From: Rhizobium sp. L51/94
GTDB taxonomy: Bacteria > Pseudomonadota > Alphaproteobacteria > Rhizobiales > Rhizobiaceae
Length of the DNA stretch: 64,000 bases
Direction of reading: 5' to 3'
NCBI RefSeq assembly: GCF_019355555.1
Contig: NZ_CP072141.1
Span: forward strand, 2,908,001 to 2,972,000
Shown: piece after piece, positions 1 to 64,000 of the stretch
How the letters are laid out: each line of letters begins with the position of its first letter
Numbering within the stretch: the stretch's first letter is position 1
The notes under the pieces: model-generated
The model's database searches: none
What the model was told of the DNA's origin: nothing
The model's input: the letters and a program-made list of their open reading frames with translations, nothing else
Made by a program: the position numbers and the translations under genes

Positions 1-74
1 CAAACTGCTGCGCCGTTGCCGTTTTGTACTCATCCCCTCTTCACTTTCCGCCTTCGCCGCTCCATATTCCGGGC

Positions 75-3020
75 ATGGCCAGATCCCCGAAAAACTCTCC
101 CGCTCGCGATGATCGAAATACCGGTTTCGAGGAGGCGCCGCAGGCGCCGTTCGAAGGCGCGCCGCTGTCAGGCGGGGTTGCCGACTGGGTAAAGCAGCTC
201 GAAGCGGAAGCCGAGATCTCCGGCGTCGAGACGCAGCGCGAGATCGCCTCCAAGGCCGGCAAGCATCGCAAGAAGGTGGAAATCGCCGCCTCGAAATCGG
301 CGCGCGGTACATCCATGGGCGGTTCGACCGATCCGAAGACGCGGGCTGCCGCCGGGCTCAATCCGGTTTCCGGCATGGATACGTCGCTCGAAGACGCCGC
401 CAATGCAGGCACGGCCGTCACCGCCACGGTCGAGGCGCTTTCGGCGCTGATCGAGAGCGGCAATCCGCTGTTCAAGGACGGCAAGATGTGGACCCCGCAT
501 CGCCCTGCCAGGCCGGAAAAATCGGAGGGCGGTATCAGGATCCGCATGCAGTCCGACTATGAGCCGGCCGGCGACCAGCCGACGGCGATCAAGGAACTTG
601 TCGCCGGCATCGAATCCGGCGAGCGCAGCCAGGTGCTGCTTGGCGTCACCGGCTCCGGCAAGACCTTCACCATGGCCAAGGTGATCGAGGCGACGCAGCG
701 CCCTGCCCTCATTCTCGCACCGAACAAGACGCTGGCGGCCCAGCTCTATTCCGAGTTCAAGAACTTCTTCCCAGACAACGCGGTCGAATATTTCGTTTCC
801 TATTACGACTATTACCAGCCGGAAGCCTATGTACCGCGCTCCGACACCTTCATCGAGAAGGAATCGTCGATCAACGAGCAGATCGACCGGATGCGCCACT
901 CCGCCACCCGCTCGCTGCTGGAGCGCGACGACTGCATCATCGTCGCCTCCGTCTCCTGCATCTACGGTATCGGCTCGGTCGAGACCTACACGGCGATGAC
1001 CTTCCAGATGACGGTCGGCGACAAGCTCGACCAGCGGCAATTGCTCGCCGACCTCGTGGCCCAGCAGTACAAGCGCCGCGACATGGATTTCCAGCGCGGC
1101 TCTTTCCGGGTGCGCGGCGATACGATCGAGCTCTTTCCCGCCCACTTGGAAGATGCGGCCTGGCGGATTTCGATGTTTGGCGACGAGATCGACTCGATCA
1201 CCGAGTTCGACCCGCTGACCGGCCACAAGACGGGCGACCTGAAATCGGTCAAGATCTACGCCAACTCGCACTATGTGACGCCGCGCCCGACACTGAACGG
1301 CGCCATCCGCCACATCAAGGAAGAGCTGAAAATGCGGCTGGCCGAGCTTGAAAAAGGCGGCCGTCTGCTGGAAGCCCAGCGGCTGGAGCAGCGCACCCGC
1401 TACGACATCGAGATGATCGAGGCGACCGGTTCCTGTGCCGGCATCGAAAACTATTCGCGCTATCTCACCGGCCGCAACCCGGGCGAGCCGCCACCCACCC
1501 TGTTCGAATACATCCCCGACAATGCCCTGCTGTTCATCGACGAGAGCCACGTCTCCGTCAGCCAGATCGGTGGCATGTACCGGGGCGACTTCAAGCGCAA
1601 GGCGACGCTGGCCGAATACGGTTTCCGCCTTCCGTCCTGCATGGACAATCGGCCTCTGCGGTTCGAGGAATGGGACGCCATGCGCCCCAACACCATCGCC
1701 GTGTCGGCGACGCCCGGAAACTGGGAAATGGAGCAATCAGGCGGCGTCTTTGCGGAGCAGGTCATCCGCCCGACCGGGCTGATCGATCCGCCCGTCGAAG
1801 TGCGCTCCGCCCGCAGCCAGGTTGACGACGTGCTTGGCGAGATCCGCGAGACGGCGGCTGCCGGCTACCGTACGCTGGTCACTGTCCTCACCAAGCGCAT
1901 GGCCGAGGATTTGACGGAATACCTGCACGAACAGGGCGTGCGTGTGCGCTACATGCACTCCGACATCGACACCCTGGAGCGCATCGAGATCATTCGCGAC
2001 CTGCGGCTCGGTGCCTTCGACGTGCTCATCGGCATCAACCTTCTGCGTGAGGGCCTCGACATCCCGGAATGCGGCTTCGTCGCCATTCTCGATGCCGACA
2101 AGGAAGGGTTCCTGCGCTCCGAGACGTCGCTGGTGCAGACCATCGGCCGCGCGGCGCGTAACGTCGACGGCAAGGTGATCCTCTATGCCGACAACATCAC
2201 CGGCTCGATGAAGCGGGCGATGGAAGAAACCTCGCGCCGCCGCGAAAAGCAGATGGCTTACAACACCGCCCACGGCATCACGCCGGAATCGGTGAAGGCC
2301 CGGATTTCCGACATTCTCGACAGCGTCTACGAGCGCGACCACGTTCGCGCCGATATCTCGGGCGTGTCGGGCAAGGGCTTTGCCGATGGCGGCAACCTGG
2401 TGGGCGGCAACCTGCAGGCCCATCTCAACGCGCTGGAAAAGCAGATGCGCGACGCCGCAGCCGACCTCGACTTCGAGAAGGCAGCAAGGCTGCGCGACGA
2501 GATCAAGCGCCTCAAGGCCGCCGAACTCGCCGTCATGGACGACCCGATGGCCCGCCAAGAAGCCAGGGCGGTCGAAGGCGACAACGGCAAGCCAAAGGGC
2601 AAGCGCAAAACTCCCATCTCCCCCCTTGTCGGGGAGATGTCGGCGCAGCCGACGGAGGGAGGCGTATCCGCATCCTCGGCCTCCTACTTTCAGAAACCCT
2701 CCCTCGACGACATGGGACCCGGCACCGATACGGCCCGGCCGCTGTTCCGCAAGAACAGCCTCGACGAGATGACGGTCGGGCGGACGGAGAAGCCAGCGGC
2801 GGGCAGCCTGCCGGAACGCCCGCCGGAAACGGTGAGCAGCAAGAAGCGCTTTTCGCCGCTGCTCGAAGGCCAGCCGGACAAGGACGGCAGCTCCGCATCC
2901 GGCAAGGACGACCTGCGCCCGATCATCCGCGCCAAGGCCGGCGCCGGCTCCTACGAAGACGCCGGCGACGTCAAGCGCCAGAAGCGCACCAAGGGCAAGA
3001 CGGGACGGCCGGGGCGGTAA
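75..3020 (+). CDS. uvrB: Excinuclease ABC subunit B (UvrB)
   Basis: DNA-damage recognition helicase of nucleotide excision repair, which acts with UvrA and UvrC in the cytoplasm. The Walker A motif GVTGSGKT lies near residue 190, the beta-hairpin region [15 protein letters not shown] near residue 245, the DESH box near 489, and the UVR motif that contacts UvrC near 787-815. I start at the ATG at 75 (MARSPKNS); the frame is open back to an ATG at 24. The protein is about 981 aa, far longer than the roughly 670 aa of enteric UvrB. It has an N-terminal extension of about 170 residues and a C-terminal tail of about 165 residues past the UVR motif. The tail contains an in-frame palindromic repeat at 2612-2663. 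N-terminal extensions are, as far as I know, usual in rhizobial UvrB; the repeat is an extra. Confidence 0.97.
2612..2663 (+). repeat. RIME-like palindromic element, in frame inside uvrB
   Basis: Two adjacent hairpins: an ATCTCC...GGAGAT palindrome at 2616-2638, then GTCGGC-GCA-GCCGAC at 2639-2653, then a purine-rich tail. The same layout recurs seven more times in this window. Here it is read through as [16 protein letters not shown], about residues 847-864 of UvrB, in the non-conserved tail after the UVR motif. The family name is inferred from the rhizobial RIME repeats. Confidence 0.85.
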
Positions 3021-3159
3021 AAACAAGGGCGGCGGAGCGCGAAAAGCGAAAAAACTTGGGTCCGGTAGCGCTCGTTGATAGGTTGCGGCCGCGCTGTTAA
3101 GACTAAGGCAATCTCCGCATGGCAAGCCATATGTCACTTGCCCTAAGGAGGACGAAACC

Positions 3160-3363
3160 ATGGCGCTGATCGGCTTCAAGAATACCCACAACCAGCCCGT
3201 CTACGTCAATCCGGCGCAGGTGCTCTATGTGACGACCTTCGAGGAAGACGTGTCGATCATCGCATTTGCCGTATCCGGCGCCGGCGGCAACCCGCTGACG
3301 ATTTATGTGCGCGGCAATGTCGACCAGATCCGCCTGAAGATCGACGGAACCGCCCAGCGCTGA
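3160..3363 (+). CDS. Small conserved-looking hypothetical protein, 67 aa
   Basis: A short frame preceded by a very strong ribosome binding site (TAAGGAGG at 3144-3151, 8 nt before the ATG), with normal high-GC codon use. The product is cytoplasmic, has no signal peptide or membrane segment, and looks beta-rich (alternating stretches such as PVYVNPAQVLYVTTFEEDVSIIAF cut by short turns). I do not recognise a named family. It lies 139 bp downstream of uvrB on the same strand, with no clear terminator between them. Function unknown. Confidence 0.8.
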   Translation: MALIGFKNTHNQPVYVNPAQVLYVTTFEEDVSIIAFAVSGAGGNPLTIYVRGNVDQIRLKIDGTAQR

Positions 3364-3462
3364 TGATGGAGATCGGCGCAAACGTGCGCCCGTCGTAACG
3401 ATCCGATGCCTGCGTTTAGGCGCAGGTGCTGCGGCGAGCGAATTGATCGCCAGCTTGCGCCC

Positions 3463-4056
3463 TCACCCGAAAACCTCGCCAGGATAGGCACCCCAGATGG
3501 CGGCTTGCCTGATATAGCCGGTGAGCCGCAGCCCGCTCAGATGCACGCGGCACCAGCTGCCGTCGCAGGCCGATAGCCTCAGCAGCACCTTCGGCTGCAG
3601 CACCGCGATTGCGCTCGCCTTGGCATTGGCGGCGACCCGCAGCGGCACGTTGGCCGAGAGCCAGGGGCCGACAATGCCGGTCCGCTGGCCCGATAGCAGC
3701 GAGCCATACATCCACCCGGACGTACCGTCGGAATCCCGCACCTGCCGCCAGCGTCCATATTCCTGGATGACCTCGAGCGGCAGGCCGGGCGCGACATAGA
3801 TGAAGCGCGTCGCATAATCGAGCGAAGGCCCGATGCGCAAGCGCGCCTTGCGCGGCTTCAGCGACACGAAACGCGGCACGGCCAAGCCGCTTTCGCTGCC
3901 GCGCGCAAATCCGGGCGCCAGCACCGGAGCCGGCGAACCAGCGCCTGAAAGCAGAGGTGCCGCGGATGGCAGCGGCTGCGAGAGTGGCGAGACCAGCAGC
4001 ACAATGGCCGAAAAACCGGCGACGGCCATAAGGCTGCAGGACAAGGGCACCCTCAC
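3463..4056 (-). CDS. Exported SH3-domain protein
   Basis: The N terminus (residues 1-30) is a hydrophobic signal or anchor sequence. Two bacterial SH3-like repeats follow: about residues 62-125 (RKARLRIGPSLDY ... GRWRQVRDSDGTSGWMYGSLL) and about 132-190 (VPLRVAANAKASAIAVL ... CDGSWCRVHL). Such domains bind cell-wall components or proteins in the periplasm. The gene overlaps the stop of the upstream IalB-family gene by 4 bp (4053-4056), so the two are probably translationally coupled and both exported. A specific ligand cannot be inferred. Confidence 0.85.
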   Translation of the reverse strand: MRVPLSCSLMAVAGFSAIVLLVSPLSQPLPSAAPLLSGAGSPAPVLAPGFARGSESGLAVPRFVSLKPRKARLRIGPSLDYATRFIYVAPGLPLEVIQEYGRWRQVRDSDGTSGWMYGSLLSGQRTGIVGPWLSANVPLRVAANAKASAIAVLQPKVLLRLSACDGSWCRVHLSGLRLTGYIRQAAIWGAYPGEVFG

Positions 4057-4547
4057 CGGCAGGCCGAGACCTTCTTCAGCGCCGCAGAGATGCCGGCCAG
4101 AGAATAGGTATAGCGGGTCGGAGTGCCGCGTTTCGAGGTGGCGCTGACGGTCATATCGCTGCCACCGCGCATCGCCGCCACCAGATCCGGCTCCTGCGCC
4201 ACGTCCCGCACCCAGGCGGCATTGTCCTTGGACACCATGGCGAAGCGCTTGTCGTCGACCGCAACGGTGATCGGCGCCCCCGGCTTCAGCATATAGCCGC
4301 GCACCGCCTCGGGCACGAAGCCGCCGTCGGCAGAGGGCGACACAAGGAAAAAGTTCTTCCCATGGTCGATTCCGGCAGGCTCCATCTTCGTCGGCATCGA
4401 AAGCGCATAGCAGACCGTCCCAGACTTCGCCGCATAGGAATAGACGCCCCAGTCATCGAACTGCTGGATCCGGCTAGGCTCGGCAAACGCCGCGGCAGAA
4501 GAGGCGACAAGGGCGGCGACGGCGAAAATGGGGAGTTTTGCGGGCAT
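4053..4547 (-). CDS. Invasion-associated locus B (IalB) family protein
   Basis: A 164-aa protein with a clear Sec signal peptide (about residues 1-22, cleaved near AFAEPS), followed by the IalB-type domain (DDWGVYSYAAKSGTVCYALS, then FFLVSP, then a lysine-terminated GSDMTVSATSKRGT stretch). Two cysteines, one in the first strand and one near the C terminus, could pair. In Bartonella IalB is linked to erythrocyte invasion. In free-living rhizobia the family is common and the role is unclear, probably envelope-related. It is the first gene of a two-gene unit with the SH3 protein, whose start overlaps its stop. Confidence 0.85.
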   Translation of the reverse strand: MPAKLPIFAVAALVASSAAAFAEPSRIQQFDDWGVYSYAAKSGTVCYALSMPTKMEPAGIDHGKNFFLVSPSADGGFVPEAVRGYMLKPGAPITVAVDDKRFAMVSKDNAAWVRDVAQEPDLVAAMRGGSDMTVSATSKRGTPTRYTYSLAGISAALKKVSACR

Positions 4548-4733
4548 GATATTCCAGACGGGTTTTGGACAAACTCAGGCCGGATTTCGGAACATTTCCG
4601 GCCGCGCGAAGGCCCAATTGGAGCCCGTCGAGGGTTACCGGGAGGTTAATGGGGTGGTTACGATATTGTGATGGGGGGGTGTGAGATCGGATCTACCGCC
4701 TAAGGCAAGAACCGGCGCAGGCAACTTCCGGAG

Positions 4734-5219
4734 CTATTTCCGACTGCGTCTGATAACATCACAAAATACTTCATCATCCGACTGTATATGAGGAGAAAGA
4801 ACGTCTAGGCAGGATTTGAGCCTAGCTTGCAATGAATCATTTTTCCTTGGAGTTTCTGAATAGTTGGAAATCTGCCGAACTGATTTGATAGAAAGCAACT
4901 GCAGCAACACTCGAACGCCCTTTTTATCCGTCAGCCCTACGCTACGGGCGTCATAAGATCCTGGAAACCCAGCCAACTCGGGAAAAAGCTCTCCCTGTAA
5001 GGTACGGTTTGTCTTAGTTTGCCTCGCCTCGACATCGCTTAGCATGCGCCTCAAGGCCATTGTTTCAAGCTTCCGCGACTCTGCAATGATTAGATTGGAA
5101 TGCCTAACTCTCAATTCACGGATAACTTCTTCGTATGTATACTGACCTTTAAGGCCAAGTTCGTGCGAAATATTTCTAAGAGCGCCGCGCAAGTTCATTT
5201 CGTCAAACTCCATTGGCAC
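4734..5219 (-). CDS. Hypothetical protein in a lower-GC patch, 161 aa
   Basis: An open frame in a stretch (about 4.7-5.5 kb) with visibly lower GC and more A/T-ending codons than its neighbours, which suggests later acquisition. The frame can start at GTG 5219 or ATG 5213; no strong ribosome binding site is visible. The protein is charged and mostly helical, with no signal peptide or membrane segment. It has no motif I recognise; the most distinctive piece is LFPELAGFPGSYDARSVG followed by a leucine-rich helix. No integrase or repeat borders it. Function unknown. Confidence 0.55.
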   Translation of the reverse strand: MPMEFDEMNLRGALRNISHELGLKGQYTYEEVIRELRVRHSNLIIAESRKLETMALRRMLSDVEARQTKTNRTLQGELFPELAGFPGSYDARSVGLTDKKGVRVLLQLLSIKSVRQISNYSETPRKNDSLQARLKSCLDVLSPHIQSDDEVFCDVIRRSRK

Positions 5220-5499
5220 GCAAGACGAATCATAAGATCAAAAGGTGAACTTAAAAACCAAGACAGTCAACCATACTACAAAATAGAGTCTGAGCATCAC
5301 GGCCATATTGGAGTATAAGAAACTGATACAACGGCGCATATATAGAATTGCCACCAAACAGATCAAATCTTGCATGTAGCGTTAAGCTTCGAAATGCGAT
5401 CGCGGCCGCGTATCGTCACACTCAAAAACTACTCGATTTCTGGAAAAGAAGACAACGGTTAAAGATTTTCCCGTCTATTTTGGCGCCTATACGAGGTCA

Positions 5500-6081
5500 C
5501 TACTCCGCCGCCCGTAACTCCACCACGTCCATCTCGTAGCCATACTCCTCGAGCATCGTATACGCGTGCTCGATCGTCGCCACCTGCGCTTCCGCCTTGC
5601 GGATTGCCTCGGCGATGGCTGATGTCCGGGCCCTTAGCATGGAGCCGAGGACGTCGGCTTCGGGGCGGCGGCCGAGGCGGTCCATGTGTTTGCGGACGCG
5701 GGCCCGGTGGCGTTCCAGCTCTAGGATGTGGAAGCGGTTCTTGACCGCCTCGTCCGAGAGCTTGCGGCGCATCGCGGCAACCGGATCGAATGAGCCGGGC
5801 TCGCGCTCATCGAGAATGAAATCGTTGACCAGCGCCTCGATCATCGCCGCCCCCTGCAGGTCGCGCGGATCGGCCAGCTGCGGATCGTAGCCGGTGTCGT
5901 CGTAGACCTTGCGGCGGATCGGGTCCTGCAGCAATTCGTACACCGCCTGCAGCCTGCCAAAGTGCTCCGCATCGCCGCCGCTGTCGGGATGGGCGGTCTT
6001 GGCAGCTTTCCGATAGGCGCTCTTGATCGCATCGAGGCCCGCATCGCGCGCGAGACCGAGCATCGCATAGGGATCCATCAT
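5500..6081 (-). CDS. J-domain (DnaJ-like) protein
   Basis: The N-terminal J domain (about residues 3-65) carries the HPD motif at 31-33 (KTAHPDSGG) and helix II/III residues typical of Hsp70 co-chaperones. The remaining 125 residues are helical and charged with no Gly/Phe or zinc-finger region, so this is a type III J protein with an unknown client. I choose the ATG at 6081, which follows a GGAAGAGGTAG ribosome binding site. The frame is open further upstream to 6189, but that extension looks unrelated. The partner is presumably the cell's DnaK. Confidence 0.85.
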   Translation of the reverse strand: MMDPYAMLGLARDAGLDAIKSAYRKAAKTAHPDSGGDAEHFGRLQAVYELLQDPIRRKVYDDTGYDPQLADPRDLQGAAMIEALVNDFILDEREPGSFDPVAAMRRKLSDEAVKNRFHILELERHRARVRKHMDRLGRRPEADVLGSMLRARTSAIAEAIRKAEAQVATIEHAYTMLEEYGYEMDVVELRAAE

Positions 6082-6757
6082 CTTGCTACCTCTTCCGCCT
6101 GCCCGCACGCACCCACTCCGACTAGCCTCTTGCACGCCCGGCTTCAACCCCCGCAGCGCGTTGATATCATCGGCCTTGCTCGGGACCAAATTGTGGAGAC
6201 CGTCACGATATCCCCGACTTTAAGGCAACCACAACCTTATGGCGACTGGCCGTCGGCCGCATGCCGAAAACCTGTGCCAACGGGCGCGAAAATCACGCCG
6301 CCGGGCCATCGGGGCAGAGGCTTTATAGGCGGAATATAACGGACCATGCCGGTGGTCTGCGAGGTCAGAATTGTGCGCCTGAAACTGCCCGAAACCACGT
6401 CCGGGAAGAGCCGGAATCCCGATCCGGGACAGCGAAAAATGCATCAACGCAACCTCCCGAAATGGTACAACCGGCTTGCGTGGGGCTTCAAAAACCCTTC
6501 AAACCCTTGATTTAAAGGCGCTATGCCGCGCAGGTTGAAACGTGTCAAAATTTTGTCGCTTGCTTTTTTAAAAAAATGCTGCCACGAATTGGTTCTCGGG
6601 CATTTACTTGCCGGTGACTGGACAGATGTGGCAAAGCCTGCGTAGACGTTCTTTCCCCGTACGTGACTACTCGACCCGTCTTCCGCGCCGCGCGAAGGCA
6701 CAACCGTCCGGCTTCGACCACCGGGCAAAATGGACTAGAGGGAAAAGGACTATTTCC
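6082..6757. other. 676-bp intergenic region upstream of cspA-like gene
   Basis: Between the divergent J-domain and cold-shock genes. No convincing gene on either strand: the open frames here lack ribosome binding sites and family features. The segment around 6440-6600 is A/T-richer and contains a TTTTTTAAAAAA tract near 6566. It probably holds the promoters of both genes and a long 5' leader for the cold-shock mRNA. I cannot place a -10/-35 pair with confidence. Confidence 0.4.
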
Positions 6758-6970
6758 ATGGCGACCAAGGGCACCGTTAAATTTTTCAACCAGGACAAGG
6801 GTTTTGGTTTCATCACGCCAGAAGGCGGCGCGAAGGATGTGTTCGTTCACATCTCCGCTCTCCAGGCTTCCGGCATCCAGTCGCTGCGCGAAGGCCAGCA
6901 GGTCACGTTCGACACCGAGCCGGATCGCATGGGCAAGGGCCCGAAGGCCGTCAACATCTCGGCTTTCTGA
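6758..6970 (+). CDS. Cold-shock protein (CspA family)
   Basis: A 70-aa single cold-shock domain. It has the RNP-1 motif [11 protein letters not shown] and RNP-2 motif VFVHIS, the right length for the family, and an OB-fold nucleic-acid binder expected to melt RNA structure. The ATG at 6758 follows a GGAAAAGGA ribosome binding site. The frame stays open upstream to 6608, but that extension is not Csp-like. A good intrinsic terminator follows at 7002-7032, so it is monocistronic. Rhizobia carry several paralogues, so no specific symbol is given. Confidence 0.95.
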
Positions 6971-7001
6971 GACCCGTCCAGTCACGACGAAATTTTACAA
7001 G

Positions 7002-7032
7002 AACGGCGTGCTGCAGGGCGCGCCGTTTTTTT
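7002..7032 (+). terminator. Intrinsic terminator of the cold-shock gene
   Basis: A perfect 7-bp stem AACGGCG/CGCCGTT (7002-7008 and 7021-7027) with a 12-nt loop, running into seven T residues (7026-7032). It sits 31 bp after the cold-shock stop codon. Confidence 0.85.
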
Positions 7033-7093
7033 GTGCTTTGGGCCTGAGTTGGAGATTTGGCAATTGCCTGGGAGACCACCTCGTTGCTCGGTG

Positions 7094-7140
7094 CCCCCCT
7101 CTGTCAGCTGCGCTGACATCTCCCCCACAAGTGGGGAGAT
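7094..7140 (-). repeat. RIME-like palindromic element
   Basis: Reverse-orientation copy: a CTGTCAGC...GCTGACAT hairpin followed by the ATCTCCCCCAC...GTGGGGAGAT hairpin. It is paired with an inverted copy at 7208-7256, about 70 bp away, downstream of both the cold-shock gene and dusA. Confidence 0.85.
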
Positions 7141-7207
7141 TATTCTTTTCCCTTGCGGACCCTGGCTTTCGGCTGATCTTCGTCTGGCGGGCTGACCGTT
7201 CCGCCCA

Positions 7208-7256
7208 CTCTCCCCCCTTGTGGGGGAGATGTCCCGCAGGGACAGAGGGGGGAGAT
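7208..7256 (+). repeat. RIME-like palindromic element
   Basis: Forward-orientation copy: CTCCCCCCTTGTGGGGGAG followed by a GTCCC-GCA-GGGAC hairpin. It faces the copy at 7094-7140, together forming a composite inverted pair just beyond the stop codon of dusA. Confidence 0.85.
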
Positions 7257-7288
7257 CTGGCACCGCAACTTACTTGCCGGCGACGCCG

Positions 7289-8302
7289 TCAGGCCGAAAG
7301 CGCCGTCGGCTCGGCGGGCGAGAAATCCACGGCGGCAAAGGCGGCGGTGATGACCTCCGGCCCTGCGCCCGGCTTGGCCGCATCGCTCGACAGGATCTGC
7401 CGGAACCGTCTCGCCCCGGTCATGCCCGAAAACAACCCGATCATATGGCGCGTCACCTGCTGCAATCGTCCGCCACCGGCGATGTGGGCGCCGGCATATG
7501 TCATCATCGTATCGCGCACCGCCATCCAGTCTGGCGCACAAAAAGGCTTGCCATAGATGCGGTGGTCGACATCGGCGAGAACCGCCGTATCGCCATAAGG
7601 CGCCCTGCCCAGCATGACGCCATCCACATGGCGCAGGTGCATCTCTGCCTCGTCGAGCGTCTTGATGCCACCGTTGATGCCGATGAACACATCCGGAAAG
7701 CGCTGCTTCATGCGGTAGACGAAGTCATAGTCGAGCGGCGGGATATCGCGGTTTTCCTTCGGCGACAGGCCCTTCAGCCAGGCTTTTCGCGCATGGATCC
7801 AGATGGCGTCGGCACCGGCGTCGAGCACCCGCACCATCAGGTCCGGCAGCGCCACCTCGGGGTCCTGCTCGTCGACGCCGATCCGGCATTTCACCGTCAC
7901 CGGCAAGTCTGTCACCGCCTTCATCGCCGCCACGGCAGAGGCAACAACATCCGGCGTCAGCATCAGGCAAGCGCCGAACGTGCCGGACTGCACCCGGTCC
8001 GAAGGGCAGCCGACATTCAGGTTGATCTCGTCATAGCGGTAATCGGCGGCAATCCGCACCGCCTCGGCAAGCTTGCCCGCATCCGAGCCGCCAACCTGCA
8101 GCGCCACCGGATGCTCCTCGGCATGATGCCCGAGCAGCCTGTCACGCGGCCCATGGATGATAGCATCCGCCACCACCATCTCCGTATAAAGCAACGCTTC
8201 CCGGCTGATCTGCCGATGCAAAAACCGACAATGCCGATCCGTCCAGTCGATCATAGGTGCGACGGCGAAGACTTTTTCGCCTTTAAGATATTGATTTGTC
8301 AA
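7289..8302 (-). CDS. dusA: tRNA-dihydrouridine(20/20a) synthase DusA, with element-supplied N terminus
   Basis: An FMN-dependent enzyme that reduces U20/U20a in the tRNA D-loop. Family motifs are VFAVAPMIDWTDRHCR at the N terminus, ALQVGGSD, INLNVGCPSDRVQSGTFGAC (the cysteine of NVGCPS is the expected catalytic acid), VTVKCRIGVD and INGGI. The first residues come from an integrated element: the native 5' end lies 1.08 kb away at 9323-9441. The frame is open to a GTG at 8521, but that would add about 73 non-family residues. A TTG at 8302, just after a GGAAAA sequence, gives 337 aa, the normal family length, so I prefer it. The real start needs experimental mapping. Confidence 0.88.
   Translation of the reverse strand: MTNQYLKGEKVFAVAPMIDWTDRHCRFLHRQISREALLYTEMVVADAIIHGPRDRLLGHHAEEHPVALQVGGSDAGKLAEAVRIAADYRYDEINLNVGCPSDRVQSGTFGACLMLTPDVVASAVAAMKAVTDLPVTVKCRIGVDEQDPEVALPDLMVRVLDAGADAIWIHARKAWLKGLSPKENRDIPPLDYDFVYRMKQRFPDVFIGINGGIKTLDEAEMHLRHVDGVMLGRAPYGDTAVLADVDHRIYGKPFCAPDWMAVRDTMMTYAGAHIAGGGRLQQVTRHMIGLFSGMTGARRFRQILSSDAAKPGAGPEVITAAFAAVDFSPAEPTALSA
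8243..8281 (+). repeat. Attachment-site repeat, dusA-proximal copy
   Basis: A 39-bp sequence matching 9322-9360 at 34 of 39 positions. It encodes the conserved FAVAPMID region near the DusA N terminus. The two copies bound the foreign segment and mark the recombination crossover. Confidence 0.8.
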
Positions 8303-8310
8303 TGTTTTTC

Positions 8311-8467
8311 CAACTGCACCACGCAGGACCACGCTGCGCCACGGCCATTTTGGGCCACTCTCTACCACGCGCAACCATTTGAATCCATTGGCAGTGACGC
8401 TGGGTAACTTTTGAACTGCACCAAGAACTGCACCACAGCTGCACCAATATTTTCGCCAACTGCACCA
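8311..8467 (+). repeat. Left array of TGCACCA repeats (arm-type site candidates)
   Basis: Five direct copies of an 11-mer close to CAACTGCACCA at 8311-8321, 8413-8423, 8425-8435, 8436-8446 and 8457-8467. The start-to-start spacings 12, 11 and 21 bp are close to whole helical turns, as expected for sites bound cooperatively on one DNA face. By analogy with phage integration they could be integrase or excisionase arm sites. Confidence 0.7.
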
Positions 8468-8570
8468 TTCGTCCAGTCTATTCAACGGATTGTTGAATAG
8501 TGGATTCCCGGTCTTGTACACTCACCGCTGACACCAACAGACGCGGCCACGAGCCGCCTAGGAAAGGAAT

Positions 8571-9116
8571 GTGAACGATATAATTACCCTCTGCGGGTCG
8601 GCGCGGTTCGAAAGGCTGTTCAAGGCTTGGAACGAAGCGCTGACACTCGCGGGGCACACGGTGTTCTCTGTCGCGGTCTACCCAAGCGACAAATCCGGGG
8701 TTAAGCAGTGGTACTCTGATGATCAGAAAGCTGACCTCGATGCAGCCCACCTCCGTAAGATCGCGGCGAGTGACTCGATTTTCGTTCTTAATATGTACGG
8801 GTACATCGGCTCATCGACGCTAGGCGAAATAGAGCACGCAAAACGTCTCGGTAAGAAAATCTACTTCTTGGAATCGTGGAAGGCGGGCAACGGGGTGTGT
8901 GACATGCACCATGAGTGGCTGCGCGACGACATGGAGTTGGACGGATTGCCAAGGTGCTCAGCCTCGCCCATCGACACTATGACATCACCCCACGACCCGG
9001 CGATCTTCTCTCCTTGGAGCAGTGACCTGCTCGGCCCGGGTGGGGCAAAGCGCTCGTCCCTGGTTAACCTCACCAAAGCGGCGGAACGCCCAACTGCACC
9101 AAGCTCAGAAGCCTGA
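8571..9116 (+). CDS. Nucleoside 2-deoxyribosyltransferase-like protein (element cargo)
   Basis: A 181-aa frame starting at GTG 8571 behind AGGAAAGGA (8560-8568). The N-terminal two-thirds has the fold signature of phage-type nucleoside deoxyribosyltransferase-like proteins: LCGSARF at the start, ADLDAAHLRKIAASDSIFVLN in the middle, then STLGEIEHAKRLGKKIYFLE. This family uses or binds nucleotide-sugar-like ligands, and many members on phages are of unknown role. The C-terminal 60 residues are low in family features. A TGCACCA repeat (9091-9101) lies within its 3' end. It is the only gene inside the dusA element. Confidence 0.75.
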   Translation: MNDIITLCGSARFERLFKAWNEALTLAGHTVFSVAVYPSDKSGVKQWYSDDQKADLDAAHLRKIAASDSIFVLNMYGYIGSSTLGEIEHAKRLGKKIYFLESWKAGNGVCDMHHEWLRDDMELDGLPRCSASPIDTMTSPHDPAIFSPWSSDLLGPGGAKRSSLVNLTKAAERPTAPSSEA

Positions 9117-9266
9117 GTAGCGCCCCATTGCGACACTCCCCCCAGCGGGCAGGTTTTCAGCCACTGCCCGCTAACCCGCAGACATTCCCCGCCACGCCCA
9201 GCCCCGCGTCACCCTTGGTTGAATCTGCACCAGTCGTTTAGCACAAATTGCACCAAAACTGCACCA
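9091..9266 (+). repeat. Right array of TGCACCA repeats (arm-type site candidates)
   Basis: Four direct copies, at 9091-9101, 9222-9232, 9245-9255 and 9256-9266, all in the same orientation as the left array. The last three lie within 100 bp of the dusA-side junction at 9322. Spacings are 23 and 11 bp, again near whole helical turns. Confidence 0.65.
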
Positions 9267-9306
9267 TCGACCTTTTGAAAATAAAGAGACGAATGATTTC
9301 AATAGC

Positions 9307-9441
9307 TTAAAAGCGCGCTGTACAGTCGATCATGGGGGCGACGGCGAAGATTTTTCCGCCGGATGCATAGGGCGACGCTGTCGGCACGGGCGCCGTGTAG
9401 GTGGATGGGGAATTCATTGGCATTTGGTTTGGGATCTTCAT
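9307..9441 (-). pseudogene. Displaced 5' fragment of dusA
   Basis: From the ATG at 9439-9441 this fragment encodes MKIPNQMPMNSPSTY, then ASGGKIFAVAPMID, which matches the DusA N terminus. It then diverges into CTARF and stops. The gene was therefore cut at the attachment core. Its original promoter should lie upstream (9442-9500). The fragment alone cannot be functional. Confidence 0.75.
9322..9360 (+). repeat. Attachment-site repeat, distal copy
   Basis: Partner of 8243-8281 with five mismatches in 39 bp. It carries the native version of the FAVAPMID coding sequence, continuous with the original dusA start upstream. Confidence 0.8.
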
Positions 9442-9497
9442 GTCGGGAGCGCATGGCCCTTGGGCGCGCGTGCATCGCTGTATATAGCGGACCCGAC

Positions 9498-9537
9498 AAA
9501 AAAGCGAGGCCCGGCCGGGCATGAAACCGACCGGGCC
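9498..9537 (-). terminator. Intrinsic terminator downstream of the 66-aa gene
   Basis: An 11-bp stem with one mismatch (9508-9518 pairs with 9527-9537, 8-nt loop). On the minus strand it is followed within 4 nt by a run of six T residues (complement of 9498-9503). It lies 25 bp after the stop of the gene at 9562-9762. Confidence 0.75.
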
Positions 9538-9561
9538 CTGTGATGTTTGGAGATCGGTGCT

Positions 9562-9762
9562 TTAGATAAAGGCAACCGGCATCTGTATCGGCGCGCGCTT
9601 GGCGCCGTAGTCGCGTTCGTGCGACGAGAGATTAACTTGCTTTTCCTGGGCGAGGACCAGAGCTTCGAGTGCCGGATGCAGCGCTTCTTCGCGGGAAAAA
9701 TCGATGGCATCGACTTCGATGGAAGCGGCGCGCTTGCGGGCGTTGAAGAAATTGAAGATCAT
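9562..9762 (-). CDS. Small hypothetical protein, 66 aa
   Basis: The ATG at 9760-9762 follows an ideal AGGAGG ribosome binding site (complement of 9771-9778), and an intrinsic terminator follows the stop. Both support a real monocistronic gene. The protein is small and soluble, with a basic N terminus (MIFNFFNARKRAASIEV), a helical middle (ALHPALEALVLAQEK) and no known domain. Function unknown. Confidence 0.7.
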   Translation of the reverse strand: MIFNFFNARKRAASIEVDAIDFSREEALHPALEALVLAQEKQVNLSSHERDYGAKRAPIQMPVAFI

Positions 9763-9985
9763 GGTCGGGGCCCTCCTGATAGCTACCGGATAAACGACGC
9801 ATGCGCCGTCTTCGTTCCCTTCCTAGCATGTGAGTCGTTAAAAATTAACCATGCTGCACTGCACTAGGAAGAGCCATCAGCATAACCCGCAACGAAGACA
9901 GCGACGCGACAGCAGCAAGGCGGAAATCGGGCGTTCCCGAGGCCATCCGAAAAGGCGAATTCGTCGTCTGACACGAACTAAATCT

Positions 9986-10207
9986 TTAGTCGTCGAACTC
10001 GAACTTGTGCTTGGAAAGCTGCCACTCGCCGTTGGCATCCTTCTCAACGCGCTTGTTGCCGCGATAGAAAATCGGCTTGTTGACGCGCTTGTCGATGGCA
10101 TAGCGGCTCGGCGTCCATTTCGCCTTGGGGTCGGTCCCGGTCACCGAGGCCAGCGCCTCCTTGAACTTGCCTGCCTTGTACAGCGTCATGAATTCGTCGT
10201 CGGCCAT
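9986..10207 (-). CDS. Small hypothetical protein, 73 aa
   Basis: Begins MADDEFMTLYKAGKFKEAL after an AAGGAGA ribosome binding site with good spacing. The product is soluble and strongly charged, ending in an acidic KHKFEFDD. The first 25 residues resemble a single helical hairpin. No family recognised. It lies 46 bp downstream of the DUF2938 membrane-protein gene on the same strand and may share its transcript. Confidence 0.7.
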   Translation of the reverse strand: MADDEFMTLYKAGKFKEALASVTGTDPKAKWTPSRYAIDKRVNKPIFYRGNKRVEKDANGEWQLSKHKFEFDD

Positions 10208-10253
10208 GTCAAAGTCTCCTTAAGCGTCGGCGGCGCGCGCGCCGCCCGTAAAT

Positions 10254-10733
10254 TCAACGGATCAGCAGCGCCGTCCCATACAGCCCGAAGCCGAATACCG
10301 TGTGAGCCACCAGGTTGAGCAGGCGAGCCTTGTTCGGATTGGGCGTCTTCGATGCTGCCCAGCCGATGCCAAGCCCCGGCTGCAGCAGGAACCAGCCAGC
10401 CGCCACGGTGACGATCGCCCAGATCCAGGCAACCAGGAATGTCGGCGCCTGCAGCCAGCCCGGGCCGGTGATCGCCACCAGCAGGAAGGCGTAGGCGATG
10501 CCGACAGCATAGTGGCCGATCCAGCCGAGCGCCAGTTCGTGGGCATAGGGCGCGCTCGCATTGATATCGTCGTGAAACACCGTGCCATGGCTGAGGTGAT
10601 AGAACCAGCGGCCGACCGGCGCCCAGTTCGGCATGCCGCCGCCGGAAAGCCGGGCGTAAAGGATCGCCCAGAGATCCATGAGGATCGTTGCGCCAATGCC
10701 GATGACAAGGCAGCGCCAGAAAATGTCGACCAT
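10254..10733 (-). CDS. DUF2938 family membrane protein
   Basis: A 159-aa inner-membrane protein with about four hydrophobic segments (near residues 4-24, 70-90, 95-118 and 138-158) and the family's conserved GRWFYHLSHGTVFHDDI and NLVAHTVFGFGLY stretches. I start at the ATG at 10733 (MVDIFWRCLVIGIGA), where homology-like sequence begins; the frame is open to 10826. No function is established for the family. Confidence 0.8.
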   Translation of the reverse strand: MVDIFWRCLVIGIGATILMDLWAILYARLSGGGMPNWAPVGRWFYHLSHGTVFHDDINASAPYAHELALGWIGHYAVGIAYAFLLVAITGPGWLQAPTFLVAWIWAIVTVAAGWFLLQPGLGIGWAASKTPNPNKARLLNLVAHTVFGFGLYGTALLIR

Positions 10734-10944
10734 GTGAAATCCGATAATTTGGGACGCCGGAAGCAGGCGCGCACCAAACCATAGGCGCACCGGCGAAAGC
10801 AATGCCCATCCGTCGAAGCCGGCCAAAAGAATCGCCTCGCCCCAAGCTTTCAGGCCTCCGATCCGGCTGCCCTTGCTGTCGCCGTCGCATTATTGCGCTA
10901 CAAAGCCTCAGAAGACGCGCACGCCCCTTGCGAAGGAGAGAGAT

Positions 10945-12147
10945 TTGACCGCCATCGACACGCTTTTCACCCATGCCCGGCTGGACGACGGATCCTTCAG
11001 CGACATCGCCGTCACCGGCGGCCGCATCGTTGCCATCGGCGCCAGCGGCAGCCTCGGCACCGGCGCCGGCACGACCGTCGATCTCGGCGGCGCGCTCGTG
11101 GTACCCGGCTTCGTCGAAGGCCACATTCATCTCGACACGAGCTTCTACGGCGGCCCGTGGATTTCCCACAAGCCTTGCACCGCCGGCTTCGACGTGTACG
11201 AGCGCGTCGCCTTCCAGCACCAGAACCTCGCCATTGCCGAACCGATGGACGTGCGCGCCAGAAAGCAGCTCGAGCTTGCCATCGGCAACGGCGCCACCGC
11301 CATGCGCAGCCATGTGATGGTCGACGGCTCCGTGGGCCTCAAGCACCTCAAGGAGATCCTGAAGGTGCGCGACGAGTATGCCGGGCTGATCGACATCCAG
11401 CTCGTCGCCTTCCCCCAGAGCGGCATCCTGAAAAGCCCGGGCACACCAGGCCTGATGGACGAGGCGATTGCCATGGGCGCCGATGTCGTCGGCGGGCTCG
11501 ATCCGGCCAGTTTCGACCGTGACCTCGGCGGCCATCTCGACGTCATCTTCGACATTGCCGAGCGCCGCGGCGTCGATATCGACATACACCTGCACGATGG
11601 TGGCACGCTCGGCCAGTTCACCATCGAGGAAATCTGCGCCCGCACCCGCTCGCTGTCGATGGAGGGCCATGTCGCCGTCAGCCACGCCTATGGCCTCGGC
11701 GACCTCGCCCCTGACGCGGCAAAGCGCGCCGGCGAGCAATTGGCGGCCTCCGGCGTGTCGATCATGACCAACGCGCCCGGCAACCACGCCTTCCCGCCGG
11801 TAGCGCTGCTGCGGTCGGTCGGCGTCACCGTCTTCAGCGGCAGCGACAACATCCGCGACAGCTGGTGGCCCTATGGCGATGGCGACATGCTGGGCCGCGC
11901 CATGATGATCGGCTACCGCTCCGGCTTCTACACCGACGAAGACCTGCGGGCCGCCTTCGACGTCGTCACGACCTCGGGCGCCAAAGCGCTGCGGCTGGAG
12001 GACTATGGCCTGACGGTCGGCTGCCGCGCCGATTTCGTCACGCTGACGGCCGCCCATGTCCCTGAAGCCGTCGTCTCCGTCCCAAAACAACGCTCCGTCT
12101 ACAAGGGCGGCAGGCTGGTGGCGGAGAACGGGATGGTGGTGCGGTGA
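10945..12147 (+). CDS. Amidohydrolase, cytosine deaminase-like
   Basis: A 400-aa metal-dependent hydrolase of the amidohydrolase superfamily. Metal ligands are visible as GHIHLD near the N terminus, HLHDGG in the middle, SHAYGLGD, and FSGSDNIRD near residue 300. The C terminus closes the small beta domain (GCRADFVTL). The arrangement matches bacterial cytosine deaminase-type enzymes that act on cyclic amides or triazines, but the substrate cannot be fixed from sequence. I take TTG 10945 as start because GAAGGAGAG lies just upstream; the frame is open to 10873. Confidence 0.85.
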   Translation: MTAIDTLFTHARLDDGSFSDIAVTGGRIVAIGASGSLGTGAGTTVDLGGALVVPGFVEGHIHLDTSFYGGPWISHKPCTAGFDVYERVAFQHQNLAIAEPMDVRARKQLELAIGNGATAMRSHVMVDGSVGLKHLKEILKVRDEYAGLIDIQLVAFPQSGILKSPGTPGLMDEAIAMGADVVGGLDPASFDRDLGGHLDVIFDIAERRGVDIDIHLHDGGTLGQFTIEEICARTRSLSMEGHVAVSHAYGLGDLAPDAAKRAGEQLAASGVSIMTNAPGNHAFPPVALLRSVGVTVFSGSDNIRDSWWPYGDGDMLGRAMMIGYRSGFYTDEDLRAAFDVVTTSGAKALRLEDYGLTVGCRADFVTLTAAHVPEAVVSVPKQRSVYKGGRLVAENGMVVR

Positions 12148-12168
12148 GGCGGTGGCTCGCTCCTGTCC

Positions 12169-13242
12169 TTAGCGACCCGAACCAAGCTCTCGCTTGAAGG
12201 CCGCCGTCACGATGTCGATCAACTGCCTGTGGATGGCACTCCTGGAGCGGCTGCCGCCATCCCTGCAGATCGGATCGCCGATCTCCTTTGCCGTAGCGGT
12301 CTCTTCAGCACCCGGCTTGCATTCGGCGAACATGCTGAAATGACTGGAATCCGGGATCGTCGAGTATCTCGACTTTAAAATCGCCTTGGCAACTCCGGCC
12401 GCATCTGCGGTGACTGGAATTGTACCGGGCTTACCGAGATTGACGATCTCGACGGGAATGGAAATTTCCGCAAACGTCCCGGGCTGGAAAACGCCGATCG
12501 GCGCAGGGTCGATCGCCATTGCAAATCGAATGCGCCTGTCTTCGCTCTGACGGCCGGCGGACTGCATATCCATGGCATGAAGATCGACACCGCTTTGGCG
12601 AACCCAGTCGCAAAGCGATGGGTTGAGCGCATCTGTGTCGCAATAACTTGCCAGCCGCTGCGGATCGATCCGGGCACCAGCCAGCGCCAAGGCTGTGCTG
12701 CCGCCCGCCGACAAGCCCAGTGCACCTGTCTTGCCGCTTTCCAGATGCTCTTTGAAAAAGGCGTCTTTCCCGATTGCATCCAGCGTATCGCTGATATCGC
12801 CAGGTCTCAGCCAAAGTTTCATCGTCTCCGCTGCGGATCGCCCGGGCCCCGAATTGCCGGGGTGGTTGGGGGCGGCCACGATGAAACCCTCGCTAGCCAG
12901 TGGCGCTGCGAGCCAGCTCAGCGCCGGCGCGTTTCCGGCGATACCGGCGCCATGCGAAAGCAAGACAACGGGAAATGCACCCTCCGAGATCGGAGCGCCA
13001 AGCATGGCAGGCGTTCCCACGGAGAACATGCCTTCTCCCAGCAGCATGGATTTTCCACCGAGGAGCGCCGGGTACCAGACGATAACGTCGAGGTCGGTGC
13101 CGCGCTCAGGCGACAGTGCGGAAATTTCGCGCACTCCGACATTCTCACTGGCCAGGGCTCGCTGCTGCGCCGGCATCGTCAAAACTGTAGCCGTGCCCAG
13201 CATGGCGATCGCTTTTAGTGGAGAAAGCATATTGGTCCTCAT
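12169..13242 (-). CDS. Exported alpha/beta hydrolase (dienelactone hydrolase/PAF-AH-like)
   Basis: A 357-aa protein with a signal peptide (about residues 1-30) and a serine-hydrolase core. SHGAGIAGNAPAL forms the oxyanion region, GLSAGGSTALALAG carries the nucleophile elbow, and SHFSMFAEC near the C terminus supplies the likely catalytic histidine. Similar proteins hydrolyse esters or short-chain lipids in the periplasm; the true substrate is unknown. The start is taken at the ATG at 13242 (MRTNMLSPLKAIAML). It is convergent with the amidohydrolase gene, with only 21 bp between the stops. Confidence 0.82.
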   Translation of the reverse strand: MRTNMLSPLKAIAMLGTATVLTMPAQQRALASENVGVREISALSPERGTDLDVIVWYPALLGGKSMLLGEGMFSVGTPAMLGAPISEGAFPVVLLSHGAGIAGNAPALSWLAAPLASEGFIVAAPNHPGNSGPGRSAAETMKLWLRPGDISDTLDAIGKDAFFKEHLESGKTGALGLSAGGSTALALAGARIDPQRLASYCDTDALNPSLCDWVRQSGVDLHAMDMQSAGRQSEDRRIRFAMAIDPAPIGVFQPGTFAEISIPVEIVNLGKPGTIPVTADAAGVAKAILKSRYSTIPDSSHFSMFAECKPGAEETATAKEIGDPICRDGGSRSRSAIHRQLIDIVTAAFKRELGSGR

Positions 13243-13515
13243 GCTTGCGAGCGCCGGGGAGTAAGGTTCCCCGTTTCGTGGCGGAGAGAAGGCCGGCGCG
13301 CTTCGAAGCACAGCATCGACCACTGTCCTCAACCACGCGACCCGGATCGCAATCCCGGACGTCCGAAATCGCGATCAAGGTCCATGCCGGCGCCACGTTG
13401 CGACCGCAGCCTTCGCACACCCGTTTAAATCATCACGCAAACGGCACCACACAGTGCTGGATTTGTTGCCGGAATCGCGAGACAACAGGCTCTGATCAGT
13501 GAAAGAGTTTGCGCC

Positions 13516-14208
13516 ATGACCGACCTTGCCACCGTCATTCCCCTGCCCCATCCTACCCTTCTGCCTGTCGATGGAATGGCTGCGACCTTTCCGGTGCGGC
13601 GTGTCTATTGCGTAGGCCGAAACTATGCCGACCACGCCATCGAGATGGGACACGATCCCAGCCGTGAGCCGCCTTTCTTCTTTCAGAAGAATGCCGACAA
13701 TCTTCTCGTCGGCAGCGACTTTCCCTATCCGCCACTTTCCAGCGACGTTCATCACGAGGTCGAACTCGTCATCGCGCTGAAATCCGGCGGCAACGATATC
13801 CCGGCCGAGGCGGCGCTCGATTGCATTTACGGATACGGTGTTGGCATCGATTTCACCCGCCGCGACCTGCAGGCCATTGCCAAGAAGGCAGGCCGCCCCT
13901 GGGAGGTTGCCAAGGCATTCGAGCATTCGGCACCCGTCTCAGCCCTGGTACCCACCGAGCGCATCGGTCATCCTAACTCCGGCGCCATCTGGCTCGAGGT
14001 CAATGGCGAGCGCGTGCAGAACGGCGACATCGAGCAGATGATCTGGAAGATCCCAGAAATCATCGTCGAACTATCGAAGCTGTTCACGCTTACCGCTGGC
14101 GATGTGGTCCTGACCGGCACGCCAGCGGGCGTTGGCCCTGTCAGCAAGGGCGACCGTATTACCTGTGGCGTCGATGGTGTCGCCACGATGTCGCTGACCG
14201 TCATCTAA
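13516..14208 (+). CDS. Fumarylacetoacetate hydrolase family protein
   Basis: A 230-aa enzyme whose size and motifs fit the fumarylpyruvate/acylpyruvate hydrolase branch. It has YCVGRNYADHAIEMG, PFFFQKNADNL, HHEVELVIAL and GIDFTRRDLQ (metal ligands Glu, Glu and Asp), and the closing TGTPAGVGPV. Members cleave C-C bonds of 2,4-diketo acids from aromatic degradation or repair oxaloacetate. It lies 13 bp before the gamma carbonic anhydrase gene, so the two form an operon. Confidence 0.9.
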   Translation: MTDLATVIPLPHPTLLPVDGMAATFPVRRVYCVGRNYADHAIEMGHDPSREPPFFFQKNADNLLVGSDFPYPPLSSDVHHEVELVIALKSGGNDIPAEAALDCIYGYGVGIDFTRRDLQAIAKKAGRPWEVAKAFEHSAPVSALVPTERIGHPNSGAIWLEVNGERVQNGDIEQMIWKIPEIIVELSKLFTLTAGDVVLTGTPAGVGPVSKGDRITCGVDGVATMSLTVI

Positions 14209-14221
14209 CCGGGAGAACGCC

Positions 14222-14752
14222 ATGCCGATCTATATGCTGGGAGGACTGACCCCGAAAACGCCGCCTGCCGGACGCTACTGGCTGGCGCCGGATGCGTCGA
14301 TCATTGGAAAGGTCGAGCTTGGCGAGGACGTCGGCATCTGGTTTGGGGCGGTCTTGCGGGGCGACAACGATCCGATCGTCATCGGTGCCCGGACCAATAT
14401 CCAGGAAGGCAGCATGGTCCACACAGATGCCGGCTTTCCGGTCGTCATTGGAGAAGGCTGCACGATCGGTCACCACGCCATCGTCCACGGCTGTACCATC
14501 GGCGACAACACGCTGGTCGGCATGGGCGCCACCATCCTTAACGGCGCGCGCATCGGTAAAAATTGCCTTGTCGGCGCCAATGCGCTGGTGACGGAAGGCA
14601 AGGAATTTGCCGACGGCTCGCTGATCGTCGGTTCGCCCGCAAAAGCGATCCGCCTTCTCGACGACGCCGCCATAGAAGGCCTGCGTCGCTCGGCAACAAG
14701 CTACGTCGCCAACTGGCAGCGTTTCGCACGGGATCTGAAGCTGGTCGATTAA
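14222..14752 (+). CDS. Gamma carbonic anhydrase family protein
   Basis: A 176-aa left-handed beta-helix protein with repeated hexapeptides (IIGKVELGEDVGIW, VIGEGCTIGHHAIV, IGDNTLVGMGATIL). The zinc-ligand histidines sit in GSMVHTD and IGHHAIVHGC. This matches the YrdA/PaaY group. Some members have carbonic anhydrase activity and others act as thioesterases. The start follows a GGGAGAA ribosome binding site, 13 bp after the FAA hydrolase gene. Confidence 0.9.
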   Translation: MPIYMLGGLTPKTPPAGRYWLAPDASIIGKVELGEDVGIWFGAVLRGDNDPIVIGARTNIQEGSMVHTDAGFPVVIGEGCTIGHHAIVHGCTIGDNTLVGMGATILNGARIGKNCLVGANALVTEGKEFADGSLIVGSPAKAIRLLDDAAIEGLRRSATSYVANWQRFARDLKLVD

Positions 14753-14834
14753 AAATCAAAAGCGCGCTACAATCTCTGAGATCAGCGTGTCACGCTTTAC
14801 CACTGTTCCCGGACATTTCTCCTTTAGACATGCC

Positions 14835-15017
14835 TCAGCGTTTGTCCTCGGGGGATTTGTCGAGGGCACGATCGAAACCCTTTTCCGCCGTCTTCTTCAG
14901 TTCTTCGCGATGGGCGTCGGCCTGTTTCGGGTCGCTCCGCGCCGCATCGCTTGTGGGATCCAGCTTTTTCGCGTCGACGTCGTTGTTGTTGTTGGCTGCA
15001 GCCTTGTCGTTGGTCAT
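14835..15017 (-). CDS. Small charged hypothetical protein, 60 aa
   Basis: The ATG at 15017 follows CTAGGAGA at good spacing. The product is very rich in Asp, Lys and Asn (MTNDKAAANNNNDVDAKK at the start, EKGFDRALDKSPEDKR at the end). It has no hydrophobic core and is probably disordered. No family recognised. Confidence 0.65.
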   Translation of the reverse strand: MTNDKAAANNNNDVDAKKLDPTSDAARSDPKQADAHREELKKTAEKGFDRALDKSPEDKR

Positions 15018-15090
15018 TTTTTTCTCCTAGTTGCCATCCCCAACCATAAGCGATGCCATAGGTTCCAACGCAGCTATCAGCTTATGGACC

Positions 15091-16056
15091 TCACACGGTC
15101 GGCAGCATGCCATTCAACCGCAGCCAGGTCTCTACCAGCTGGGTCCAGCTGCGCACCGATGGCCGGGTCTTGCCCATGCCCCAGCCGTGGCCACCGGATT
15201 GGAAGATGTGAAGCTCGGTGTCGACATCGGCGGCACGCAGGGCGCGGAACAGCATGAGGCTGTGGTCGACGGGCACGATAGGGTCATCCATTGCATGCGC
15301 GACGAAGGTCGGCGGCATGTCTTCCGTGACGTGCTGTTCGACTGAAAAGGCCTCGCGCATGTCTTCTGTCGGCTTCTTGCCGCAGATCTTCAAACGGCTC
15401 ATGGTCTGGTCGAACGGTGCCATCATCGTCACGACCGGATAGAGAAGCGCTGCGAACGCGACATCGCTCGGCGAACTGTCGATTTCGTCGGTTTGCACGT
15501 AGAACTGCTCGGCGGCCTTGGTGGCCAGCATCCCGGCAACGTGGCCGCCGGCGGAAAAGCCCATCACGCCCAGCCTTGCCGGATCGATCCCGAGGCGTTT
15601 CGCCTCCGTATGGAGGATCTTCATCGCCCGGATACCGTCGAGGAACGGCGCATGGATGCTCCAGCCCTCCTGCGGCACGCGGTAGACGAGTTCGACGGAG
15701 GTGATGCCACGCGACGCGAAGTAGATGGCAGCCGGCGTGCTTTCGTTGACGATATCGACGCGCGCATATCCGCCGCCCGAACACATGAGCATCGCTGCCC
15801 CGGTCGGCTTGTCCGGCTTGTGGATGATAATGCGCGGCAGCGAGATCTGTGTCAGCGACCCGCGCGGCGTCAGGTTCTCGCCCTGGCCCGGACCGGCGCC
15901 ACCCGGAGGTGGACCCGTCCAGAGGTTGATCACCTCGATCGTAGAATTCTGGGCAGGGTCTGGCGTGGCCGCCACCGCTGCGGTTGTCGTCGTCTGGACG
16001 GCTGCGGCTGCAACTGCCGCGCCAACCAGGAAATTTCGTCTTTTCAAATCCATCAT
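15091..16056 (-). CDS. Exported alpha/beta hydrolase (acetyl-esterase-like)
   Basis: A 321-aa protein with a twin-arginine-like leader (MDLKRRNFLVGAAVAAAAV) and an alpha/beta hydrolase core. CSGGGYARVD forms the oxyanion loop (GGGY type), GFSAGGHVAG carries the catalytic serine, HAMDDPIVPV the aspartate and SGGHGWGMGK the histidine. The set resembles bacterial acetyl-xylan or feruloyl-type esterases. It is expected in the periplasm. It is monocistronic, with the small charged gene next on the same strand 73 bp downstream. Confidence 0.87.
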   Translation of the reverse strand: MMDLKRRNFLVGAAVAAAAVQTTTTAAVAATPDPAQNSTIEVINLWTGPPPGGAGPGQGENLTPRGSLTQISLPRIIIHKPDKPTGAAMLMCSGGGYARVDIVNESTPAAIYFASRGITSVELVYRVPQEGWSIHAPFLDGIRAMKILHTEAKRLGIDPARLGVMGFSAGGHVAGMLATKAAEQFYVQTDEIDSSPSDVAFAALLYPVVTMMAPFDQTMSRLKICGKKPTEDMREAFSVEQHVTEDMPPTFVAHAMDDPIVPVDHSLMLFRALRAADVDTELHIFQSGGHGWGMGKTRPSVRSWTQLVETWLRLNGMLPTV

Positions 16057-16235
16057 CCCTGCCCCGTCAGAAGCATATGACTGAACTATGTCACGAATTT
16101 ATTTCGAATAACGACTATAATGCACTGCAATATGGATGGTTGCTTTTTAGCATCGATTTTCGACGACTTTTCCACAATCGCAATTTTTGACATCCACTCG
16201 GATCAACTAGGTACAATGGACGTAACCCATTGATA

Positions 16236-17171
16236 TCATTTCAAGACGTGCTTCTTGATATTCCACCGGTCATGATACCAGAGCCATTGCTCCGGATTTT
16301 CCCGTACCCAGCTTTCCACCTTGTCGTTCATCATCTGGGCAGTGGCCGGCAGATCGAGTGCGCCGGTATCGGTGCGCGGCAGCTCCATCCTTGGCTCGAT
16401 TTCCAGCCGGAAGCGATTGTTCGGCAGCCGCACGCAGCGGGCCGGATAGACCTCGCATTCGAACTGCCGCACCAGCTTCGGCAGCAGCGGATTGGTCTTC
16501 ACGTCGCGGCCGAAGAATTTCGTCCGCAGTCCCTTGCGGAATTTCTGGTCGACGAGCACGCCGACGCTGCCGCCCTCGTCCAACTGGCGCGCGAGCGCAA
16601 AGGACGAGCCGGCATGCGAGGGAACCAGATGACCCATCCGCTTGGCGCGGAAGTCGTAGACTTTCTTTGCGACATAAGGATTGTTCGGAGGCCTGAAAAG
16701 CACGGTGACTTCAAGCCCGAAGGCGGCACTGGCCACCGGCAGCAGTTCGAAATTTCCAGTATGGGCGGTAAAAACGATGAATGGCCGTGGATTGTCGCGC
16801 AATTCCAGAAAGATCGGGACGCCGGAAACCTCGATGCGGCCCGGCTCGGTCTTCTCGGGATCGAAGTCGAAAAGGCGGTCGAGGAACACATATTCCGCCG
16901 CCAGCCGCCCCATGCTCCCCCAGCTGGCAAGCGCGATTGCCTCGATCTCCGCATCGCTCCTTTCCGGAAAAGCATTGCGCAGATTGGTGAGCATTAGCGC
17001 ATGACGACGCGTACGCGGACCGACCTTGCGCATCAGCCAGTCGGCAAACCGTATGCCGCCATCAGCTGGAAACAGCTTCAGGAAATTCAGGAACCCAAAG
17101 GCCAGCTGCGCGATCGACCATTGGCGAAAGTGCCGGAAGGCCAGTACGATCCGGGTGATGAAGAGCTTCAC
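16236..17171 (-). CDS. lpxXL: Lipid A very-long-chain acyltransferase (LpxXL)
   Basis: A 311-aa LpxL/HtrB-family acyltransferase. It has an N-terminal membrane anchor, an HX4E catalytic motif (AHTGNFELLP, near residue 138), FRPPNNPYV, and GSVGVLVDQKFRKG. It is the last gene of a cluster with acpXL, two ketosynthases, a FabZ-like dehydratase and a dehydrogenase. That context identifies it as the enzyme that transfers the C28-type hydroxy acyl chain from AcpXL to lipid A at the inner membrane. It starts 3 bp after the dehydrogenase stop. Confidence 0.93.
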   Translation of the reverse strand: MKLFITRIVLAFRHFRQWSIAQLAFGFLNFLKLFPADGGIRFADWLMRKVGPRTRRHALMLTNLRNAFPERSDAEIEAIALASWGSMGRLAAEYVFLDRLFDFDPEKTEPGRIEVSGVPIFLELRDNPRPFIVFTAHTGNFELLPVASAAFGLEVTVLFRPPNNPYVAKKVYDFRAKRMGHLVPSHAGSSFALARQLDEGGSVGVLVDQKFRKGLRTKFFGRDVKTNPLLPKLVRQFECEVYPARCVRLPNNRFRLEIEPRMELPRTDTGALDLPATAQMMNDKVESWVRENPEQWLWYHDRWNIKKHVLK

Positions 17172-17174
17172 CGG

Positions 17175-18203
17175 TCAATCCATCTTCAGGATGATCTTGC
17201 CGAAGATCTGCCGCGACTCCATCCGCTCAAGCGCCTTGTCGATGTCGTCGAAACGTACTTCCGTGTCGATGACGGGATGCACGTAGCCGCGCGCCATCTT
17301 CTGCATGGCATCCGCCATGTTTTCCATGCGGCAGCCGAACGAGCCCATCAGCTTCAGCTGCTGCTGGAACAGCATCATCAGGTTGATCTCAGCCGACACG
17401 CCGGATGTCGAGCCGCAGGTGACGAGCCGACCGCCGCGCTTCAGGCAGAACATCGACGGTCCGAACGTGTCCTTTCCGACATGCTCGAAGACGACGTCGA
17501 CGCCCTTCTTCTTGGTGAGCTTGCGCACGACCCCTTCGAAGCGGTCGACGCGATAATTGATGACATGATCGGCGCCAAGAGCCTTTGCCCGTTCGATCTT
17601 ATCGTCGGAACCGACCGTGGTGATGACGGTGCAGCCGATGTTCTTTGCCAGCTGGATCGCCGCCGAGCCGATACCGGAGCCGCCGGCATGGATGAGGATG
17701 GTCTCGCCGGACTGCAGTTTGGCATTGTCGAACAGCATGTGCTCGACGGTGCCGAAAGTGACCGGGGCAAGCGCTGCCGCAATGGCATCGACGCCGGGAG
17801 GCGCCGGCACCAGCAGACGGGCCGGCAGGTTGACCTTCTCCTGCGCAAAGCCGTCGAGATGAAAGCCGTGCACGCCGCTGACGTTTTCACAGAGATTATC
17901 GCGGCCCGCGCGGCAGTGATGGCAAAGGCCGCAGGTGCGCGCGCCATAGATCGACACCAGCTGGCCCGGCAATACGCTGGATACGCCAGGGCCGATAGCC
18001 TCGACGACGCCGGATGCTTCGGCGCCGATGACAAGCGGCATCTTGCGCTTGGCAAAGGCCATGCCGCGCCATCCCCAGACGTCGATATGGTTCAGCGCCA
18101 CCGCTTTGACGCGCAACGTCACCTCGCCGGGACCGGGCGCATCCGGTTCAGGCAGGTCGGTGATTTCAAGCTTGCGGTCGTCGACGAGTTGCAAAGCACG
18201 CAT
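17175..18203 (-). CDS. Zinc-type alcohol dehydrogenase of the VLCFA cluster
   Basis: A 342-aa medium-chain dehydrogenase/reductase. The structural-zinc loop CGLCHHCRAGRDNLC is intact, the nucleotide-binding loop is IHAGGSGIGSAAIQLA, and GAEASGVVEAIGPG is the GroES-like segment. In rhizobia this gene always accompanies acpXL and lpxXL, and its proposed role is an oxidoreduction step in VLCFA synthesis, possibly as an enoyl reductase or hydroxylation-linked enzyme. A 198-bp gap with a hairpin separates it from fabF1, unlike the tight spacing elsewhere in the cluster. Confidence 0.88.
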   Translation of the reverse strand: MRALQLVDDRKLEITDLPEPDAPGPGEVTLRVKAVALNHIDVWGWRGMAFAKRKMPLVIGAEASGVVEAIGPGVSSVLPGQLVSIYGARTCGLCHHCRAGRDNLCENVSGVHGFHLDGFAQEKVNLPARLLVPAPPGVDAIAAALAPVTFGTVEHMLFDNAKLQSGETILIHAGGSGIGSAAIQLAKNIGCTVITTVGSDDKIERAKALGADHVINYRVDRFEGVVRKLTKKKGVDVVFEHVGKDTFGPSMFCLKRGGRLVTCGSTSGVSAEINLMMLFQQQLKLMGSFGCRMENMADAMQKMARGYVHPVIDTEVRFDDIDKALERMESRQIFGKIILKMD

Positions 18204-18340
18204 GGAAAGGCCCTCCGCCCGAAGGCGTTATCAAGTAAATCGTGTGGCGACAGGCTCTAGAGCATTTCGTCCAGAACTGGAAGCCATTCCGTTGGCAGTA
18301 CGCGGATGCCGGCGCAAAGGATCACGCATCGGGCCGAATG

Positions 18341-18370
18341 AAAACAGCCGCCCTCTCGCAAGGCGGCTGT
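18341..18370 (-). terminator. Hairpin between fabF1 and adh in the VLCFA cluster
   Basis: A 9-bp perfect stem ACAGCCGCC/GGCGGCTGT (18344-18352 and 18362-18370), followed on the minus strand by four T residues. It sits 32 bp after the fabF1 stop. The short T tract suggests partial termination or attenuation rather than a full stop. Confidence 0.55.
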
Positions 18371-18401
18371 GTTTCAAACAAACTTGCGTCATTCTCGGCC
18401 T

Positions 18402-19697
18402 CTAGGCCGGATCGAGCGCCATGACAAGGCTGGCATTCTGCCCGCCGAAGCCAAACGAGTTCGACAGCACCGCGTGGACCTGTGTCTCGCGCTTGACATT
18501 CGGCACCACGTCGAGGTCGATGCTGGTGTCTGGGATGGCGTAGTTGATGGTCGGCGGCAGCGTACCCGTCAGCATCGTCTGCAGCGAGAACACGGCCTCG
18601 ACGGCACCGGCAGCAGTCAGCGTATGGCCGATCATCGACTTGTTGGACGACACCGGGATCTTGGCCAGCCGCTCGCCGAAGACGGCCAGCATCGCACCAT
18701 ATTCCATCTTGTCGTTTTCCGGCGTCGAGGTGCCGTGGGCGTTGATATAGCCGATGTCGGTCTCCGCCATGCCGGCATCCGCGAGAGCCGCCCGGATCGT
18801 AGCAATGGCCGGCGCGCCGTCGGGTGACGAGCGGGTGCGATGAAAACTGTCGGCCTTGTCGCCGGCGCCCTTCATGATGCCGAGGATTTTTGCACCACGG
18901 GCAACAGCTGATTCCAGCGATTCCAGCACCAGCGTCGCAGCACCCTCGGCAATCACGAACCCGTCCCGGTCCTTGCTGAACGGCTTCGATGCCTTGGTCG
19001 GCGGATCGTTCTGGGTCGACAGCGCCGACAGCAGCGAAAAGCGGATCAGCGCCTCGGCGCTCAGCGAGCCGTCTGTCGCAACCGACAAGGCCCGCTCGGT
19101 GCGACCCTGGCGGATCGCCTCGATCCCGAGCTGGATTGCGGTGGCGCCCGAGGCACAGGCTGTCGACAGGGTTACCGGCAGACCGCGCGTGCCGAAACGG
19201 TCGGAAAGACGCTCCGAGATGGCGCCGAACGAGGCGGCCTCGTGGAAGGATGGATCCGGACGTTCGCGCATGGCGGCAAGAAATCGCTCATAGGCATCGC
19301 CCGGGTGATCGGCCGGCGGCGAGCGATCGCCAAGAGCGAAACGGGCGCTCCATTCCGGTTCGATCGGCGGCGCGGCCAGGAACAGCGGACCGTTGAAATC
19401 ACCGGACAGGCCAGCCTGCGCCAGCGCCTCGACGGTGGTCTCGCGGGCAAACGCATAGGAGCGCTCGACGGCGTTGGAAATCGGCACCTCGATGAAATCG
19501 ACGGTACCGGCGATGCGGGTCGAGATGTTGTCGGTCGGAAAGCGCGTGATGGCGTGGATACCGGAAACGCCTGATGTCAGCGCATCCCAGTTGTCCTTCA
19601 GGCCCTGGCCGAGCGAGGTGATGATGCCCATGCCGGTGACGGCAACGATCGGGCGTCCGAGATGGTCCCTATAGGCTGCAGCTGTCATGCTCATCAC
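18402..19697 (-). CDS. fabF1XL: Beta-ketoacyl-ACP synthase of the VLCFA cluster (FabF1-type, catalytic)
   Basis: A 431-aa KAS II-type condensing enzyme. The Cys-His-His triad is complete: C181 in TLSTACASG, His in [14 protein letters not shown], and His in [14 protein letters not shown]. It should elongate acyl chains on AcpXL with malonyl-ACP to build the C28 hydroxy acid of lipid A. It overlaps the upstream ketosynthase-like gene by 4 bp (19694-19697), which suggests the two proteins are made together and may form a heterodimer. Confidence 0.92.
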
Positions 19698-20902
19698 TCC
19701 TGAGGCTCAGTGGACAGGACGGCAACGCCCTCGCCGCGCGTATGTCCGACGGTTGTCACGATCGCCGTCCGGGCGGCTGTGCCCATCGGCTTTTCATGGT
19801 TTGGGTCGAACGCCGGCACCTTGGCCTTGTTGGCCAGCGCCAGTGCGGCAAACGCGATGCCGAGCGGAAACTGCGTTTCGAGCCCGTGTCCGGTCACGCC
19901 GCCATAGCCACGGATCGCCGCTTCCGGAAGCGCCTTGTCCAGCACTGCCTTCTCGCGGGCTGCAATCTCGTGGAGGCCGGAGCTTCCGGAAAACACGATT
20001 GCTTCGCTGCCGGAACCCATGGCGGGCTCGAGCAACCGCTCGAGGCGAGCCTCGAACCTGCCGTCGTCGCGGTTGCCGCGGTCACCCTCGATCGCGTCGA
20101 TCGTCGCATAGATATGGGCACCACGGCTTTCGGCGTGGGCCCGGGATTCCAGAACCAGGAAGGCTCCGAGCGAGCCGACGATCATGCCGCCGCCGCTGCC
20201 CTCGCGACGCGACCACAAGGGCTGCCAGTCGCCGACGCTGTGGCCGCCGATCGATTCGAACAGCAGGATCATGTCCAGCCGCTCTGCCGAAAACGCGCCG
20301 CCGACCAGCGCATGGGTGGATTCGCCGGATTTGATGCGGTGAAAGGCGGTCTCGACCGCCGATATGCCGGCAGCCTCCTCGCCCATGAAGGTCCGCGACG
20401 AGCCGGTGACCTTGTGGACGATAGAGATATTGCCTGCGAGCAGGTTTGAAAGCTGGGCGAGAAACAGCGTTGGCCGTAGCTCTGTCGTCAGCTTTTCGTT
20501 GAGCATCAATTCGCGGTCGTTGCGCTTCAGGCCCTCGTCGACGATCAGCGTATCGACATTGATGTCGCGCTCGCCACCGCCGGCAGCAACGATCATGTCC
20601 ATCGCGCCGCATGCCTCGAAATTGTCCTTGAAGCCGGCGTCGTCGAGCGCAAGACCGGCGGCAAAGACGCCGATGCGCTGCCAGTTCTCCATCTGCCGCT
20701 GGTCACCGCGCTTGGGGATCTGCTGCGACCAGTCGATCTCTGGCAACGGGTGCACGGGATAGGGCTTGAATTTTTCTGTCTCGACGATGACAGCCGGCGA
20801 TGTGCCCGATGTCAGCAGCGCAACATGCGCATCCTTGCCGACGCCCTGGCAGGTTACGATACCGACGCCTGTGATGACGACGTCATTGGGAGCCTTGCTC
20901 AT
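19694..20902 (-). CDS. fabF2XL: Ketosynthase-like protein lacking the active-site Cys (FabF2-type)
   Basis: A 402-aa protein with the thiolase/KAS fold (VVITGVGIVTCQGVGKD at the start, VTGHGLETQFPLGIAF near the end). At the position of the nucleophilic cysteine it reads HKVTGSSRTFMGEEAAG, with no Cys, and the first active-site histidine motif (NAHGT in its partner) is replaced by GSSGLHE. Only the late TGHG histidine remains. It thus resembles a chain-length factor partnering the catalytic FabF1 encoded immediately downstream with a 4-bp overlap. Within the cluster it should help set the very long acyl length. Confidence 0.88.
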   Translation of the reverse strand: MSKAPNDVVITGVGIVTCQGVGKDAHVALLTSGTSPAVIVETEKFKPYPVHPLPEIDWSQQIPKRGDQRQMENWQRIGVFAAGLALDDAGFKDNFEACGAMDMIVAAGGGERDINVDTLIVDEGLKRNDRELMLNEKLTTELRPTLFLAQLSNLLAGNISIVHKVTGSSRTFMGEEAAGISAVETAFHRIKSGESTHALVGGAFSAERLDMILLFESIGGHSVGDWQPLWSRREGSGGGMIVGSLGAFLVLESRAHAESRGAHIYATIDAIEGDRGNRDDGRFEARLERLLEPAMGSGSEAIVFSGSSGLHEIAAREKAVLDKALPEAAIRGYGGVTGHGLETQFPLGIAFAALALANKAKVPAFDPNHEKPMGTAARTAIVTTVGHTRGEGVAVLSTEPQE

Positions 20903-20944
20903 ACATCAATCCTTTTCGGCTGCGTCGCGGATGGCCAAACCTGT

Positions 20945-21418
20945 TCAGGCGCTGGCAGCAATCGCGTCGAGAAGCCCGACTTCCGTGGCGCGCTTGCGAA
21001 CAATATCGGCCAGCGGCACCTCATTAAACGGCAGCGTGCGCAGCTTCAACTGCGCATCGCAGACCTTCTTGCCGGCGACAGTGATCTTCGCCTTGGTGAC
21101 AGCATAGCCGGATCCGCCATGTTCCAGAATGGCCTCGATATCGAGTACCGCATCCGGCTCGACGAAGGAACGCATCTTCGCGCCGTCGACGGTCATCAGG
21201 AACGGCATCGCGGCAAAATTCGTGGCGGCCAGAACGAGCATGCCGGACGCCTGCGCCATGGTCTCGATCAAGAGGACACCCGGAACCAACGGCATTCCGG
21301 GAAAATGGCCTTCGAAAACCGGACTGTTGGACGGCACGACGGAGCGCGCCCTCAAGATACCCTTGGACAGGTCGACGGACTCGATCCGGTCGATCATCTG
21401 GAAATATTCCAGCAGCAT
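20945..21418 (-). CDS. fabZXL: FabZ-like 3-hydroxyacyl-ACP dehydratase of the VLCFA cluster
   Basis: A 157-aa hot-dog-fold dehydratase with catalytic His38 in SPVFEGHFPGMPLVPG and the acidic residue of VLLIETMAQASG about 15 residues on, as in FabZ. It dehydrates hydroxyacyl-AcpXL during VLCFA elongation. The ATG at 21418 follows GGAGAG; the frame is open to 21502 without family likeness. It sits between acpXL and the two ketosynthase genes. Confidence 0.9.
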   Translation of the reverse strand: MLLEYFQMIDRIESVDLSKGILRARSVVPSNSPVFEGHFPGMPLVPGVLLIETMAQASGMLVLAATNFAAMPFLMTVDGAKMRSFVEPDAVLDIEAILEHGGSGYAVTKAKITVAGKKVCDAQLKLRTLPFNEVPLADIVRKRATEVGLLDAIAASA

Positions 21419-21537
21419 GGTGCTCTCCGGTCCGACCCGCGAGAAAAAGCAAAGCGGGTGGGAGATAGTGCTTGGAACAAAACCGCCCGGCCGTCCTATC
21501 AAAGGCGGCAGGGCGTTGGCAAAGATGCAGCGGTGGC

Positions 21538-21816
21538 TCAGGCCTTGGCGGCGCGCAACTCATCGATCTTGGCGCAGAGATTCTTGAGGACGAAATACTC
21601 CTCCGTCGAGACCTTGCCTTCGTTGACTTCCTGCGTCCACTTTTCCAGCGGAATCTTGATGCCGAATTCCTTGTCGATCGCAAACACGATATCGAGGAAA
21701 TCGAGGCTATCGATGCCGAGATCGTCGATCGTGTGGCTTTCCGGCGTAATCGTCGCCCGGTCGATTTCGCTCGTTTCCGCGATGATGTCGGCAACCTTAT
21801 CGAATGTAGCAGTCAC
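21538..21816 (-). CDS. acpXL: Acyl carrier protein AcpXL
   Basis: A 92-aa specialised acyl carrier protein. The phosphopantetheine serine is S37 in [14 protein letters not shown]. It is longer and less acidic at its C terminus than the housekeeping ACP, as expected for AcpXL. It carries the growing 27-hydroxyoctacosanoyl-type chain before LpxXL moves it to lipid A. It is the first gene of the six-gene cluster, which is a hallmark of Rhizobiales. Confidence 0.95.
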
Positions 21817-21939
21817 GCCAGTACCTCTTCAAATGATCTTTCGATCTTCGTCATAGGGAAATCCGTCTCAAAAGCCAATGGCCTGCGCGACAGCCTGCCC
21901 AAAATTTGGGACAGTGTGTCAGGCAGGGCGGTCACTGGC

Positions 21940-22368
21940 TTATTGGCTGATGATAATGCGTGTGTTCTCAAGCCCGGCTTGGCTCGCCATAGAGAAGAAC
22001 ACAGCAGCATTCGCGGTCTGCAAGCGGACGCAACCGTGAGACGCCGGCCGGCCGAGACGGCGGACCTCGGTGGTCCCATGCACCGCATAGCCGCCGTTGA
22101 AGAACACCGCGAAGGGCATCGGGGCGTTGTCATACTTCTTCGAGTGATGGTCGCGGGACAGCCACTTGGCGGTATAGTTGCCGGTCGGCGTGACATAACC
22201 CGGCCGGGCCGTCGAGACTTTCCACTGATAGCGGGTGATGCCGTTTTCGCTGACTGTCATCGTCTGCGCGGCAATGTCGATCCGCGCCAGGAGCGCCGAA
22301 GCATCGGCAGACGCAGCATAAAAACCGAGGCAGAGAGTTGCCACAGCAGCAGGAATCGTCGTCTTCAT
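21940..22368 (-). CDS. L,D-transpeptidase (YkuD family)
   Basis: A 142-aa exported protein with a signal peptide (about residues 1-23) and a compact YkuD domain. HGTTEVRRLGRPASHGCVRL holds the catalytic histidine and cysteine in SHGCVRL. Such enzymes make 3-3 peptidoglycan cross-links or attach outer-membrane proteins to peptidoglycan in the periplasm. The short length means a catalytic domain only, with no LysM or binding module. It is on the same strand as the acpXL cluster, 123 bp downstream. Confidence 0.93.
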   Translation of the reverse strand: MKTTIPAAVATLCLGFYAASADASALLARIDIAAQTMTVSENGITRYQWKVSTARPGYVTPTGNYTAKWLSRDHHSKKYDNAPMPFAVFFNGGYAVHGTTEVRRLGRPASHGCVRLQTANAAVFFSMASQAGLENTRIIISQ

Positions 22369-22511
22369 GATTTTCCCCTCGGTCGTTGCTTCGGAGCGAG
22401 CAATTTCGACTGGGAAAGGAATAGCACGAAGTTTTCTATATTGAATTAATTTGCACGACGCGCGCTGCCTAATTATTATTTGTGGATCGGGCGCAAATCT
22501 TTATTGAGAAA

Positions 22512-23492
22512 TTAAAGTAAAGCGAGAAAACCCGCAAGCACGGCCAGCGCCAGTACGCTGCAGGCCGTGTAGAAGATGGCCACGCCCGCCTCGACATCGC
22601 TGACGGTCGCGGTATCTCGCCCGGATCCGTTGATCATCGGCTCCCGCACGGTCTCTCCGGCATAGATACGCGGACCCGCCAGCTGTATATCGAGAGCGCC
22701 GGCCATGGCTGCCTCCGGCCTGCCGGAATTCGGCGAACGGTGCAGACCACCGTCGCGCGCGGCGATGCGAAAGGCATTGTTGAGCGCCGTCACACCACGT
22801 CGCACCATCGCCCCGAGGGCAATCAACAGGATCGACAACCGCGCCGCCGGCCAGTTCGCGACATCGTCGAGCAGTGCCGACGCCCGGCCGAAATCGATAT
22901 AGGTCTCGGATTTGTGGCCAATCATCGAATCGGCCGTATTGAGCATTTTGTATAGAAGCAGGCCCGGCAGGCCGAAAACCGAGTACCAGAGCACCGGCGC
23001 CACCACGCCATCGGAAAAATTCTCCGCCAGGCTCTCGATGGCCGCCCGACAGACAGCGGGCTCGTCGAGCGTCTCGGGATCGCGACCGACAATGCGCGAC
23101 ACCGCGCGCCGTCCGCCTTCGAGCCCCTCCTGCCGCAATGCCTCCGAGACAGCAATGACATGGTCGGCGAGGCTCTTCTGGGCCAGGAAAACCGCCACCA
23201 GCACCGCTTCGATCAGCAGACCGAGCCAGCCGAACATCCCGAGCAAAGCATGCAGCACGCCACCGGCAAGTGCACTCAGCGCCAGCAAAGCCAGTATCGA
23301 CACGAGACCGTTGCGACGACGGTCTGCGGCCGAAAGCCGCGTCAGATTATAGCGCTTGTCGACAAAGCTGATCGCCTTGCCGAACAGCACCACCGGATGC
23401 GGCAGTCTCGTCCACAGCCAGTCTGGATCGCCGACGATCCGGTCGAGCAGCAGAGCCAATACGAGGATGAGCAGGTGTTCGTCGATGATCAT
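22512..23492 (-). CDS. cobD: Adenosylcobinamide-phosphate synthase CobD (CbiB family)
   Basis: A polytopic inner-membrane protein of 326 aa with the family motifs DRIVGDPDWLWTRLPHPVVL, SLAENFSDGVVAPVLWY and NTADSMIGHK. It attaches the aminopropanol(-phosphate) arm to adenosylcobyric acid in the late B12 pathway. The ATG at 23492 overlaps the cobC stop by 4 bp, which supports this start. It is the last gene of the coupled cobABCD unit. Confidence 0.94.
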   Translation of the reverse strand: MIIDEHLLILVLALLLDRIVGDPDWLWTRLPHPVVLFGKAISFVDKRYNLTRLSAADRRRNGLVSILALLALSALAGGVLHALLGMFGWLGLLIEAVLVAVFLAQKSLADHVIAVSEALRQEGLEGGRRAVSRIVGRDPETLDEPAVCRAAIESLAENFSDGVVAPVLWYSVFGLPGLLLYKMLNTADSMIGHKSETYIDFGRASALLDDVANWPAARLSILLIALGAMVRRGVTALNNAFRIAARDGGLHRSPNSGRPEAAMAGALDIQLAGPRIYAGETVREPMINGSGRDTATVSDVEAGVAIFYTACSVLALAVLAGFLALL

Positions 23493-24490
23493 GATGTCAA
23501 CCCGGTGAGTGCCGATGCCAGCCGGCGATCCTCTGCCGCATCGGCCGTCAGCCCGAAACGCAGCCACTCTGCGGCATAGTCGAATTTGCGGACCAAAATG
23601 TGATGCCGGCAAAGGTGCTCGTGAATCGCACCCGCCCGGCTGTCGGCAACGAGAGCGAACAGATCGGTCCCGCCGGTAACCGATAGCCCCGCGCCGGCAA
23701 GCACCGAGCGCAATGCAGCGCTGCGTTCGGCCAGCCGCCTGCCGATTGCTGCCGTATCTCCGGCAAACACGTTGGCCGCCAGCGATAGCGCCGGACCCGA
23801 AACTGCCCAGGGTCCGAGCCAGTCCTCAAAACGTTCCTGCAGGAAGGGATTGGCGATCACGAAACCGAGCCTGATACCGGCCAGCCCGAAGAATTTTCCG
23901 AACGACCGGAAGACTATCAGCTTGTCCATGCCGGACGCCAGCGGCGTAAGGCTCGCCTGCGGGCTGCCGTCTCCAAATGCCTCGTCGACCACCAGCCAGC
24001 CATCCTGCCGGCGAAGTCGATGCTGGAGCGCCACCAGTTGGTCGGGCATATGAACGCGACCATCCGGATTGTTGGGATTGACCACCACCACCAGCCCATG
24101 CGCCTCCGTGACGGCGTCGAGATCGGCGATCTCATCGACGGCAAGGCCAGCCAGCGAAAACACGCGCCTGTACTCGCCATAGGTCGGCCCCAGCACCGCG
24201 ACGCGCGTGCCCTCGGCCACCAGACGCGGCAGCAGTTGGATGACCGACTGCGTCCCCGGCACCGGCAATGGCCGGCAATCGCCACTGCGGTAATAGGTCT
24301 GCGCAGCCGCCCTGGCGCGCTCCACCAGATGCTGGTCCGGCAGCCGGTGCCATGCGCTCGCTTCTATCGGCGGGATCGTCACCAGGTTGGGGTTGATCCC
24401 TGTCGACAGGTCGAGCCAATCGTCGGCGTCACCGCCGTAGAGATGCGCCGCGGCAGTGATGCCGCCGCCATGGGCGATCCTGCCGCTCAT
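23489..24490 (-). CDS. cobC: Threonine-phosphate decarboxylase CobC
   Basis: A 333-aa PLP-dependent aminotransferase-fold enzyme. The PLP lysine is in FRSFGKFFGLAGIRLGF, with VVVNPNNPDGRVH and LVVDEAFGDG upstream. It supplies (R)-1-amino-2-propanol O-phosphate for the lower arm of cobalamin, used by CobD, its immediate neighbour. It overlaps cobB and cobD by 4 bp each (ATGA-type junctions). Confidence 0.94.
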   Translation of the reverse strand: MSGRIAHGGGITAAAHLYGGDADDWLDLSTGINPNLVTIPPIEASAWHRLPDQHLVERARAAAQTYYRSGDCRPLPVPGTQSVIQLLPRLVAEGTRVAVLGPTYGEYRRVFSLAGLAVDEIADLDAVTEAHGLVVVVNPNNPDGRVHMPDQLVALQHRLRRQDGWLVVDEAFGDGSPQASLTPLASGMDKLIVFRSFGKFFGLAGIRLGFVIANPFLQERFEDWLGPWAVSGPALSLAANVFAGDTAAIGRRLAERSAALRSVLAGAGLSVTGGTDLFALVADSRAGAIHEHLCRHHILVRKFDYAAEWLRFGLTADAAEDRRLASALTGLTS

Positions 24491-25791
24491 CCGGCCTCTC
24501 CGGACAGGTCGATCAGGTGCATGTAGGAACCGGCGACATTGCCACGCTGCAGGCCGGCCGTGCCGAGATCGTTGTCCAAGGCATCGGTAACGGCAAACAG
24601 CGGGTCGGCATCGCCTTCGGACACCAGCGTCGAATAGTGGAATTCATGCGCTTTCATCGGCGCCTCGAAGAAACTGCCCGGCAATGGCGTGACGCGGCGA
24701 TAGCCCAAATGCCGCTTGCGCGTCTCGTAGCTGGTGACGACCGGCAGCAGCCCGAGCATCGCATGGCGCCCACCGGCTGCATCGATCAGTTCCTCACCGA
24801 GCGTCATATAGCCGCCGCACTCGCCGAAAATCCTGACGCCACGCTCGGCCGCCTCCCGCATGGCGGAGCGAAACGCACTGGCCGACGCGATGGCCCCCGC
24901 GTGCAACTCCGGATAGCCTCCGGGCAAATAGATGGCATCGGCGTCTGCCACTGGGGCCTCGTCGGCAAGCGGCGAGAAGAACGAGATCTCCGCACCGCGT
25001 CGCCGCCAGCCCAGCAGCATGTGTTCATAGGAAAAGGCAAAGGCGATGTCGCGGGCGACTGCGATCTTCTGGCCAAGCGGCGCCATACGGTGAATGTTGG
25101 CAGGAGAGGCCTTGGCACGTCCGGTACCGGCACGCATCAGCAGATCGAAATCGCACTCGGCGGAAACAGCCGCGGCGGCACGCTCGATAAACTCCTCGAG
25201 CCCCGAGTGTTCGCCGGCCTGCACCAACCCCAGGTGACGCTCCGGCACCGCCAGCCCCGGATCGCTGCGCACTACGGCGACGACGGGCATGCCGATTGCC
25301 CGCAGCGCCTGTCGCAGCATCAGTTCGTGGCGAGCGCTGCCAACCCGGTTGAGAATGACGCCGACGATGCGGATGTCGGCGCGAAAATTGGCAAAGCCGC
25401 TAACGAGCGCCGCCACCGATTGTGACGTGCGCGCCGCGTCGACGACGAACACCACAGGCAGAGACAGCATCGCCGCCAGATCGGCCGCTGTACCCTGACC
25501 ATCGGCAGCGCCGTCGAAGAGGCCCATCATCGCCTCGACCACCAGCATCCTGCCGCCTTCCCGGTGGAGGGCGGCATTGGCGGAGATCAGTTCCGGGCGC
25601 ATGCCCCAAGGGTCGAAATTGAGGCAGGTCGTCCCGCTCGCCGCCGCATGGAAGGCGGGATCGATATAATCGGGTCCGGCCTTGCCCGGCGCCACGGCAA
25701 CGCCCCGATTGCGCAGCGCCCGCAAGAGCCCGAGCGTTATCGTCGTCTTGCCCGACCCGGAGGACGGCGCCGAAATCAACAGCCCGCTCAT
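24487..25791 (-). CDS. cobB: Hydrogenobyrinic/cobyrinic acid a,c-diamide synthase CobB
   Basis: A 434-aa ATP- and glutamine-dependent amidase. It has an N-terminal P-loop (SAPSSGSGKTTITLGLLRAL, residues 7-26), VVEAMMGLFDGA, and a C-terminal class I amidotransferase-like domain with the nucleophilic cysteine in FGECGGYMTLGE. It amidates side chains a and c of the corrin ring before cobalt insertion by CobNST. The coding starts and stops overlap with cobA and cobC. Confidence 0.95.
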   Translation of the reverse strand: MSGLLISAPSSGSGKTTITLGLLRALRNRGVAVAPGKAGPDYIDPAFHAAASGTTCLNFDPWGMRPELISANAALHREGGRMLVVEAMMGLFDGAADGQGTAADLAAMLSLPVVFVVDAARTSQSVAALVSGFANFRADIRIVGVILNRVGSARHELMLRQALRAIGMPVVAVVRSDPGLAVPERHLGLVQAGEHSGLEEFIERAAAAVSAECDFDLLMRAGTGRAKASPANIHRMAPLGQKIAVARDIAFAFSYEHMLLGWRRRGAEISFFSPLADEAPVADADAIYLPGGYPELHAGAIASASAFRSAMREAAERGVRIFGECGGYMTLGEELIDAAGGRHAMLGLLPVVTSYETRKRHLGYRRVTPLPGSFFEAPMKAHEFHYSTLVSEGDADPLFAVTDALDNDLGTAGLQRGNVAGSYMHLIDLSGEAG

Positions 25792-26627
25792 ACTCGCACC
25801 TGTCTCGGTTCGCCGATGCTTTCAGGCACCAATGTGCGCCCGGAGAGTGCGCCCAGCCAATCCAGCGATGGGCGCAGCCCTACCACCGCGCCGATGACGA
25901 CGATGGCAGGCGGCAAGAGACCCGCGCTTGCAACATCCGCCTCGGCAGATCCGAGCGTCGTCTCCAGCACCTGCTGGCGCGGTGTCGATGCATTGCAGAC
26001 GAAGGCGACAGGCTCGTGCAGCGACCGGCCGGCAGCAATGAGATTGGCAACGATCTGGGAGATGTGTTTCATCGCCATGTAGATGACGATCACAGGCGAC
26101 CCCTTGCCGATCGCCTGCCAGTCAATGGCATCCGGCACCAGCCCCGACGAATCATGACCGGTGAGGAACGTCACGGCGTGATTGACGTCCCGGTGGGTCA
26201 CCGGAATGCCGGCATAGGCAAGTCCACCGATCCCGGCGGTGACGCCCGGCACGATGCGGAACGGGATGCCATGCTCTACGAGAACCAGTGCTTCCTCGCC
26301 GCCACGCCCGAAAACGAAGGGATCCCCGCCCTTCAGCCGCAGCACCCGCTTGCCGGACCGCGCCAACTCGACCAGTCGCAGCGAAATATCGCGCTGCTTT
26401 GCCGAAGGCTTGCCCCCACGCTTGCCGGCATATTCGAGCACGGCACCGGCACCGGCGAGCCTAAGGCAGGCATCGTCGACCAGTGCATCGTGGACGATAA
26501 CATCAGCCTCAGACATAGCCTTTGCAACCAGCAGCGTCAGCAAGCCCGGATCGCCCGGCCCCGCCCCGGCCAGCCAGACGCTGCCCGGCTCAAGGGTTGG
26601 CAATGTGGAAAACAGGGTTTGGTTCAT
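25788..26627 (-). CDS. cobA: Uroporphyrinogen-III C-methyltransferase (SUMT) CobA
   Basis: A 279-aa SAM-dependent methyltransferase converting uroporphyrinogen III to precorrin-2, the branch point to B12. Motifs are VWLAGAGPGDPGLLTLL, RLKGGDPFVFGRGGEEA (SAM-binding loop) and YAGIPVTHR. It is a stand-alone SUMT, not fused to CysG domains. It is the first gene of cobABCD and overlaps cobB by 4 bp. No B12 riboswitch was found upstream, so its control differs from that of the cobP operon. Confidence 0.96.
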   Translation of the reverse strand: MNQTLFSTLPTLEPGSVWLAGAGPGDPGLLTLLVAKAMSEADVIVHDALVDDACLRLAGAGAVLEYAGKRGGKPSAKQRDISLRLVELARSGKRVLRLKGGDPFVFGRGGEEALVLVEHGIPFRIVPGVTAGIGGLAYAGIPVTHRDVNHAVTFLTGHDSSGLVPDAIDWQAIGKGSPVIVIYMAMKHISQIVANLIAAGRSLHEPVAFVCNASTPRQQVLETTLGSAEADVASAGLLPPAIVVIGAVVGLRPSLDWLGALSGRTLVPESIGEPRQVRV

Positions 26628-26713
26628 GCGGCTGTGTTAGGCGTGGGAGGGCGGAATTGCAATATTGCGGCAGAAGATCGAACCGGCCGAGAGGCGCCAT
26701 AACGCGGTGATCT

Positions 26714-27094
26714 CTACGCGGCTATATTCGACCTGATCAAAACGCCATCCGGCAAGAACATGCCGTCAAATGTATTTCCGGAAACGTTCGCAGCGCCGAT
26801 ATTCGGCATTTTCATAAATTTTGCCATAGACCGAACGACGGATTTGGTGTCGGCGGTGAACTCTACCATCCCGACATCGAGGCCGCCGAGATCATCGCGA
26901 TGTTTCGATATCGTATCCGCGACAGTATGATAGAACGCTCGCTTGTCGGTGATAGACTTCGCTGGAACGATCCAGAGTTTCCAGCTTTCGGCTTCAGAAA
27001 AATTGACCCACATCGCGAAGCGTGGATTGACCGGAGTCTCGTCCAGATACCTGACGAGATCCTGACCACTCTTCACCATCGTTCCCTGATCCAT
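26714..27094 (-). CDS. Hypothetical protein paired with a HEPN-like gene
   Basis: A 126-aa soluble protein in a locally lower-GC stretch. Its frame overlaps the 3' end of the upstream HEPN-like gene by 22 bp, so the two are co-translated. An internal ATG at residue 6 is also possible. Sequence features are WVNFSEAESWKLWIVPA near the N terminus and a C-terminal MFLPDGVLIRSN. I do not recognise the family. It has no nucleotidyltransferase GSxARG motif, so it is not a standard MNT partner. Confidence 0.65.
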   Translation of the reverse strand: MDQGTMVKSGQDLVRYLDETPVNPRFAMWVNFSEAESWKLWIVPAKSITDKRAFYHTVADTISKHRDDLGGLDVGMVEFTADTKSVVRSMAKFMKMPNIGAANVSGNTFDGMFLPDGVLIRSNIAA

Positions 27095-27495
27095 GGCAGA
27101 ACTCCTCCGGTTTCATCCATCACGGCGGCTATCATCACCTGAGCCGTGCCCAGGTCCTTTAAGCCGTATCGATCGTCAGGCTTCCACTCGCAAACGATCG
27201 CCCAATTTACGGCAAAATCTTTGTTGGCATCCTGTGCTTGCTTCAATTCGGCCGACAGGCCGGCAACCCTGATTAGCTTTTGTAGATCATGATCATATAT
27301 CGACCTTACAAAATTAAGCTCGGGAATCGTTTCCGCTGATATCTGCTTCGCGATGCAAGCCTTAAGCCCGATCTCCACCGCATATCCCGCTAGATAGTAA
27401 GCATTCGACGCCCTGCGATGGGCCAACAGCAACTGGGCATCGTTGATCTTTGCTTGAGCAACACGTTGCAGATCGTCGCGCCTCACAGCGAACAT
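27073..27495 (-). CDS. HEPN domain-like protein
   Basis: A 140-aa helical protein with the layout of HEPN domains: ASNAYYLAGYAVEIGLKACIAK in helices 2-3, a YDHDLQKLI motif, and a late W...RYGL segment. HEPN domains bind nucleotides and often act as RNases in toxin systems. The canonical R-x4-6-H RNase motif is not evident here, so it may instead be a structural or nucleotidyltransferase-associated type. It is encoded directly upstream of, and overlapping, an unknown 126-aa partner. Confidence 0.7.
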   Translation of the reverse strand: MFAVRRDDLQRVAQAKINDAQLLLAHRRASNAYYLAGYAVEIGLKACIAKQISAETIPELNFVRSIYDHDLQKLIRVAGLSAELKQAQDANKDFAVNWAIVCEWKPDDRYGLKDLGTAQVMIAAVMDETGGVLPWIRERW

Positions 27496-27707
27496 CTAGG
27501 GAAGCCCAAAGACCTAACGGACATCTCAGTCTCCCCGGTCAAACATGAACGCGATTAGTCCAAACGGTCAGCGATATCCATCGTCGCACCGATCATGAAT
27601 AATTCATACCACAGAAGGCCATTGCAACCATAGCGCTACATGAGGAGTAATGCGATCCATCTTTGTCCTTGGGTAAAAGGAGCGTCCTTGGGGTGCCCCC
27701 TACCCAA

Positions 27708-28655
27708 TCACCCCACGATCACATCCCGGATCAGATCCACGACCTTCTCCGACTCGATCCCGACACACACCGTCTGGCTCGGCAGTCCGTCCCATTGCCC
27801 CGGGGGGAAGTGGCGGCCGTCGGGCTTGACGATGGTCTGGCCGTCGGCGATGCCGCCGCAGACGACGCGCACGGCACCTGATATCGATGTGAAGAGGTTG
27901 GGGGCGACGATATAGGCGCTGGCGCAGCTGTCGTGCACCATCATGCCGTCCTCGACCGCGTGCTTGTAGAAATCGATGTAGGACTGCGAGAGGTCGGCGA
28001 GCAACTGTACGTCCTTGCCGCCGGCCTTGGCCATGTCGGCGAGATAGCCGCGGCTCATTGTGGTGATGGCGGTCACGTCGAGGCCGATGAGCACGACCTT
28101 CCAGCCAGCCGTCATGACGACGTCCGCAGCCTCGGGATCGCCGTAGATATTGGCTTCCGCCACCGGCGAGACATTGCCCGGCACGTAGAAAGCGCCGCCC
28201 ATGATGACGACGTCCTTGACCAGTCCGGCAATCTCCGGATCGTGCTTCAGCGCCAGCGCCAGGTTGGTCATGCGACCGACGGCGACGAGCCGCACCTCGC
28301 CGGGATTGGCCCGGACAGTATCGATGATGAACTGGTAGGCCGGGCGCGGATCGATGGGAAGATCGATGGTTTCCGGCACAGCGATATCGCCGAGACCGTT
28401 GACGCCGTGCACATGTGTCGGCCAGCCATGCTCCTTGCGCGATGGATCGAAGGTCGCGTCGGCGCCGCGTGCCACCGGGCATTCGAAGCCCCATTCCCGC
28501 TTCAGGAACAGCGCATTGCGCGTCGTCGTGTCGACCGAGGCATTGCCGAAGATGGTGGTGACGCCGATCAGGTCGATCTCGGGATGACGGTGCAGGAAGA
28601 GCAGCGCCATTGCGTCGTCGACGCCGGGATCAGTGTCGTAAATGACCTTGTGCAT
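27708..28655 (-). CDS. Nucleoside hydrolase (IunH family)
   Basis: A 315-aa enzyme with the calcium-binding signature DTDPGVDDAMALL at residues 8-20, the VGRMTNLALAL and VIMGGAF motifs, and the late HDSCASAYIV segment with its active-site histidine/aspartate. It cleaves the N-glycosidic bond of ribonucleosides for purine or pyrimidine salvage. Specificity is not certain from sequence. It stands between the HEPN pair and cobE on the same strand. Confidence 0.93.
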   Translation of the reverse strand: MHKVIYDTDPGVDDAMALLFLHRHPEIDLIGVTTIFGNASVDTTTRNALFLKREWGFECPVARGADATFDPSRKEHGWPTHVHGVNGLGDIAVPETIDLPIDPRPAYQFIIDTVRANPGEVRLVAVGRMTNLALALKHDPEIAGLVKDVVIMGGAFYVPGNVSPVAEANIYGDPEAADVVMTAGWKVVLIGLDVTAITTMSRGYLADMAKAGGKDVQLLADLSQSYIDFYKHAVEDGMMVHDSCASAYIVAPNLFTSISGAVRVVCGGIADGQTIVKPDGRHFPPGQWDGLPSQTVCVGIESEKVVDLIRDVIVG

Positions 28656-28782
28656 GGAAATTCCTTATCGCGGCACGGAGCCGGCAGCCATCTCGGCCAG
28701 CGGCGAAAGACGTTACCATACCGGCGCCGGGCGGTTTCGCAATATCGCAGATGCCCCGCCGGCACGTCGTCCAGCGCGAAAT

Positions 28783-29202
28783 TCAAACGACGACGGCAAT
28801 TGCCACGGTGGCGAGCGCGGATTTGAGTTTCGGCACGATGAGCACGGCCTCAGGCCCCGCCCCGGCCAGCGCCGCAGCCTCCGCGACACCATGGCAACCG
28901 ATGAGCGCGAAAATCTTGTCGGAGGGATTTTGCAGCCGCGGCGTCTCGCACTCAAGCCGCTCGGCATCGAAAAACAACGCCGGAATGCCGTAATAGGCCG
29001 CAACGGCAAGGATAGCCGGCTCCTGCGCCTTGCCGTCGATCGAGGCGAGCGCCTGGAGGTCACTGGCATCGAGACCAGCTCCGGCGAGGGCGCACTTTGC
29101 CAGGGCCAGCAATTCGCCTTCCGGCGCTCCGCTCTCGCAGCCCATGCCGATCACAAGGCGGGACCTGCCGGACGATTGCCGATCGGAGGACGAATGGGTC
29201 AC
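28783..29202 (-). CDS. cobE: Cobalamin biosynthesis protein CobE
   Basis: A 139-aa protein matching the C-terminal domain of CbiG. Motifs are VIGMGCESGAPEGELLALA at the N terminus, ASIDGKAQEPAILAVA (the ASID..K segment) and IPALFFDAERL. In the aerobic pathway CobE is required for B12 synthesis, with a proposed role around the precorrin ring-contraction/methylation steps. It stands alone, divergent from a TauE-type transporter, with no riboswitch visible upstream. Confidence 0.9.
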   Translation of the reverse strand: MTHSSSDRQSSGRSRLVIGMGCESGAPEGELLALAKCALAGAGLDASDLQALASIDGKAQEPAILAVAAYYGIPALFFDAERLECETPRLQNPSDKIFALIGCHGVAEAAALAGAGPEAVLIVPKLKSALATVAIAVVV

Positions 29203-29342
29203 GCAGGCTCTCTTCGGTAAGGATGGCGATCTTTCTAGGCTTCAGCGCGGCTCACGTCAATTTTGGTCGCCCCCGCAAACAACGATTGCAGCCGGCAAGC
29301 GCGGGTGCCAGAAGACGCTCCAGTGAAATCGGATGGCCCGCC

Positions 29343-30128
29343 GTGCAAGACATCTCCCTTCAACTGCTCCTGCTTCTGTTCATGGCAGCATTCTTTGCCG
29401 GCTTCGTCGATTCGATTGCCGGCGGTGGCGGATTGATCACCGTGCCGGCCATGCTGATCGCCGGCATACCGCCGCTGCAGACGCTCGGCACCAACAAGCT
29501 GCAAAGCATCTGCGGCTCGGCCTCGGCGACCATCGCCTACGCCCGCAAGGGCCATGTGCAATTGCGCGAGCAGGTGCCGATGGCAGCCATGGCGGCGCTC
29601 GGTGGCGTGCTCGGCGCGCTGCTGGCGACGATCATGCCAGCAGATCTGTTGCGCACCATCATGCCTTTCCTGCTGATCGCCATCGCTCTCTATTTCGCCC
29701 TGAAGCCCAACATCAGCGACGTCGAGACCCACAGGCGGATGACGGCGCTGATGTTCGGCCTGACCGTCGTGCCGCTGGTCGGCTTCTACGACGGCGCTTT
29801 CGGCCCCGGCACCGGCTCGTTCTTCATGCTCGGCTTCGTCAGCCTCGCCGGTTTCGGCCTGTTGAAGGCGACCGCCCATACAAAGCTTCTGAACTTCGGC
29901 TCGAATTTCGGGGCGCTTGTGGTCTTCCTGTTTTCGGGCGCCATCCTCTGGAAGATCGGCATCCTGATGGGCATCGGCCAGTTTCTGGGCGCCCAGGTCG
30001 GCTCGCGGCTTGCTATGCGTATCGGTGCGAAAGTCATCAAGCCGCTTCTGGTCGTCGTCTGCATCGCCTTCGCTATTAAACTGCTGGCCGATCCGAACAA
30101 TCCCGTCAGGCTTTGGCTCGGCTACTAA
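29343..30128 (+). CDS. TauE/SafE (TSUP) family membrane transporter
   Basis: A 261-aa inner-membrane protein with about seven or eight hydrophobic segments. Both TSUP repeat signatures are present: DSIAGGGGLITVPAML near residue 25 and DGAFGPGTGSFFMLGFV near residue 145. The family exports or imports organosulfur and sulfur oxyanions; a link with cobalt has also been proposed for some members near cob genes. I take GTG 29343 as start by family length; the frame is open upstream to 29097. The assignment of a substrate would be guesswork. Confidence 0.88.
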   Translation: MQDISLQLLLLLFMAAFFAGFVDSIAGGGGLITVPAMLIAGIPPLQTLGTNKLQSICGSASATIAYARKGHVQLREQVPMAAMAALGGVLGALLATIMPADLLRTIMPFLLIAIALYFALKPNISDVETHRRMTALMFGLTVVPLVGFYDGAFGPGTGSFFMLGFVSLAGFGLLKATAHTKLLNFGSNFGALVVFLFSGAILWKIGILMGIGQFLGAQVGSRLAMRIGAKVIKPLLVVVCIAFAIKLLADPNNPVRLWLGY

Positions 30129-30147
30129 GGGCTGCAGGGGACACCGA

Positions 30148-30573
30148 TCAGAACAGCGCCAGCAGCAGCGCACCGCTGGCAATCAGCGCAACGCCGAGCC
30201 AGTTGACCATTCCAAGCTTTTCACCGAGGAAGACGACGCCGAAGATGGCGACCAGTACGATCGACAGCTTGTCGATAGGCGCGACGCGGGCTGCATCGCC
30301 GAGCTTCAGGGCTCGGAAATAAGCGATCCACGAGCCGCCGGTAGCAAGGCCGGACAGGCCGAGGAACAGCCAGGTCTTGGCAGAAATTGTCGACGGCGCC
30401 TGCCATTGGCCGGTGGCAGTAACGATGGCGGCGAGGATGACGATGATCACCATGGTGCGGATCAGCGTCGCGAGGTCCGAATTGACGCCGGAGATGCCGA
30501 TCTTGGCGAAGATCGCGGTCAGCGCCGCGAAGGCGGCCGATAGGATCGCCCAGAAAACCCAGCTCTGCGTCAT
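30148..30573 (-). CDS. Single-repeat EamA/DMT-type membrane protein coupled to cobO
   Basis: A 141-aa protein with about five membrane helices, equal to one EamA repeat, so probably a dimer (or half-size transporter). TWLFLGLSGLATGGSWIAYFRALKLGDAARVAPIDKLS is split here only for description: the conserved piece is ALKLGDAARVAPIDKLS. The start codon overlaps the cobO stop as TGATG (30571-30575), so translation is coupled. Being last in a riboswitch-controlled cob operon, it may move a precursor or cofactor, which is inference only. Confidence 0.85.
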   Translation of the reverse strand: MTQSWVFWAILSAAFAALTAIFAKIGISGVNSDLATLIRTMVIIVILAAIVTATGQWQAPSTISAKTWLFLGLSGLATGGSWIAYFRALKLGDAARVAPIDKLSIVLVAIFGVVFLGEKLGMVNWLGVALIASGALLLALF

Positions 30574-31220
30574 CAATATTCCACTCCGGCCTGCCCCTTG
30601 ATACCGGAGCGGAACGGATGCTTGATCAGCTCCATCTCGGTCACCAGGTCGGCGATCTCGAACAACTCTTCCTTGGCATTGCGGCCCGTCAGCACGACAT
30701 GCGTCATATAGGGCTTTTCCGTTTTCAGAAACTCGATGACCTCTGCCAGATCGAGATAATCGTAGCGCAGCGCAATGTTGATCTCGTCGAGCAGCACCAT
30801 CGAGTTGCGCTCGTCGCGGATAAGCTCCTTGGCCTTCTCCCACGCAGCTCCAGCCGCCGCAACGTCGCGGGCGCGGTCCTGCGTCTCCCAGGTAAACCCC
30901 TCGCCCATGGTGTGGAAGGCGCATATATCCGAGAAATGCTTCTCGATCAGGTCCCGCTCGCCCGTCCACATCGCGCCCTTGATGAACTGCACGACGGCGG
31001 AGCGCTTGCCGTGGGCAATATGCCGAAAGATCATCCCGAAAGCGGCCGAGGACTTGCCCTTGCCCTTGCCGGTGTGGACGATGATCAGCCCCTTGTCGCC
31101 GCTCTTCGTCGCCATGATCTTGTCACGCGCCGCCTTCTTCTTCGCCATCTTCTCGGCGTGGCGGCTATCGTCGGGCTTTTGCTCCGGCGCGGTCACGCCG
31201 TCGGTTGTGTCTTCGCTCAT
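30573..31220 (-). CDS. cobO: Cob(I)yrinic acid a,c-diamide adenosyltransferase CobO
   Basis: A 215-aa CobA/BtuR-type enzyme that adds the 5'-deoxyadenosyl ligand to Co(I) corrinoids. The P-loop IVHTGKGKGKSSAAFGM is near residue 47, followed by FIKGAMWTGERD and VLLDEINIALRYDYL. A charged N-terminal tail of about 40 residues precedes the core. It lies downstream of cobN and overlaps the start of the EamA-type gene by one base. Confidence 0.96.
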   Translation of the reverse strand: MSEDTTDGVTAPEQKPDDSRHAEKMAKKKAARDKIMATKSGDKGLIIVHTGKGKGKSSAAFGMIFRHIAHGKRSAVVQFIKGAMWTGERDLIEKHFSDICAFHTMGEGFTWETQDRARDVAAAGAAWEKAKELIRDERNSMVLLDEINIALRYDYLDLAEVIEFLKTEKPYMTHVVLTGRNAKEELFEIADLVTEMELIKHPFRSGIKGQAGVEY

Positions 31221-31347
31221 GGCTGTCGTCCTGAAATCTCGGGCTTCTGTGCCAGCGGGCCGCCCGGCCGGAAATGGAAACCGATTTGCGGCTCGCTAAT
31301 TGTTTTCGGCGTCTGCAGAAAACTGGTCCTACTCTCTACAACGACTA

Positions 31348-34300
31348 TCATGCCAGCGCCTCTTCGCCTGTTTCCATCAGCGCGAACCGCGCCGAGTTGC
31401 TGCGCGGTGTCCACAGCTGGCGATCAATCGCCTCCAGAAGCCGCTCCTTCATGTCAGCGAAGGCAGCGGGGTTCTTCTCCGTCATGAAATCGGCGACGCG
31501 GGCGTCTGTTACGAAGGCCTGGTAGACCGCCTCGAAGTGGTGATCGCGGACGGCGCCTGTCGTTGCCGAAAAGGCGAACAGGAAATCAACGGTCGCAGCG
31601 ATCTCGGCAGCCCCCTTGTAACCGTGGCGCATGACGCCGGAGATCCATTTCGGATTGACGACGCGGCCGCGCACCACCCGGCCGATCTCTTCCTCAAGCG
31701 AGCGGATCACCGGCTTTTCGGGCCGCGAATGGTCGTTGTGATAGATAGGCGGCCGGGCGCCGCCCAGTTGCTCGGCCGCGGCCGCCATGCCGCCCTCGAA
31801 CTGGTAGTAATCGTCGCTGTCGAGCAGGTCATGCTCGCGGTTGTCCTGGTTCTGCACGACGGCCTGAATCGATGCCAGCCGCTCTTCGAAGACACCGCGC
31901 TCGGCTTTGCCATCTTCACCGGCGCCATAGGCGTAGCTGCCCCAGACCAGATAGGCCTCGGCGAGATCGGCGCGCTTCTCCCAGCCCTTTTCGTCGATCA
32001 GCGCCTGCAGGCCAGCACCGTAGGCGCCCGGCTTGGAGCCGAAGACACGATAGCCGGCCCGTTTTGCTGCTGCAGCCGCATCCAGCCCCTCGGCCATCAG
32101 GCGTGCGGTTTCTCCCTGCATGCGGGCTGCGATTGCATTGTCCTCAGGGTCTTCATCCAGCGCGCCGACAGCCCGGACGGCCTTGTCGAACAGCGCGATC
32201 TGCTCGGGAAAGGCATCCCTGAAGAAGCCGGAAATCCGCAGCGTCACATCCACCCTAGGACGACCAAGCATGGCCGGCGGTATGATCTCGTAGCCGGTGA
32301 CCCGCCGAGACGCCATATCCCACAGGGGCTTGACGCCAATCAGCGCCATCGCCTGGGCAATATCGTCGCCGCCGGTGCGCATATTCGACGTGCCCCAGGC
32401 CGTCAGGCCGATCGAGACCGGCCATTCCCCGTGATCCTGGACATAGCGCCGGACCAGCAGTTCGGCCGAGGCCTTGCCAAGCTGATAGGCCGCAGGCGTC
32501 GGCACCGCGCGGCTGTCGACGGAATAAAAATTGCGGCCCGTCGGCAGCACGTCCGGCCGGCCGCGCGTCGGCGCGCCCGACGGTCCCGGAGGCACGAAGC
32601 GGCCGTCGAGACCGGCCAGCAGCCCGTCGATCTCGGCCGGTCCACAGGCCTGGATCGAGGGTTTCAGGCGGGACTCAATTTCGGCAAGCACGGCCTGCGT
32701 CTGCGACCAATCCGGCGGGCAGAGGCTGGTGCCATCGACCAACCGGGTGGCCAGCAATTCGATGCGCTCCACGGTATCGCCGTTGGTGCGCCATGGGTCG
32801 CCGGATACATCGACGAGGATTTTCGGGCGCTGGCCTGCCCAGGCATCGGCCATCCCGCAGTCCAGCGGGTCGAAGGTTTTGGGTTGCGGAGGTTTACCCC
32901 CCTCTGTCCTGTCGGACATCTCCCCCACAAGGGGGGAGATCGATGGGGCGGCGGCAATCTCCACACTGAAGTCCGCTTTTGCAGCAAGCTCCGCAGGTGC
33001 ATTTTTGTGACCACGGCGCGGCATACCAATCTCCCCCCTTGTAGGGGAGATGTCAGCAGACCCGACAGAGGGGGGTGGAGCGTCACACACAAACGCCGCC
33101 AGCCCCGCATCCGCAGCAATCGCCCGCTGCAGGCTCTGGTCGCCGCCCTCGCCCAAACCGCGCGGCACACGGGCCAGCGCTACCGTCAGGTCAGTCAGCA
33201 GCCGTCCCTGCGGCGACACGCCGAAGACGTGCAGCCCGTCGCGGATCTGCATTTCCTTCAGGTCGCAGAGATAGGCATCGAGCTTCTGCAGCGCACTCTC
33301 CTCGCTCTCGCCCTTGGCAATGCCGGCATCCTGGTCGAGGCCGATATCGGTGACGAGATCGAGGATCTGCTTGCGCAGCAGCAGGATGCGGCGCGGATCG
33401 ACGCCGGAGGCTTCGTAATATTCGTCTACCAGCGCTTCGAGGTCCTTCAGGGGACCGTAGCTTTCGGCGCGCGTCAGCGGCGGCGTCAGGTGGTCGATGA
33501 TCACGGCACTGGTGCGGCGCTTGGCCTGCGTGCCCTCGCCGGGATCGTTGACGATGAACGGATAGAGATGCGGCATCGGCCCTAGGATGGCTTCGGGATA
33601 GCAGGTCTCCGACAGCGCCAGCGCCTTGCCCGGCAACCATTCGAGATTGCCGTGCTTGCCCATGTGGATGACGGCATGGGCACCGAATTCCTGGCGCAGG
33701 AAGGCATAGAAGGCGAGATAGCCATGCGGCGGCACGAGATCCGGCGAGTGGTAGCTCTCCTTCGGATCGATGTTGTAGCCGCGTGCCGGCTGGATGCCGA
33801 CCAGCATTTCGCCGAAGCGGGCAAAGGACAGGGCGAATGCGCCATCGACGACATAGGTGTCGCCCTCGGGCCCACCCCAGCGCGCCGTCACCTCATCCTG
33901 AATCTGAACCGGAAGAGACGCAAAGAAGGTCTTGTAACGACTCATCGAAAGCGTTTCGCGGATCACCTTCCCGTCGCGGCCGGAGTTGGTCGGCCCCTGC
34001 ATGAGATGGGTGATCAGCGCGTCGCCATCGGCCGGGATATCGGCCACCGGATAACCGTTCGCCGCCATCGCCCGCATGACTTCCACCGTGCCGGCCGGCG
34101 TGTCCAGCCCGACACCGTTGCCGAGCCTGCCGTCGCGGTTCGGATAGTTGGCCATCACCAGCGCCACGCGGCGCTCACCCGGCGGCGTCCGGCGCAGCCG
34201 CGCCCAGTTGGCAGCGAGTGATGCAGTATAGCGCATGCGGTTGATCGACGGCTCGCTGCCGACGATATTGGCCTCCACCCGCTCGTCGTAACGGGCTGCC

Positions 34301-35370
34301 GCCTTGAACGATACGGCGCGCGACAGCACGCGGCCATCGACCTCGGGCAGCGCCACGTTCATGCCGAGATCGCGCGCCGAAAGACCCTGCGCCGAGGCGG
34401 TCCAGGCCTCCTTGGAAGACGCGGAGAAGATCGCCTGCAGCACGACGGCGTCGCTCGCCTCCAGCACCGTCGGCTTGCGGTCTGCGCCGGGGGCGGAGAT
34501 CGCAAAGCCCGTGGTGTTGATGACCACATCCGGCAACGCGGCGCCAAAAATGTCGGCGATGATGGACTTGGATGCCGGGTCCTTGAGACTATAGGCGAAC
34601 ACCGGCAGCGGCCGCACACCGGCCTCCACCAGCGCCGATATCATTGCCTCGACCGGCCGCGTCTCGCCGCTCTGAACGAGAGCCCTGTAAAAGCTGATTG
34701 CGACAATAGGCCGTTGCTCCCGGTTATTCTCCTCCCTTGTGGGGGAGATGTCGGCCCGGCCGACAGAGGGGGGTAACGTCGCAACCTCAGAGGCCACCTC
34801 CCACGCATCAACATCGACAACACCCTGCCCCGGCCACCAGATGCCGGCCTTGGCAAGCGGGCTCGCCGGCTGCGGCTTTTCGGCTCCGGACAGCATCGCC
34901 GACGCATAGGCCAGAAACGCCCGCGCGTTATCGTCGCCACCCTCGATCAGATAGGACCACAGCGCATTGAGATCGTCGAGCGCGATGTTGGAGAACGGCA
35001 TGACGCCCGGATCCGGCTTGGAATCGCCCGGTATGACCGCGATCTTAGCCCCCTGCCGTGTCGCCACTGCATGCAGCGCTTCCAGGGCATATTGAAAATA
35101 GCTCGCGCCACCGAGCGCCCGGACGATGATCATCTTCGCATGTCGCGCCGTCCGCTCGACATAGGTGTCGACCGACATCGGATGTTTCATGCTGAGCAGG
35201 CTTGCCAGACGCAGCGAACGGGTGCCGTCATTGTGGGCATAAGCCGCAGCGATAGCGGCAAGCTCGGTATCGGCTGCCGACAGGAACAGGATATCGCCCG
35301 GCGACTGACCGAGGTCGATCGCCTCGTCGCCATCGGATATCGAGCCCTTCTGGGCTAGGAGAAGATGCAT
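31348..35370 (-). CDS. cobN: Cobaltochelatase subunit CobN
   Basis: The large subunit (about 1340 aa) of the ATP-dependent aerobic cobaltochelatase CobNST, related to magnesium chelatase BchH. It inserts cobalt into hydrogenobyrinic acid a,c-diamide. Conserved blocks include HMGKHGNLEWLPGKALAL, VNDPGEGTQAKRRTSAVII and the C-terminal EFEGGMAAAAEQLGGARP-like region. It is about 65-90 residues longer than usual CobN because of palindromic elements read in frame at about residues 199-215 and 764-826. The ATG at 35370 follows GAGGTG; the frame is open to 35445 only through another repeat copy. cobS and cobT are not in the window. Confidence 0.95.
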   Translation of the reverse strand: MHLLLAQKGSISDGDEAIDLGQSPGDILFLSAADTELAAIAAAYAHNDGTRSLRLASLLSMKHPMSVDTYVERTARHAKMIIVRALGGASYFQYALEALHAVATRQGAKIAVIPGDSKPDPGVMPFSNIALDDLNALWSYLIEGGDDNARAFLAYASAMLSGAEKPQPASPLAKAGIWWPGQGVVDVDAWEVASEVATLPPSVGRADISPTREENNREQRPIVAISFYRALVQSGETRPVEAMISALVEAGVRPLPVFAYSLKDPASKSIIADIFGAALPDVVINTTGFAISAPGADRKPTVLEASDAVVLQAIFSASSKEAWTASAQGLSARDLGMNVALPEVDGRVLSRAVSFKAAARYDERVEANIVGSEPSINRMRYTASLAANWARLRRTPPGERRVALVMANYPNRDGRLGNGVGLDTPAGTVEVMRAMAANGYPVADIPADGDALITHLMQGPTNSGRDGKVIRETLSMSRYKTFFASLPVQIQDEVTARWGGPEGDTYVVDGAFALSFARFGEMLVGIQPARGYNIDPKESYHSPDLVPPHGYLAFYAFLRQEFGAHAVIHMGKHGNLEWLPGKALALSETCYPEAILGPMPHLYPFIVNDPGEGTQAKRRTSAVIIDHLTPPLTRAESYGPLKDLEALVDEYYEASGVDPRRILLLRKQILDLVTDIGLDQDAGIAKGESEESALQKLDAYLCDLKEMQIRDGLHVFGVSPQGRLLTDLTVALARVPRGLGEGGDQSLQRAIAADAGLAAFVCDAPPPSVGSADISPTRGEIGMPRRGHKNAPAELAAKADFSVEIAAAPSISPLVGEMSDRTEGGKPPQPKTFDPLDCGMADAWAGQRPKILVDVSGDPWRTNGDTVERIELLATRLVDGTSLCPPDWSQTQAVLAEIESRLKPSIQACGPAEIDGLLAGLDGRFVPPGPSGAPTRGRPDVLPTGRNFYSVDSRAVPTPAAYQLGKASAELLVRRYVQDHGEWPVSIGLTAWGTSNMRTGGDDIAQAMALIGVKPLWDMASRRVTGYEIIPPAMLGRPRVDVTLRISGFFRDAFPEQIALFDKAVRAVGALDEDPEDNAIAARMQGETARLMAEGLDAAAAAKRAGYRVFGSKPGAYGAGLQALIDEKGWEKRADLAEAYLVWGSYAYGAGEDGKAERGVFEERLASIQAVVQNQDNREHDLLDSDDYYQFEGGMAAAAEQLGGARPPIYHNDHSRPEKPVIRSLEEEIGRVVRGRVVNPKWISGVMRHGYKGAAEIAATVDFLFAFSATTGAVRDHHFEAVYQAFVTDARVADFMTEKNPAAFADMKERLLEAIDRQLWTPRSNSARFALMETGEEALA
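32897..32940 (-). repeat. RIME-like palindromic element inside cobN (copy A of a pair)
   Basis: Reverse-orientation double hairpin: CTGTCC...GGACAT and CTCCCCCAC...GGGGGGAG. Read in frame on the minus strand as [15 protein letters not shown]. It is the C-terminal half of a composite insertion that ends at 33077. Confidence 0.85.
33029..33077 (+). repeat. RIME-like palindromic element inside cobN (copy B of a pair)
   Basis: Forward-orientation copy facing 32897-32940 across about 88 bp. Read on the minus strand as [18 protein letters not shown]. Together the pair adds about 62 codons (residues ~764-826) to CobN without breaking the frame. Confidence 0.85.
34727..34775 (+). repeat. RIME-like palindromic element inside cobN (single copy)
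   Basis: A forward copy with GTCGGCC/GGCCGAC and CTCC...GGGAG hairpins, read on the minus strand as LPPSVGRADISPTREE at residues ~199-215, in a linker before the conserved RPIVAISFYRALVQSG block. Confidence 0.85.
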
Positions 35371-35411
35371 GCGGCACCTCCCCGATGGGCGGGTTCGAGC
35401 ACGGGGCGGCG

Positions 35412-35455
35412 CCCCCCTCTGTCCTGTCGGACGTCTCCCCCACAAGGGGGGAGAT
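35412..35455 (-). repeat. RIME-like palindromic element between cobW and cobN
   Basis: Reverse-orientation copy just upstream of the cobN start, forming an inverted pair with 35541-35586 across about 86 bp. The pair fills most of the 235-bp cobW-cobN gap. Confidence 0.85.
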
Positions 35456-35540
35456 CGGTTGCGGGAGCCTCCATGCTCAAACGAAATTCAACGCCTGTAA
35501 AACGCTCAGTTGGACAGGAAAAGATCAGCCGCAGCTTCCC

Positions 35541-35586
35541 GATCTCCCCCCTTGTGGGGGAGATGTCACGCAGTGACAGAGAGGGG
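35541..35586 (+). repeat. RIME-like palindromic element between cobW and cobN
   Basis: Forward copy (ATCTCCCCCCTTGTGGGGG and GTCACGCAGTGAC hairpins) 19 bp from the cobW stop. On the cob operon transcript this pair would fold into strong stem-loops. Confidence 0.85.
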
Positions 35587-35605
35587 TAAGCCGCGGCAAA
35601 TACCA

Positions 35606-36652
35606 TCAAACAAGCGCCTCGATCGCACTGCGTACCGCCGCCTGGTCCATATCGTGCAGCCCGATCACCACCAGACGCGTCGCGCGGACTTCGCCCGGCG
35701 TCCAGGCGCGGTCAAAATAATGGTCGACACGGCTGCCAACGGCCTGCAGCTGCAGTCGCATCGGCTTGCCCGGCACATCGACGAAACCCTTGAGACGCAG
35801 TACGTCGTGATGGCCGATGACTGTCTTCAGCCGCTCGATAAACGTGACCGGCTCGGCGATGGGCCCGAGGTCGACAACGAAACTGTCGAACTCGTCATGG
35901 TCGTGCGGCGTACCGTCGGCATGCTCGATCTCATGGTGGGACAGCCGGTTGCCGACATCGGCCTCCGTGCCGATGCCGAGCCCCAGCAGCACGGCTGCCG
36001 AAACCTCGCCGTTGCGGGCCTCGATCATCGGGGGCTTGCGCTCGGTGCGCGACAGGACTTCGGCCCGAACGGCTGCAATGCCGGCGGCGTCCAGCAGGTC
36101 GGTCTTGTTGAGCACGATGAGGTCGGCGCAGGTCAACTGGTCCTCGAACAGTTCCTCGATCGGGTTGTCATGGTCGAGCGAGGCATCTTCCGCCCGCGCC
36201 GCATTGACGGCGTCGTGGTCGTCGGCAAACCGGCCGGCAGCGACGGCAACGCTGTCGACAACGGTGATCACGCCATCGACCGTCACGTGCGTGCGGATAT
36301 CCGGCCAGTTGAATGCTGCCACCAGCGGCTGCGGCAACGCCAGGCCGGATGTCTCGATGACGATGTGGTCGGGCCGCGGGTTGCGGGCAAGCAACTGGGT
36401 CATCGTCGGGATGAAGTCATCGGCGACCGTGCAGCAGATGCAGCCGTTGGTGAGCTCGATGATATCGTCGGCAGAGCAGTTCTCAGCGCCGCAATCCTTC
36501 AGCACGTCGCCGTCGACGCCGAGATCGCCGAACTCGTTGATGATGAGGGCGATGCGCTTGCCGCCGGCATTCTGCAGCAGGTTGCGGATCATCGTCGTCT
36601 TGCCAGCCCCGAGGAAGCCGGTGATGACGGTGGCGGGAATTTTCTGTTGCAA
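35606..36652 (-). CDS. cobW: CobW GTPase / metallochaperone
   Basis: A 348-aa G3E GTPase. Walker A GFLGAGKTT at residues 12-20, the CxCC metal motif C71-I-C73-C74, and the G-motif LNKTDLLDA. A histidine-rich stretch HADGTPHDHDEFD lies in the C-terminal half. CobW-type proteins deliver cobalt for B12 synthesis. The start is TTG 36652 (MQQKIPATVITG), 4 bp after the cobP stop, which places it in the same transcript. Confidence 0.94.
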   Translation of the reverse strand: MQQKIPATVITGFLGAGKTTMIRNLLQNAGGKRIALIINEFGDLGVDGDVLKDCGAENCSADDIIELTNGCICCTVADDFIPTMTQLLARNPRPDHIVIETSGLALPQPLVAAFNWPDIRTHVTVDGVITVVDSVAVAAGRFADDHDAVNAARAEDASLDHDNPIEELFEDQLTCADLIVLNKTDLLDAAGIAAVRAEVLSRTERKPPMIEARNGEVSAAVLLGLGIGTEADVGNRLSHHEIEHADGTPHDHDEFDSFVVDLGPIAEPVTFIERLKTVIGHHDVLRLKGFVDVPGKPMRLQLQAVGSRVDHYFDRAWTPGEVRATRLVVIGLHDMDQAAVRSAIEALV

Positions 36653-36656
36653 TGGA

Positions 36657-37181
36657 TCAGCCTTTCATTTTCAGCGGCAGTCCGGCGGCGACGAAATAGA
36701 CGTCGGTGGCCTCAGCCGCGATCATTTGGTGGAGACGGCCGGCATGGTCGCGAAAATCCCGCGCCATGCGGTTTTCCGGCACGATGCCGAGACCGACCTC
36801 GTTGGAGACGAACACCAGGCGCGCCTTTGCGCCCGGCAGGAATTTGCAGAGTGAGGCGAAGGCAGCAGCCATGTCGCGCTCTTCCATCATCAGGTTGGTG
36901 ACCCACAGCGTCAGGCAATCGACAAGAACAGCGCGGCCGGGCGCGTCGATGGCACCGAGTGTGCCGACAAGATCGAGCGGCTCCTCATGCGTCGTCCAGC
37001 CCTCGCCGCGATCGACGCGGTGTTGGCGGATGCGCTCCGCCATCTCGGCATCCCAGGCTCGACCGGTGGCGACGTAATGGCGGTCGAGGCCGGAGCCGGT
37101 AACGAGCGCCTCGGCAAAAGACGACTTGCCGGAGCGCGCGCCGCCAAGCACGAGGGCCGTTCCGAATGTTGGGGATGACAT
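36657..37181 (-). CDS. cobP: Adenosylcobinamide kinase/adenosylcobinamide-phosphate guanylyltransferase CobP (CobU)
   Basis: A 174-aa bifunctional enzyme that phosphorylates adenosylcobinamide and attaches GMP for nucleotide-loop assembly. The P-loop [14 protein letters not shown] lies near residue 12, then [12 protein letters not shown] (with the expected histidine in the following QHRVDRG), [11 protein letters not shown] and [15 protein letters not shown]. The ATG at 37181 gives the usual length; an extension to 37346 is not family-like. It is first after the riboswitch and the leader frame. Confidence 0.95.
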
Positions 37182-37197
37182 CAGGTTGTTCCGATCC

Positions 37198-37287
37198 TCA
37201 CGCGGTTCTGCGCGAAGCTGCAAGCGTGCAACAGTTCGGATCAGGCAAGCGCGCCGCAATGACGCGCAAAAGCAAACGTTCAGCCAT
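37198..37287 (-). CDS. Candidate 29-aa leader peptide between riboswitch and cobP
   Basis: The ATG at 37285-37287 has a near-ideal GGAGG ribosome binding site 5 nt upstream (complement 37293-37297). The frame ends with TGA at 37198-37200, 16 nt before cobP. The peptide starts [18 protein letters not shown], then carries an adjacent cysteine pair and a basic C terminus. It could couple translation into cobP or respond to ribosome stalling. No homologue is known to me. Confidence 0.5.
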
Positions 37288-37347
37288 GACAACCTCCGTG
37301 CTGGCAGCGGGACGACGTCCCAAAGGGTGGGCTTTTCGCCCGGCACG

Positions 37348-37720
37348 GATGGCAGGTCTCCTGGCTCACGGTTGCAATCTCCGGTCGGAACGACGGATAT
37401 CGTTCCGACCGGAGATCACGGGTCTTTCTCGCCTTCCCGGCAGGTCATCATGAAAAGGCGGACGATTCGTAGATGAAGAGGCGTCCCACCCCGGTAAATC
37501 ATGATGCCACGCCAGTGGCTTTTCCGATGCCTTCGACTTAAGGCCCGCCTGCACCATTGCAGAACATCACCCGTCGTCCCGGAACACCGGACGAAAGACC
37601 CTGACCGTTCTACAGTCGCGGGGTCGGCTGCGATAGGAGCGCCCTGTATGGGTCCGCCCGGTCACATTCCCTTTTGATCCCATACCGTTTTCACGGCGCG
37701 GGAACCTTCCGTTATGCGTT
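37348..37720 (-). promoter_or_regulatory. Cobalamin (B12) riboswitch, expanded
   Basis: On the minus strand the leader contains GCGACTGTA (37611-37619), GCCACTG (37513-37519), GGGAAGGCGAGAAAGACC, and the B12 box GAGCCAGGAGACCTGCC (37351-37367), in canonical order. This identifies an adenosylcobalamin-sensing riboswitch controlling cobP-cobW-cobN-cobO and the EamA gene. It is about 370 nt, well above the usual 200 or so. The extra length lies in two peripheral arms, one being a 17-bp perfect hairpin. Confidence 0.92.
37377..37416 (-). repeat. 17-bp perfect inverted repeat inside the B12 riboswitch
   Basis: Arms 37377-37393 and 37400-37416 are perfectly complementary, with a 6-nt loop. It sits just 5' (in RNA) of the B12 box. 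Canonical B12 riboswitches have only a short variable connection here. Confidence 0.85.
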
Positions 37721-37877
37721 CAGGATTAGGCCTTCGCCTTATGCAAGTCAACTGATCGACGAATTCGGTTTCTGCCATATATGTGTTGAAACGGCGCTGA
37801 AATCATTCCCGGCGGCGGTCTTTTTGTCGCAATTGCCAGTGTAAAGACGTCCTGCTTTAAACAACCGCCTCTCTTTC

Positions 37878-39680
37878 ATGCGTAACGCCATGCTTCAACG
37901 ATTCCATGCGCCCCGCTTTCGCACCCTCCGGTCGCTTTTCGAAGCCGGGCGGATGCGCGCGATCCTGCGACAGAGCGAAGTCGGCCTCGTCATTGCCGGC
38001 GCATTGGTCGGCGTGACGTCCGGGCTGGCGGTGACGGCCATGAGCCTGATCTCTCGCCAGATGCACATGCTGATCTACGGTATCGGCGATGACGGCAGGC
38101 TGAGCAGCGCGGTGATCGACAACAAGCTGTTGTTGCTGCTGGCGCCGATTGCCGGCGGCGTGCTGCTGGGGCTGATGCTGTTCATCCTCTCCAAGACCCG
38201 CAAAAAGCCGATGATCGACCCGATCGAGGCCAACGCGCTTCACGGCGGCCGGCTGTCGCTGACCGACAGCATTCTGGTCTCCATTCAGAACCTCATATCC
38301 AACGGTTTCGGCGCATCCGTCGGGCTGGAGGCCGGCTACACGCAGATCGCCGCCGGCATCGCCTCGAAACTCGGACTGAAACTGCAGCTGCGCCGGGGCG
38401 ACCTTCGCACTCTTGTCGGCTGCGGTGCGGCCGGTGCCATCGCCGCAGCCTTCAGCGCCCCCCTCACCGGCGCCTTCTATGCCTTTGAGCTGATCATCGG
38501 CAGCTACACCATTGTCACCCTGACCCCGGTCGTCGTTTCCGCCCTCGTCGCAACGCTGGTCGCACGCCTGCTCGCCGGCAGCGACGTGATGATCGATATC
38601 GGCGATTTCGGCAGCGTCGTGCCGGCCGACTACATTCCGGCCCTGCTTCTCGGCGCAGTCTGCGCCGGTTGCGGCATCCTGCTCATGCAGGGCGTCTCCT
38701 TCATCGAGGAGCTGGCCCGCAAGAGCGCCATCCCCCAGTATGTCCGCCCGGCACTCGGTGGCATCGTCGTCGGCATGCTCGCCCTGATCTCGCCGCAGGT
38801 GCTGTCGGCCGGCCACGGAGCGCTGCATCTCAATCTCGGCCGGGATATCGCCATCCCGGCCTTGATCGGCATCCTGCTGCTGAAGTCGCTGGCCTCGGCG
38901 GTTTCGATAGGCTCCGGCTTCCGTGGCGGCCTGTTCTTCGCCTCGCTGTTCATGGGCGCCCTGCTCGGCAAGATCTTCGCCTACTCCGCGCCCTACTTCG
39001 ATCACGCGACGCTGACGCCGGTCATCTATGCCGTGGTCGGCATGAGTTCGCTGGCCGTGGCAGTCATCGGCGGCCCGCTGACGATGACCTTCCTGGCGCT
39101 GGAAATAACGGGCGACTTTCCGATCACCGCGCTGGTGCTTGCCGCCGTCATAACCTCGTCGCTCGTCGTTCGCACCACCTTCGGCTACTCCTTTGCCACC
39201 TGGCGCTTTCACCTCCGCGGCGAGAGCATCCGCAGCGCCCACGATGTCGGCTGGATCCGCAACCTGACGGTCGCCCGTATGATGCGCCCCGATGTGCGCA
39301 GCGCCAACGTCAACATCAGCATCGCCGACTTCCGCCATGATTTCCCGATCGGCTCGACCCAGCGGGTCGTGCTGCTGGACGATGCGGAGAAATATGCCGG
39401 CATGGTGCTGGTGCCGGAAATATACGCCAGCCCCGTCGACCAGGACGATGGCGATCGCGGCCTTGGCGATTTCATCCGCTACAAGAACGACTTCCTGCAG
39501 CCGCAGATGAATGCAAAGCAGGCGGCCGCGATCTTCGACAAGACCGAAAGCGAAGCACTGGCTGTGGTCAACAATCTGATCGAGCGAAAGGTCATCGGCC
39601 AGCTGTCGGAAAGCCATACCCTGCGGCGCTATTCGGAAGAGCTCGACCGGCGCCGGCGAGAGGAGTCAGGCGAACTCTGA
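37878..39680 (+). CDS. CLC-family chloride channel/antiporter with CBS region
   Basis: A 600-aa polytopic membrane protein. CLC signatures: GFGASVGLEAGYTQ (the GxExP-like filter helix, with E-A-G in place of E-G-P), GAAGAIAAAFSAPLTGAFYAFE, SIGSGFRGGLFF, and VIYAVVGMSSLAVAVIGGPLT. The last 150 residues form a cytoplasmic CBS-like region. Likely a H+/Cl- antiporter for acid tolerance or ion homeostasis. It is separated from the cob operon by the riboswitch region and transcribed away from it. Confidence 0.92.
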   Translation: MRNAMLQRFHAPRFRTLRSLFEAGRMRAILRQSEVGLVIAGALVGVTSGLAVTAMSLISRQMHMLIYGIGDDGRLSSAVIDNKLLLLLAPIAGGVLLGLMLFILSKTRKKPMIDPIEANALHGGRLSLTDSILVSIQNLISNGFGASVGLEAGYTQIAAGIASKLGLKLQLRRGDLRTLVGCGAAGAIAAAFSAPLTGAFYAFELIIGSYTIVTLTPVVVSALVATLVARLLAGSDVMIDIGDFGSVVPADYIPALLLGAVCAGCGILLMQGVSFIEELARKSAIPQYVRPALGGIVVGMLALISPQVLSAGHGALHLNLGRDIAIPALIGILLLKSLASAVSIGSGFRGGLFFASLFMGALLGKIFAYSAPYFDHATLTPVIYAVVGMSSLAVAVIGGPLTMTFLALEITGDFPITALVLAAVITSSLVVRTTFGYSFATWRFHLRGESIRSAHDVGWIRNLTVARMMRPDVRSANVNISIADFRHDFPIGSTQRVVLLDDAEKYAGMVLVPEIYASPVDQDDGDRGLGDFIRYKNDFLQPQMNAKQAAAIFDKTESEALAVVNNLIERKVIGQLSESHTLRRYSEELDRRRREESGEL

Positions 39681-39792
39681 GCCCGCAATCAATTTCAGTA
39701 TTGACGCGTACGCACCACGCTCTAACTCAGATGCACCATAACGTCCGGTACCGTGCCAAGTGGCGCCGCCGGCACAAGCACTGAAAGCAAAC

Positions 39793-40647
39793 ATGGCAAC
39801 CTCCTCCACGCCCGTCTGGTTCATCACCGGCTGCTCGACCGGCTTCGGCCGCGAACTCGCGACATTGGTACTCGAACGCGGCTGGCGCGCCGTCGTCACC
39901 GCCCGTGGCAAGGAGCGTGTCGCCGATCTCGTCACGGGTCACGAAGACAGTGCCCTAGCGCTGGACCTCGACGTCACCGACAAGGAGCAGATCGCTGCCG
40001 CCGTAAGGGCCGCCGAAGAACGCTTCGGCCAGATCGACGTGCTGGTCAACAATGCCGGTTACGGCTACCAGGCATCGATCGAAGAGGGCGACGACGACGC
40101 CATCCGCGCCCAGTTCGATGCCAACGTCTTCGGCCTCTTCGCCATGACCCGGGCCGTATTGCCGGGCATGCGCAAGCGCCGCCGGGGCCATATCATCAAC
40201 ATCACCTCGGTTGCCGGTCTCGTCGGCTTTCCCGGCTCCGGCTACTATGCAGCCAGCAAGCACGCCGTCGAGGGCATGTCGGACGCGCTTGCCGTCGAAG
40301 GCCGGCCGCTCGGCATTAAGGTTACCTGCATCGAACCCGGCCCGTTCCGCACAGATTGGGCCGGCCGGTCCTTACAGCAGACGGTCTCCGGCATCGCCGA
40401 CTACGAAGAGACCGTCGGCGCACGGATGGCCTCGACAGCAGCCATCAGCGGCAAGCAGAAGGGCGATCCGATCCGCGCTGCAAAGGCGATGATGATGGTA
40501 ACGGAACTGGAGCACCCGCCGCGCCACCTGGTGCTCGGCGCTTTCGGCGTCGATGCCGTATCGAAAAAGCTCTCGGACAGTCTGGCCGAAGTCGAACAGT
40601 GGCGCGACACCTCCATCGGTGCCGATTTCCCAGAGTCCGAACAATAA
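39793..40647 (+). CDS. SDR family oxidoreductase
   Basis: A 284-aa classical short-chain dehydrogenase. TGCSTGFGRELA is the Rossmann glycine motif (residues 12-23), VLVNNAGYGYQASIEE, the Ser in ITSVAGL, and YYAASKHAVEG with the YxxxK dyad. An NADP preference is suggested by the following TARGKERV. The substrate is unknown. The ATG at 39793 is used because the family begins there; the frame is open to 39760. Confidence 0.93.
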   Translation: MATSSTPVWFITGCSTGFGRELATLVLERGWRAVVTARGKERVADLVTGHEDSALALDLDVTDKEQIAAAVRAAEERFGQIDVLVNNAGYGYQASIEEGDDDAIRAQFDANVFGLFAMTRAVLPGMRKRRRGHIINITSVAGLVGFPGSGYYAASKHAVEGMSDALAVEGRPLGIKVTCIEPGPFRTDWAGRSLQQTVSGIADYEETVGARMASTAAISGKQKGDPIRAAKAMMMVTELEHPPRHLVLGAFGVDAVSKKLSDSLAEVEQWRDTSIGADFPESEQ

Positions 40648-40770
40648 GTTCACAGCTATGGCGGCGTTCCTCTTACCGCTCGCGAAAAGCCGGTCGTCCA
40701 CCGCGACGACCGGACACCACCTTACTGCGCCGTCGCGGATAGGCGGTGGCGAAAAACAGGGACGGCATGG

Positions 40771-42639
40771 ATGACTGACAACAGGTCCGCTGCAACAGAC
40801 ATCGGCAAGCATGAGCCGCCGCCCCTGAACGAAGGCCACCTGACCGCCATCCCACGGCCAGTGGCCGACCATGGAACCATCGGCAATCTGCGCACCACCG
40901 CTCTGGTCGCCCGAGACGGTGCCATCGACTTCCTGTGCTGGCCGAACTTCGACAGCCCCAGCGTCTTCCTGGCTTTGCTCGATCCGGAAAAGGGCGGCGC
41001 CTTCGAACTCTCGCCGGATATCGCCGGCGCGCGCACCATCCAGATGTACGTCCCCGAAACCAACGTCCTGATGACGCGCTGGCTCGGGCATGCCGGCAGC
41101 GCCGAAATTACCGACCTGATGCCGAGCCCGACTACGACCGGCGAGAGCGTCTGCCGGATCGTGCGCCGCGTCGCCGTCACGCGCGGCACAGTCACCATCC
41201 GGCTGAAATGCTGGCCACGCTTCGACTACGCTCGCACCATCCCGGACGTTACCGTCGATGAACACGGTGCCGTATTCAGCGGACCCGACGGCTTGCGCTT
41301 GCGCCTGACCGCACCGGTGGCACTGACGCCGATGAACGGAGGAGTGACGGCGGAATTGACGCTCAAGGTCGGAGAGCAGGCGGATTTCACCTTCGGAGAC
41401 GACGACGGCGTGCTCATGCAGACCGAGGAGGTGTCATGCGTCATCCTCGAGACAAAAAACTACTGGCAGAAATGGGCTGCCCGGTCGACCTATCACGGTC
41501 GCTGGCGGGATGCCGTGACCCGCTCGGCGCTGGCCCTTAAACTGATGACCTCGCTCAGCCACGGCTCGATGGTCGCTGCCGCCACCTTCGGCCTGCCGGA
41601 GGCGCCCGGCGGCGAACGTAACTGGGACTATCGCGCCACGTGGATCAGGGATGCATCGTTCACGGTCTATGCGCTGATGCGGCTCGGCTACCAGGAGGAG
41701 GCAATGGCCTTCAGCCGATGGACCGGCGCGCGCACCCAGCAAGACTGGGACGGCCAGCTTCTGATCATGTACCGGATCGACGGCAGTTCCGATCTGGAGG
41801 AAGTCGAGCTGGACCATCTGGCAGGCTACGGCGGCGCACGCCCCGTGCGTGTCGGCAACAAGGCTGCCGAGCAAATCCAGCTCGACATCTACGGCGAGCT
41901 GATGGACTCTATCTACATCAGCAACAAATACGGAGAGGCTATCTCCGGTCGGGGCTGGCGCGGCGTTCAGCGCTTTGTCAATTACGTTTGCGACAACTGG
42001 CAGCTACCGGATGCCGGCATTTGGGAGGTGCGCAACGAACCGTCCGAGCATCTGCACTCCCGGCTGATGTGCTGGGTAGCCGTCGACCGCGCGATCCGGC
42101 TGGCTGAAAAGCGCTCGCTGTCCGCCCCCTTCGAAAAATGGGTGACGACGCGCAACGAGATCAGCGAAGATATCTGGGCGAACTTCTGGAACGACGAACT
42201 CGGCCATTTCGTGCAGGGCAAGGGTGCGACCAATGTCGATGGCGCACTGCTGCTGATGCCGTTGGTACGTTTCGTCAGCGCCACCGACCCGGCGTGGCTG
42301 GCGACGCTCGATGCCATCGGCGACCAGCTGGCCGACGACAGCCTGGTGAAGCGCTACAAGCAGGAAGATGGCCTCGACGGCCAGGAAGGTGCGTTTGCCG
42401 CCTGCTCCTTCTGGTATGTCGAATGCCTCGCCCGCGCTGGTCGCCTCGACGAGGCACGCATAAACTTCGAAAAGCTGCTGCTCTACGGCAACCACCTGCA
42501 GCTCTATCCGGAAGAGTTCGATGCGCGCGGCGAGTTCCTCGGTAATTTCCCGCAAGCCTTCACGCATCTCGCCCTCATCAGCGCTGCCTTCTATCTGGAC
42601 AGGGCACTGGATGGCAAATTCGGTCAGTGGCGGGCATAG
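40771..42639 (+). CDS. Glycoside hydrolase family 15 protein
   Basis: A 622-aa protein with an N-terminal beta-rich domain (residues ~30-230; GNLRTTALVARDGAIDFLCWPNFDSP) and a C-terminal (alpha/alpha)6 barrel. The barrel has NWDYRATWIRDASFTVYAL near residue 290 and FAACSFWYVECLARAG near the end, supplying the general acid and base glutamates. Family members are glucoamylases or trehalases. The cytoplasmic location (no signal peptide) suits trehalose or glucan turnover. Confidence 0.93.
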   Translation: MTDNRSAATDIGKHEPPPLNEGHLTAIPRPVADHGTIGNLRTTALVARDGAIDFLCWPNFDSPSVFLALLDPEKGGAFELSPDIAGARTIQMYVPETNVLMTRWLGHAGSAEITDLMPSPTTTGESVCRIVRRVAVTRGTVTIRLKCWPRFDYARTIPDVTVDEHGAVFSGPDGLRLRLTAPVALTPMNGGVTAELTLKVGEQADFTFGDDDGVLMQTEEVSCVILETKNYWQKWAARSTYHGRWRDAVTRSALALKLMTSLSHGSMVAAATFGLPEAPGGERNWDYRATWIRDASFTVYALMRLGYQEEAMAFSRWTGARTQQDWDGQLLIMYRIDGSSDLEEVELDHLAGYGGARPVRVGNKAAEQIQLDIYGELMDSIYISNKYGEAISGRGWRGVQRFVNYVCDNWQLPDAGIWEVRNEPSEHLHSRLMCWVAVDRAIRLAEKRSLSAPFEKWVTTRNEISEDIWANFWNDELGHFVQGKGATNVDGALLLMPLVRFVSATDPAWLATLDAIGDQLADDSLVKRYKQEDGLDGQEGAFAACSFWYVECLARAGRLDEARINFEKLLLYGNHLQLYPEEFDARGEFLGNFPQAFTHLALISAAFYLDRALDGKFGQWRA

Positions 42640-42814
42640 AAGGGCACGGCTTGTTAGCGTCACTGCTTCCCGAATAGTTTGATTTTTATCGGATAACGCG
42701 CCGAAGGTGTGTTGTCGTGTTTCATTTCAGGGCGGTTGCATCTCAGCGATTGACAATTTGCCGATATGTTTCAAGAGTGCGCCGCATCGGCTGACTGCTT
42801 GGGGGGTATGGGCT

Positions 42815-45800
42815 ATGTCACGGCGCGCGATTATCGGACTGTCGGCTCTTTTGTTCGGCGCTTTCCTTTCTCTCGCGCCCGGACAGGCGGCGGACGCAAG
42901 TCGCCAGGTGGTGACCACCCCCGGCGGCGATTATTTCGGCTTCGACCTGCGCACCGTCCAGAACCAGACAATCGAGCAATGCGAGGCGACCTGTATCGCC
43001 GATCGCTCCTGCCGCGCCTTCACCTACAATCCGAAGGTGAAATGGTGTTTCCTCAAATCCGACTTCAACCAGCTGAACGATTTTCCGGGCGCCATTGCCG
43101 GCAAGATCGTCGAAGTCACAGCCCAGCCCGATATCGGCGCCGCACCCGCTTTGCCCTTCATCAGCGACAAGCTGCGCGACGATGCGGCGAAGGCAAAAGC
43201 GAACCTCGCTCTGACCGATGACCAGAAGACGCAAGGCGTCCAGAGCCTGGTGGCGCTCGCCCATGTAGAGCAATCCGCAAAGAATCCGGCAGAAGCCGTA
43301 AAAGCCTTTCTTGGCGCCCTGTCCATTACGCCGGAAGATCCCGTCCTCTGGATCGAAACGGCCCGTACAGCAAACAGCATCAAGAACAATACCGAAATTG
43401 CCGGCCAGGCCGCCATTGCCGCGCTGAATGGCTACCAGCTGACACGCACCAAGGAGAGCCGCGCCGACGCCCTCGCAGTGCTCGCGGCGTCGCTGGCCAA
43501 TTCGGACAACGCCCGCGCCGCTCTCAGCGCCTACAAGGCGAGCCTCGCGCTGGTCAATTCCAAGACCGTTGCCGCTGCCTATGCCGACCTCAAAAGCCGC
43601 AAGGGTTTCCGCATTCTCGCCAATACCATAGATAATGACAGCACGACCCCGCGCGCCTGCGTGCAGTTCTCGGAAAAGCTCATCAAGAGCGGCACGGACT
43701 ACACACCCTTCGTCACCGTCGATGGCGCAACGCCGAACGCGATGGAAGCCAAGGACGACCAGATCTGCGTCGAGGGACTTGCCCATGGGCAGCGCTACAA
43801 GATCTCCTTTCGCGCCGGCCTGCCCTCCTCGGTCGATGAAACTCTCGAAAAGACCGCTGACGTCAGCATCTACGTCAAGGATCGCACCGCCTCGGTGCAT
43901 TTCACCGGCGACAACTTCGTGCTGCCGCAAACCGTTCGCCACGGCATCCCGCTCGTCTCCGTCAACGCGACCACAGCAAATCTGAAACTTTACCGGATCG
44001 GCGACCGTGGCATCGCGCCGCTGCTCACCTCCTCGCAGTTCCTGACGCAACTGGATGGCTACAGCGCCCAGCGCCTGCAGGATGAATCCGGCGAACTGGT
44101 GTGGCAGGGCGCCATCGACATCAAGTCCGATCTCAACAAGGACGTCGTCACCAGCTTCCCGGTCGACCAGGCATTGCCGCAGCGCAAGCCCGGTATCTAT
44201 GTTATGACCGCGACCGTGCAGAACGGCGGCGGCCAGGAATGGGATTCGCAGGCGACACAATGGTTCGTCGTCTCCGATATCGGCCTCTCCACCTATGCCG
44301 GCACCGATGGCCTCAGCGTCTTCACCCGCTCGCTTGACACTGCCAAGCCGCTCGCCGGCGTCGAGCTGCAGTTGCTCGCCAAGAACAATGAAATCCTCGG
44401 CACGGCCAAGACCGATGAAAACGGCCATGCCACCTTTACCGCAGGCCTGATGCGCGGAACGGCGGCCATGACGCCCGCCGTCATCACCGCCAAGGACGGC
44501 GACAAGGACTATGTGTTCCTCGACATGACGCGCGCCGGCTTCGACCTGTCGGATCGCGGTGTCACTGGCCGCAAGACACCCGGCGCCATTGACGTGCTCG
44601 CCTGGACAGAACGCGGCATCTACCGCGCCGGCGAGACGGTGCACGCCTCGGTGCTCGCCCGCGACAGCGCCTCGGCAGCTATCGAGAACCTGCCGCTGAC
44701 CTTTATCTTCAACCGGCCGGATGGCGTCGAGGATCGCCGCGTCGTTAGCAATGGCGGCCTGCTCGGCGGCTACACGATCGACTTGCCCCTGCAGACAAAC
44801 GCCATGCGCGGCACCTGGACGATGCAGGTGTTCACCGACCCGAAGGGCACGGCGATTGGCGAAAAGCAGTTTCTGGTCGATGATTTCGTGCCGGACCGGA
44901 TAGAGTTCGATCTGAAGAGCGAGGCAAAGACCATCGACCTCGATGCGCCCGCCGCAGTGTCGGTGGACGGTCGCTACCTCTATGGCGCGCCTGCTGCCGG
45001 CCTCACCATCGAAGGTGACGTCGCGCTGAAGACGACGCGCGAAAGCGCCGATTTCCCTGGCTATCTGTTCGGGCTTGCCGACGAGCAGGCGAGCGAGGAC
45101 ACCAAGGTGCCTCTCGAAGGCCTGGAGCCGGTCGACGACCAGGGCCACGAGACCTTCGATGTCTCGCTCGCCACGCTGCCTTCCACCACACAGTTGTTGA
45201 ATGCCAATATCACGCTGCGCATGCAGGAAGCCGGCGGCCGTGCCGTCGAGCGGTCGCTGACGCTACCGGTCAAGGCGCAGGGACCAATGATCGGCATCAA
45301 GCCGGAATTCGACGGTAATCTCAGCGAGAATGCCATCGGCAAGTTTCATGTCATCTCCATCGACCGGGATGCCAAAAAGCAGGCGATGTCCGGTTTGAAC
45401 TGGAAACTGCTAAGTATCGAGCAGAACTACCAGTGGTACCGCGACGGCTCCGGATGGAAGTATGAGCCGGTGAATTCGACCAAGCTGGTCGCCAACGGCA
45501 CGATTGATGCGACAGCCGAAAACGGCGCCGAAATCGCAGTTCCCGTCGCTTTCGGGCGCTATCGTCTAGAGATCGAAACCGCAGCCGTCGATGGCCCGGC
45601 CTCCAGCGTCGAGTTCGACGCCGGCTGGTACGTCGCGGCATCCTCGACCGAGACGCCGGACGCCCTCGAAGTCGGCCTCGACAAGGAAAGCTATGCTGTC
45701 GGTGACACCGCCAAGCTGAAGATTTCCCCACGCTTTGCCGGCGAAGTGCTCGTCACCATCGGCACCGAAAACCTTGTCTCGACCCAGACGGCGAGCATTG

Positions 45801-48277
45801 CGGCCGGCGGTGGCGAGATCGACATTCCGGTGACCGAGGCTTTTGGCGCCGGCGCCTACGTCACCTCCACCCTCTTCCGTCCGGGCGATGCGCAGGACAG
45901 CCACATGCCGATGCGAGCCATCGGCGTGAAATGGCTGAAGGTCGATCCCGCCCAGCGAAAACTGTCCGTCAAGCTGACGCCGCCACAAAAGACCCTGCCA
46001 CGCCAGCCTCTGGTCATCCCGGTGGAAGTCGCCGGTGCCGGTATAGGCGAAGAAGCCTATGTGACCGTGGCAGCCGTCGATGTCGGCATTCTCAACCTGA
46101 CGCGCTACGAAGTGCCGGATCCCGATGGCTGGTACTTCGGCCAGCGTCGGCTCGGGCTTGAAATCCGCGACCTCTACGGCCGGCTGATCGACGGCTCGCT
46201 CGGCGCCATGGGCACCATTCGCACTGGTGGCGATGGCGCGGCGGTGGCACTACAGGGCAGTCCCCCGACCGAAAAGCTGGTCGCCTTCTTCTCCGGCCCG
46301 GTCAAGCTCGATGCGTCGGGCAAAGCCAACATCACATTCGACATTCCGCAGTTCAACGGCACCGCCCGCATCATGGCCGTTGCCTGGTCGAAGCACGGCG
46401 TCGGCCATGCCAGCACCGACGTCGTCATCCGCGACCCCGTCGTCGTCACCGCCAGCCTGCCGAAATTCCTCGCCCCCGGCGACGCCAGCCGCCTGCGGCT
46501 CGACATCGCCAACACCGATGCGCCGGAAGGCAATTACCAGGTACAGGTCACCAGCAACCCGGCCGTCAGCATCGCCATGAAGGATGCGTCGCAGACCGTA
46601 AAGCTGGCCGCAGGTGGCAAGGTCGCCCTGACCCTGCCGCTGACCGGCGCACAGCCGGGAGCCGGTGTCGTCTCGATCAAGTTGTCGGGCCCGAACGGCC
46701 TGTCGCTGGAGCAATCGCTCGACATTCCCGTCCGCCCATCGTCGCTCCCGGTCACCGAAGCCCGGCCGCTGACGATTGCGGCAGGCGCGAGCCTGACAGT
46801 CAACGGCGAGCTTCTGGCCGACAGCCTGCTGCAGGGCGCCTCCGTCAGCCTCAATGTCGCCCGGGCCCAGGGCTTCGATATCCCGGCGCTGCTGATGAGC
46901 CTCGACCGGTATCCCTATGGCTGCACCGAGCAACTGACGAGCCTTGCCATGCCGCTGCTCTATTTCAGTGAGCTCGCCAAGAAATCCGGCTTGCCGGACG
47001 ATCCGGAGGTACGAAAGCGCGTGCAGGATGCCATCTACAAGGTGCTTGCCAACCAGTCGTCCACCGGAAGCTTTGGCCTCTGGAGCCCCGGTTCCGGCGA
47101 TCTCTGGCTCGATGCCTACGTCACCGATTTCCTGACCCGTGCCCGCGAGCAGAAGTTCGACGTGCCTGATTCAGCCATGGTGCAGGCGCTCGACAACCTA
47201 CAAAACGCGGTCGGCGTCGACGCCAACATCAAGGACAACGGTAACGAGATCTCCTATGCGGTCTACGTCCTCGCCCGCAATCGAAAGGCAGCGATCAGCG
47301 ACCTGCGCTATTATGCCGATACCATGTTGTCGAGCTTCCCGACACCGCTCGCCAAGGCGCATATCGCCGCGGCCCTCGCTCTCTACGGCGATGCACAGCG
47401 CTCGCGCAACGTTTTCCTCGATGCCATGCAGACGGCAGAAAAGGATGCCGTGACCAGGGTCAGCTTCGTGCGCTCCGACTACGGTTCATCCTTGCGTGAC
47501 GGTGCGGCCGTTCTGGCACTGGCGACGGAAGCCCGCCCGGTGCCGCCCATTGTCCCTGGCCTGACCAAGCTCGTCGCCACCGAATGGCAGAAGAAGGGAA
47601 ACACCAGCACCCAGGAACAGACCTGGATGCTGCTCGCAGCCCGTGCCCTGCAGACCGGCGACGAAGACCTGAAGCTCAACATCGACGGCACGGCGCATAC
47701 CGGCGCCTACAATACCCGGCTGACCGGGGACGAACTGCTTGCCCACCCGATCACCGTCACCAACCAGACGGCCCAGCCGATCTCCGCCACCGTCACCACG
47801 ATAGCCGCACCAAAACAGCCGCTGACCGCCAGCAGCAACGGTTTCACCATCGAGCGCAGCTTCTACACCTTCGGTGGTGAGCAGGCGAATATCAGCGAGG
47901 TGAAGCAGAACGAGCGCTACGTCGTGGTGCTGAAAGTCAACGAAACCAACAGTTGGCCCTCGAAGATGATGATCACCGATCTGCTGCCGGCCGGCTTCGA
48001 GATCGATAATCCGGGGCTGGTCAACAGCGCCCAGCTGTCGAACTTCGATTTCCTGCAGGAGGTCAATCCGGCCCATGTCGAATTCCGCAGCGATCGCTTC
48101 GCTGCCGCCGTCGACCGTGCTGCTGACGAGAGCGGCGAGATCACGCTGGCCTATGTCGTGCGCGCCGTGACGCCGGGAACCTACGATATGCCGGGCGCCA
48201 ATGTCGAGGACATGTACCGGCCGCAGTTCTTCGCCCGCACGGCGACGGGCCGCATGGAGGTCGAGGCAGCAAAATAA
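42815..48277 (+). CDS. Bacterial alpha-2-macroglobulin with N-terminal PAN/Apple domain
   Basis: A 1820-aa exported protein. It has a signal peptide (residues 1-25), a PAN/Apple-like module with paired cysteines (CEATCIADRSCRAFTYNPKVK, near residues 50-75), MG and bait regions, then the intact thioester motif C-T-E-Q at 1370-1373 and the C-terminal terpenoid/complement-like domain. It traps attacking proteases in the periplasm through thioester coupling. The stop overlaps the pbpC start (TAATG), matching the common A2M-PBP1C pairing in Gram-negatives. Confidence 0.95.
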   Translation: MSRRAIIGLSALLFGAFLSLAPGQAADASRQVVTTPGGDYFGFDLRTVQNQTIEQCEATCIADRSCRAFTYNPKVKWCFLKSDFNQLNDFPGAIAGKIVEVTAQPDIGAAPALPFISDKLRDDAAKAKANLALTDDQKTQGVQSLVALAHVEQSAKNPAEAVKAFLGALSITPEDPVLWIETARTANSIKNNTEIAGQAAIAALNGYQLTRTKESRADALAVLAASLANSDNARAALSAYKASLALVNSKTVAAAYADLKSRKGFRILANTIDNDSTTPRACVQFSEKLIKSGTDYTPFVTVDGATPNAMEAKDDQICVEGLAHGQRYKISFRAGLPSSVDETLEKTADVSIYVKDRTASVHFTGDNFVLPQTVRHGIPLVSVNATTANLKLYRIGDRGIAPLLTSSQFLTQLDGYSAQRLQDESGELVWQGAIDIKSDLNKDVVTSFPVDQALPQRKPGIYVMTATVQNGGGQEWDSQATQWFVVSDIGLSTYAGTDGLSVFTRSLDTAKPLAGVELQLLAKNNEILGTAKTDENGHATFTAGLMRGTAAMTPAVITAKDGDKDYVFLDMTRAGFDLSDRGVTGRKTPGAIDVLAWTERGIYRAGETVHASVLARDSASAAIENLPLTFIFNRPDGVEDRRVVSNGGLLGGYTIDLPLQTNAMRGTWTMQVFTDPKGTAIGEKQFLVDDFVPDRIEFDLKSEAKTIDLDAPAAVSVDGRYLYGAPAAGLTIEGDVALKTTRESADFPGYLFGLADEQASEDTKVPLEGLEPVDDQGHETFDVSLATLPSTTQLLNANITLRMQEAGGRAVERSLTLPVKAQGPMIGIKPEFDGNLSENAIGKFHVISIDRDAKKQAMSGLNWKLLSIEQNYQWYRDGSGWKYEPVNSTKLVANGTIDATAENGAEIAVPVAFGRYRLEIETAAVDGPASSVEFDAGWYVAASSTETPDALEVGLDKESYAVGDTAKLKISPRFAGEVLVTIGTENLVSTQTASIAAGGGEIDIPVTEAFGAGAYVTSTLFRPGDAQDSHMPMRAIGVKWLKVDPAQRKLSVKLTPPQKTLPRQPLVIPVEVAGAGIGEEAYVTVAAVDVGILNLTRYEVPDPDGWYFGQRRLGLEIRDLYGRLIDGSLGAMGTIRTGGDGAAVALQGSPPTEKLVAFFSGPVKLDASGKANITFDIPQFNGTARIMAVAWSKHGVGHASTDVVIRDPVVVTASLPKFLAPGDASRLRLDIANTDAPEGNYQVQVTSNPAVSIAMKDASQTVKLAAGGKVALTLPLTGAQPGAGVVSIKLSGPNGLSLEQSLDIPVRPSSLPVTEARPLTIAAGASLTVNGELLADSLLQGASVSLNVARAQGFDIPALLMSLDRYPYGCTEQLTSLAMPLLYFSELAKKSGLPDDPEVRKRVQDAIYKVLANQSSTGSFGLWSPGSGDLWLDAYVTDFLTRAREQKFDVPDSAMVQALDNLQNAVGVDANIKDNGNEISYAVYVLARNRKAAISDLRYYADTMLSSFPTPLAKAHIAAALALYGDAQRSRNVFLDAMQTAEKDAVTRVSFVRSDYGSSLRDGAAVLALATEARPVPPIVPGLTKLVATEWQKKGNTSTQEQTWMLLAARALQTGDEDLKLNIDGTAHTGAYNTRLTGDELLAHPITVTNQTAQPISATVTTIAAPKQPLTASSNGFTIERSFYTFGGEQANISEVKQNERYVVVLKVNETNSWPSKMMITDLLPAGFEIDNPGLVNSAQLSNFDFLQEVNPAHVEFRSDRFAAAVDRAADESGEITLAYVVRAVTPGTYDMPGANVEDMYRPQFFARTATGRMEVEAAK

Positions 48278-50361
48278 TGCGGTTCTGGCGCACCCTCGGC
48301 ATCGGCACATCGGCATCGCTGCTTCTGGCGCTGGCGGCTGGCCTCGGCCTCGAGGCAGCCGACAAGGCCTATCCGCCGCCGCTTGAAAAAGCCATGGTGA
48401 CATCGGCCGAGGTGCTGGACAGCGATGGCCAGTTGCTACGGGCCTTCGCCACGCCGCAGGGCCGGTGGCGCCTGAAAACCACAGCTGCCGACGTCGATCC
48501 GCAGTTCGTCCGCATGTTGGTCGCCTATGAGGACCGGCGATTTTACGAGCATCACGGCGTCGACATCGTGGCCATGGGGCGGGCGGCCCTTCAGTTCGTC
48601 ACCCACGGGCGCATCGTCTCCGGCGCCTCGACACTCTCGATGCAGGTGGCAAGACTTATCGAGCCGCGCCCCGAGCGAACCTTCGGGGCAAAACTGCTGC
48701 AGCTGGCCCGCGCCATCCAGATCGAGCGCCGGCTGAGCAAGACCGAGATCCTCGACCTATACCTCACCCACGCCCCCTATGGCGGCAACCTCGAAGGCAT
48801 CCGCGCCGCAAGCCTCGCCTATTTCGGCAAGGAGCCCCGGCGATTGACAGTGGCCCAGTCGGCCTTGCTGGTGGCGCTGCCGCAACTGCCGGAAAAGCGC
48901 CGGCCGGACCGCCATCTGCAGGCGGCAGAGGCTGCACGAAAACGGGTGCTGACCCGCATGGCCGTGGCCGAGATCGTCGGCGACAGCGAGGCCGGGCGCG
49001 CCGAGTTCAGCCCCATCCCCGCCCGCCGGCTGCAACTTCCGGCCTATGCCGCACATCTCGCCGAGGCAGCCCTCAAAAAAGAACCGTCGGTGGGCCAGCA
49101 CCACACGACCCTCAAGCGCAGCATCCAGCAAGGGTTGGAGGCCGTCGCCCGCGAATCTGCAGCCAGGCTCGATCCAAAAGTATCGCTGGCCATGGTCATG
49201 GCCGACAGCCGCACCGGCGAAATCGTCGGCGAGGTTGGGTCCGCCAACTACTTCGACGCCAGCCGCTCCGGCTGGATCGACATGACACGCATTAACCGAT
49301 CGCCCGGCTCGACGCTGAAACCATTCATCTACGGGCTCGCCTTCGAGGAAGGCCTGCTCTCGCAGGAAACGATCATCGAGGACCGGCCCGCCGATTTCTT
49401 CGGCTACCGGCCAAAGAACTTCGACACCACCTACCAGGGCGACGTCACCGTCCGCCAGGCCCTCCAACTCTCCCTCAACGTCCCGGCCGTCCGCGTGCTC
49501 GATGCCGTCGGGCCATCCCGGCTGCTGGTCCGCTTCCGCCGCGCCAATGTGCGACCGGTACTGCCGGCGAATGAAACGCCCGGGCTCGCTATCGGCCTCG
49601 GCGGGCTCGGCATCACGCTGAAGGACCTCGTGCAGCTCTACGCCGGCCTCGCAAACCGCAGCAATCCGGTGAAACTCGGCGACGGCATCGTCGACAAGCC
49701 CGAAGTCGTGGACAGCCAGCCGCTGCTGGAGCCCGTCGCCGCCTGGAATGTCGCAGATGTGCTATCGGGCATCATCGCACCCGCCGGCAGCGCCCAGCAC
49801 GGCATCGCCTACAAGACCGGCACCAGCTACGGCTACCGCGATGCCTGGTCGGTCGGCTATGATGGACGCTATGTGCTTGGCGTCTGGGTCGGCCGGCCCG
49901 ACAATGGCGCAGTCCCCGGCCTCACCGGCTACGCCTCCGCAGCCCCCATCCTGTTCCAGGCCTTCGCAAAATCCGGCGTCGGCATCACGCCGCTGCCGTC
50001 AGCGCCGATCGGCGCGGTGCGCATCGCCCAGGCGCAGCTGCCGATCAGCCAGCGCCGCTTTTCAATGGACGCCAGCGGCCTGATGGCCGCTACCACCCGC
50101 GAACCCGCGCCGCAGATCGTCTATCCGCCGGAAGGCGCCCATGTCGAACTCGGCGAAACGGGCGACGGTCGGCTAATGCCGCTGGTCCTCAAGCTGCAGG
50201 GCGGCCGCGCGCCCTTCCGCTGGCTCGCCAACGGCAAGCCCCTCGCCACCATCGCCCGCAACCGCACCAGCCAATGGACCCCGGACGGCGACGGCTATTC
50301 CACACTCACAGTCATCGACGCCGCCGGCCGCGCCGCAACCGTGGGTGTGTTTCTTCAGTAA
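48277..50361 (+). CDS. pbpC: Penicillin-binding protein 1C (PbpC)
   Basis: A 694-aa bifunctional peptidoglycan synthase. N-terminal membrane anchor, glycosyltransferase 51 domain (VAYEDRRFYEHHGVD near residue 87, GASTLSMQVARL), transpeptidase domain with SPGSTLKPFIYG (SxxK), SLN in QLSLNVPAV, and KTGTS, then a C-terminal PBP1C-specific beta domain. It works with the upstream A2M, probably in envelope repair at sites of damage. It starts on the last base of the A2M stop codon. Confidence 0.96.
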   Translation: MRFWRTLGIGTSASLLLALAAGLGLEAADKAYPPPLEKAMVTSAEVLDSDGQLLRAFATPQGRWRLKTTAADVDPQFVRMLVAYEDRRFYEHHGVDIVAMGRAALQFVTHGRIVSGASTLSMQVARLIEPRPERTFGAKLLQLARAIQIERRLSKTEILDLYLTHAPYGGNLEGIRAASLAYFGKEPRRLTVAQSALLVALPQLPEKRRPDRHLQAAEAARKRVLTRMAVAEIVGDSEAGRAEFSPIPARRLQLPAYAAHLAEAALKKEPSVGQHHTTLKRSIQQGLEAVARESAARLDPKVSLAMVMADSRTGEIVGEVGSANYFDASRSGWIDMTRINRSPGSTLKPFIYGLAFEEGLLSQETIIEDRPADFFGYRPKNFDTTYQGDVTVRQALQLSLNVPAVRVLDAVGPSRLLVRFRRANVRPVLPANETPGLAIGLGGLGITLKDLVQLYAGLANRSNPVKLGDGIVDKPEVVDSQPLLEPVAAWNVADVLSGIIAPAGSAQHGIAYKTGTSYGYRDAWSVGYDGRYVLGVWVGRPDNGAVPGLTGYASAAPILFQAFAKSGVGITPLPSAPIGAVRIAQAQLPISQRRFSMDASGLMAATTREPAPQIVYPPEGAHVELGETGDGRLMPLVLKLQGGRAPFRWLANGKPLATIARNRTSQWTPDGDGYSTLTVIDAAGRAATVGVFLQ

Positions 50362-50635
50362 CGGTCGAGGGTCGACCACACCCATCCTGCAGGCGTTGGT
50401 TCATTCCGAAGAAAGAGGAAGAGCCGCCGGCATTGCCTGCCTCCCTCCTCGCTGTGCTCGTCACAGCGATCCAGCCACGCCGGGTCTGCGCCGCAAGAGG
50501 GCTTTTTGCCGTAAAAGTCACTCGCGCTCAAGGACTTGAGCGCACTGGATTCCTTTGACGAGCCGCGGAATGAGGGACGAGAGAGCGAGCTTGGCCGATA
50601 GTGCACGACTGCGGAATAGGAGAAATATCACCCCC

Positions 50636-52090
50636 CTATCCCAGCAGGCGTCCGAGCCAGTCCTTGTCGAGCACCGCCTCGAGTTCGCTGGCGACATCGT
50701 CGAGGGCCTTGTCGACACTCTCGCGGTAGTTGCTGCGATCGCCGGAGAGGCCGAAGCTTTGGAGGAGGCGGGCGCGGTAGGTGTCGCTTTCGAACAGCCC
50801 GTGCAGGTAGGTCCCCATGATACGGCCATCGCCGGAGATTGCTCCATCCGGACGGCCATCGATGATGACGGGCGGGCGGGCGCAGTCGCTGCCGGTCGTC
50901 TCGCCCAAGTGGATCTCGTAGCCGCTGAGCGGTGCGTCATACTCCGTCGACCGCGCAAAGCTGTTGCGCACCGTCTTTTCCGGCGCCATCGACGTCTCGA
51001 CGTCGAGGAGGCAGAGGCCGGGCGTTTCCAATACGTCGCCCTCGATGCCGAGCGGATCGCGGATAGTCGTTCCTAGCATCTGATAGCCGCCGCAGACCCC
51101 GATCACCCGTCCGCCACGCCGCACATGCGCCGCAAGATCGCGGTCCCACCCCTGCCTGCGGAAATGCTCGAGATCTGATATCGTCGACTTTGAGCCCGGC
51201 AGGATCACCAGTGAGGCGTCCGTCGGCAGCGGATCGCCGGGGCGTACGAAGACCAGGTCGACATCCGGCTCGGCCCTGAGCGGGTCGAGATCGTCGAAAT
51301 TGGCGATGCGCGGCAACACCGGTACAGCGATCTTGAGCGCCCCCGCACCACCACGCGCCAGCCGCTCCAGCACCACGGAATCCTCCGCCGGCAGCCTTCC
51401 CGCCGACTTCAGCCACGGCACGACGCCGAAGCAGGGCCAGCCGGTAAAGCTGTGAATGGCCGCCAGCCCGTCGTCGAAAAGCGACACGTCTCCCCGGAAC
51501 TTGTTGATGATGTAGCCTGCGATCATCCCCCGGTCCTCATCGGACAGAATGGCATGCGTGCCGACAAGCGAGGCGATGACCCCGCCCCTGTCGATGTCGC
51601 CGACGAGAACGACGGGAACGCCGGCTTGGGTCGCAAAGCCCATGTTGGCGATGTCGCCGGGCCTCAGGTTGATTTCGGCCGGCGACCCCGCACCCTCGAC
51701 AATGACGAGGTCGGCGCCATCGCCGACAAGGGCAAAGCTTTCGAGCACCGACGCCAGCAATCTCGGCTTCAGCGCCTGATAGTCCCGCCCCTTGGCCTGC
51801 CCCCAGACCTTGCCCTGGACGATGATCTGGCTGCCCACCTCCGATTGCGGCTTCAGCAGCACCGGGTTCATGTGGATGGAGGATGGGACGCGCGAGGCGA
51901 GCGACTGCAGCCACTGTGCTCGACCGATCTCCCCGCCGTCGTCGGCAACGGCGGCGTTGTTGGACATGTTCTGGGGCTTGAAGGGACGGACCCGCAGTCC
52001 CCTGTTTGCGGCAAGGCGGCAGAGGCCCGCCACCAATACCGTTTTTCCGACATCGGAGCCGGTCCCCTGCAGCATGATCGCCCTGGTCAT
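50636..52090 (-). CDS. cobQ: Cobyric acid synthase CobQ
   Basis: A 484-aa ATP-dependent amidase that amidates side chains b, d, e and g of adenosylcobyrinic acid a,c-diamide. The P-loop-like [17 protein letters not shown] is at residues 6-22, then [12 protein letters not shown] and [12 protein letters not shown]. The glutaminase half has [10 protein letters not shown] with the nucleophile and GTYLHGLFE with the histidine. The ATG at 52090 is the family start; the frame is open to 52168. No riboswitch is seen upstream. Confidence 0.95.
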
Positions 52091-52308
52091 AGTCTGAAAT
52101 TCCCGGTATCGGCTCGTCTTGAGCCCCTGCTGTACAGCCGTTCTGTCGAAATTATCGAGCGATGTCACCGCGCTTCGACGGCCACCTGGATGACTACTCT
52201 ATTTGCGACAAACGATGACGACTTCGCTCGTTGTTTCGTGTCGACAACAGCATTATCTGCACGCCACATCACGCACAAGGCCGGGCTTCCGGCGCAGAGG
52301 ATACCGGA

Positions 52309-52452
52309 ATGCTTTTCGTCTTCAACAACAAGAATTCGATCCAGATCGCCTGGGGCTCGAAGGTCCCGTCGCAGAAGGCCGAAAGCCGCGCACAGGAACT
52401 GGATATCCGCAGCGGAACGGTTGGCGTCGTGCGCACAGGCTCCGCTGGCTGA
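52309..52452 (+). CDS. Possible small gene, 47 aa
   Basis: The ATG at 52309 follows AGAGGA with 7-nt spacing, and a strong hairpin terminator begins 46 bp after the stop. The peptide starts MLFVFNNKNSIQIAWGS and ends in a glycine-rich tail. No known family. It lies divergently upstream of cobQ. Supported by the signals around it rather than by homology. Confidence 0.4.
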   Translation: MLFVFNNKNSIQIAWGSKVPSQKAESRAQELDIRSGTVGVVRTGSAG

Positions 52453-52498
52453 CACGCCAGACTGCACCGCTCGATCCATACCCTACACGCACAGACAA

Positions 52499-52534
52499 AA
52501 ATCGCGCCGGCTGCAGGACAGCGCGGCGCGATTT
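52499..52534. terminator. Bidirectional intrinsic terminator
   Basis: An 11-bp perfect stem AAATCGCGCCG/CGGCGCGATTT (52499-52509 and 52524-52534). The minus-strand reading runs into five T residues, the plus-strand reading into ATTTATATA. It lies between two convergent small-gene candidates. Confidence 0.7.
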
Positions 52535-52704
52535 ATATACCGGAGGTCTTCGGCAGAGGCGCGAGACAGGCTTTCTCCGGGACGCAGTACCTGATCCGGA
52601 GAAACAGCGGTGTCGCCGCCTTGGCACAATCAATAGACGGACACGGTTACCGGATGGTTATTGAGACGTTAATTAAGAATGAATCGTGTTTTTTTCGATT
52701 TTTT

Positions 52705-52914
52705 TCACGGCTCGCGCTCAGCCGTCGGAGGACGCGAATGGAATACAAAACGTCTTGCGCAGGCGTAGCAATTGAACTTTTCTCCATGTCCGCATTTTAG
52801 AAAGACCTTTTTTGCCTCGCGCATGCACAATTTGCAGCCAGTAGCCTCACCTCTCAGGCTATTTTGCAGGCTTTTCCGGCAGCCCAGCGATAGTCCCGGC
52901 ATCTGTCCGCACAT
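52705..52914 (-). CDS. Possible small zinc-finger-like protein
   Basis: From the ATG at 52914 the frame encodes about 69 aa with two Cys pairs and a Cys-Gly-His between them: CKLCMREAKK, then KCGHGEK, then CYACARR. This spacing (C-x2-C, x9, C-x-H, x6, C-x2-C) could bind zinc. No good ribosome binding site is present, and other starts (TTG 52959, ATG 52902) are possible. Weakly supported. Confidence 0.35.
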   Translation of the reverse strand: MCGQMPGLSLGCRKSLQNSLRGEATGCKLCMREAKKVFLKCGHGEKFNCYACARRFVFHSRPPTAEREP

Positions 52915-53162
52915 CCCCCCGGTTGATTTCTCCGCATGAATCCTTAGGCTCGATTTCAAGGTATGAAAAAGCGCGCGCCGGGGGATCTTTTATCCTCAGG
53001 CACAATAACAGCGGACATACCAAAGGGGACCGGCATAGACGCTTTCGGGCGGCTGGATCGGTGAAGCAGATACGGTCAGGGGTGGGCGCGCCACATCGTG
53101 GGCGACCTCCGTGGCCGGATGCACGAACGTGATCAACGGCAAGAAACTGGGAGAACTTTCAC

Positions 53163-54161
53163 ATGAAGAAGCTCATCGCTTCCGTTATATTCGCAGCAGG
53201 TACCTATGCGCTCGCTGGCTCGGCAAGTGCAGCGGAGTGCGGCGACGTCTCTATCGCCGAAATGAACTGGGCCTCCGCCGGCGTCGCTGCGCAGGTCGAC
53301 AAGATCATTCTCGAAAACGGCTATGGCTGCAAGGTATCGCTGGTGACCGGCGACACCCAGCCGACATTCACCTCGATGAACGAAAAGGGCCAGCCGGATA
53401 TCGCCCCGGAACTCTGGGTCAACGCCGTTCGGACCGCGCTTGACAAGGCCACCGCCGAAGGTCGCCTGATCGAGGCAGCCCCGCTGCTCAGCGACGGCGG
53501 TGTCGAAGGCTGGTGGATACCGAAATTCCTCGCAGACGCCCATCCGGACATCAAGACCGTGCAGGACGCCCTGAAGCATCCAGAGCTGTTCCCTGCCCCG
53601 GAAGACAAGACCAAGGGCGCCGTCTACAACTGCCCGTCGGGTTGGAACTGCCAGATCTCGACCGCCAACCTCTACAAGGCGCTTGGCGCCGAGAAGGAAG
53701 GTTTTGCGCTGGTCGATACGGGCTCGGCAGCCGGCCTCGACGGCTCGATCGCCAATGCCTTCGAGAAGAAGACTGGCTGGCTCGGCTACTATTGGGCACC
53801 GACCGCGATCCTCGGAAAGTACGAAATGGTCAAGCTGAGCTTCGGCGTTCCCCATGACAAGAAGGAATGGGACGCCTGCACCTCGCAGCAGGATTGCGCG
53901 GCCCCCAAGGTCAATTCCTATCCTGTCTCTGACGTCTTTACCGTCGTCACCAAGTCCTTTGCCGAAAAGGCCGGCGTTGCCATGGACTACGTCAAGACCC
54001 GCAAATGGGACAACGGAACCGTCGGCAAGGTGCTGGCCTGGATGACGGACAACCAGGGCACCAACGAAGACGGCGCGAAGTATTTCCTGAAGACCTATCC
54101 GGACATGTGGACCAAGTGGGTGGCTCCCGATGTCGCGACGAAGGTCAAGGCTTCGATCTGA
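53163..54161 (+). CDS. proX: Glycine betaine/choline-type ABC transporter, periplasmic binding protein
   Basis: A 332-aa OpuAC-family substrate-binding protein with a signal peptide (about residues 1-23, cleavage at ASAAECG). The tryptophan-rich ligand box is visible as EMNWASAGV, PELWVNAVR, EGWWIPKFL, and YYWAPTAIL. These aromatic residues typically cage quaternary amines such as glycine betaine, proline betaine or choline. It is first of a three-gene import system for osmoprotection or catabolism. The exact ligand, and whether the name choX fits better, cannot be told from sequence. Confidence 0.88.
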   Translation: MKKLIASVIFAAGTYALAGSASAAECGDVSIAEMNWASAGVAAQVDKIILENGYGCKVSLVTGDTQPTFTSMNEKGQPDIAPELWVNAVRTALDKATAEGRLIEAAPLLSDGGVEGWWIPKFLADAHPDIKTVQDALKHPELFPAPEDKTKGAVYNCPSGWNCQISTANLYKALGAEKEGFALVDTGSAAGLDGSIANAFEKKTGWLGYYWAPTAILGKYEMVKLSFGVPHDKKEWDACTSQQDCAAPKVNSYPVSDVFTVVTKSFAEKAGVAMDYVKTRKWDNGTVGKVLAWMTDNQGTNEDGAKYFLKTYPDMWTKWVAPDVATKVKASI

Positions 54162-54171
54162 ACGATGCGAC

Positions 54172-54191
54172 GGCAGGCCGGGAGGCCTGCC
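54172..54191 (+). other. Hairpin after the binding-protein gene
   Basis: A perfect 8-bp stem GGCAGGCC/GGCCTGCC with a GGGA loop, 11 bp after the proX stop. There is no T run, so it may stabilise the proX mRNA 3' end (a common way to get more binding protein than permease) rather than terminate. Confidence 0.6.
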
Positions 54192-54268
54192 CTCACCTCT
54201 CGCCGCTGCAAGGATCGCGTCTCCCCCTTGGAAGCGCACGCACCGACGGGGTCACGCGACCACACTGC

Positions 54269-54286
54269 GTCCGCCTGAAGGCGGAC
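54269..54286 (+). other. Second hairpin in the proX-proW gap
   Basis: A 7-bp perfect stem GTCCGCC/GGCGGAC with a TGAA tetraloop, at 54269-54275 and 54280-54286. No T run. Together with 54172-54191 it makes a structured 240-bp spacer. Confidence 0.5.
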
Positions 54287-54402
54287 AGGCGAGCAGACTG
54301 AGAACCGGCATCAGCACTGCACCACGGACGGCAATCTTGATAGCCACACGGATTGCGCGTCACTGCCCCGATAAAAAGGGCCCGGATAAAAAGGGGAATG
54401 TG

Positions 54403-55314
54403 ATGGCTCTGCAATGTAGTTTTCTGCCGAATTTCCTGTGTAACTTCCCGGCGATCAACGACACGATCATCCGGGAAGGCCGCAAGAACATCGACGACGG
54501 CTTTCGCGGCATGGTGCGATCCTGGGGCGCTGTGATCGACATCGTCGTTCAGCCGCTGCAATGGTTCCTGAACTACCTCGAGTGGCTGTTCACCAACACG
54601 CCCTGGTTCATCATCCTCGCGGTCATGATGGCCATCGTCTACCTCGCCAGCCGCAATATAAAGATCGTCATCGGCACCGCCATTTCCATGGCCCTGATCG
54701 GCGTTTTCGGGCTGTGGAACGACACGATGATCACGCTCGCAATGGTCACCGTCTGCACCCTGATCGCCATCGTCATCGGCCTGCCGATCGGCATCCTCAT
54801 GGCACGCTCCGACCGTCTGCAATCGGTGATCAATCCGACGCTCGACGTCATGCAGACCATGCCGAGCTTCGTCTACCTCATCCCGGTCGTCGTCATCTTC
54901 GGCATCGGCAAGGTGCCAGGCCTGATCGCTGTGGTGATCTACGCCGTGCCGCCGATGATCCGCCTTACCAACCTCGGGATAAGACTGGTCGACAAGGAAG
55001 TGCTGGAGGCAGCAGATGCATTCGGATCCTCCCACACCCAGAAGCTCTTCAATGTGCAGATCCCGCTGGCACTGCCGACCATCATGGCCGGCATCAACCA
55101 GACCATCATGATGTCGCTTGCCATGGTTGTCGTCGCCTCGATGGTCGGGGTGGGCGGTCTCGGCAAGAACACGCTGCAGGCGATCAACAACCAGTTCTTC
55201 ACGGTTGGCTTCCTCAACGGCTTTGCGCTCGTCGCCATCGCCATCATTTTCGACCGTACCAGCCAGGCATACGGCAGGCGGCTGCAGAAACATTCGGAGG
55301 TGGTCCATGGCTAG
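54403..55314 (+). CDS. proW: Glycine betaine/proline-type ABC transporter permease
   Basis: A 303-aa inner-membrane protein with about seven hydrophobic segments and the EAA-loop typical of binding-protein-dependent permeases (VLEAADAFGSSHTQKLFNVQIPLA, conserved core AADAFG..). LDVMQTMPSFVYLIP is a ProW signature. The ATG at 54403 follows AAAAAGGGG; that ribosome binding region is tandemly duplicated (GATAAAAAGGG twice, 54370-54395). It overlaps the ATPase gene by 8 bp. Confidence 0.92.
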   Translation: MALQCSFLPNFLCNFPAINDTIIREGRKNIDDGFRGMVRSWGAVIDIVVQPLQWFLNYLEWLFTNTPWFIILAVMMAIVYLASRNIKIVIGTAISMALIGVFGLWNDTMITLAMVTVCTLIAIVIGLPIGILMARSDRLQSVINPTLDVMQTMPSFVYLIPVVVIFGIGKVPGLIAVVIYAVPPMIRLTNLGIRLVDKEVLEAADAFGSSHTQKLFNVQIPLALPTIMAGINQTIMMSLAMVVVASMVGVGGLGKNTLQAINNQFFTVGFLNGFALVAIAIIFDRTSQAYGRRLQKHSEVVHG

Positions 55315-56362
55315 TCACGCGATAGAGATCAAGAACCTCTACAAGATCTTCGGCCCCCGCGGCCGCGAGTACGTCGAGCAGGTGAAAAACGGCCTCGGCA
55401 AGACCGAACTCAACGTCAAGCACGGCCATGTGCTCGGGCTGCAGGACATCAACATCAACATGCCGGCCGGCGCCATCACCGTGGTCATGGGTCTCTCCGG
55501 CTCCGGCAAGTCGACGCTGATCCGCCATATCAACCGGCTGATCGACCCGACCGCCGGCGAGGTGCTCTACGACGGCGTCGACGTCTGCAAGATGACCGAG
55601 AGCGCGCTGCGCGAATTCCGACGCCACAAGACGGCGATGGTGTTCCAGAAGTTCGCGCTGCTTCCCCACCGCACTGTGATCGAAAACACCGTCTACGGCC
55701 TCGAGATCCAGGGGGTGCCACGCGCGGAGGCGCAGAAGAAGGGCCGCCACTGGATTGCACGCGTAGGCCTCGATGGCTTCGAGAACCACTTTCCGAACCA
55801 GCTGTCGGGCGGCATGCAGCAGCGCGTCGGGCTTGCGCGGGCGCTGACCAATGACGCCGATATCCTGTTGATGGACGAAGCCTACTCGGCGCTCGATCCG
55901 CTGATCCGCGTCGATATGCAAAGCGTGCTGCTCGACTTGCAGAAGGAACTGAAGAAGACCGTCGTCTTTATCACCCACGATCTCGACGAGGCGTTGCGGC
56001 TCGGCGACAGGATCGCCATCCTGCGCGACGGCAAGGTCATCCAGCAGGGCTCCGGCCAGGACATCGTCCTGCAGCCCGCCGATGAATATATCAGCGCCTT
56101 CGTCAAGGAAGTGAACCGCGGACGGGTCATCAAGGTGCAAACGGTGATGAAGCCGATCTCCGGCGAAGGCTCGTCTATGCGCCTTGCGGGCGACATGACA
56201 CTGGAGATGGCTGCGCGCCAGATGACCGGCGCCAACCAGACGGTGGCCACGGTGGTCGACGCAGCCGGCAAGCCGATCGGCTCGCTCGATCTGCACAGCA
56301 TCATCCTGGCGATGGTGACGCCGACCAGCCACACCGTCCCGGAAGCAAAAGCGGCGGCCTGA
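55307..56362 (+). CDS. proV: Glycine betaine/proline-type ABC transporter ATP-binding protein
   Basis: A 351-aa ATPase. Walker A GLSGSGKSTL near residue 64, Q-loop FQKFALLPHRTV, signature LSGGMQQRVG, Walker B DILLMDEAYSALDP, and H-loop ITHDLDEAL. An insert before Walker A (VKNGLGKTELNVKHGHVL) and a C-terminal CBS-like regulatory region (~residues 285-345) fit the ProV/OpuAA group, which senses osmotic strength. Start at the ATG overlapping the proW stop, with GGAGG upstream. Confidence 0.93.
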   Translation: MASHAIEIKNLYKIFGPRGREYVEQVKNGLGKTELNVKHGHVLGLQDININMPAGAITVVMGLSGSGKSTLIRHINRLIDPTAGEVLYDGVDVCKMTESALREFRRHKTAMVFQKFALLPHRTVIENTVYGLEIQGVPRAEAQKKGRHWIARVGLDGFENHFPNQLSGGMQQRVGLARALTNDADILLMDEAYSALDPLIRVDMQSVLLDLQKELKKTVVFITHDLDEALRLGDRIAILRDGKVIQQGSGQDIVLQPADEYISAFVKEVNRGRVIKVQTVMKPISGEGSSMRLAGDMTLEMAARQMTGANQTVATVVDAAGKPIGSLDLHSIILAMVTPTSHTVPEAKAAA

Positions 56363-56372
56363 CGCCGCCGCT
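56350..56372. terminator. Hairpin between convergent proV and glf
   Basis: A perfect 9-bp stem AGCGGCGGC/GCCGCCGCT (56350-56358, 56364-56372) with a 5-nt loop, overlapping the proV stop. On the minus strand it is followed by four T residues, so it could end glf transcription. The plus-strand tail is weaker. Confidence 0.5.
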
Positions 56373-56436
56373 GACGATTTACGATTGAACAGACGCGATC
56401 AAGCGGCCCGCAGCAATGCGGCGCCACTTCTCGCTG

Positions 56437-57618
<1,182 letters not shown>

Positions 57619-57771
57619 TCAGCACCTTAGCGGAAGGTCCGCATCCCTTCATCGGGGCCCCGGAGGGCTGTCGGTATGGGGGAAGCGGTCACCAGTGAAA
57701 CGGGCCCCGGGTGAAGGCCAGCGGCTTTCAAATCGATCGGATCGAAGCTGCAGGCCTTCCACCTTGGCGGC

Positions 57772-58890
57772 TTACCAAACGCCCTGCATCTTGACGGGCG
57801 TGTAGCGGTAGGAGTTGAACAGTGCGGCTTGCTCATCGACAGCCGCCTGAACATTGTAGGTTGCACCTAGAGGCCTCGTATGGGCCACCCCTACTGCATC
57901 GATGATAGCCATGCGGTTTGCAGGGCGACCGAGGAACGCAGGCCAGAGATGGTCGAGGCCGTAGCCGGACTCCGCATCGCGCATCGAGCCGATGCAGATC
58001 TTCAGGGCAGCCTTGGAGAAGATCGGGCACATGATCTCGATGAAGCCCTCATGCCGCAGGAGGCTGTTCGGCCGCTGGATCGTGATCGGATGGTTGGGGA
58101 AGCAACCCGGACCCTGCTTGAGCGACGGCTGCGCCAGTTCCAGTCCGTGCTTGCGGGACAGATGAAACATCCGATTGACGGTATCGCCATCGCAAAGCAG
58201 GTCATCATCCGGGAGCCAGACGCGGTCGTAACCCCAGAGCGGACTTCCCTCGTAGAACAGGTCGGAAATCAGCCTGAACTTCTTGCGCTTCGGAAGGTGG
58301 GCCAGATATTCAAACGGGCTATCGACGACGGGATCTTCGGCACCGTAATAGCCGACGCACAGATCCCAACTGCGCGTCGCAGCATCCAGCCCGTCGCACC
58401 AGCGAGGATGCAGCGACTTGGAGTTGGCGGGGACAACGACGAGGTTGGGACGCTTAGGGCCGTTTGCCGGCTGCACCAGGAACTTTGCGTTGCGCTCGTC
58501 CGACAGTTGCGTCGCAAACATCGGATGCTCGGGGTGGGGTGTCGACGTGAGCATGTAGATTGCAACGACACCGTCTACCACGCCCCTGCCTGCCAGCAAT
58601 GCTACCTTAGATCCCTCCATGCGGGAGACATTGAAGACGATCGAAGGCAGACCGGTCTCGTCGATGAAGCACAAGAGGCCATTGACGACTTGCCAGTAAT
58701 CCGTCGACGCATTGAAAAAATTGCCAACCAATCCGCCCGGAGCCAGCACGAGGAATGGCGACAAGGTGCCGCGTTCCAGGTCGGCAAACTGCCAGAACGT
58801 TCCGGTCAGCATTTCTTCCGTTACCGGATCGGATTCGCTCAACCCAGCCAGAAAGTCTGAAGCTGTGTTTTCTCTTGTCGAAGCCAGCAT
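57772..58890 (-). CDS. DUF707 family protein (glycosyltransferase-like)
   Basis: A 372-aa soluble protein. The DUF707 core is at residues ~150-330 with YDRVWLPDDDLLCDG (a D-D-D metal site like GT-A glycosyltransferases) and DAESGYGLDHLWPAFLG. ATG 58890 (MLASTREN) is preferred over GTG 58920 because of a GAAGGGGAAG sequence upstream. Sitting between glf and a KpsS-like fusion, it is probably a polysaccharide transferase, but no activity is established for the family. Confidence 0.82.
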   Translation of the reverse strand: MLASTRENTASDFLAGLSESDPVTEEMLTGTFWQFADLERGTLSPFLVLAPGGLVGNFFNASTDYWQVVNGLLCFIDETGLPSIVFNVSRMEGSKVALLAGRGVVDGVVAIYMLTSTPHPEHPMFATQLSDERNAKFLVQPANGPKRPNLVVVPANSKSLHPRWCDGLDAATRSWDLCVGYYGAEDPVVDSPFEYLAHLPKRKKFRLISDLFYEGSPLWGYDRVWLPDDDLLCDGDTVNRMFHLSRKHGLELAQPSLKQGPGCFPNHPITIQRPNSLLRHEGFIEIMCPIFSKAALKICIGSMRDAESGYGLDHLWPAFLGRPANRMAIIDAVGVAHTRPLGATYNVQAAVDEQAALFNSYRYTPVKMQGVW

Positions 58891-58959
58891 ATTCACTGTT
58901 TCTTCCCCTTCATGTCCCACCCCTGCTCGGTCTGTCCCGATCGTAGTTTCTTGAGTGAT

Positions 58960-61215
58960 TTACGAAACTCGTCTCACTTCGTGGCGTTCGCCACGCATGT
59001 TGGTGATCGTCAGCGCCTTACCGTCTTCTGCGGGGTCGAGCACGTCGACCATTTTGGATTGCATCCAGCCGACAGCTGCCCTGCCGTCCGTCATCGGGAA
59101 CCAAGAGGCGACGATCTGCCCCTCGATGGTCACGGAGAAGTCGTTTCCGAAGGTCACCCGCTGGCCCGAATTTGTTTGCCACGTGCCGACGACGACACCG
59201 AGATACGGAAAGTAATTCGCCGCATTCGGCACGTTGGTGATGACGCAGACGAGCTGGTCCGGACGGCCCCGCCGGGGAATGATAGCGGCGATCTCGTAGG
59301 TCGCGCTGACCGTCTTGAAGAGGCCGAGCCACTGGCCGGGATGGAGCACGGCGCAATGGCTGTGACCGTCATCGTAGCAGGCGATTACATGGTAGTTGAG
59401 ACGGGCGCTGTCGTGGAGCTTGGCAATCAGGGCCGGCAGCGCATCCGGGGTGAAATGCTCGAGGACATCGGCAGAGCAGCAGATGTCGGCGCGCGGCAAT
59501 GCATCCGTCAGCACGTTGGTGCTCTGGAAATGCACATTCGACGGCAACTGCCCGAGAAGCGGCGAACGCGCCCAGTCGAGGCCGATGACATTGCGGACCG
59601 ATCCGGCAATAGCGCGCAGGAACCGTCCATTGCCACAACCGACTTCGGTCAGCGTTTCCGGCCGGGCCGACGCAATGACGGCTGCATGATCGACAAGCCA
59701 GTTATTGTTCTGGTAGCCGGCATCACCGTCGTGGAGACGCTGGTAGTCCGCCGCAGTAACGTTCCTGGCAGCGACATTCCGGTCGAGACCCGCCGCATAT
59801 CCAGACTGCAGCAACTGGCTATCGACAAGCCGCCTGGCATCGGGATCGGCACGCAGCGAGACAGCCAATTCCGCGAATCCGGCAAATGTAGCCCGTGCGA
59901 CCTTGGTCATGATGTTGTCGCCGACGCTAGCAGCCAGACCGGCGCTATGCATGACAAATGCCGTCTGCGCGGCTAGGTCGCGCTCGATGCCCTGCCCCTG
60001 TGCAGCGACACTTTTTTCAGCGGGCGAGTTCCGCCAGTTGCCAGCCTGAGCTGCATTCCTCTCGTTAGCCTCGGCCAGCTGCGATTTGACGGTACCAAGC
60101 TCTCGCCGCAACATTTCGACATTTGCATGCGTCCTAAAAAGTTCGTCGCGCTCGCCGGTGAAGATTGGCGGCACGTGCCGTACCCTGCCGAGCAGAGCCT
60201 TTTCGATGCAGCGATCGATGGTTTGACGGTCTTCGATCGAAAAACAGCAGTTGTCCAGATAGTAGGACACAAAGCGTGCTGCCCGGCCTTCCTCTGGCTG
60301 CGAGCGGTGGGTAAAGGCTGCGTCGAGGTCAGCGAGCGATCCGCACGGAAAGCCGCCCAGCTCATACTCGCTGGATGCGAAAGTAAAGACCGCCTTTTCG
60401 TAAAGCAGAGCCTCCAGTCCAACGCCTGAATTGGCGACAATGACCGCTTCGCACTGCTCCAGATGCCGATGGATGGAAGCCGTCGAGACCATCACATTGC
60501 GGTGCCGAGCCTGCACCTCATCGAGGGTTCGGATAACGAGACCATTGGTGCATTGCGGATGCCGCTTGACCACAAGCAACCGCCCGGTGACATCGGCCTG
60601 AGCCGCGGCATGGCGCAGAACCTCGAGCGGATCGATACGACAAAACTGCGCGACGGGATCCTCGAGCAACTGCATCGGGAAGTAGACAAAGGGTCTGCCT
60701 GCATCGAAAGCTTCGCCCGATTGTTCGTACTTCGAGGTATTGCCGGCCCTGAGAGCCATCACCAGCGCCTTCACGCGGCGTCGGGCGGCCTCGGTATTGA
60801 CCGCGTCGATACCTTCCGCATGCAGCTCCGGAAACCGCGCAAGTGAACTCCAGCCGGAAAAACCATTCTCGTCGAAGGAATACCAGCCGACGATCGGCGT
60901 TTCCTTGATGCGCCAGATATTCGGACCATCGCCGACCGAGTGATACGAGATGGTGATACCGCCGTTCGGCGGGCGCCTTGGGGCCAGATGCGTCCCGAAT
61001 GGCACGATGGAGAGATTGGTCGTCACGCGGCGGCGACCGAGGCCTGCGCAGAGTTCAGAGAACATCTTGCGATGACGGTCCCCGTCGGCTTTGACGGTAA
61101 ACCAGAATTCCGGAACCTCGAGGTCCACCGGCACAGACGCAACGTCCGGCGCGAATGATCCATCCAGCAACGGCTTGTTCGGGATGCCGGTATTCCAGGC
61201 AACTGTGGTGGGCAT
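58960..61215 (-). CDS. KpsS/KpsC-like capsule protein fused to a SAM methyltransferase
   Basis: A 751-aa multidomain protein. Residues ~1-370 resemble capsule-type transferases (FVYFPMQLLEDPV, VVKRHPQCTN, VIVANSGVGLEALLYEKAVFT). A helical linker (~400-450) follows, then a class I methyltransferase with LTEVGCGNGRFLRAIA near residue 545 and SADVLEHFTPDAL. The final ~85 residues are beta-rich with a GTWQTNSGQRVTFGNDFS motif, like small lipocalin-type barrels. The ATG at 61215 follows AAAGGA. The architecture suggests a bifunctional enzyme adding and methylating a sugar. Confidence 0.8.
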   Translation of the reverse strand: MPTTVAWNTGIPNKPLLDGSFAPDVASVPVDLEVPEFWFTVKADGDRHRKMFSELCAGLGRRRVTTNLSIVPFGTHLAPRRPPNGGITISYHSVGDGPNIWRIKETPIVGWYSFDENGFSGWSSLARFPELHAEGIDAVNTEAARRRVKALVMALRAGNTSKYEQSGEAFDAGRPFVYFPMQLLEDPVAQFCRIDPLEVLRHAAAQADVTGRLLVVKRHPQCTNGLVIRTLDEVQARHRNVMVSTASIHRHLEQCEAVIVANSGVGLEALLYEKAVFTFASSEYELGGFPCGSLADLDAAFTHRSQPEEGRAARFVSYYLDNCCFSIEDRQTIDRCIEKALLGRVRHVPPIFTGERDELFRTHANVEMLRRELGTVKSQLAEANERNAAQAGNWRNSPAEKSVAAQGQGIERDLAAQTAFVMHSAGLAASVGDNIMTKVARATFAGFAELAVSLRADPDARRLVDSQLLQSGYAAGLDRNVAARNVTAADYQRLHDGDAGYQNNNWLVDHAAVIASARPETLTEVGCGNGRFLRAIAGSVRNVIGLDWARSPLLGQLPSNVHFQSTNVLTDALPRADICCSADVLEHFTPDALPALIAKLHDSARLNYHVIACYDDGHSHCAVLHPGQWLGLFKTVSATYEIAAIIPRRGRPDQLVCVITNVPNAANYFPYLGVVVGTWQTNSGQRVTFGNDFSVTIEGQIVASWFPMTDGRAAVGWMQSKMVDVLDPAEDGKALTITNMRGERHEVRRVS

Positions 61216-61372
61216 CGAGAATCCTTTGATGTCTGATCTGTTGTCAGAGGATTCCAGCATTAGCTTGCGCCAGCCTGTTCGGCACACGCATGGAGAGTCT
61301 CGAACCCCGCCTCCAGCCCCACGAAAGCAATCGCTTCTATGCAAGCGCAAAGCCTGCTGACTGGAGAACCCG

Positions 61373-62584
61373 ATGTCCCTCAATGAACCGCTGATCCTGT
61401 CGATATGCGTTCCGACCTATAATCGGCAGTTCCTGCTCGAGCGGAACGTCACCTTCCATCTCGATGCTTTCCGGCGGATCGGCATCCCCTTCGAGATCGT
61501 CATCGTCGACGACTGCTCGACCGATGATACTGCGGCCTACATTGCCTCGCTCGCCGACCAGCCGGAGATCTCGGCCTTCCGCCGCGCGACCAATTCCGGT
61601 TTTCTCAGCAACTATGCCTTTGCTATGCAGCGCGCCCGCGGTCGCTATGCTGTGTTTCTCGGCGATGACGACCTGCTCATTCCGGAAAAGGTCATCGAAT
61701 ATCTTCGGTTGATGGAGGCGGACAGCGAGATCGGCGTCGTACAAGCTCCGTGGCTGCTGGTCGATGCGCGGCCCGGCGGCGGCGATATGTCGCCATTCTA
61801 CCATGTCGCCTCCCCGACCAGGCATCGCAAGGGCGACTTCCGCGCCCTCCTCGATTTCATCATCAACGGACACATCTTTCCCGAGTTCATGATCATCCGC
61901 CGGGAAGTGCTGCTGCGGTCGATCTCCAGCCCGACGCCCTTCATCTTCTGGGCCTTCCTTTACACGACACGGGCGCTGGACAAGGCCGATATCCTGTTCA
62001 TGCCGGAGCCGTTCGCGCGCGTCACCGCCGTCTCGGACGATCCGCGCCTGCAGCAGGGCAACAAGGAATGCATGTTCCAGTGGGACAGCTATCGGGGGGG
62101 ACTGGAATATCTCGCCTCGCAGGCGCTGCGCACGCCGGATGTGCCACCGGACTACCGCGCTTCGCTGATGTCCCGCATCACCGGCTTCATGCTGCAGCGC
62201 CAGGCGGTTGCCTTGCGCCTGCACGTGTCGGCGAAGAACTGGGTCGAGGCCTACATCATGTATCATCGCATGGCTGTCTATCAGCCGCAGCCTCTCACGG
62301 CCGATGCCTATGGCCAGATCTGCAAGCTCGCAGGCATCGTCACCGCAGCCACGGAGGCCGTCGCCTTCAACGGCGAACCAGCGATTCTCGATCCGGTTAT
62401 CAACGATACGACGCTCAGCCTGCTGCCGGAATCGATCCAGCAAAAGCTTACCCGCGACCAGCCGACCGGAATGGACGGCGACCGCCCCCGCGCCTACCTG
62501 CGGTTCACACCCGAGTTTCCCGAGCACCACGGCGCGAAGGATGGTATCTTCGACATCATGAATTACATGGCGCAGTTCGTCTGA
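61373..62584 (+). CDS. Family 2 glycosyltransferase
   Basis: A 403-aa protein with a GT-A domain at residues ~8-240: LSICVPTYNRQFLLERN, IVIVDDCSTDDT, a conserved GFLSNYAFAMQRARG, and the DxD-like AVFLGDDDLLIPE. The rest is a helical region of unknown role. It probably transfers a sugar to a lipid-linked or polysaccharide acceptor on the cytoplasmic side. It is divergent from the KpsS-like fusion; the 157-bp gap should hold both promoters. Confidence 0.9.
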   Translation: MSLNEPLILSICVPTYNRQFLLERNVTFHLDAFRRIGIPFEIVIVDDCSTDDTAAYIASLADQPEISAFRRATNSGFLSNYAFAMQRARGRYAVFLGDDDLLIPEKVIEYLRLMEADSEIGVVQAPWLLVDARPGGGDMSPFYHVASPTRHRKGDFRALLDFIINGHIFPEFMIIRREVLLRSISSPTPFIFWAFLYTTRALDKADILFMPEPFARVTAVSDDPRLQQGNKECMFQWDSYRGGLEYLASQALRTPDVPPDYRASLMSRITGFMLQRQAVALRLHVSAKNWVEAYIMYHRMAVYQPQPLTADAYGQICKLAGIVTAATEAVAFNGEPAILDPVINDTTLSLLPESIQQKLTRDQPTGMDGDRPRAYLRFTPEFPEHHGAKDGIFDIMNYMAQFV

Positions 62585-62610
62585 CCCGCATTTCCCAGCC
62601 ATTTGAGAGC

Positions 62611-62958
62611 ATGATCACCATGACGACAGCCTTTGCCGACCGCGACGCCATCGCAGCCAGACTTGCCACCCTGGCTGACGCCGACCGCTCCGTCATCGCC
62701 CTGATCATGGAAAATCCGCTACAGGATATCAGCCTGATCGAGGGCCTGCACTGGCACCTGGATCAGGCCTCTAAAGCCAAGTTCCTCAACAGCATGAAAC
62801 TCGAAACTCTCGGCGAATGGCTCGGAAATGCCGCACCGGCCCGGCTGCAGATCCGCCTGTCCGAAGTGGCAAAATCCAGCCAGCACCCGTCATATGCGGC
62901 GTTCAGGGCCGGCCTGACGCGATCGGGCGGTCTAGAGCGCGCTTTTCCGAAGGTCTGA
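62611..62958 (+). CDS. Small helical protein downstream of the glycosyltransferase
   Basis: A 115-aa protein beginning at ATG 62611 after GAGAG, 26 bp past the glycosyltransferase stop and therefore in its operon; a second ATG at 62620 is also possible. It is wholly soluble and mostly helical (AAFADRDAIAARLATLADAD; LQDISLIEGLHWHLDQ). I know no family. It could be an accessory subunit for the transferase. Confidence 0.7.
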   Translation: MITMTTAFADRDAIAARLATLADADRSVIALIMENPLQDISLIEGLHWHLDQASKAKFLNSMKLETLGEWLGNAAPARLQIRLSEVAKSSQHPSYAAFRAGLTRSGGLERAFPKV

Positions 62959-62965
62959 ACGGCTT

Positions 62966-63718
62966 TCAGTCAGGCATGACAGCTGTCACGGCGATGATCG
63001 GCCCGAGCGGAAATGCGCTGTCTTCCCTCTGCCACTCCGGCACATAGAGGCTGGAGATGCTGCCGTCCAGGAACAGGGCGTTGCGGCAGCCGAGCACGTC
63101 GCGAAACAGCGTGGCGAAATCGTGAAAGCGCACCTCGCCGTCGGACACCGCGAACACAGCTTTTCCATCCGCATCGACGCCGACGCCGTTGCGCCTTTTG
63201 AGGCTGGTGCTGTCGATCAGGAACGACGGGTGAAGCGCCCCGTCGATCACTAGCATCGGTCCCGATTGCGTGGCGTAGAGCGGCTCGATACCGGCGGCGG
63301 CAAACGCCTTTGTCTCCATGACGCCGACAGCGCCGGGCTGGATGTAGAACACGCCGTTCGGCAGCAGGCGGAAATTTCCCCAGCCTGTGCCGGTGTCGAG
63401 CGCCTTCTGCTGACTGCCGCCTTCGACATAGAGACCGACCGGGCTCTGGTCAGGCTCGTACATGCCACCGTTCATGGCAAAGCGCAGCGACAGCCGGTCA
63501 CGCGCCAGTGCATCGCGCAGCGCCGCGAACGAGCCGTATGGCTTTCCGGCACTATTGTTGGAAAACAGGCGGATGTTGTCTTTGGCTGGGTCGAAGCTGC
63601 AGACGATGTAGCTCGCCCCGAGATGCTCCACCTTGCGGCAATTCCCGCCGGTCACCGGTGTCTCGGCCATGACGGGCGTCGAGACGAGCCCTGCCAGAAT
63701 AATCAACCATCGAAACAA
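62966..63718 (-). CDS. Phosphodiester glycosidase (NAGPA) domain protein
   Basis: A 250-aa exported protein with a short signal peptide (about residues 1-18). Domain signatures are YIVCSFDPAKDNIRLF, LRFAMNGGMYEPDQSPVGLY, ATQSGPMLVIDG, RRNGVGVDADGKAVFAVSDG and NALFLDGSISSLYVP, which match the DUF2233/NAGPA family. Such enzymes cleave sugar-phosphodiester links. Being adjacent to a surface polysaccharide locus, it could trim a phosphodiester-linked glycan. It is convergent with the small helical gene (8-bp gap). Confidence 0.9.
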   Translation of the reverse strand: MFRWLIILAGLVSTPVMAETPVTGGNCRKVEHLGASYIVCSFDPAKDNIRLFSNNSAGKPYGSFAALRDALARDRLSLRFAMNGGMYEPDQSPVGLYVEGGSQQKALDTGTGWGNFRLLPNGVFYIQPGAVGVMETKAFAAAGIEPLYATQSGPMLVIDGALHPSFLIDSTSLKRRNGVGVDADGKAVFAVSDGEVRFHDFATLFRDVLGCRNALFLDGSISSLYVPEWQREDSAFPLGPIIAVTAVMPD

Positions 63719-63855
63719 ACGTCACGCTCCCCGGCAACAATCAAATTCAAGACAAGAGATGCGGCGGGAGGAAGGTGACTTCAAGGGTTGGCCCGGTGCA
63801 CATAGTGGCGAGCCCGAATAGTGACCCGGATAATGAAGAGGTAAAAATAGTAAGA

Positions 63856-63885
63856 TGTCGGCCGCGACACGCCTCGCAGCCGACA
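63856..63885 (-). terminator. Probable terminator of the entericidin-like gene
   Basis: A 7-bp stem TGTCGGC/GCCGACA (63856-63862, 63879-63885) with a 16-nt loop, and on the minus strand a T-rich tail ending in five T residues. It is 13 bp beyond the stop at 63898. Confidence 0.5.
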
Positions 63886-63897
63886 GAATTCTTCAGT

Positions 63898-64000
63898 TTA
63901 CTGAGCTGCCTTTTTGACAGTGTGGCCAGCCGTCTGGGTTGCGTTGACCGTGTTGGCAGTGTCCTTGCCCATGCCTTTAATGGTATTGGCGCAGGATGCG
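63898..64000 (-). CDS. Entericidin A/B-like lipoprotein, C-terminal part (cut by window edge)
   Basis: The last 33 codons of a gene whose 5' end is outside the window. Read on the minus strand, it gives ASCANTIKGMGKDTANTVN, then a Thr/His/Lys-rich helix ending in KKAAQ. The cysteine followed by a short NTxKGxGxD motif is the mature N terminus of small entericidin-type lipoproteins. The full protein should be about 45-55 aa with a lipobox signal peptide. Confidence 0.75.
   Translation of the reverse strand, partial: ASCANTIKGMGKDTANTVNATQTAGHTVKKAAQ

Follow-up and report, generated by a model that had tools for sequence, protein, structure and literature searches.

In Rhizobium sp. L51/94, dusA is interrupted by a 1,079-bp element that is likely to be a non-autonomous integrative element and, more specifically, a mini-satellite of temperate phages with dusA as their integration site. 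Because integrase-less elements with the same ends and other cargo recur across genera, the element in the window (the whole 64,000-nucleotide stretch analysed, whose numbering is used throughout) is, as judged from sequence, not a one-off decayed island. One relative, on the phage contig L396, lies within an attP beside an integrase with matching sites, and movement through borrowed phage machinery is therefore probable for these mini-elements; movement itself was not seen, nor was a rhizobial helper identified. The earlier note had offered two readings, of which mobilization by an integrase in trans is much better supported, by the ends conserved across genera and by L396, and a decayed island less so.

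The split dusA gene and its insert

The description of dusA as cut near its start by a repeat-bordered segment of about 1.08 kb is borne out. The core is a direct repeat of 41 nt (identity, 36/41) with a spacing of 1,079, of which the previously described 39-bp repeat (34/39) is the inner part, and the 25-base core pattern, with up to three mismatches allowed, occurs at these two places only in the whole 6.05-Mb genome. The native start survives, as had been stated, and when the flanks are fused at the core a single uninterrupted 357-aa DusA frame results at all three join points tried. The window protein is 76–80% identical to DusA of 36 same-genus genomes. The insertion would supply dusA with a replacement 5′ end and thereby keep the host gene in frame; the new start codon is TTG in the window versus ATG in relatives, and the new N termini of the window and its relatives read MTNQYL, MRNQYL, MKNQYL or MKNQYH. 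The features are as follows.

7289–8281, minus strand: body of dusA (tRNA-dihydrouridine synthase A), its 5′ end swapped for element sequence (Pfam Dus, 1.1e-73)
8241–8281, no strand: left copy of the att core repeat, on the side of the dusA body, 36/41 identical to 9320–9360
8282–8302, minus strand: element-supplied new DusA N terminus (from sequence; start-codon position conserved in relatives)
8284–8296, minus strand: site that fits the IHF consensus, WATCAANNNNTTR (conserved in position in G498 and Ferirhizobium litorale; absent from G303, G611 and L396)
8315–8467, plus strand: array of TGCACCA copies in the left arm, at 8315, 8417, 8429, 8440 and 8461, which are putative arm-type sites for an integrase (motif counts; positions common to relatives)
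8372–8384, minus strand: IHF-like site with one mismatch, CAACCATTTGAAT, within a conserved block (motif scan; alignment)
8479–8499, no strand: operator-like perfect inverted repeat TATTCAACGGATTGTTGAATA, that is, TATTCAAC-N5-GTTGAATA, upstream of the cargo gene (pattern scan)
8538–8567, plus strand: leader containing a short GC stem, followed by Shine–Dalgarno-like AGGAAAGGA (CAGACGCGGCCACGAGCCGCCTAGGAAAGG) (pattern search)
8571–9116, plus strand: cargo gene, 181 aa (ORF; weak phrog_355 match, E 0.036)
9095–9266, plus strand: putative right-arm sites, TGCACCA at 9095, 9226, 9249 and 9260 (motif counts; spacing matches relatives)
9297–9309, plus strand: IHF-like site with one mismatch, TTTCAATAGCTTA, at −63 from the right end (motif scan; relatives)
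9320–9360, no strand: right core repeat (native dusA side), direct-repeat partner of 8241–8281
9320–9441, minus strand: displaced native dusA start, MKIPNQ...KIFAVAPMIDC (from sequence; flank-join test)

The claim of a single cargo gene without an integrase also holds: the 181-aa frame is the only notable ORF between the repeats, and ORF, Pfam and PHROG searches gave it no integrase-like or replication-gene similarity. The 1,038-bp interior contains ten copies of TGCACCA on the plus strand, an anatomy far beyond chance (mean 0.15 and largest count 3 in 2,000 dinucleotide shuffles, in none of which did the commonest 7-mer exceed five copies). With a core, arm-type sites on both sides and IHF-like sites (the IHF consensus used being WATCAANNNNTTR), the element appears, from sequence alone, to have the full anatomy of an attP.

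The inverted repeat is the sole match in the window at up to three mismatches (mean 0.06 in shuffles, 6 of 100 of which had one) and recurs in G498, F. litorale, G611, L396, G423 (one mismatch) and Klebsiella phage YMC16/01/N133. Among 394 family genomes, three have the leader pattern, again at up to three mismatches: the window genome, G498 and G423. Fold z-scores for the leader stem were weak (−0.36 to −0.98), and it was rejected as a strong RNA structure; a promoter scan found no sigma-70-type promoters. An element that targets a tRNA gene and has other arm repeats shares the operator and leader module.

Matching the cargo gene against Pfam and PADLOC gave nothing at E 0.1. Its N-terminal ~105 aa are related to short proteins with TLCGS...GGYIGSST and perhaps form a nucleoside 2-deoxyribosyltransferase- or SLOG-like domain, a function that is inferred. 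The protein is 40–47% identical to three small plasmid-borne proteins, and N-terminal matches at 31–48% identity occur in eight phage records and in plasmids (20 listed of 33). A single-sequence fold was of low confidence (pLDDT 40). The earlier note had proposed a search for this same gene in relatives; none was found in the 99 other genomes searched, and none was confirmed among genome contigs.

Related elements in Rhizobiaceae

Similar repeats in dusA of relatives, for which the earlier note had also proposed a search, were found outside the genus. Four further dusA mini-elements of 1.05–2.1 kb, in three other Rhizobiaceae genera, have shared ends and different or reshuffled cargo, and tblastn found no dusA-type integrase or remnant of one in the five mapped Rhizobiaceae mini-element loci. 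In 394 family genomes, scored for two candidates each, the left end extends well past the dusA core in the window genome, G498, G306 (F. litorale), G303, G326 and G405; G611 was obtained from a set of 39 genomes belonging to a single genus. A scan of genome contigs for pairs of arm sites, which was not aimed at dusA, returned at least 117 loci, and the one locus beside dusA among the 117 listed was the integrase-less mini-element of F. litorale. In all four members with intact right ends, the window included (1,079 to 2,105 bp), right-arm sites lie at −134, −111 and −100 and an IHF-like site at −63; the phage-borne L396 member keeps the sites at −111 and −100. These geometry counts exclude G326, which runs off its contig end, and G405, for which no right end is available (no second core in 12 kb); G303, which has lost its right arms, was left out of the right-arm count, and G175 was not counted as a separate case.

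The cargo genes are reshuffled among these elements. A 205-aa gene is common to G498, G303 and G611, an MtlR-like gene occurs in F. litorale and G611, and several genes are of phage type (a DNA methylase, phrog_67; the MtlR-like gene, phrog_22031; and a gene in G423, phrog_289). The methylase of F. litorale is interrupted. The left ends of G303 and G611 are 91% identical, compared with 75% for dusA; in eight of ten pairs left-end similarity exceeds that of dusA, usually by a margin of a few points, and in the other two (G498–G611 and F. litorale–G611) it falls short. The apparent signal of horizontal transfer is therefore uneven.

Insertion in this genus would have been refuted by relatives that show the same layout as ancestral, with no empty site anywhere; the layout is present in none of 36 same-genus dusA loci, each viewed with 2.4 to about 18 kb of upstream DNA. 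A second core match in L113 (23/33, at 10 kb) looks like chance. One same-genus locus, G007, has a different, decayed 3.9-kb integrase island in dusA with a 71-aa integrase remnant, and G001 has an integrase fragment. Decayed dusA islands thus exist in the genus, and the window element could be another: an integrase-bearing island that has lost its integrase and most of its genes, keeping attL and attR and unable to move by itself. The definition of a CIME, a cis-mobilizable element that retains attL and attR and has lost its integration and transfer genes (PMC5704250, as far as its available text goes), fits literally, because the element retains both ends and neither ORF nor Pfam results show integration or transfer genes. 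The right end of G303 is likewise degraded. However, independent deletions would be unlikely either to leave the same operator–cargo junction beside shared arm sites across several genera or to redistribute whole cargo genes among them; moreover, the right-arm geometry is constant to the base pair, and the arm sites of the G007 island are quite different. We therefore consider a CIME-like relic unlikely, without dismissing it.

A phage-borne member and candidate helpers

The metagenomic contig L396, from IMGVR_UViG_3300042393_000897, carries a 2.44-kb member inside a phage attP, adjoining the integrase, in the order core, mini-element left end, methylase, HNH gene, mini-element right end, core, CTGCACCA sites and integrase. 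The integrase gene is thus preceded by the same CTGCACCA arm sites as the mini-elements have, and the arrangement is the product that would be expected from recombination between a mini-element attP and a phage attP. It is a single such contig, its host is unknown and its integrase is only partial (279 aa to the locus edge). Without the core, the window left end aligns to the L396 mini-element left end with a score of 118 (best of 300 shuffles, 34), to the L396 phage attP arm with 50 (best, 43) and to the attP arm of Klebsiella phage YMC16/01/N133 with 54 (best, 31); scores against 32 left ends of other dusA-integrase islands were 34 or below. Support is weaker for the window right end (1 of 300 shuffles as good for the Klebsiella phage and 9 of 300 for the L396 phage arm), and the coreless left ends of G611 and G303 show no more than a marginal match to the Klebsiella phage (with 2 and 1 of 300 shuffles, respectively, doing as well). 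In the 16.9 kb examined, the Klebsiella phage has a single core in an empty attP between integrase and terminase, and one palindrome copy before a methyltransferase gene. Its arm sites are mostly TGCACA; the attP layout and the palindrome are shared with the mini-elements. An HTH protein is annotated beside the excisionase gene of this phage.

It could be argued from L396, which holds the block inside its attP, that such blocks are a normal internal, att-flanked part of a phage that stays in dusA after the phage excises and has no separate satellite life; the phage-type cargo genes, and the same palindrome before the own methyltransferase gene of the Klebsiella phage, point the same way. Evidence against this explanation is provided by the empty attP of that related phage, by the absence of two cores from all 85 other viral or phage integrase loci (many of them cut short upstream at contig ends) and by the occurrence of mini-elements without phage structural genes in four genera, and we regard it as improbable. 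The possibility that part of dusA was duplicated by accident and an unrelated gene inserted, which has only the duplicated fragment in its favour, is refuted by the homologous ends with other cargo in relatives, the arm-site arrays and the phage-borne member, and retains almost no credibility.

The preferred reading, a phage-dependent mini-satellite, calls for an integrase from elsewhere. The earlier note had suggested looking for a dusA-type integrase in this genome, and two queries found none. The 14 integrase-family loci of the window genome were rejected as helpers, matching dusA-type integrases at best at 24% over 161 aa (E 4e-6) and the L396 integrase at best at E 2.0, which is no match. 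None of the 30 integrase loci returned for 394 family genomes has a CTGCACCA array at the core. L445 and L446 have a single TGCACCA/TGGTGCA near the core, and no dusA core was seen in L450 or L460. Repeats of the GTGCAC/TTGCAC type, related to but not identical with CTGCACCA, occur at eight family loci (L451–L458) that belong to a second integrase subfamily.

In viral contigs, the right-end, leader and right-arm patterns had no matches. A three-site arm scan of these contigs gave 45 stretches, among which tblastn found no dusA-type integrase; 15 were read base by base, most of which resemble coding repeats by eye, with L059 and L095 containing noncoding-looking arrays, and the remainder were judged on spacing only. 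A two-site scan gave at least 120 stretches, and L396 was the only match to the integrase query (26%) among the 97 new two-site loci listed. Upstream DNA was scanned for 45 viral integrase loci, and L497 alone has a dusA-like core flanked on each side by CTGCACCA; copies of the GGTGCACC type occur in L482, and L468 has two scattered matches. Distant DNA searches returned nothing for the window ends in phages or for the left end in plasmids. Two further candidates were rejected: a right-arm match in G457 looks like coding sequence, and L293, which lacks arm sites, looks like a chance match.

Proposed mobilization and known systems

We hypothesize that a phage integrase acting in trans, presumably with the phage excisionase, can cut the element out of or into the dusA site. 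This is inferred from the complete attP that the element carries (core, IHF-like and arm-type sites), on which such an integrase could act. The element could also recombine with the attP of a helper phage, or leave a phage–mini-element tandem jointly with the phage, and in either way be carried within the phage genome; L396 would be the product of such an event. The palindrome-bearing promoter-like module before the cargo gene is also present in phages of this kind, and by inference cargo expression may depend on the regulatory state of the phage. Integrase action on the mini-element, transfer, the ligand of the operator and the role of the cargo are all inferred.

As a broader proposal, which we hold to be evenly balanced, these elements may form a distinct mobile class of ‘attP cassettes’, minimal satellites that consist of no more than an attachment site of phage type, a promoter module that responds to the phage and between one and three exchangeable genes. 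They would be mobilized in trans by phage integrases and pass from one bacterium to another in a helper attP, with the cargo module re-used with att ends of differing specificity, for dusA and for tRNA. Should the mini-elements be mobilized in trans, phage integrases would have MITE-like parasites, and single genes could spread between genera as 1–2-kb packets, possibly under phage control and without destruction of the target gene. Integrase-less elements escape searches because islands and satellites are usually found through their integrase, and the published survey of dusA islands was built on it (PMC4482086).

In that survey, in so far as its text was accessible, the integrase is the only gene common to all 94 dusA-specific islands, which range from 4,758 to 184,808 bp. 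Like these islands with DusA-associated integrases, the mini-elements insert near the 5′ end of dusA, use imperfect repeats as att sites and supply a new 5′ end, and the window element meets this description; unlike them, they are only 1.05–2.5 kb long and have no integrase (PMC4482086). They share with CIMEs, in the available part of that account, the occurrence of tandems (PMC5704250), G611 adjoining dusA-island-like sequence and L396 lying inside a phage attP; they differ in forming a family with constant arm geometry, a common promoter-like module, exchangeable cargo and a link to phages rather than ICEs. Their inferred helper dependence, and a member embedded in a phage, recall phage satellites such as helper-embedded PICIs (PMC10111431), for which doubled and precisely placed attP motifs are also described (PMC10111431), and PICMIs (PMC10803314). 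Those satellites, from the portions of both papers at hand, usually encode an integrase, whereas the mini-elements have nothing beyond att DNA, cargo and an operator-like module, and the window element shows neither an integrase nor replication genes such as a PICI-like satellite would have. Finally, like CALINs and MITEs, they seem to be recombination substrates without an enzyme of their own, mobilized in trans; CALINs and MITEs, in the excerpted account, depend on integron integrases or transposases (PMC11389934), whereas the substrate here is a phage attP with its arm sites.

The insert in dusA

The minus-strand dusA of the window, the body of which is a clear Dus protein, is interrupted by a 1,079-bp insert flanked by 41-bp direct repeats (36/41 identical), bearing out the earlier note, which had a segment between repeats splitting the gene. 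Joining the flanks across this core, the att-type direct repeat, gives one 357-amino-acid frame composed of the displaced native start and the body; the left end of the insert also supplies a new DusA start. The core pattern is absent elsewhere in the 6.05-Mb window genome (up to three mismatches). Downstream of dusA (7115-7233) is a 25-nt inverted repeat (GACATCTCCCCCACAAGTGGGGAGA), 96% complementary, with 69 nt between its arms.

The same note described one cargo gene and no integrase, and this also holds: we found a single likely gene (8571-9116), and no integrase gene at the spot where dusA islands carry one. The insert contains ten plus-strand copies of TGCACCA, a putative integrase arm-type site, whereas 2,000 dinucleotide shuffles averaged 0.15 copies, with a maximum of 3. 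Eight are in the two ends, and adjacent copies within clusters are spaced by 11, 12, 21 or 23 bp. Both arms have IHF-like sites, called against the IHF consensus.

Sites in the window insert
8284-8296, IHF-like site, exact match to the consensus
8372-8384, IHF-like site, one mismatch
8905, + strand, TGCACCA inside the cargo gene
9095, + strand, TGCACCA at the end of the cargo gene
9297-9309, IHF-like site, one mismatch

A perfect palindrome (TATTCAAC-N5-GTTGAATA) lies upstream of the cargo gene, and the leader of that gene contains a GC stem and AGGAAAGGA. Judged from these predicted sites, the layout is that of a phage attP split into two halves by integration.

A family with conserved ends and changing cargo

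An arm-pair scan of genome contigs that was not aimed at dusA returned at least 117 loci; one dusA-adjacent locus among the 117 matches listed is another dusA element without an integrase, from Ferirhizobium litorale (Rhizobiaceae). Searching 394 family genomes with the window left end recovered this element again (as G306) and added those of genomes G498, G303, G326 and G405; G611 was added from 39 genomes of the genus of G498. Five of these mini-elements have both ends mapped and span four genera; the G326 element runs off its contig and no right end was identified for that of G405. No dusA-type integrase was found by tblastn in the examined loci. Directly after the G611 mini-element is the apparent left end of a different dusA island, tandem or remnant (L565, 1534-3600), in which no integrase was detectable.

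Mini-elements with both ends mapped: length and cargo
Window element: 1,079 bp; possibly a nucleoside-deoxyribosyltransferase/SLOG-like protein (weak)
G498: 1,500 bp; 89-aa gene and 205-aa gene
G303: 1,049 bp; 205-aa gene
F. litorale: 2,105 bp; interrupted DNA methylase and MtlR-like gene
G611: 1,949 bp; 205-aa gene and MtlR-like gene together

All four members with intact right ends have right-arm sites at -134, -111 and -100 and an IHF-like site at -63; on the left, arm sites are found near 76, 179 and 191, with an IHF-like site at 133. With up to one mismatch, 4 of 314 family genomes have the right-arm pair; in three it belongs to a mini-element, and the fourth, G457, was rejected because its match looks like coding sequence. 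Left ends are more alike than dusA in 8 of 10 pairs, mostly by a few points, and less alike in the other 2; those of G303 and G611 are 91% identical, their dusA genes 75%. Cargo sharing and the G303–G611 pair argue for transfer between genera, as inferred from sequence; the remaining pairs are neutral.

The elements of G498, F. litorale and G611 share the palindrome, and G423 has it with one mismatch. Of 394 family genomes, three have the leader when three mismatches are allowed (the window genome, G498 and G423), and G611, outside that sample, has a variant. In G423, a tRNA gene is the site of a 1,272-bp element (L329, 7500-8789; repeat at 7500 and 8772) in which no integrase was seen. It has a YpsA/SLOG-family cargo gene, the operator/leader module of the window element and an exact IHF-consensus match. 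Its arm repeats differ (TGTTGGTA, 12 bp apart, at both ends); thus one cargo module occurs with two kinds of att ends.

dusA loci and integrases in relatives

The earlier note named an ancestral split dusA in relatives as a refutation; this layout was seen in none of 36 same-genus dusA loci, compared up to 18 kb upstream (four were shorter, down to 2.4 kb). A different island, 3.9 kb long and with an integrase remnant of 71 aa, occupies the dusA locus of G007, and G001 has an integrase fragment. At least one CTGCACCA pair occurs in 19 of 148 genus genomes; the three pairs of the window element occur only in the window genome and the conspecific G175, which does not count as an independent case, being identical over 3,501 bp.

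A 71-aa query detected dusA-type integrases or fragments in 10 of 150 relatives; among the 394 family genomes, 33 had them at E up to 1e-30. These searches, which the earlier note had suggested for the window genome, found none there or in G303, G306, G326, G405, G423 and G498. Arm sites of the dusA-type integrase loci that were read differ from CTGCACCA, and eight loci of a second integrase subfamily have GTGCAC/TTGCAC-type repeats. No helper with mini-element arm sites was found in Rhizobiaceae. On Mesorhizobium sp. AR10 plasmid pMspAR10a (L576), a dusA-type integrase is preceded by a dusA-like core and adjoins a Fic-family gene, not dusA. In the window genome, tyrosine recombinase genes lie three in a row at two places (G000:C3:30747-33201: L004, L008 and L011; G000:C5:155599-159435: L006, L007 and L009), resembling 'recombinase in trio' elements, and C3 and C5 also have two single integrases with equal scores (L002 and L003).

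A phage contig and probable mobilisation in trans

A palindrome search of 577 loci singled out L396, which covers 5.8 kb of a viral contig of 34.6 kb; the 23 other palindrome loci are copies of mini-element loci. In the minus direction, the order in L396 is a core, a mini-element left end (arm sites at 181, 193 and 216; IHF-like at 135), the palindrome, an intact DNA methylase (347 aa; 70% identical to that of the F. litorale element), a convergent HNH gene, a right end (arm sites at -111 and -100; IHF-like at -63), a core, CTGCACCA sites and an integrase. This arrangement is what would be expected if a mini-element circle had recombined with a phage attP, or if a phage–mini-element tandem had been excised jointly. 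An extra one-mismatch palindrome precedes a phage ORF adjoining the terminase small subunit gene. Beside the mini-element (3509-5300), a near-perfect palindrome ahead of small ORFs (230, 144, 98 and 71 aa), ending at the phage P arm, is possibly a second phage-regulated cassette.

The L396 integrase (partial, 279 aa) is 64.5% identical to that of Klebsiella phage YMC16/01/N133 (Casjensviridae), and the terminase small subunit 60% (143 residues). The attachment site of the Klebsiella phage is empty, with only one core between integrase and terminase, and the one palindrome in the first 16.9 kb of this phage precedes a methyltransferase gene. When the core is excluded, scores of the window left end are 118 for the L396 mini-element left end, 50 for the L396 phage arm and 54 for that of the Klebsiella phage, in each case above all 300 mononucleotide shuffles; left ends of 32 other dusA-integrase islands score 16-34. 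The G611 and G303 left ends clearly match both L396 arms and are marginal against the Klebsiella phage (2 and 1 of 300 shuffles as good). Right-end matches are weaker: 1 of 300 shuffles was as good for window against Klebsiella phage, 9 for window against the L396 phage arm, 3 for G303 against Klebsiella phage and 0 for the remainder. Recurring CTGCACCA arrays, mostly 10-12 bp apart with inverted copies, also occur in viral contigs and in Nitrospirae, Geobacter and other MAGs (L059, L065, L067, L073, L081, L088, L091, L192, L212, L238 and L256); the one array read, in L059, looks noncoding, and none of the eleven loci has a dusA match.

We conclude that the window element is probably mobilised in trans by a phage integrase. 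The anatomy, the family, the lack of a dusA-type integrase, the nesting in a phage attP and the empty attP of a related phage are observed; integrase action, transfer and regulator binding have not been demonstrated. Counting against mobilisation are the lost right arms of G303, the interrupted F. litorale methylase, the uneven divergence of left ends and dusA, the absence of any relative of the window cargo gene in 99 other genomes searched and the arms of the Klebsiella phage, which are mostly TGCACA; the main phage link rests on one contig, the integrase of which is known only in part.

Among the matches listed from the open-licence literature, mostly titles and the starts of abstracts, we found no such mini-element family. 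The integrase is reported as the only gene common to 94 dusA islands of 4.8-185 kb (PMC4482086), and CIMEs by definition have lost integration and transfer genes and kept attL and attR (PMC5704250). Dehalococcoides is reported to have 15 ssrA islands that lack integration modules (PMC3146451). In helper-embedded PICIs, attP motifs are doubled and placed precisely (PMC10111431), and CALINs and MITEs are listed among the hitchers that are mobilised in trans (PMC11389934).
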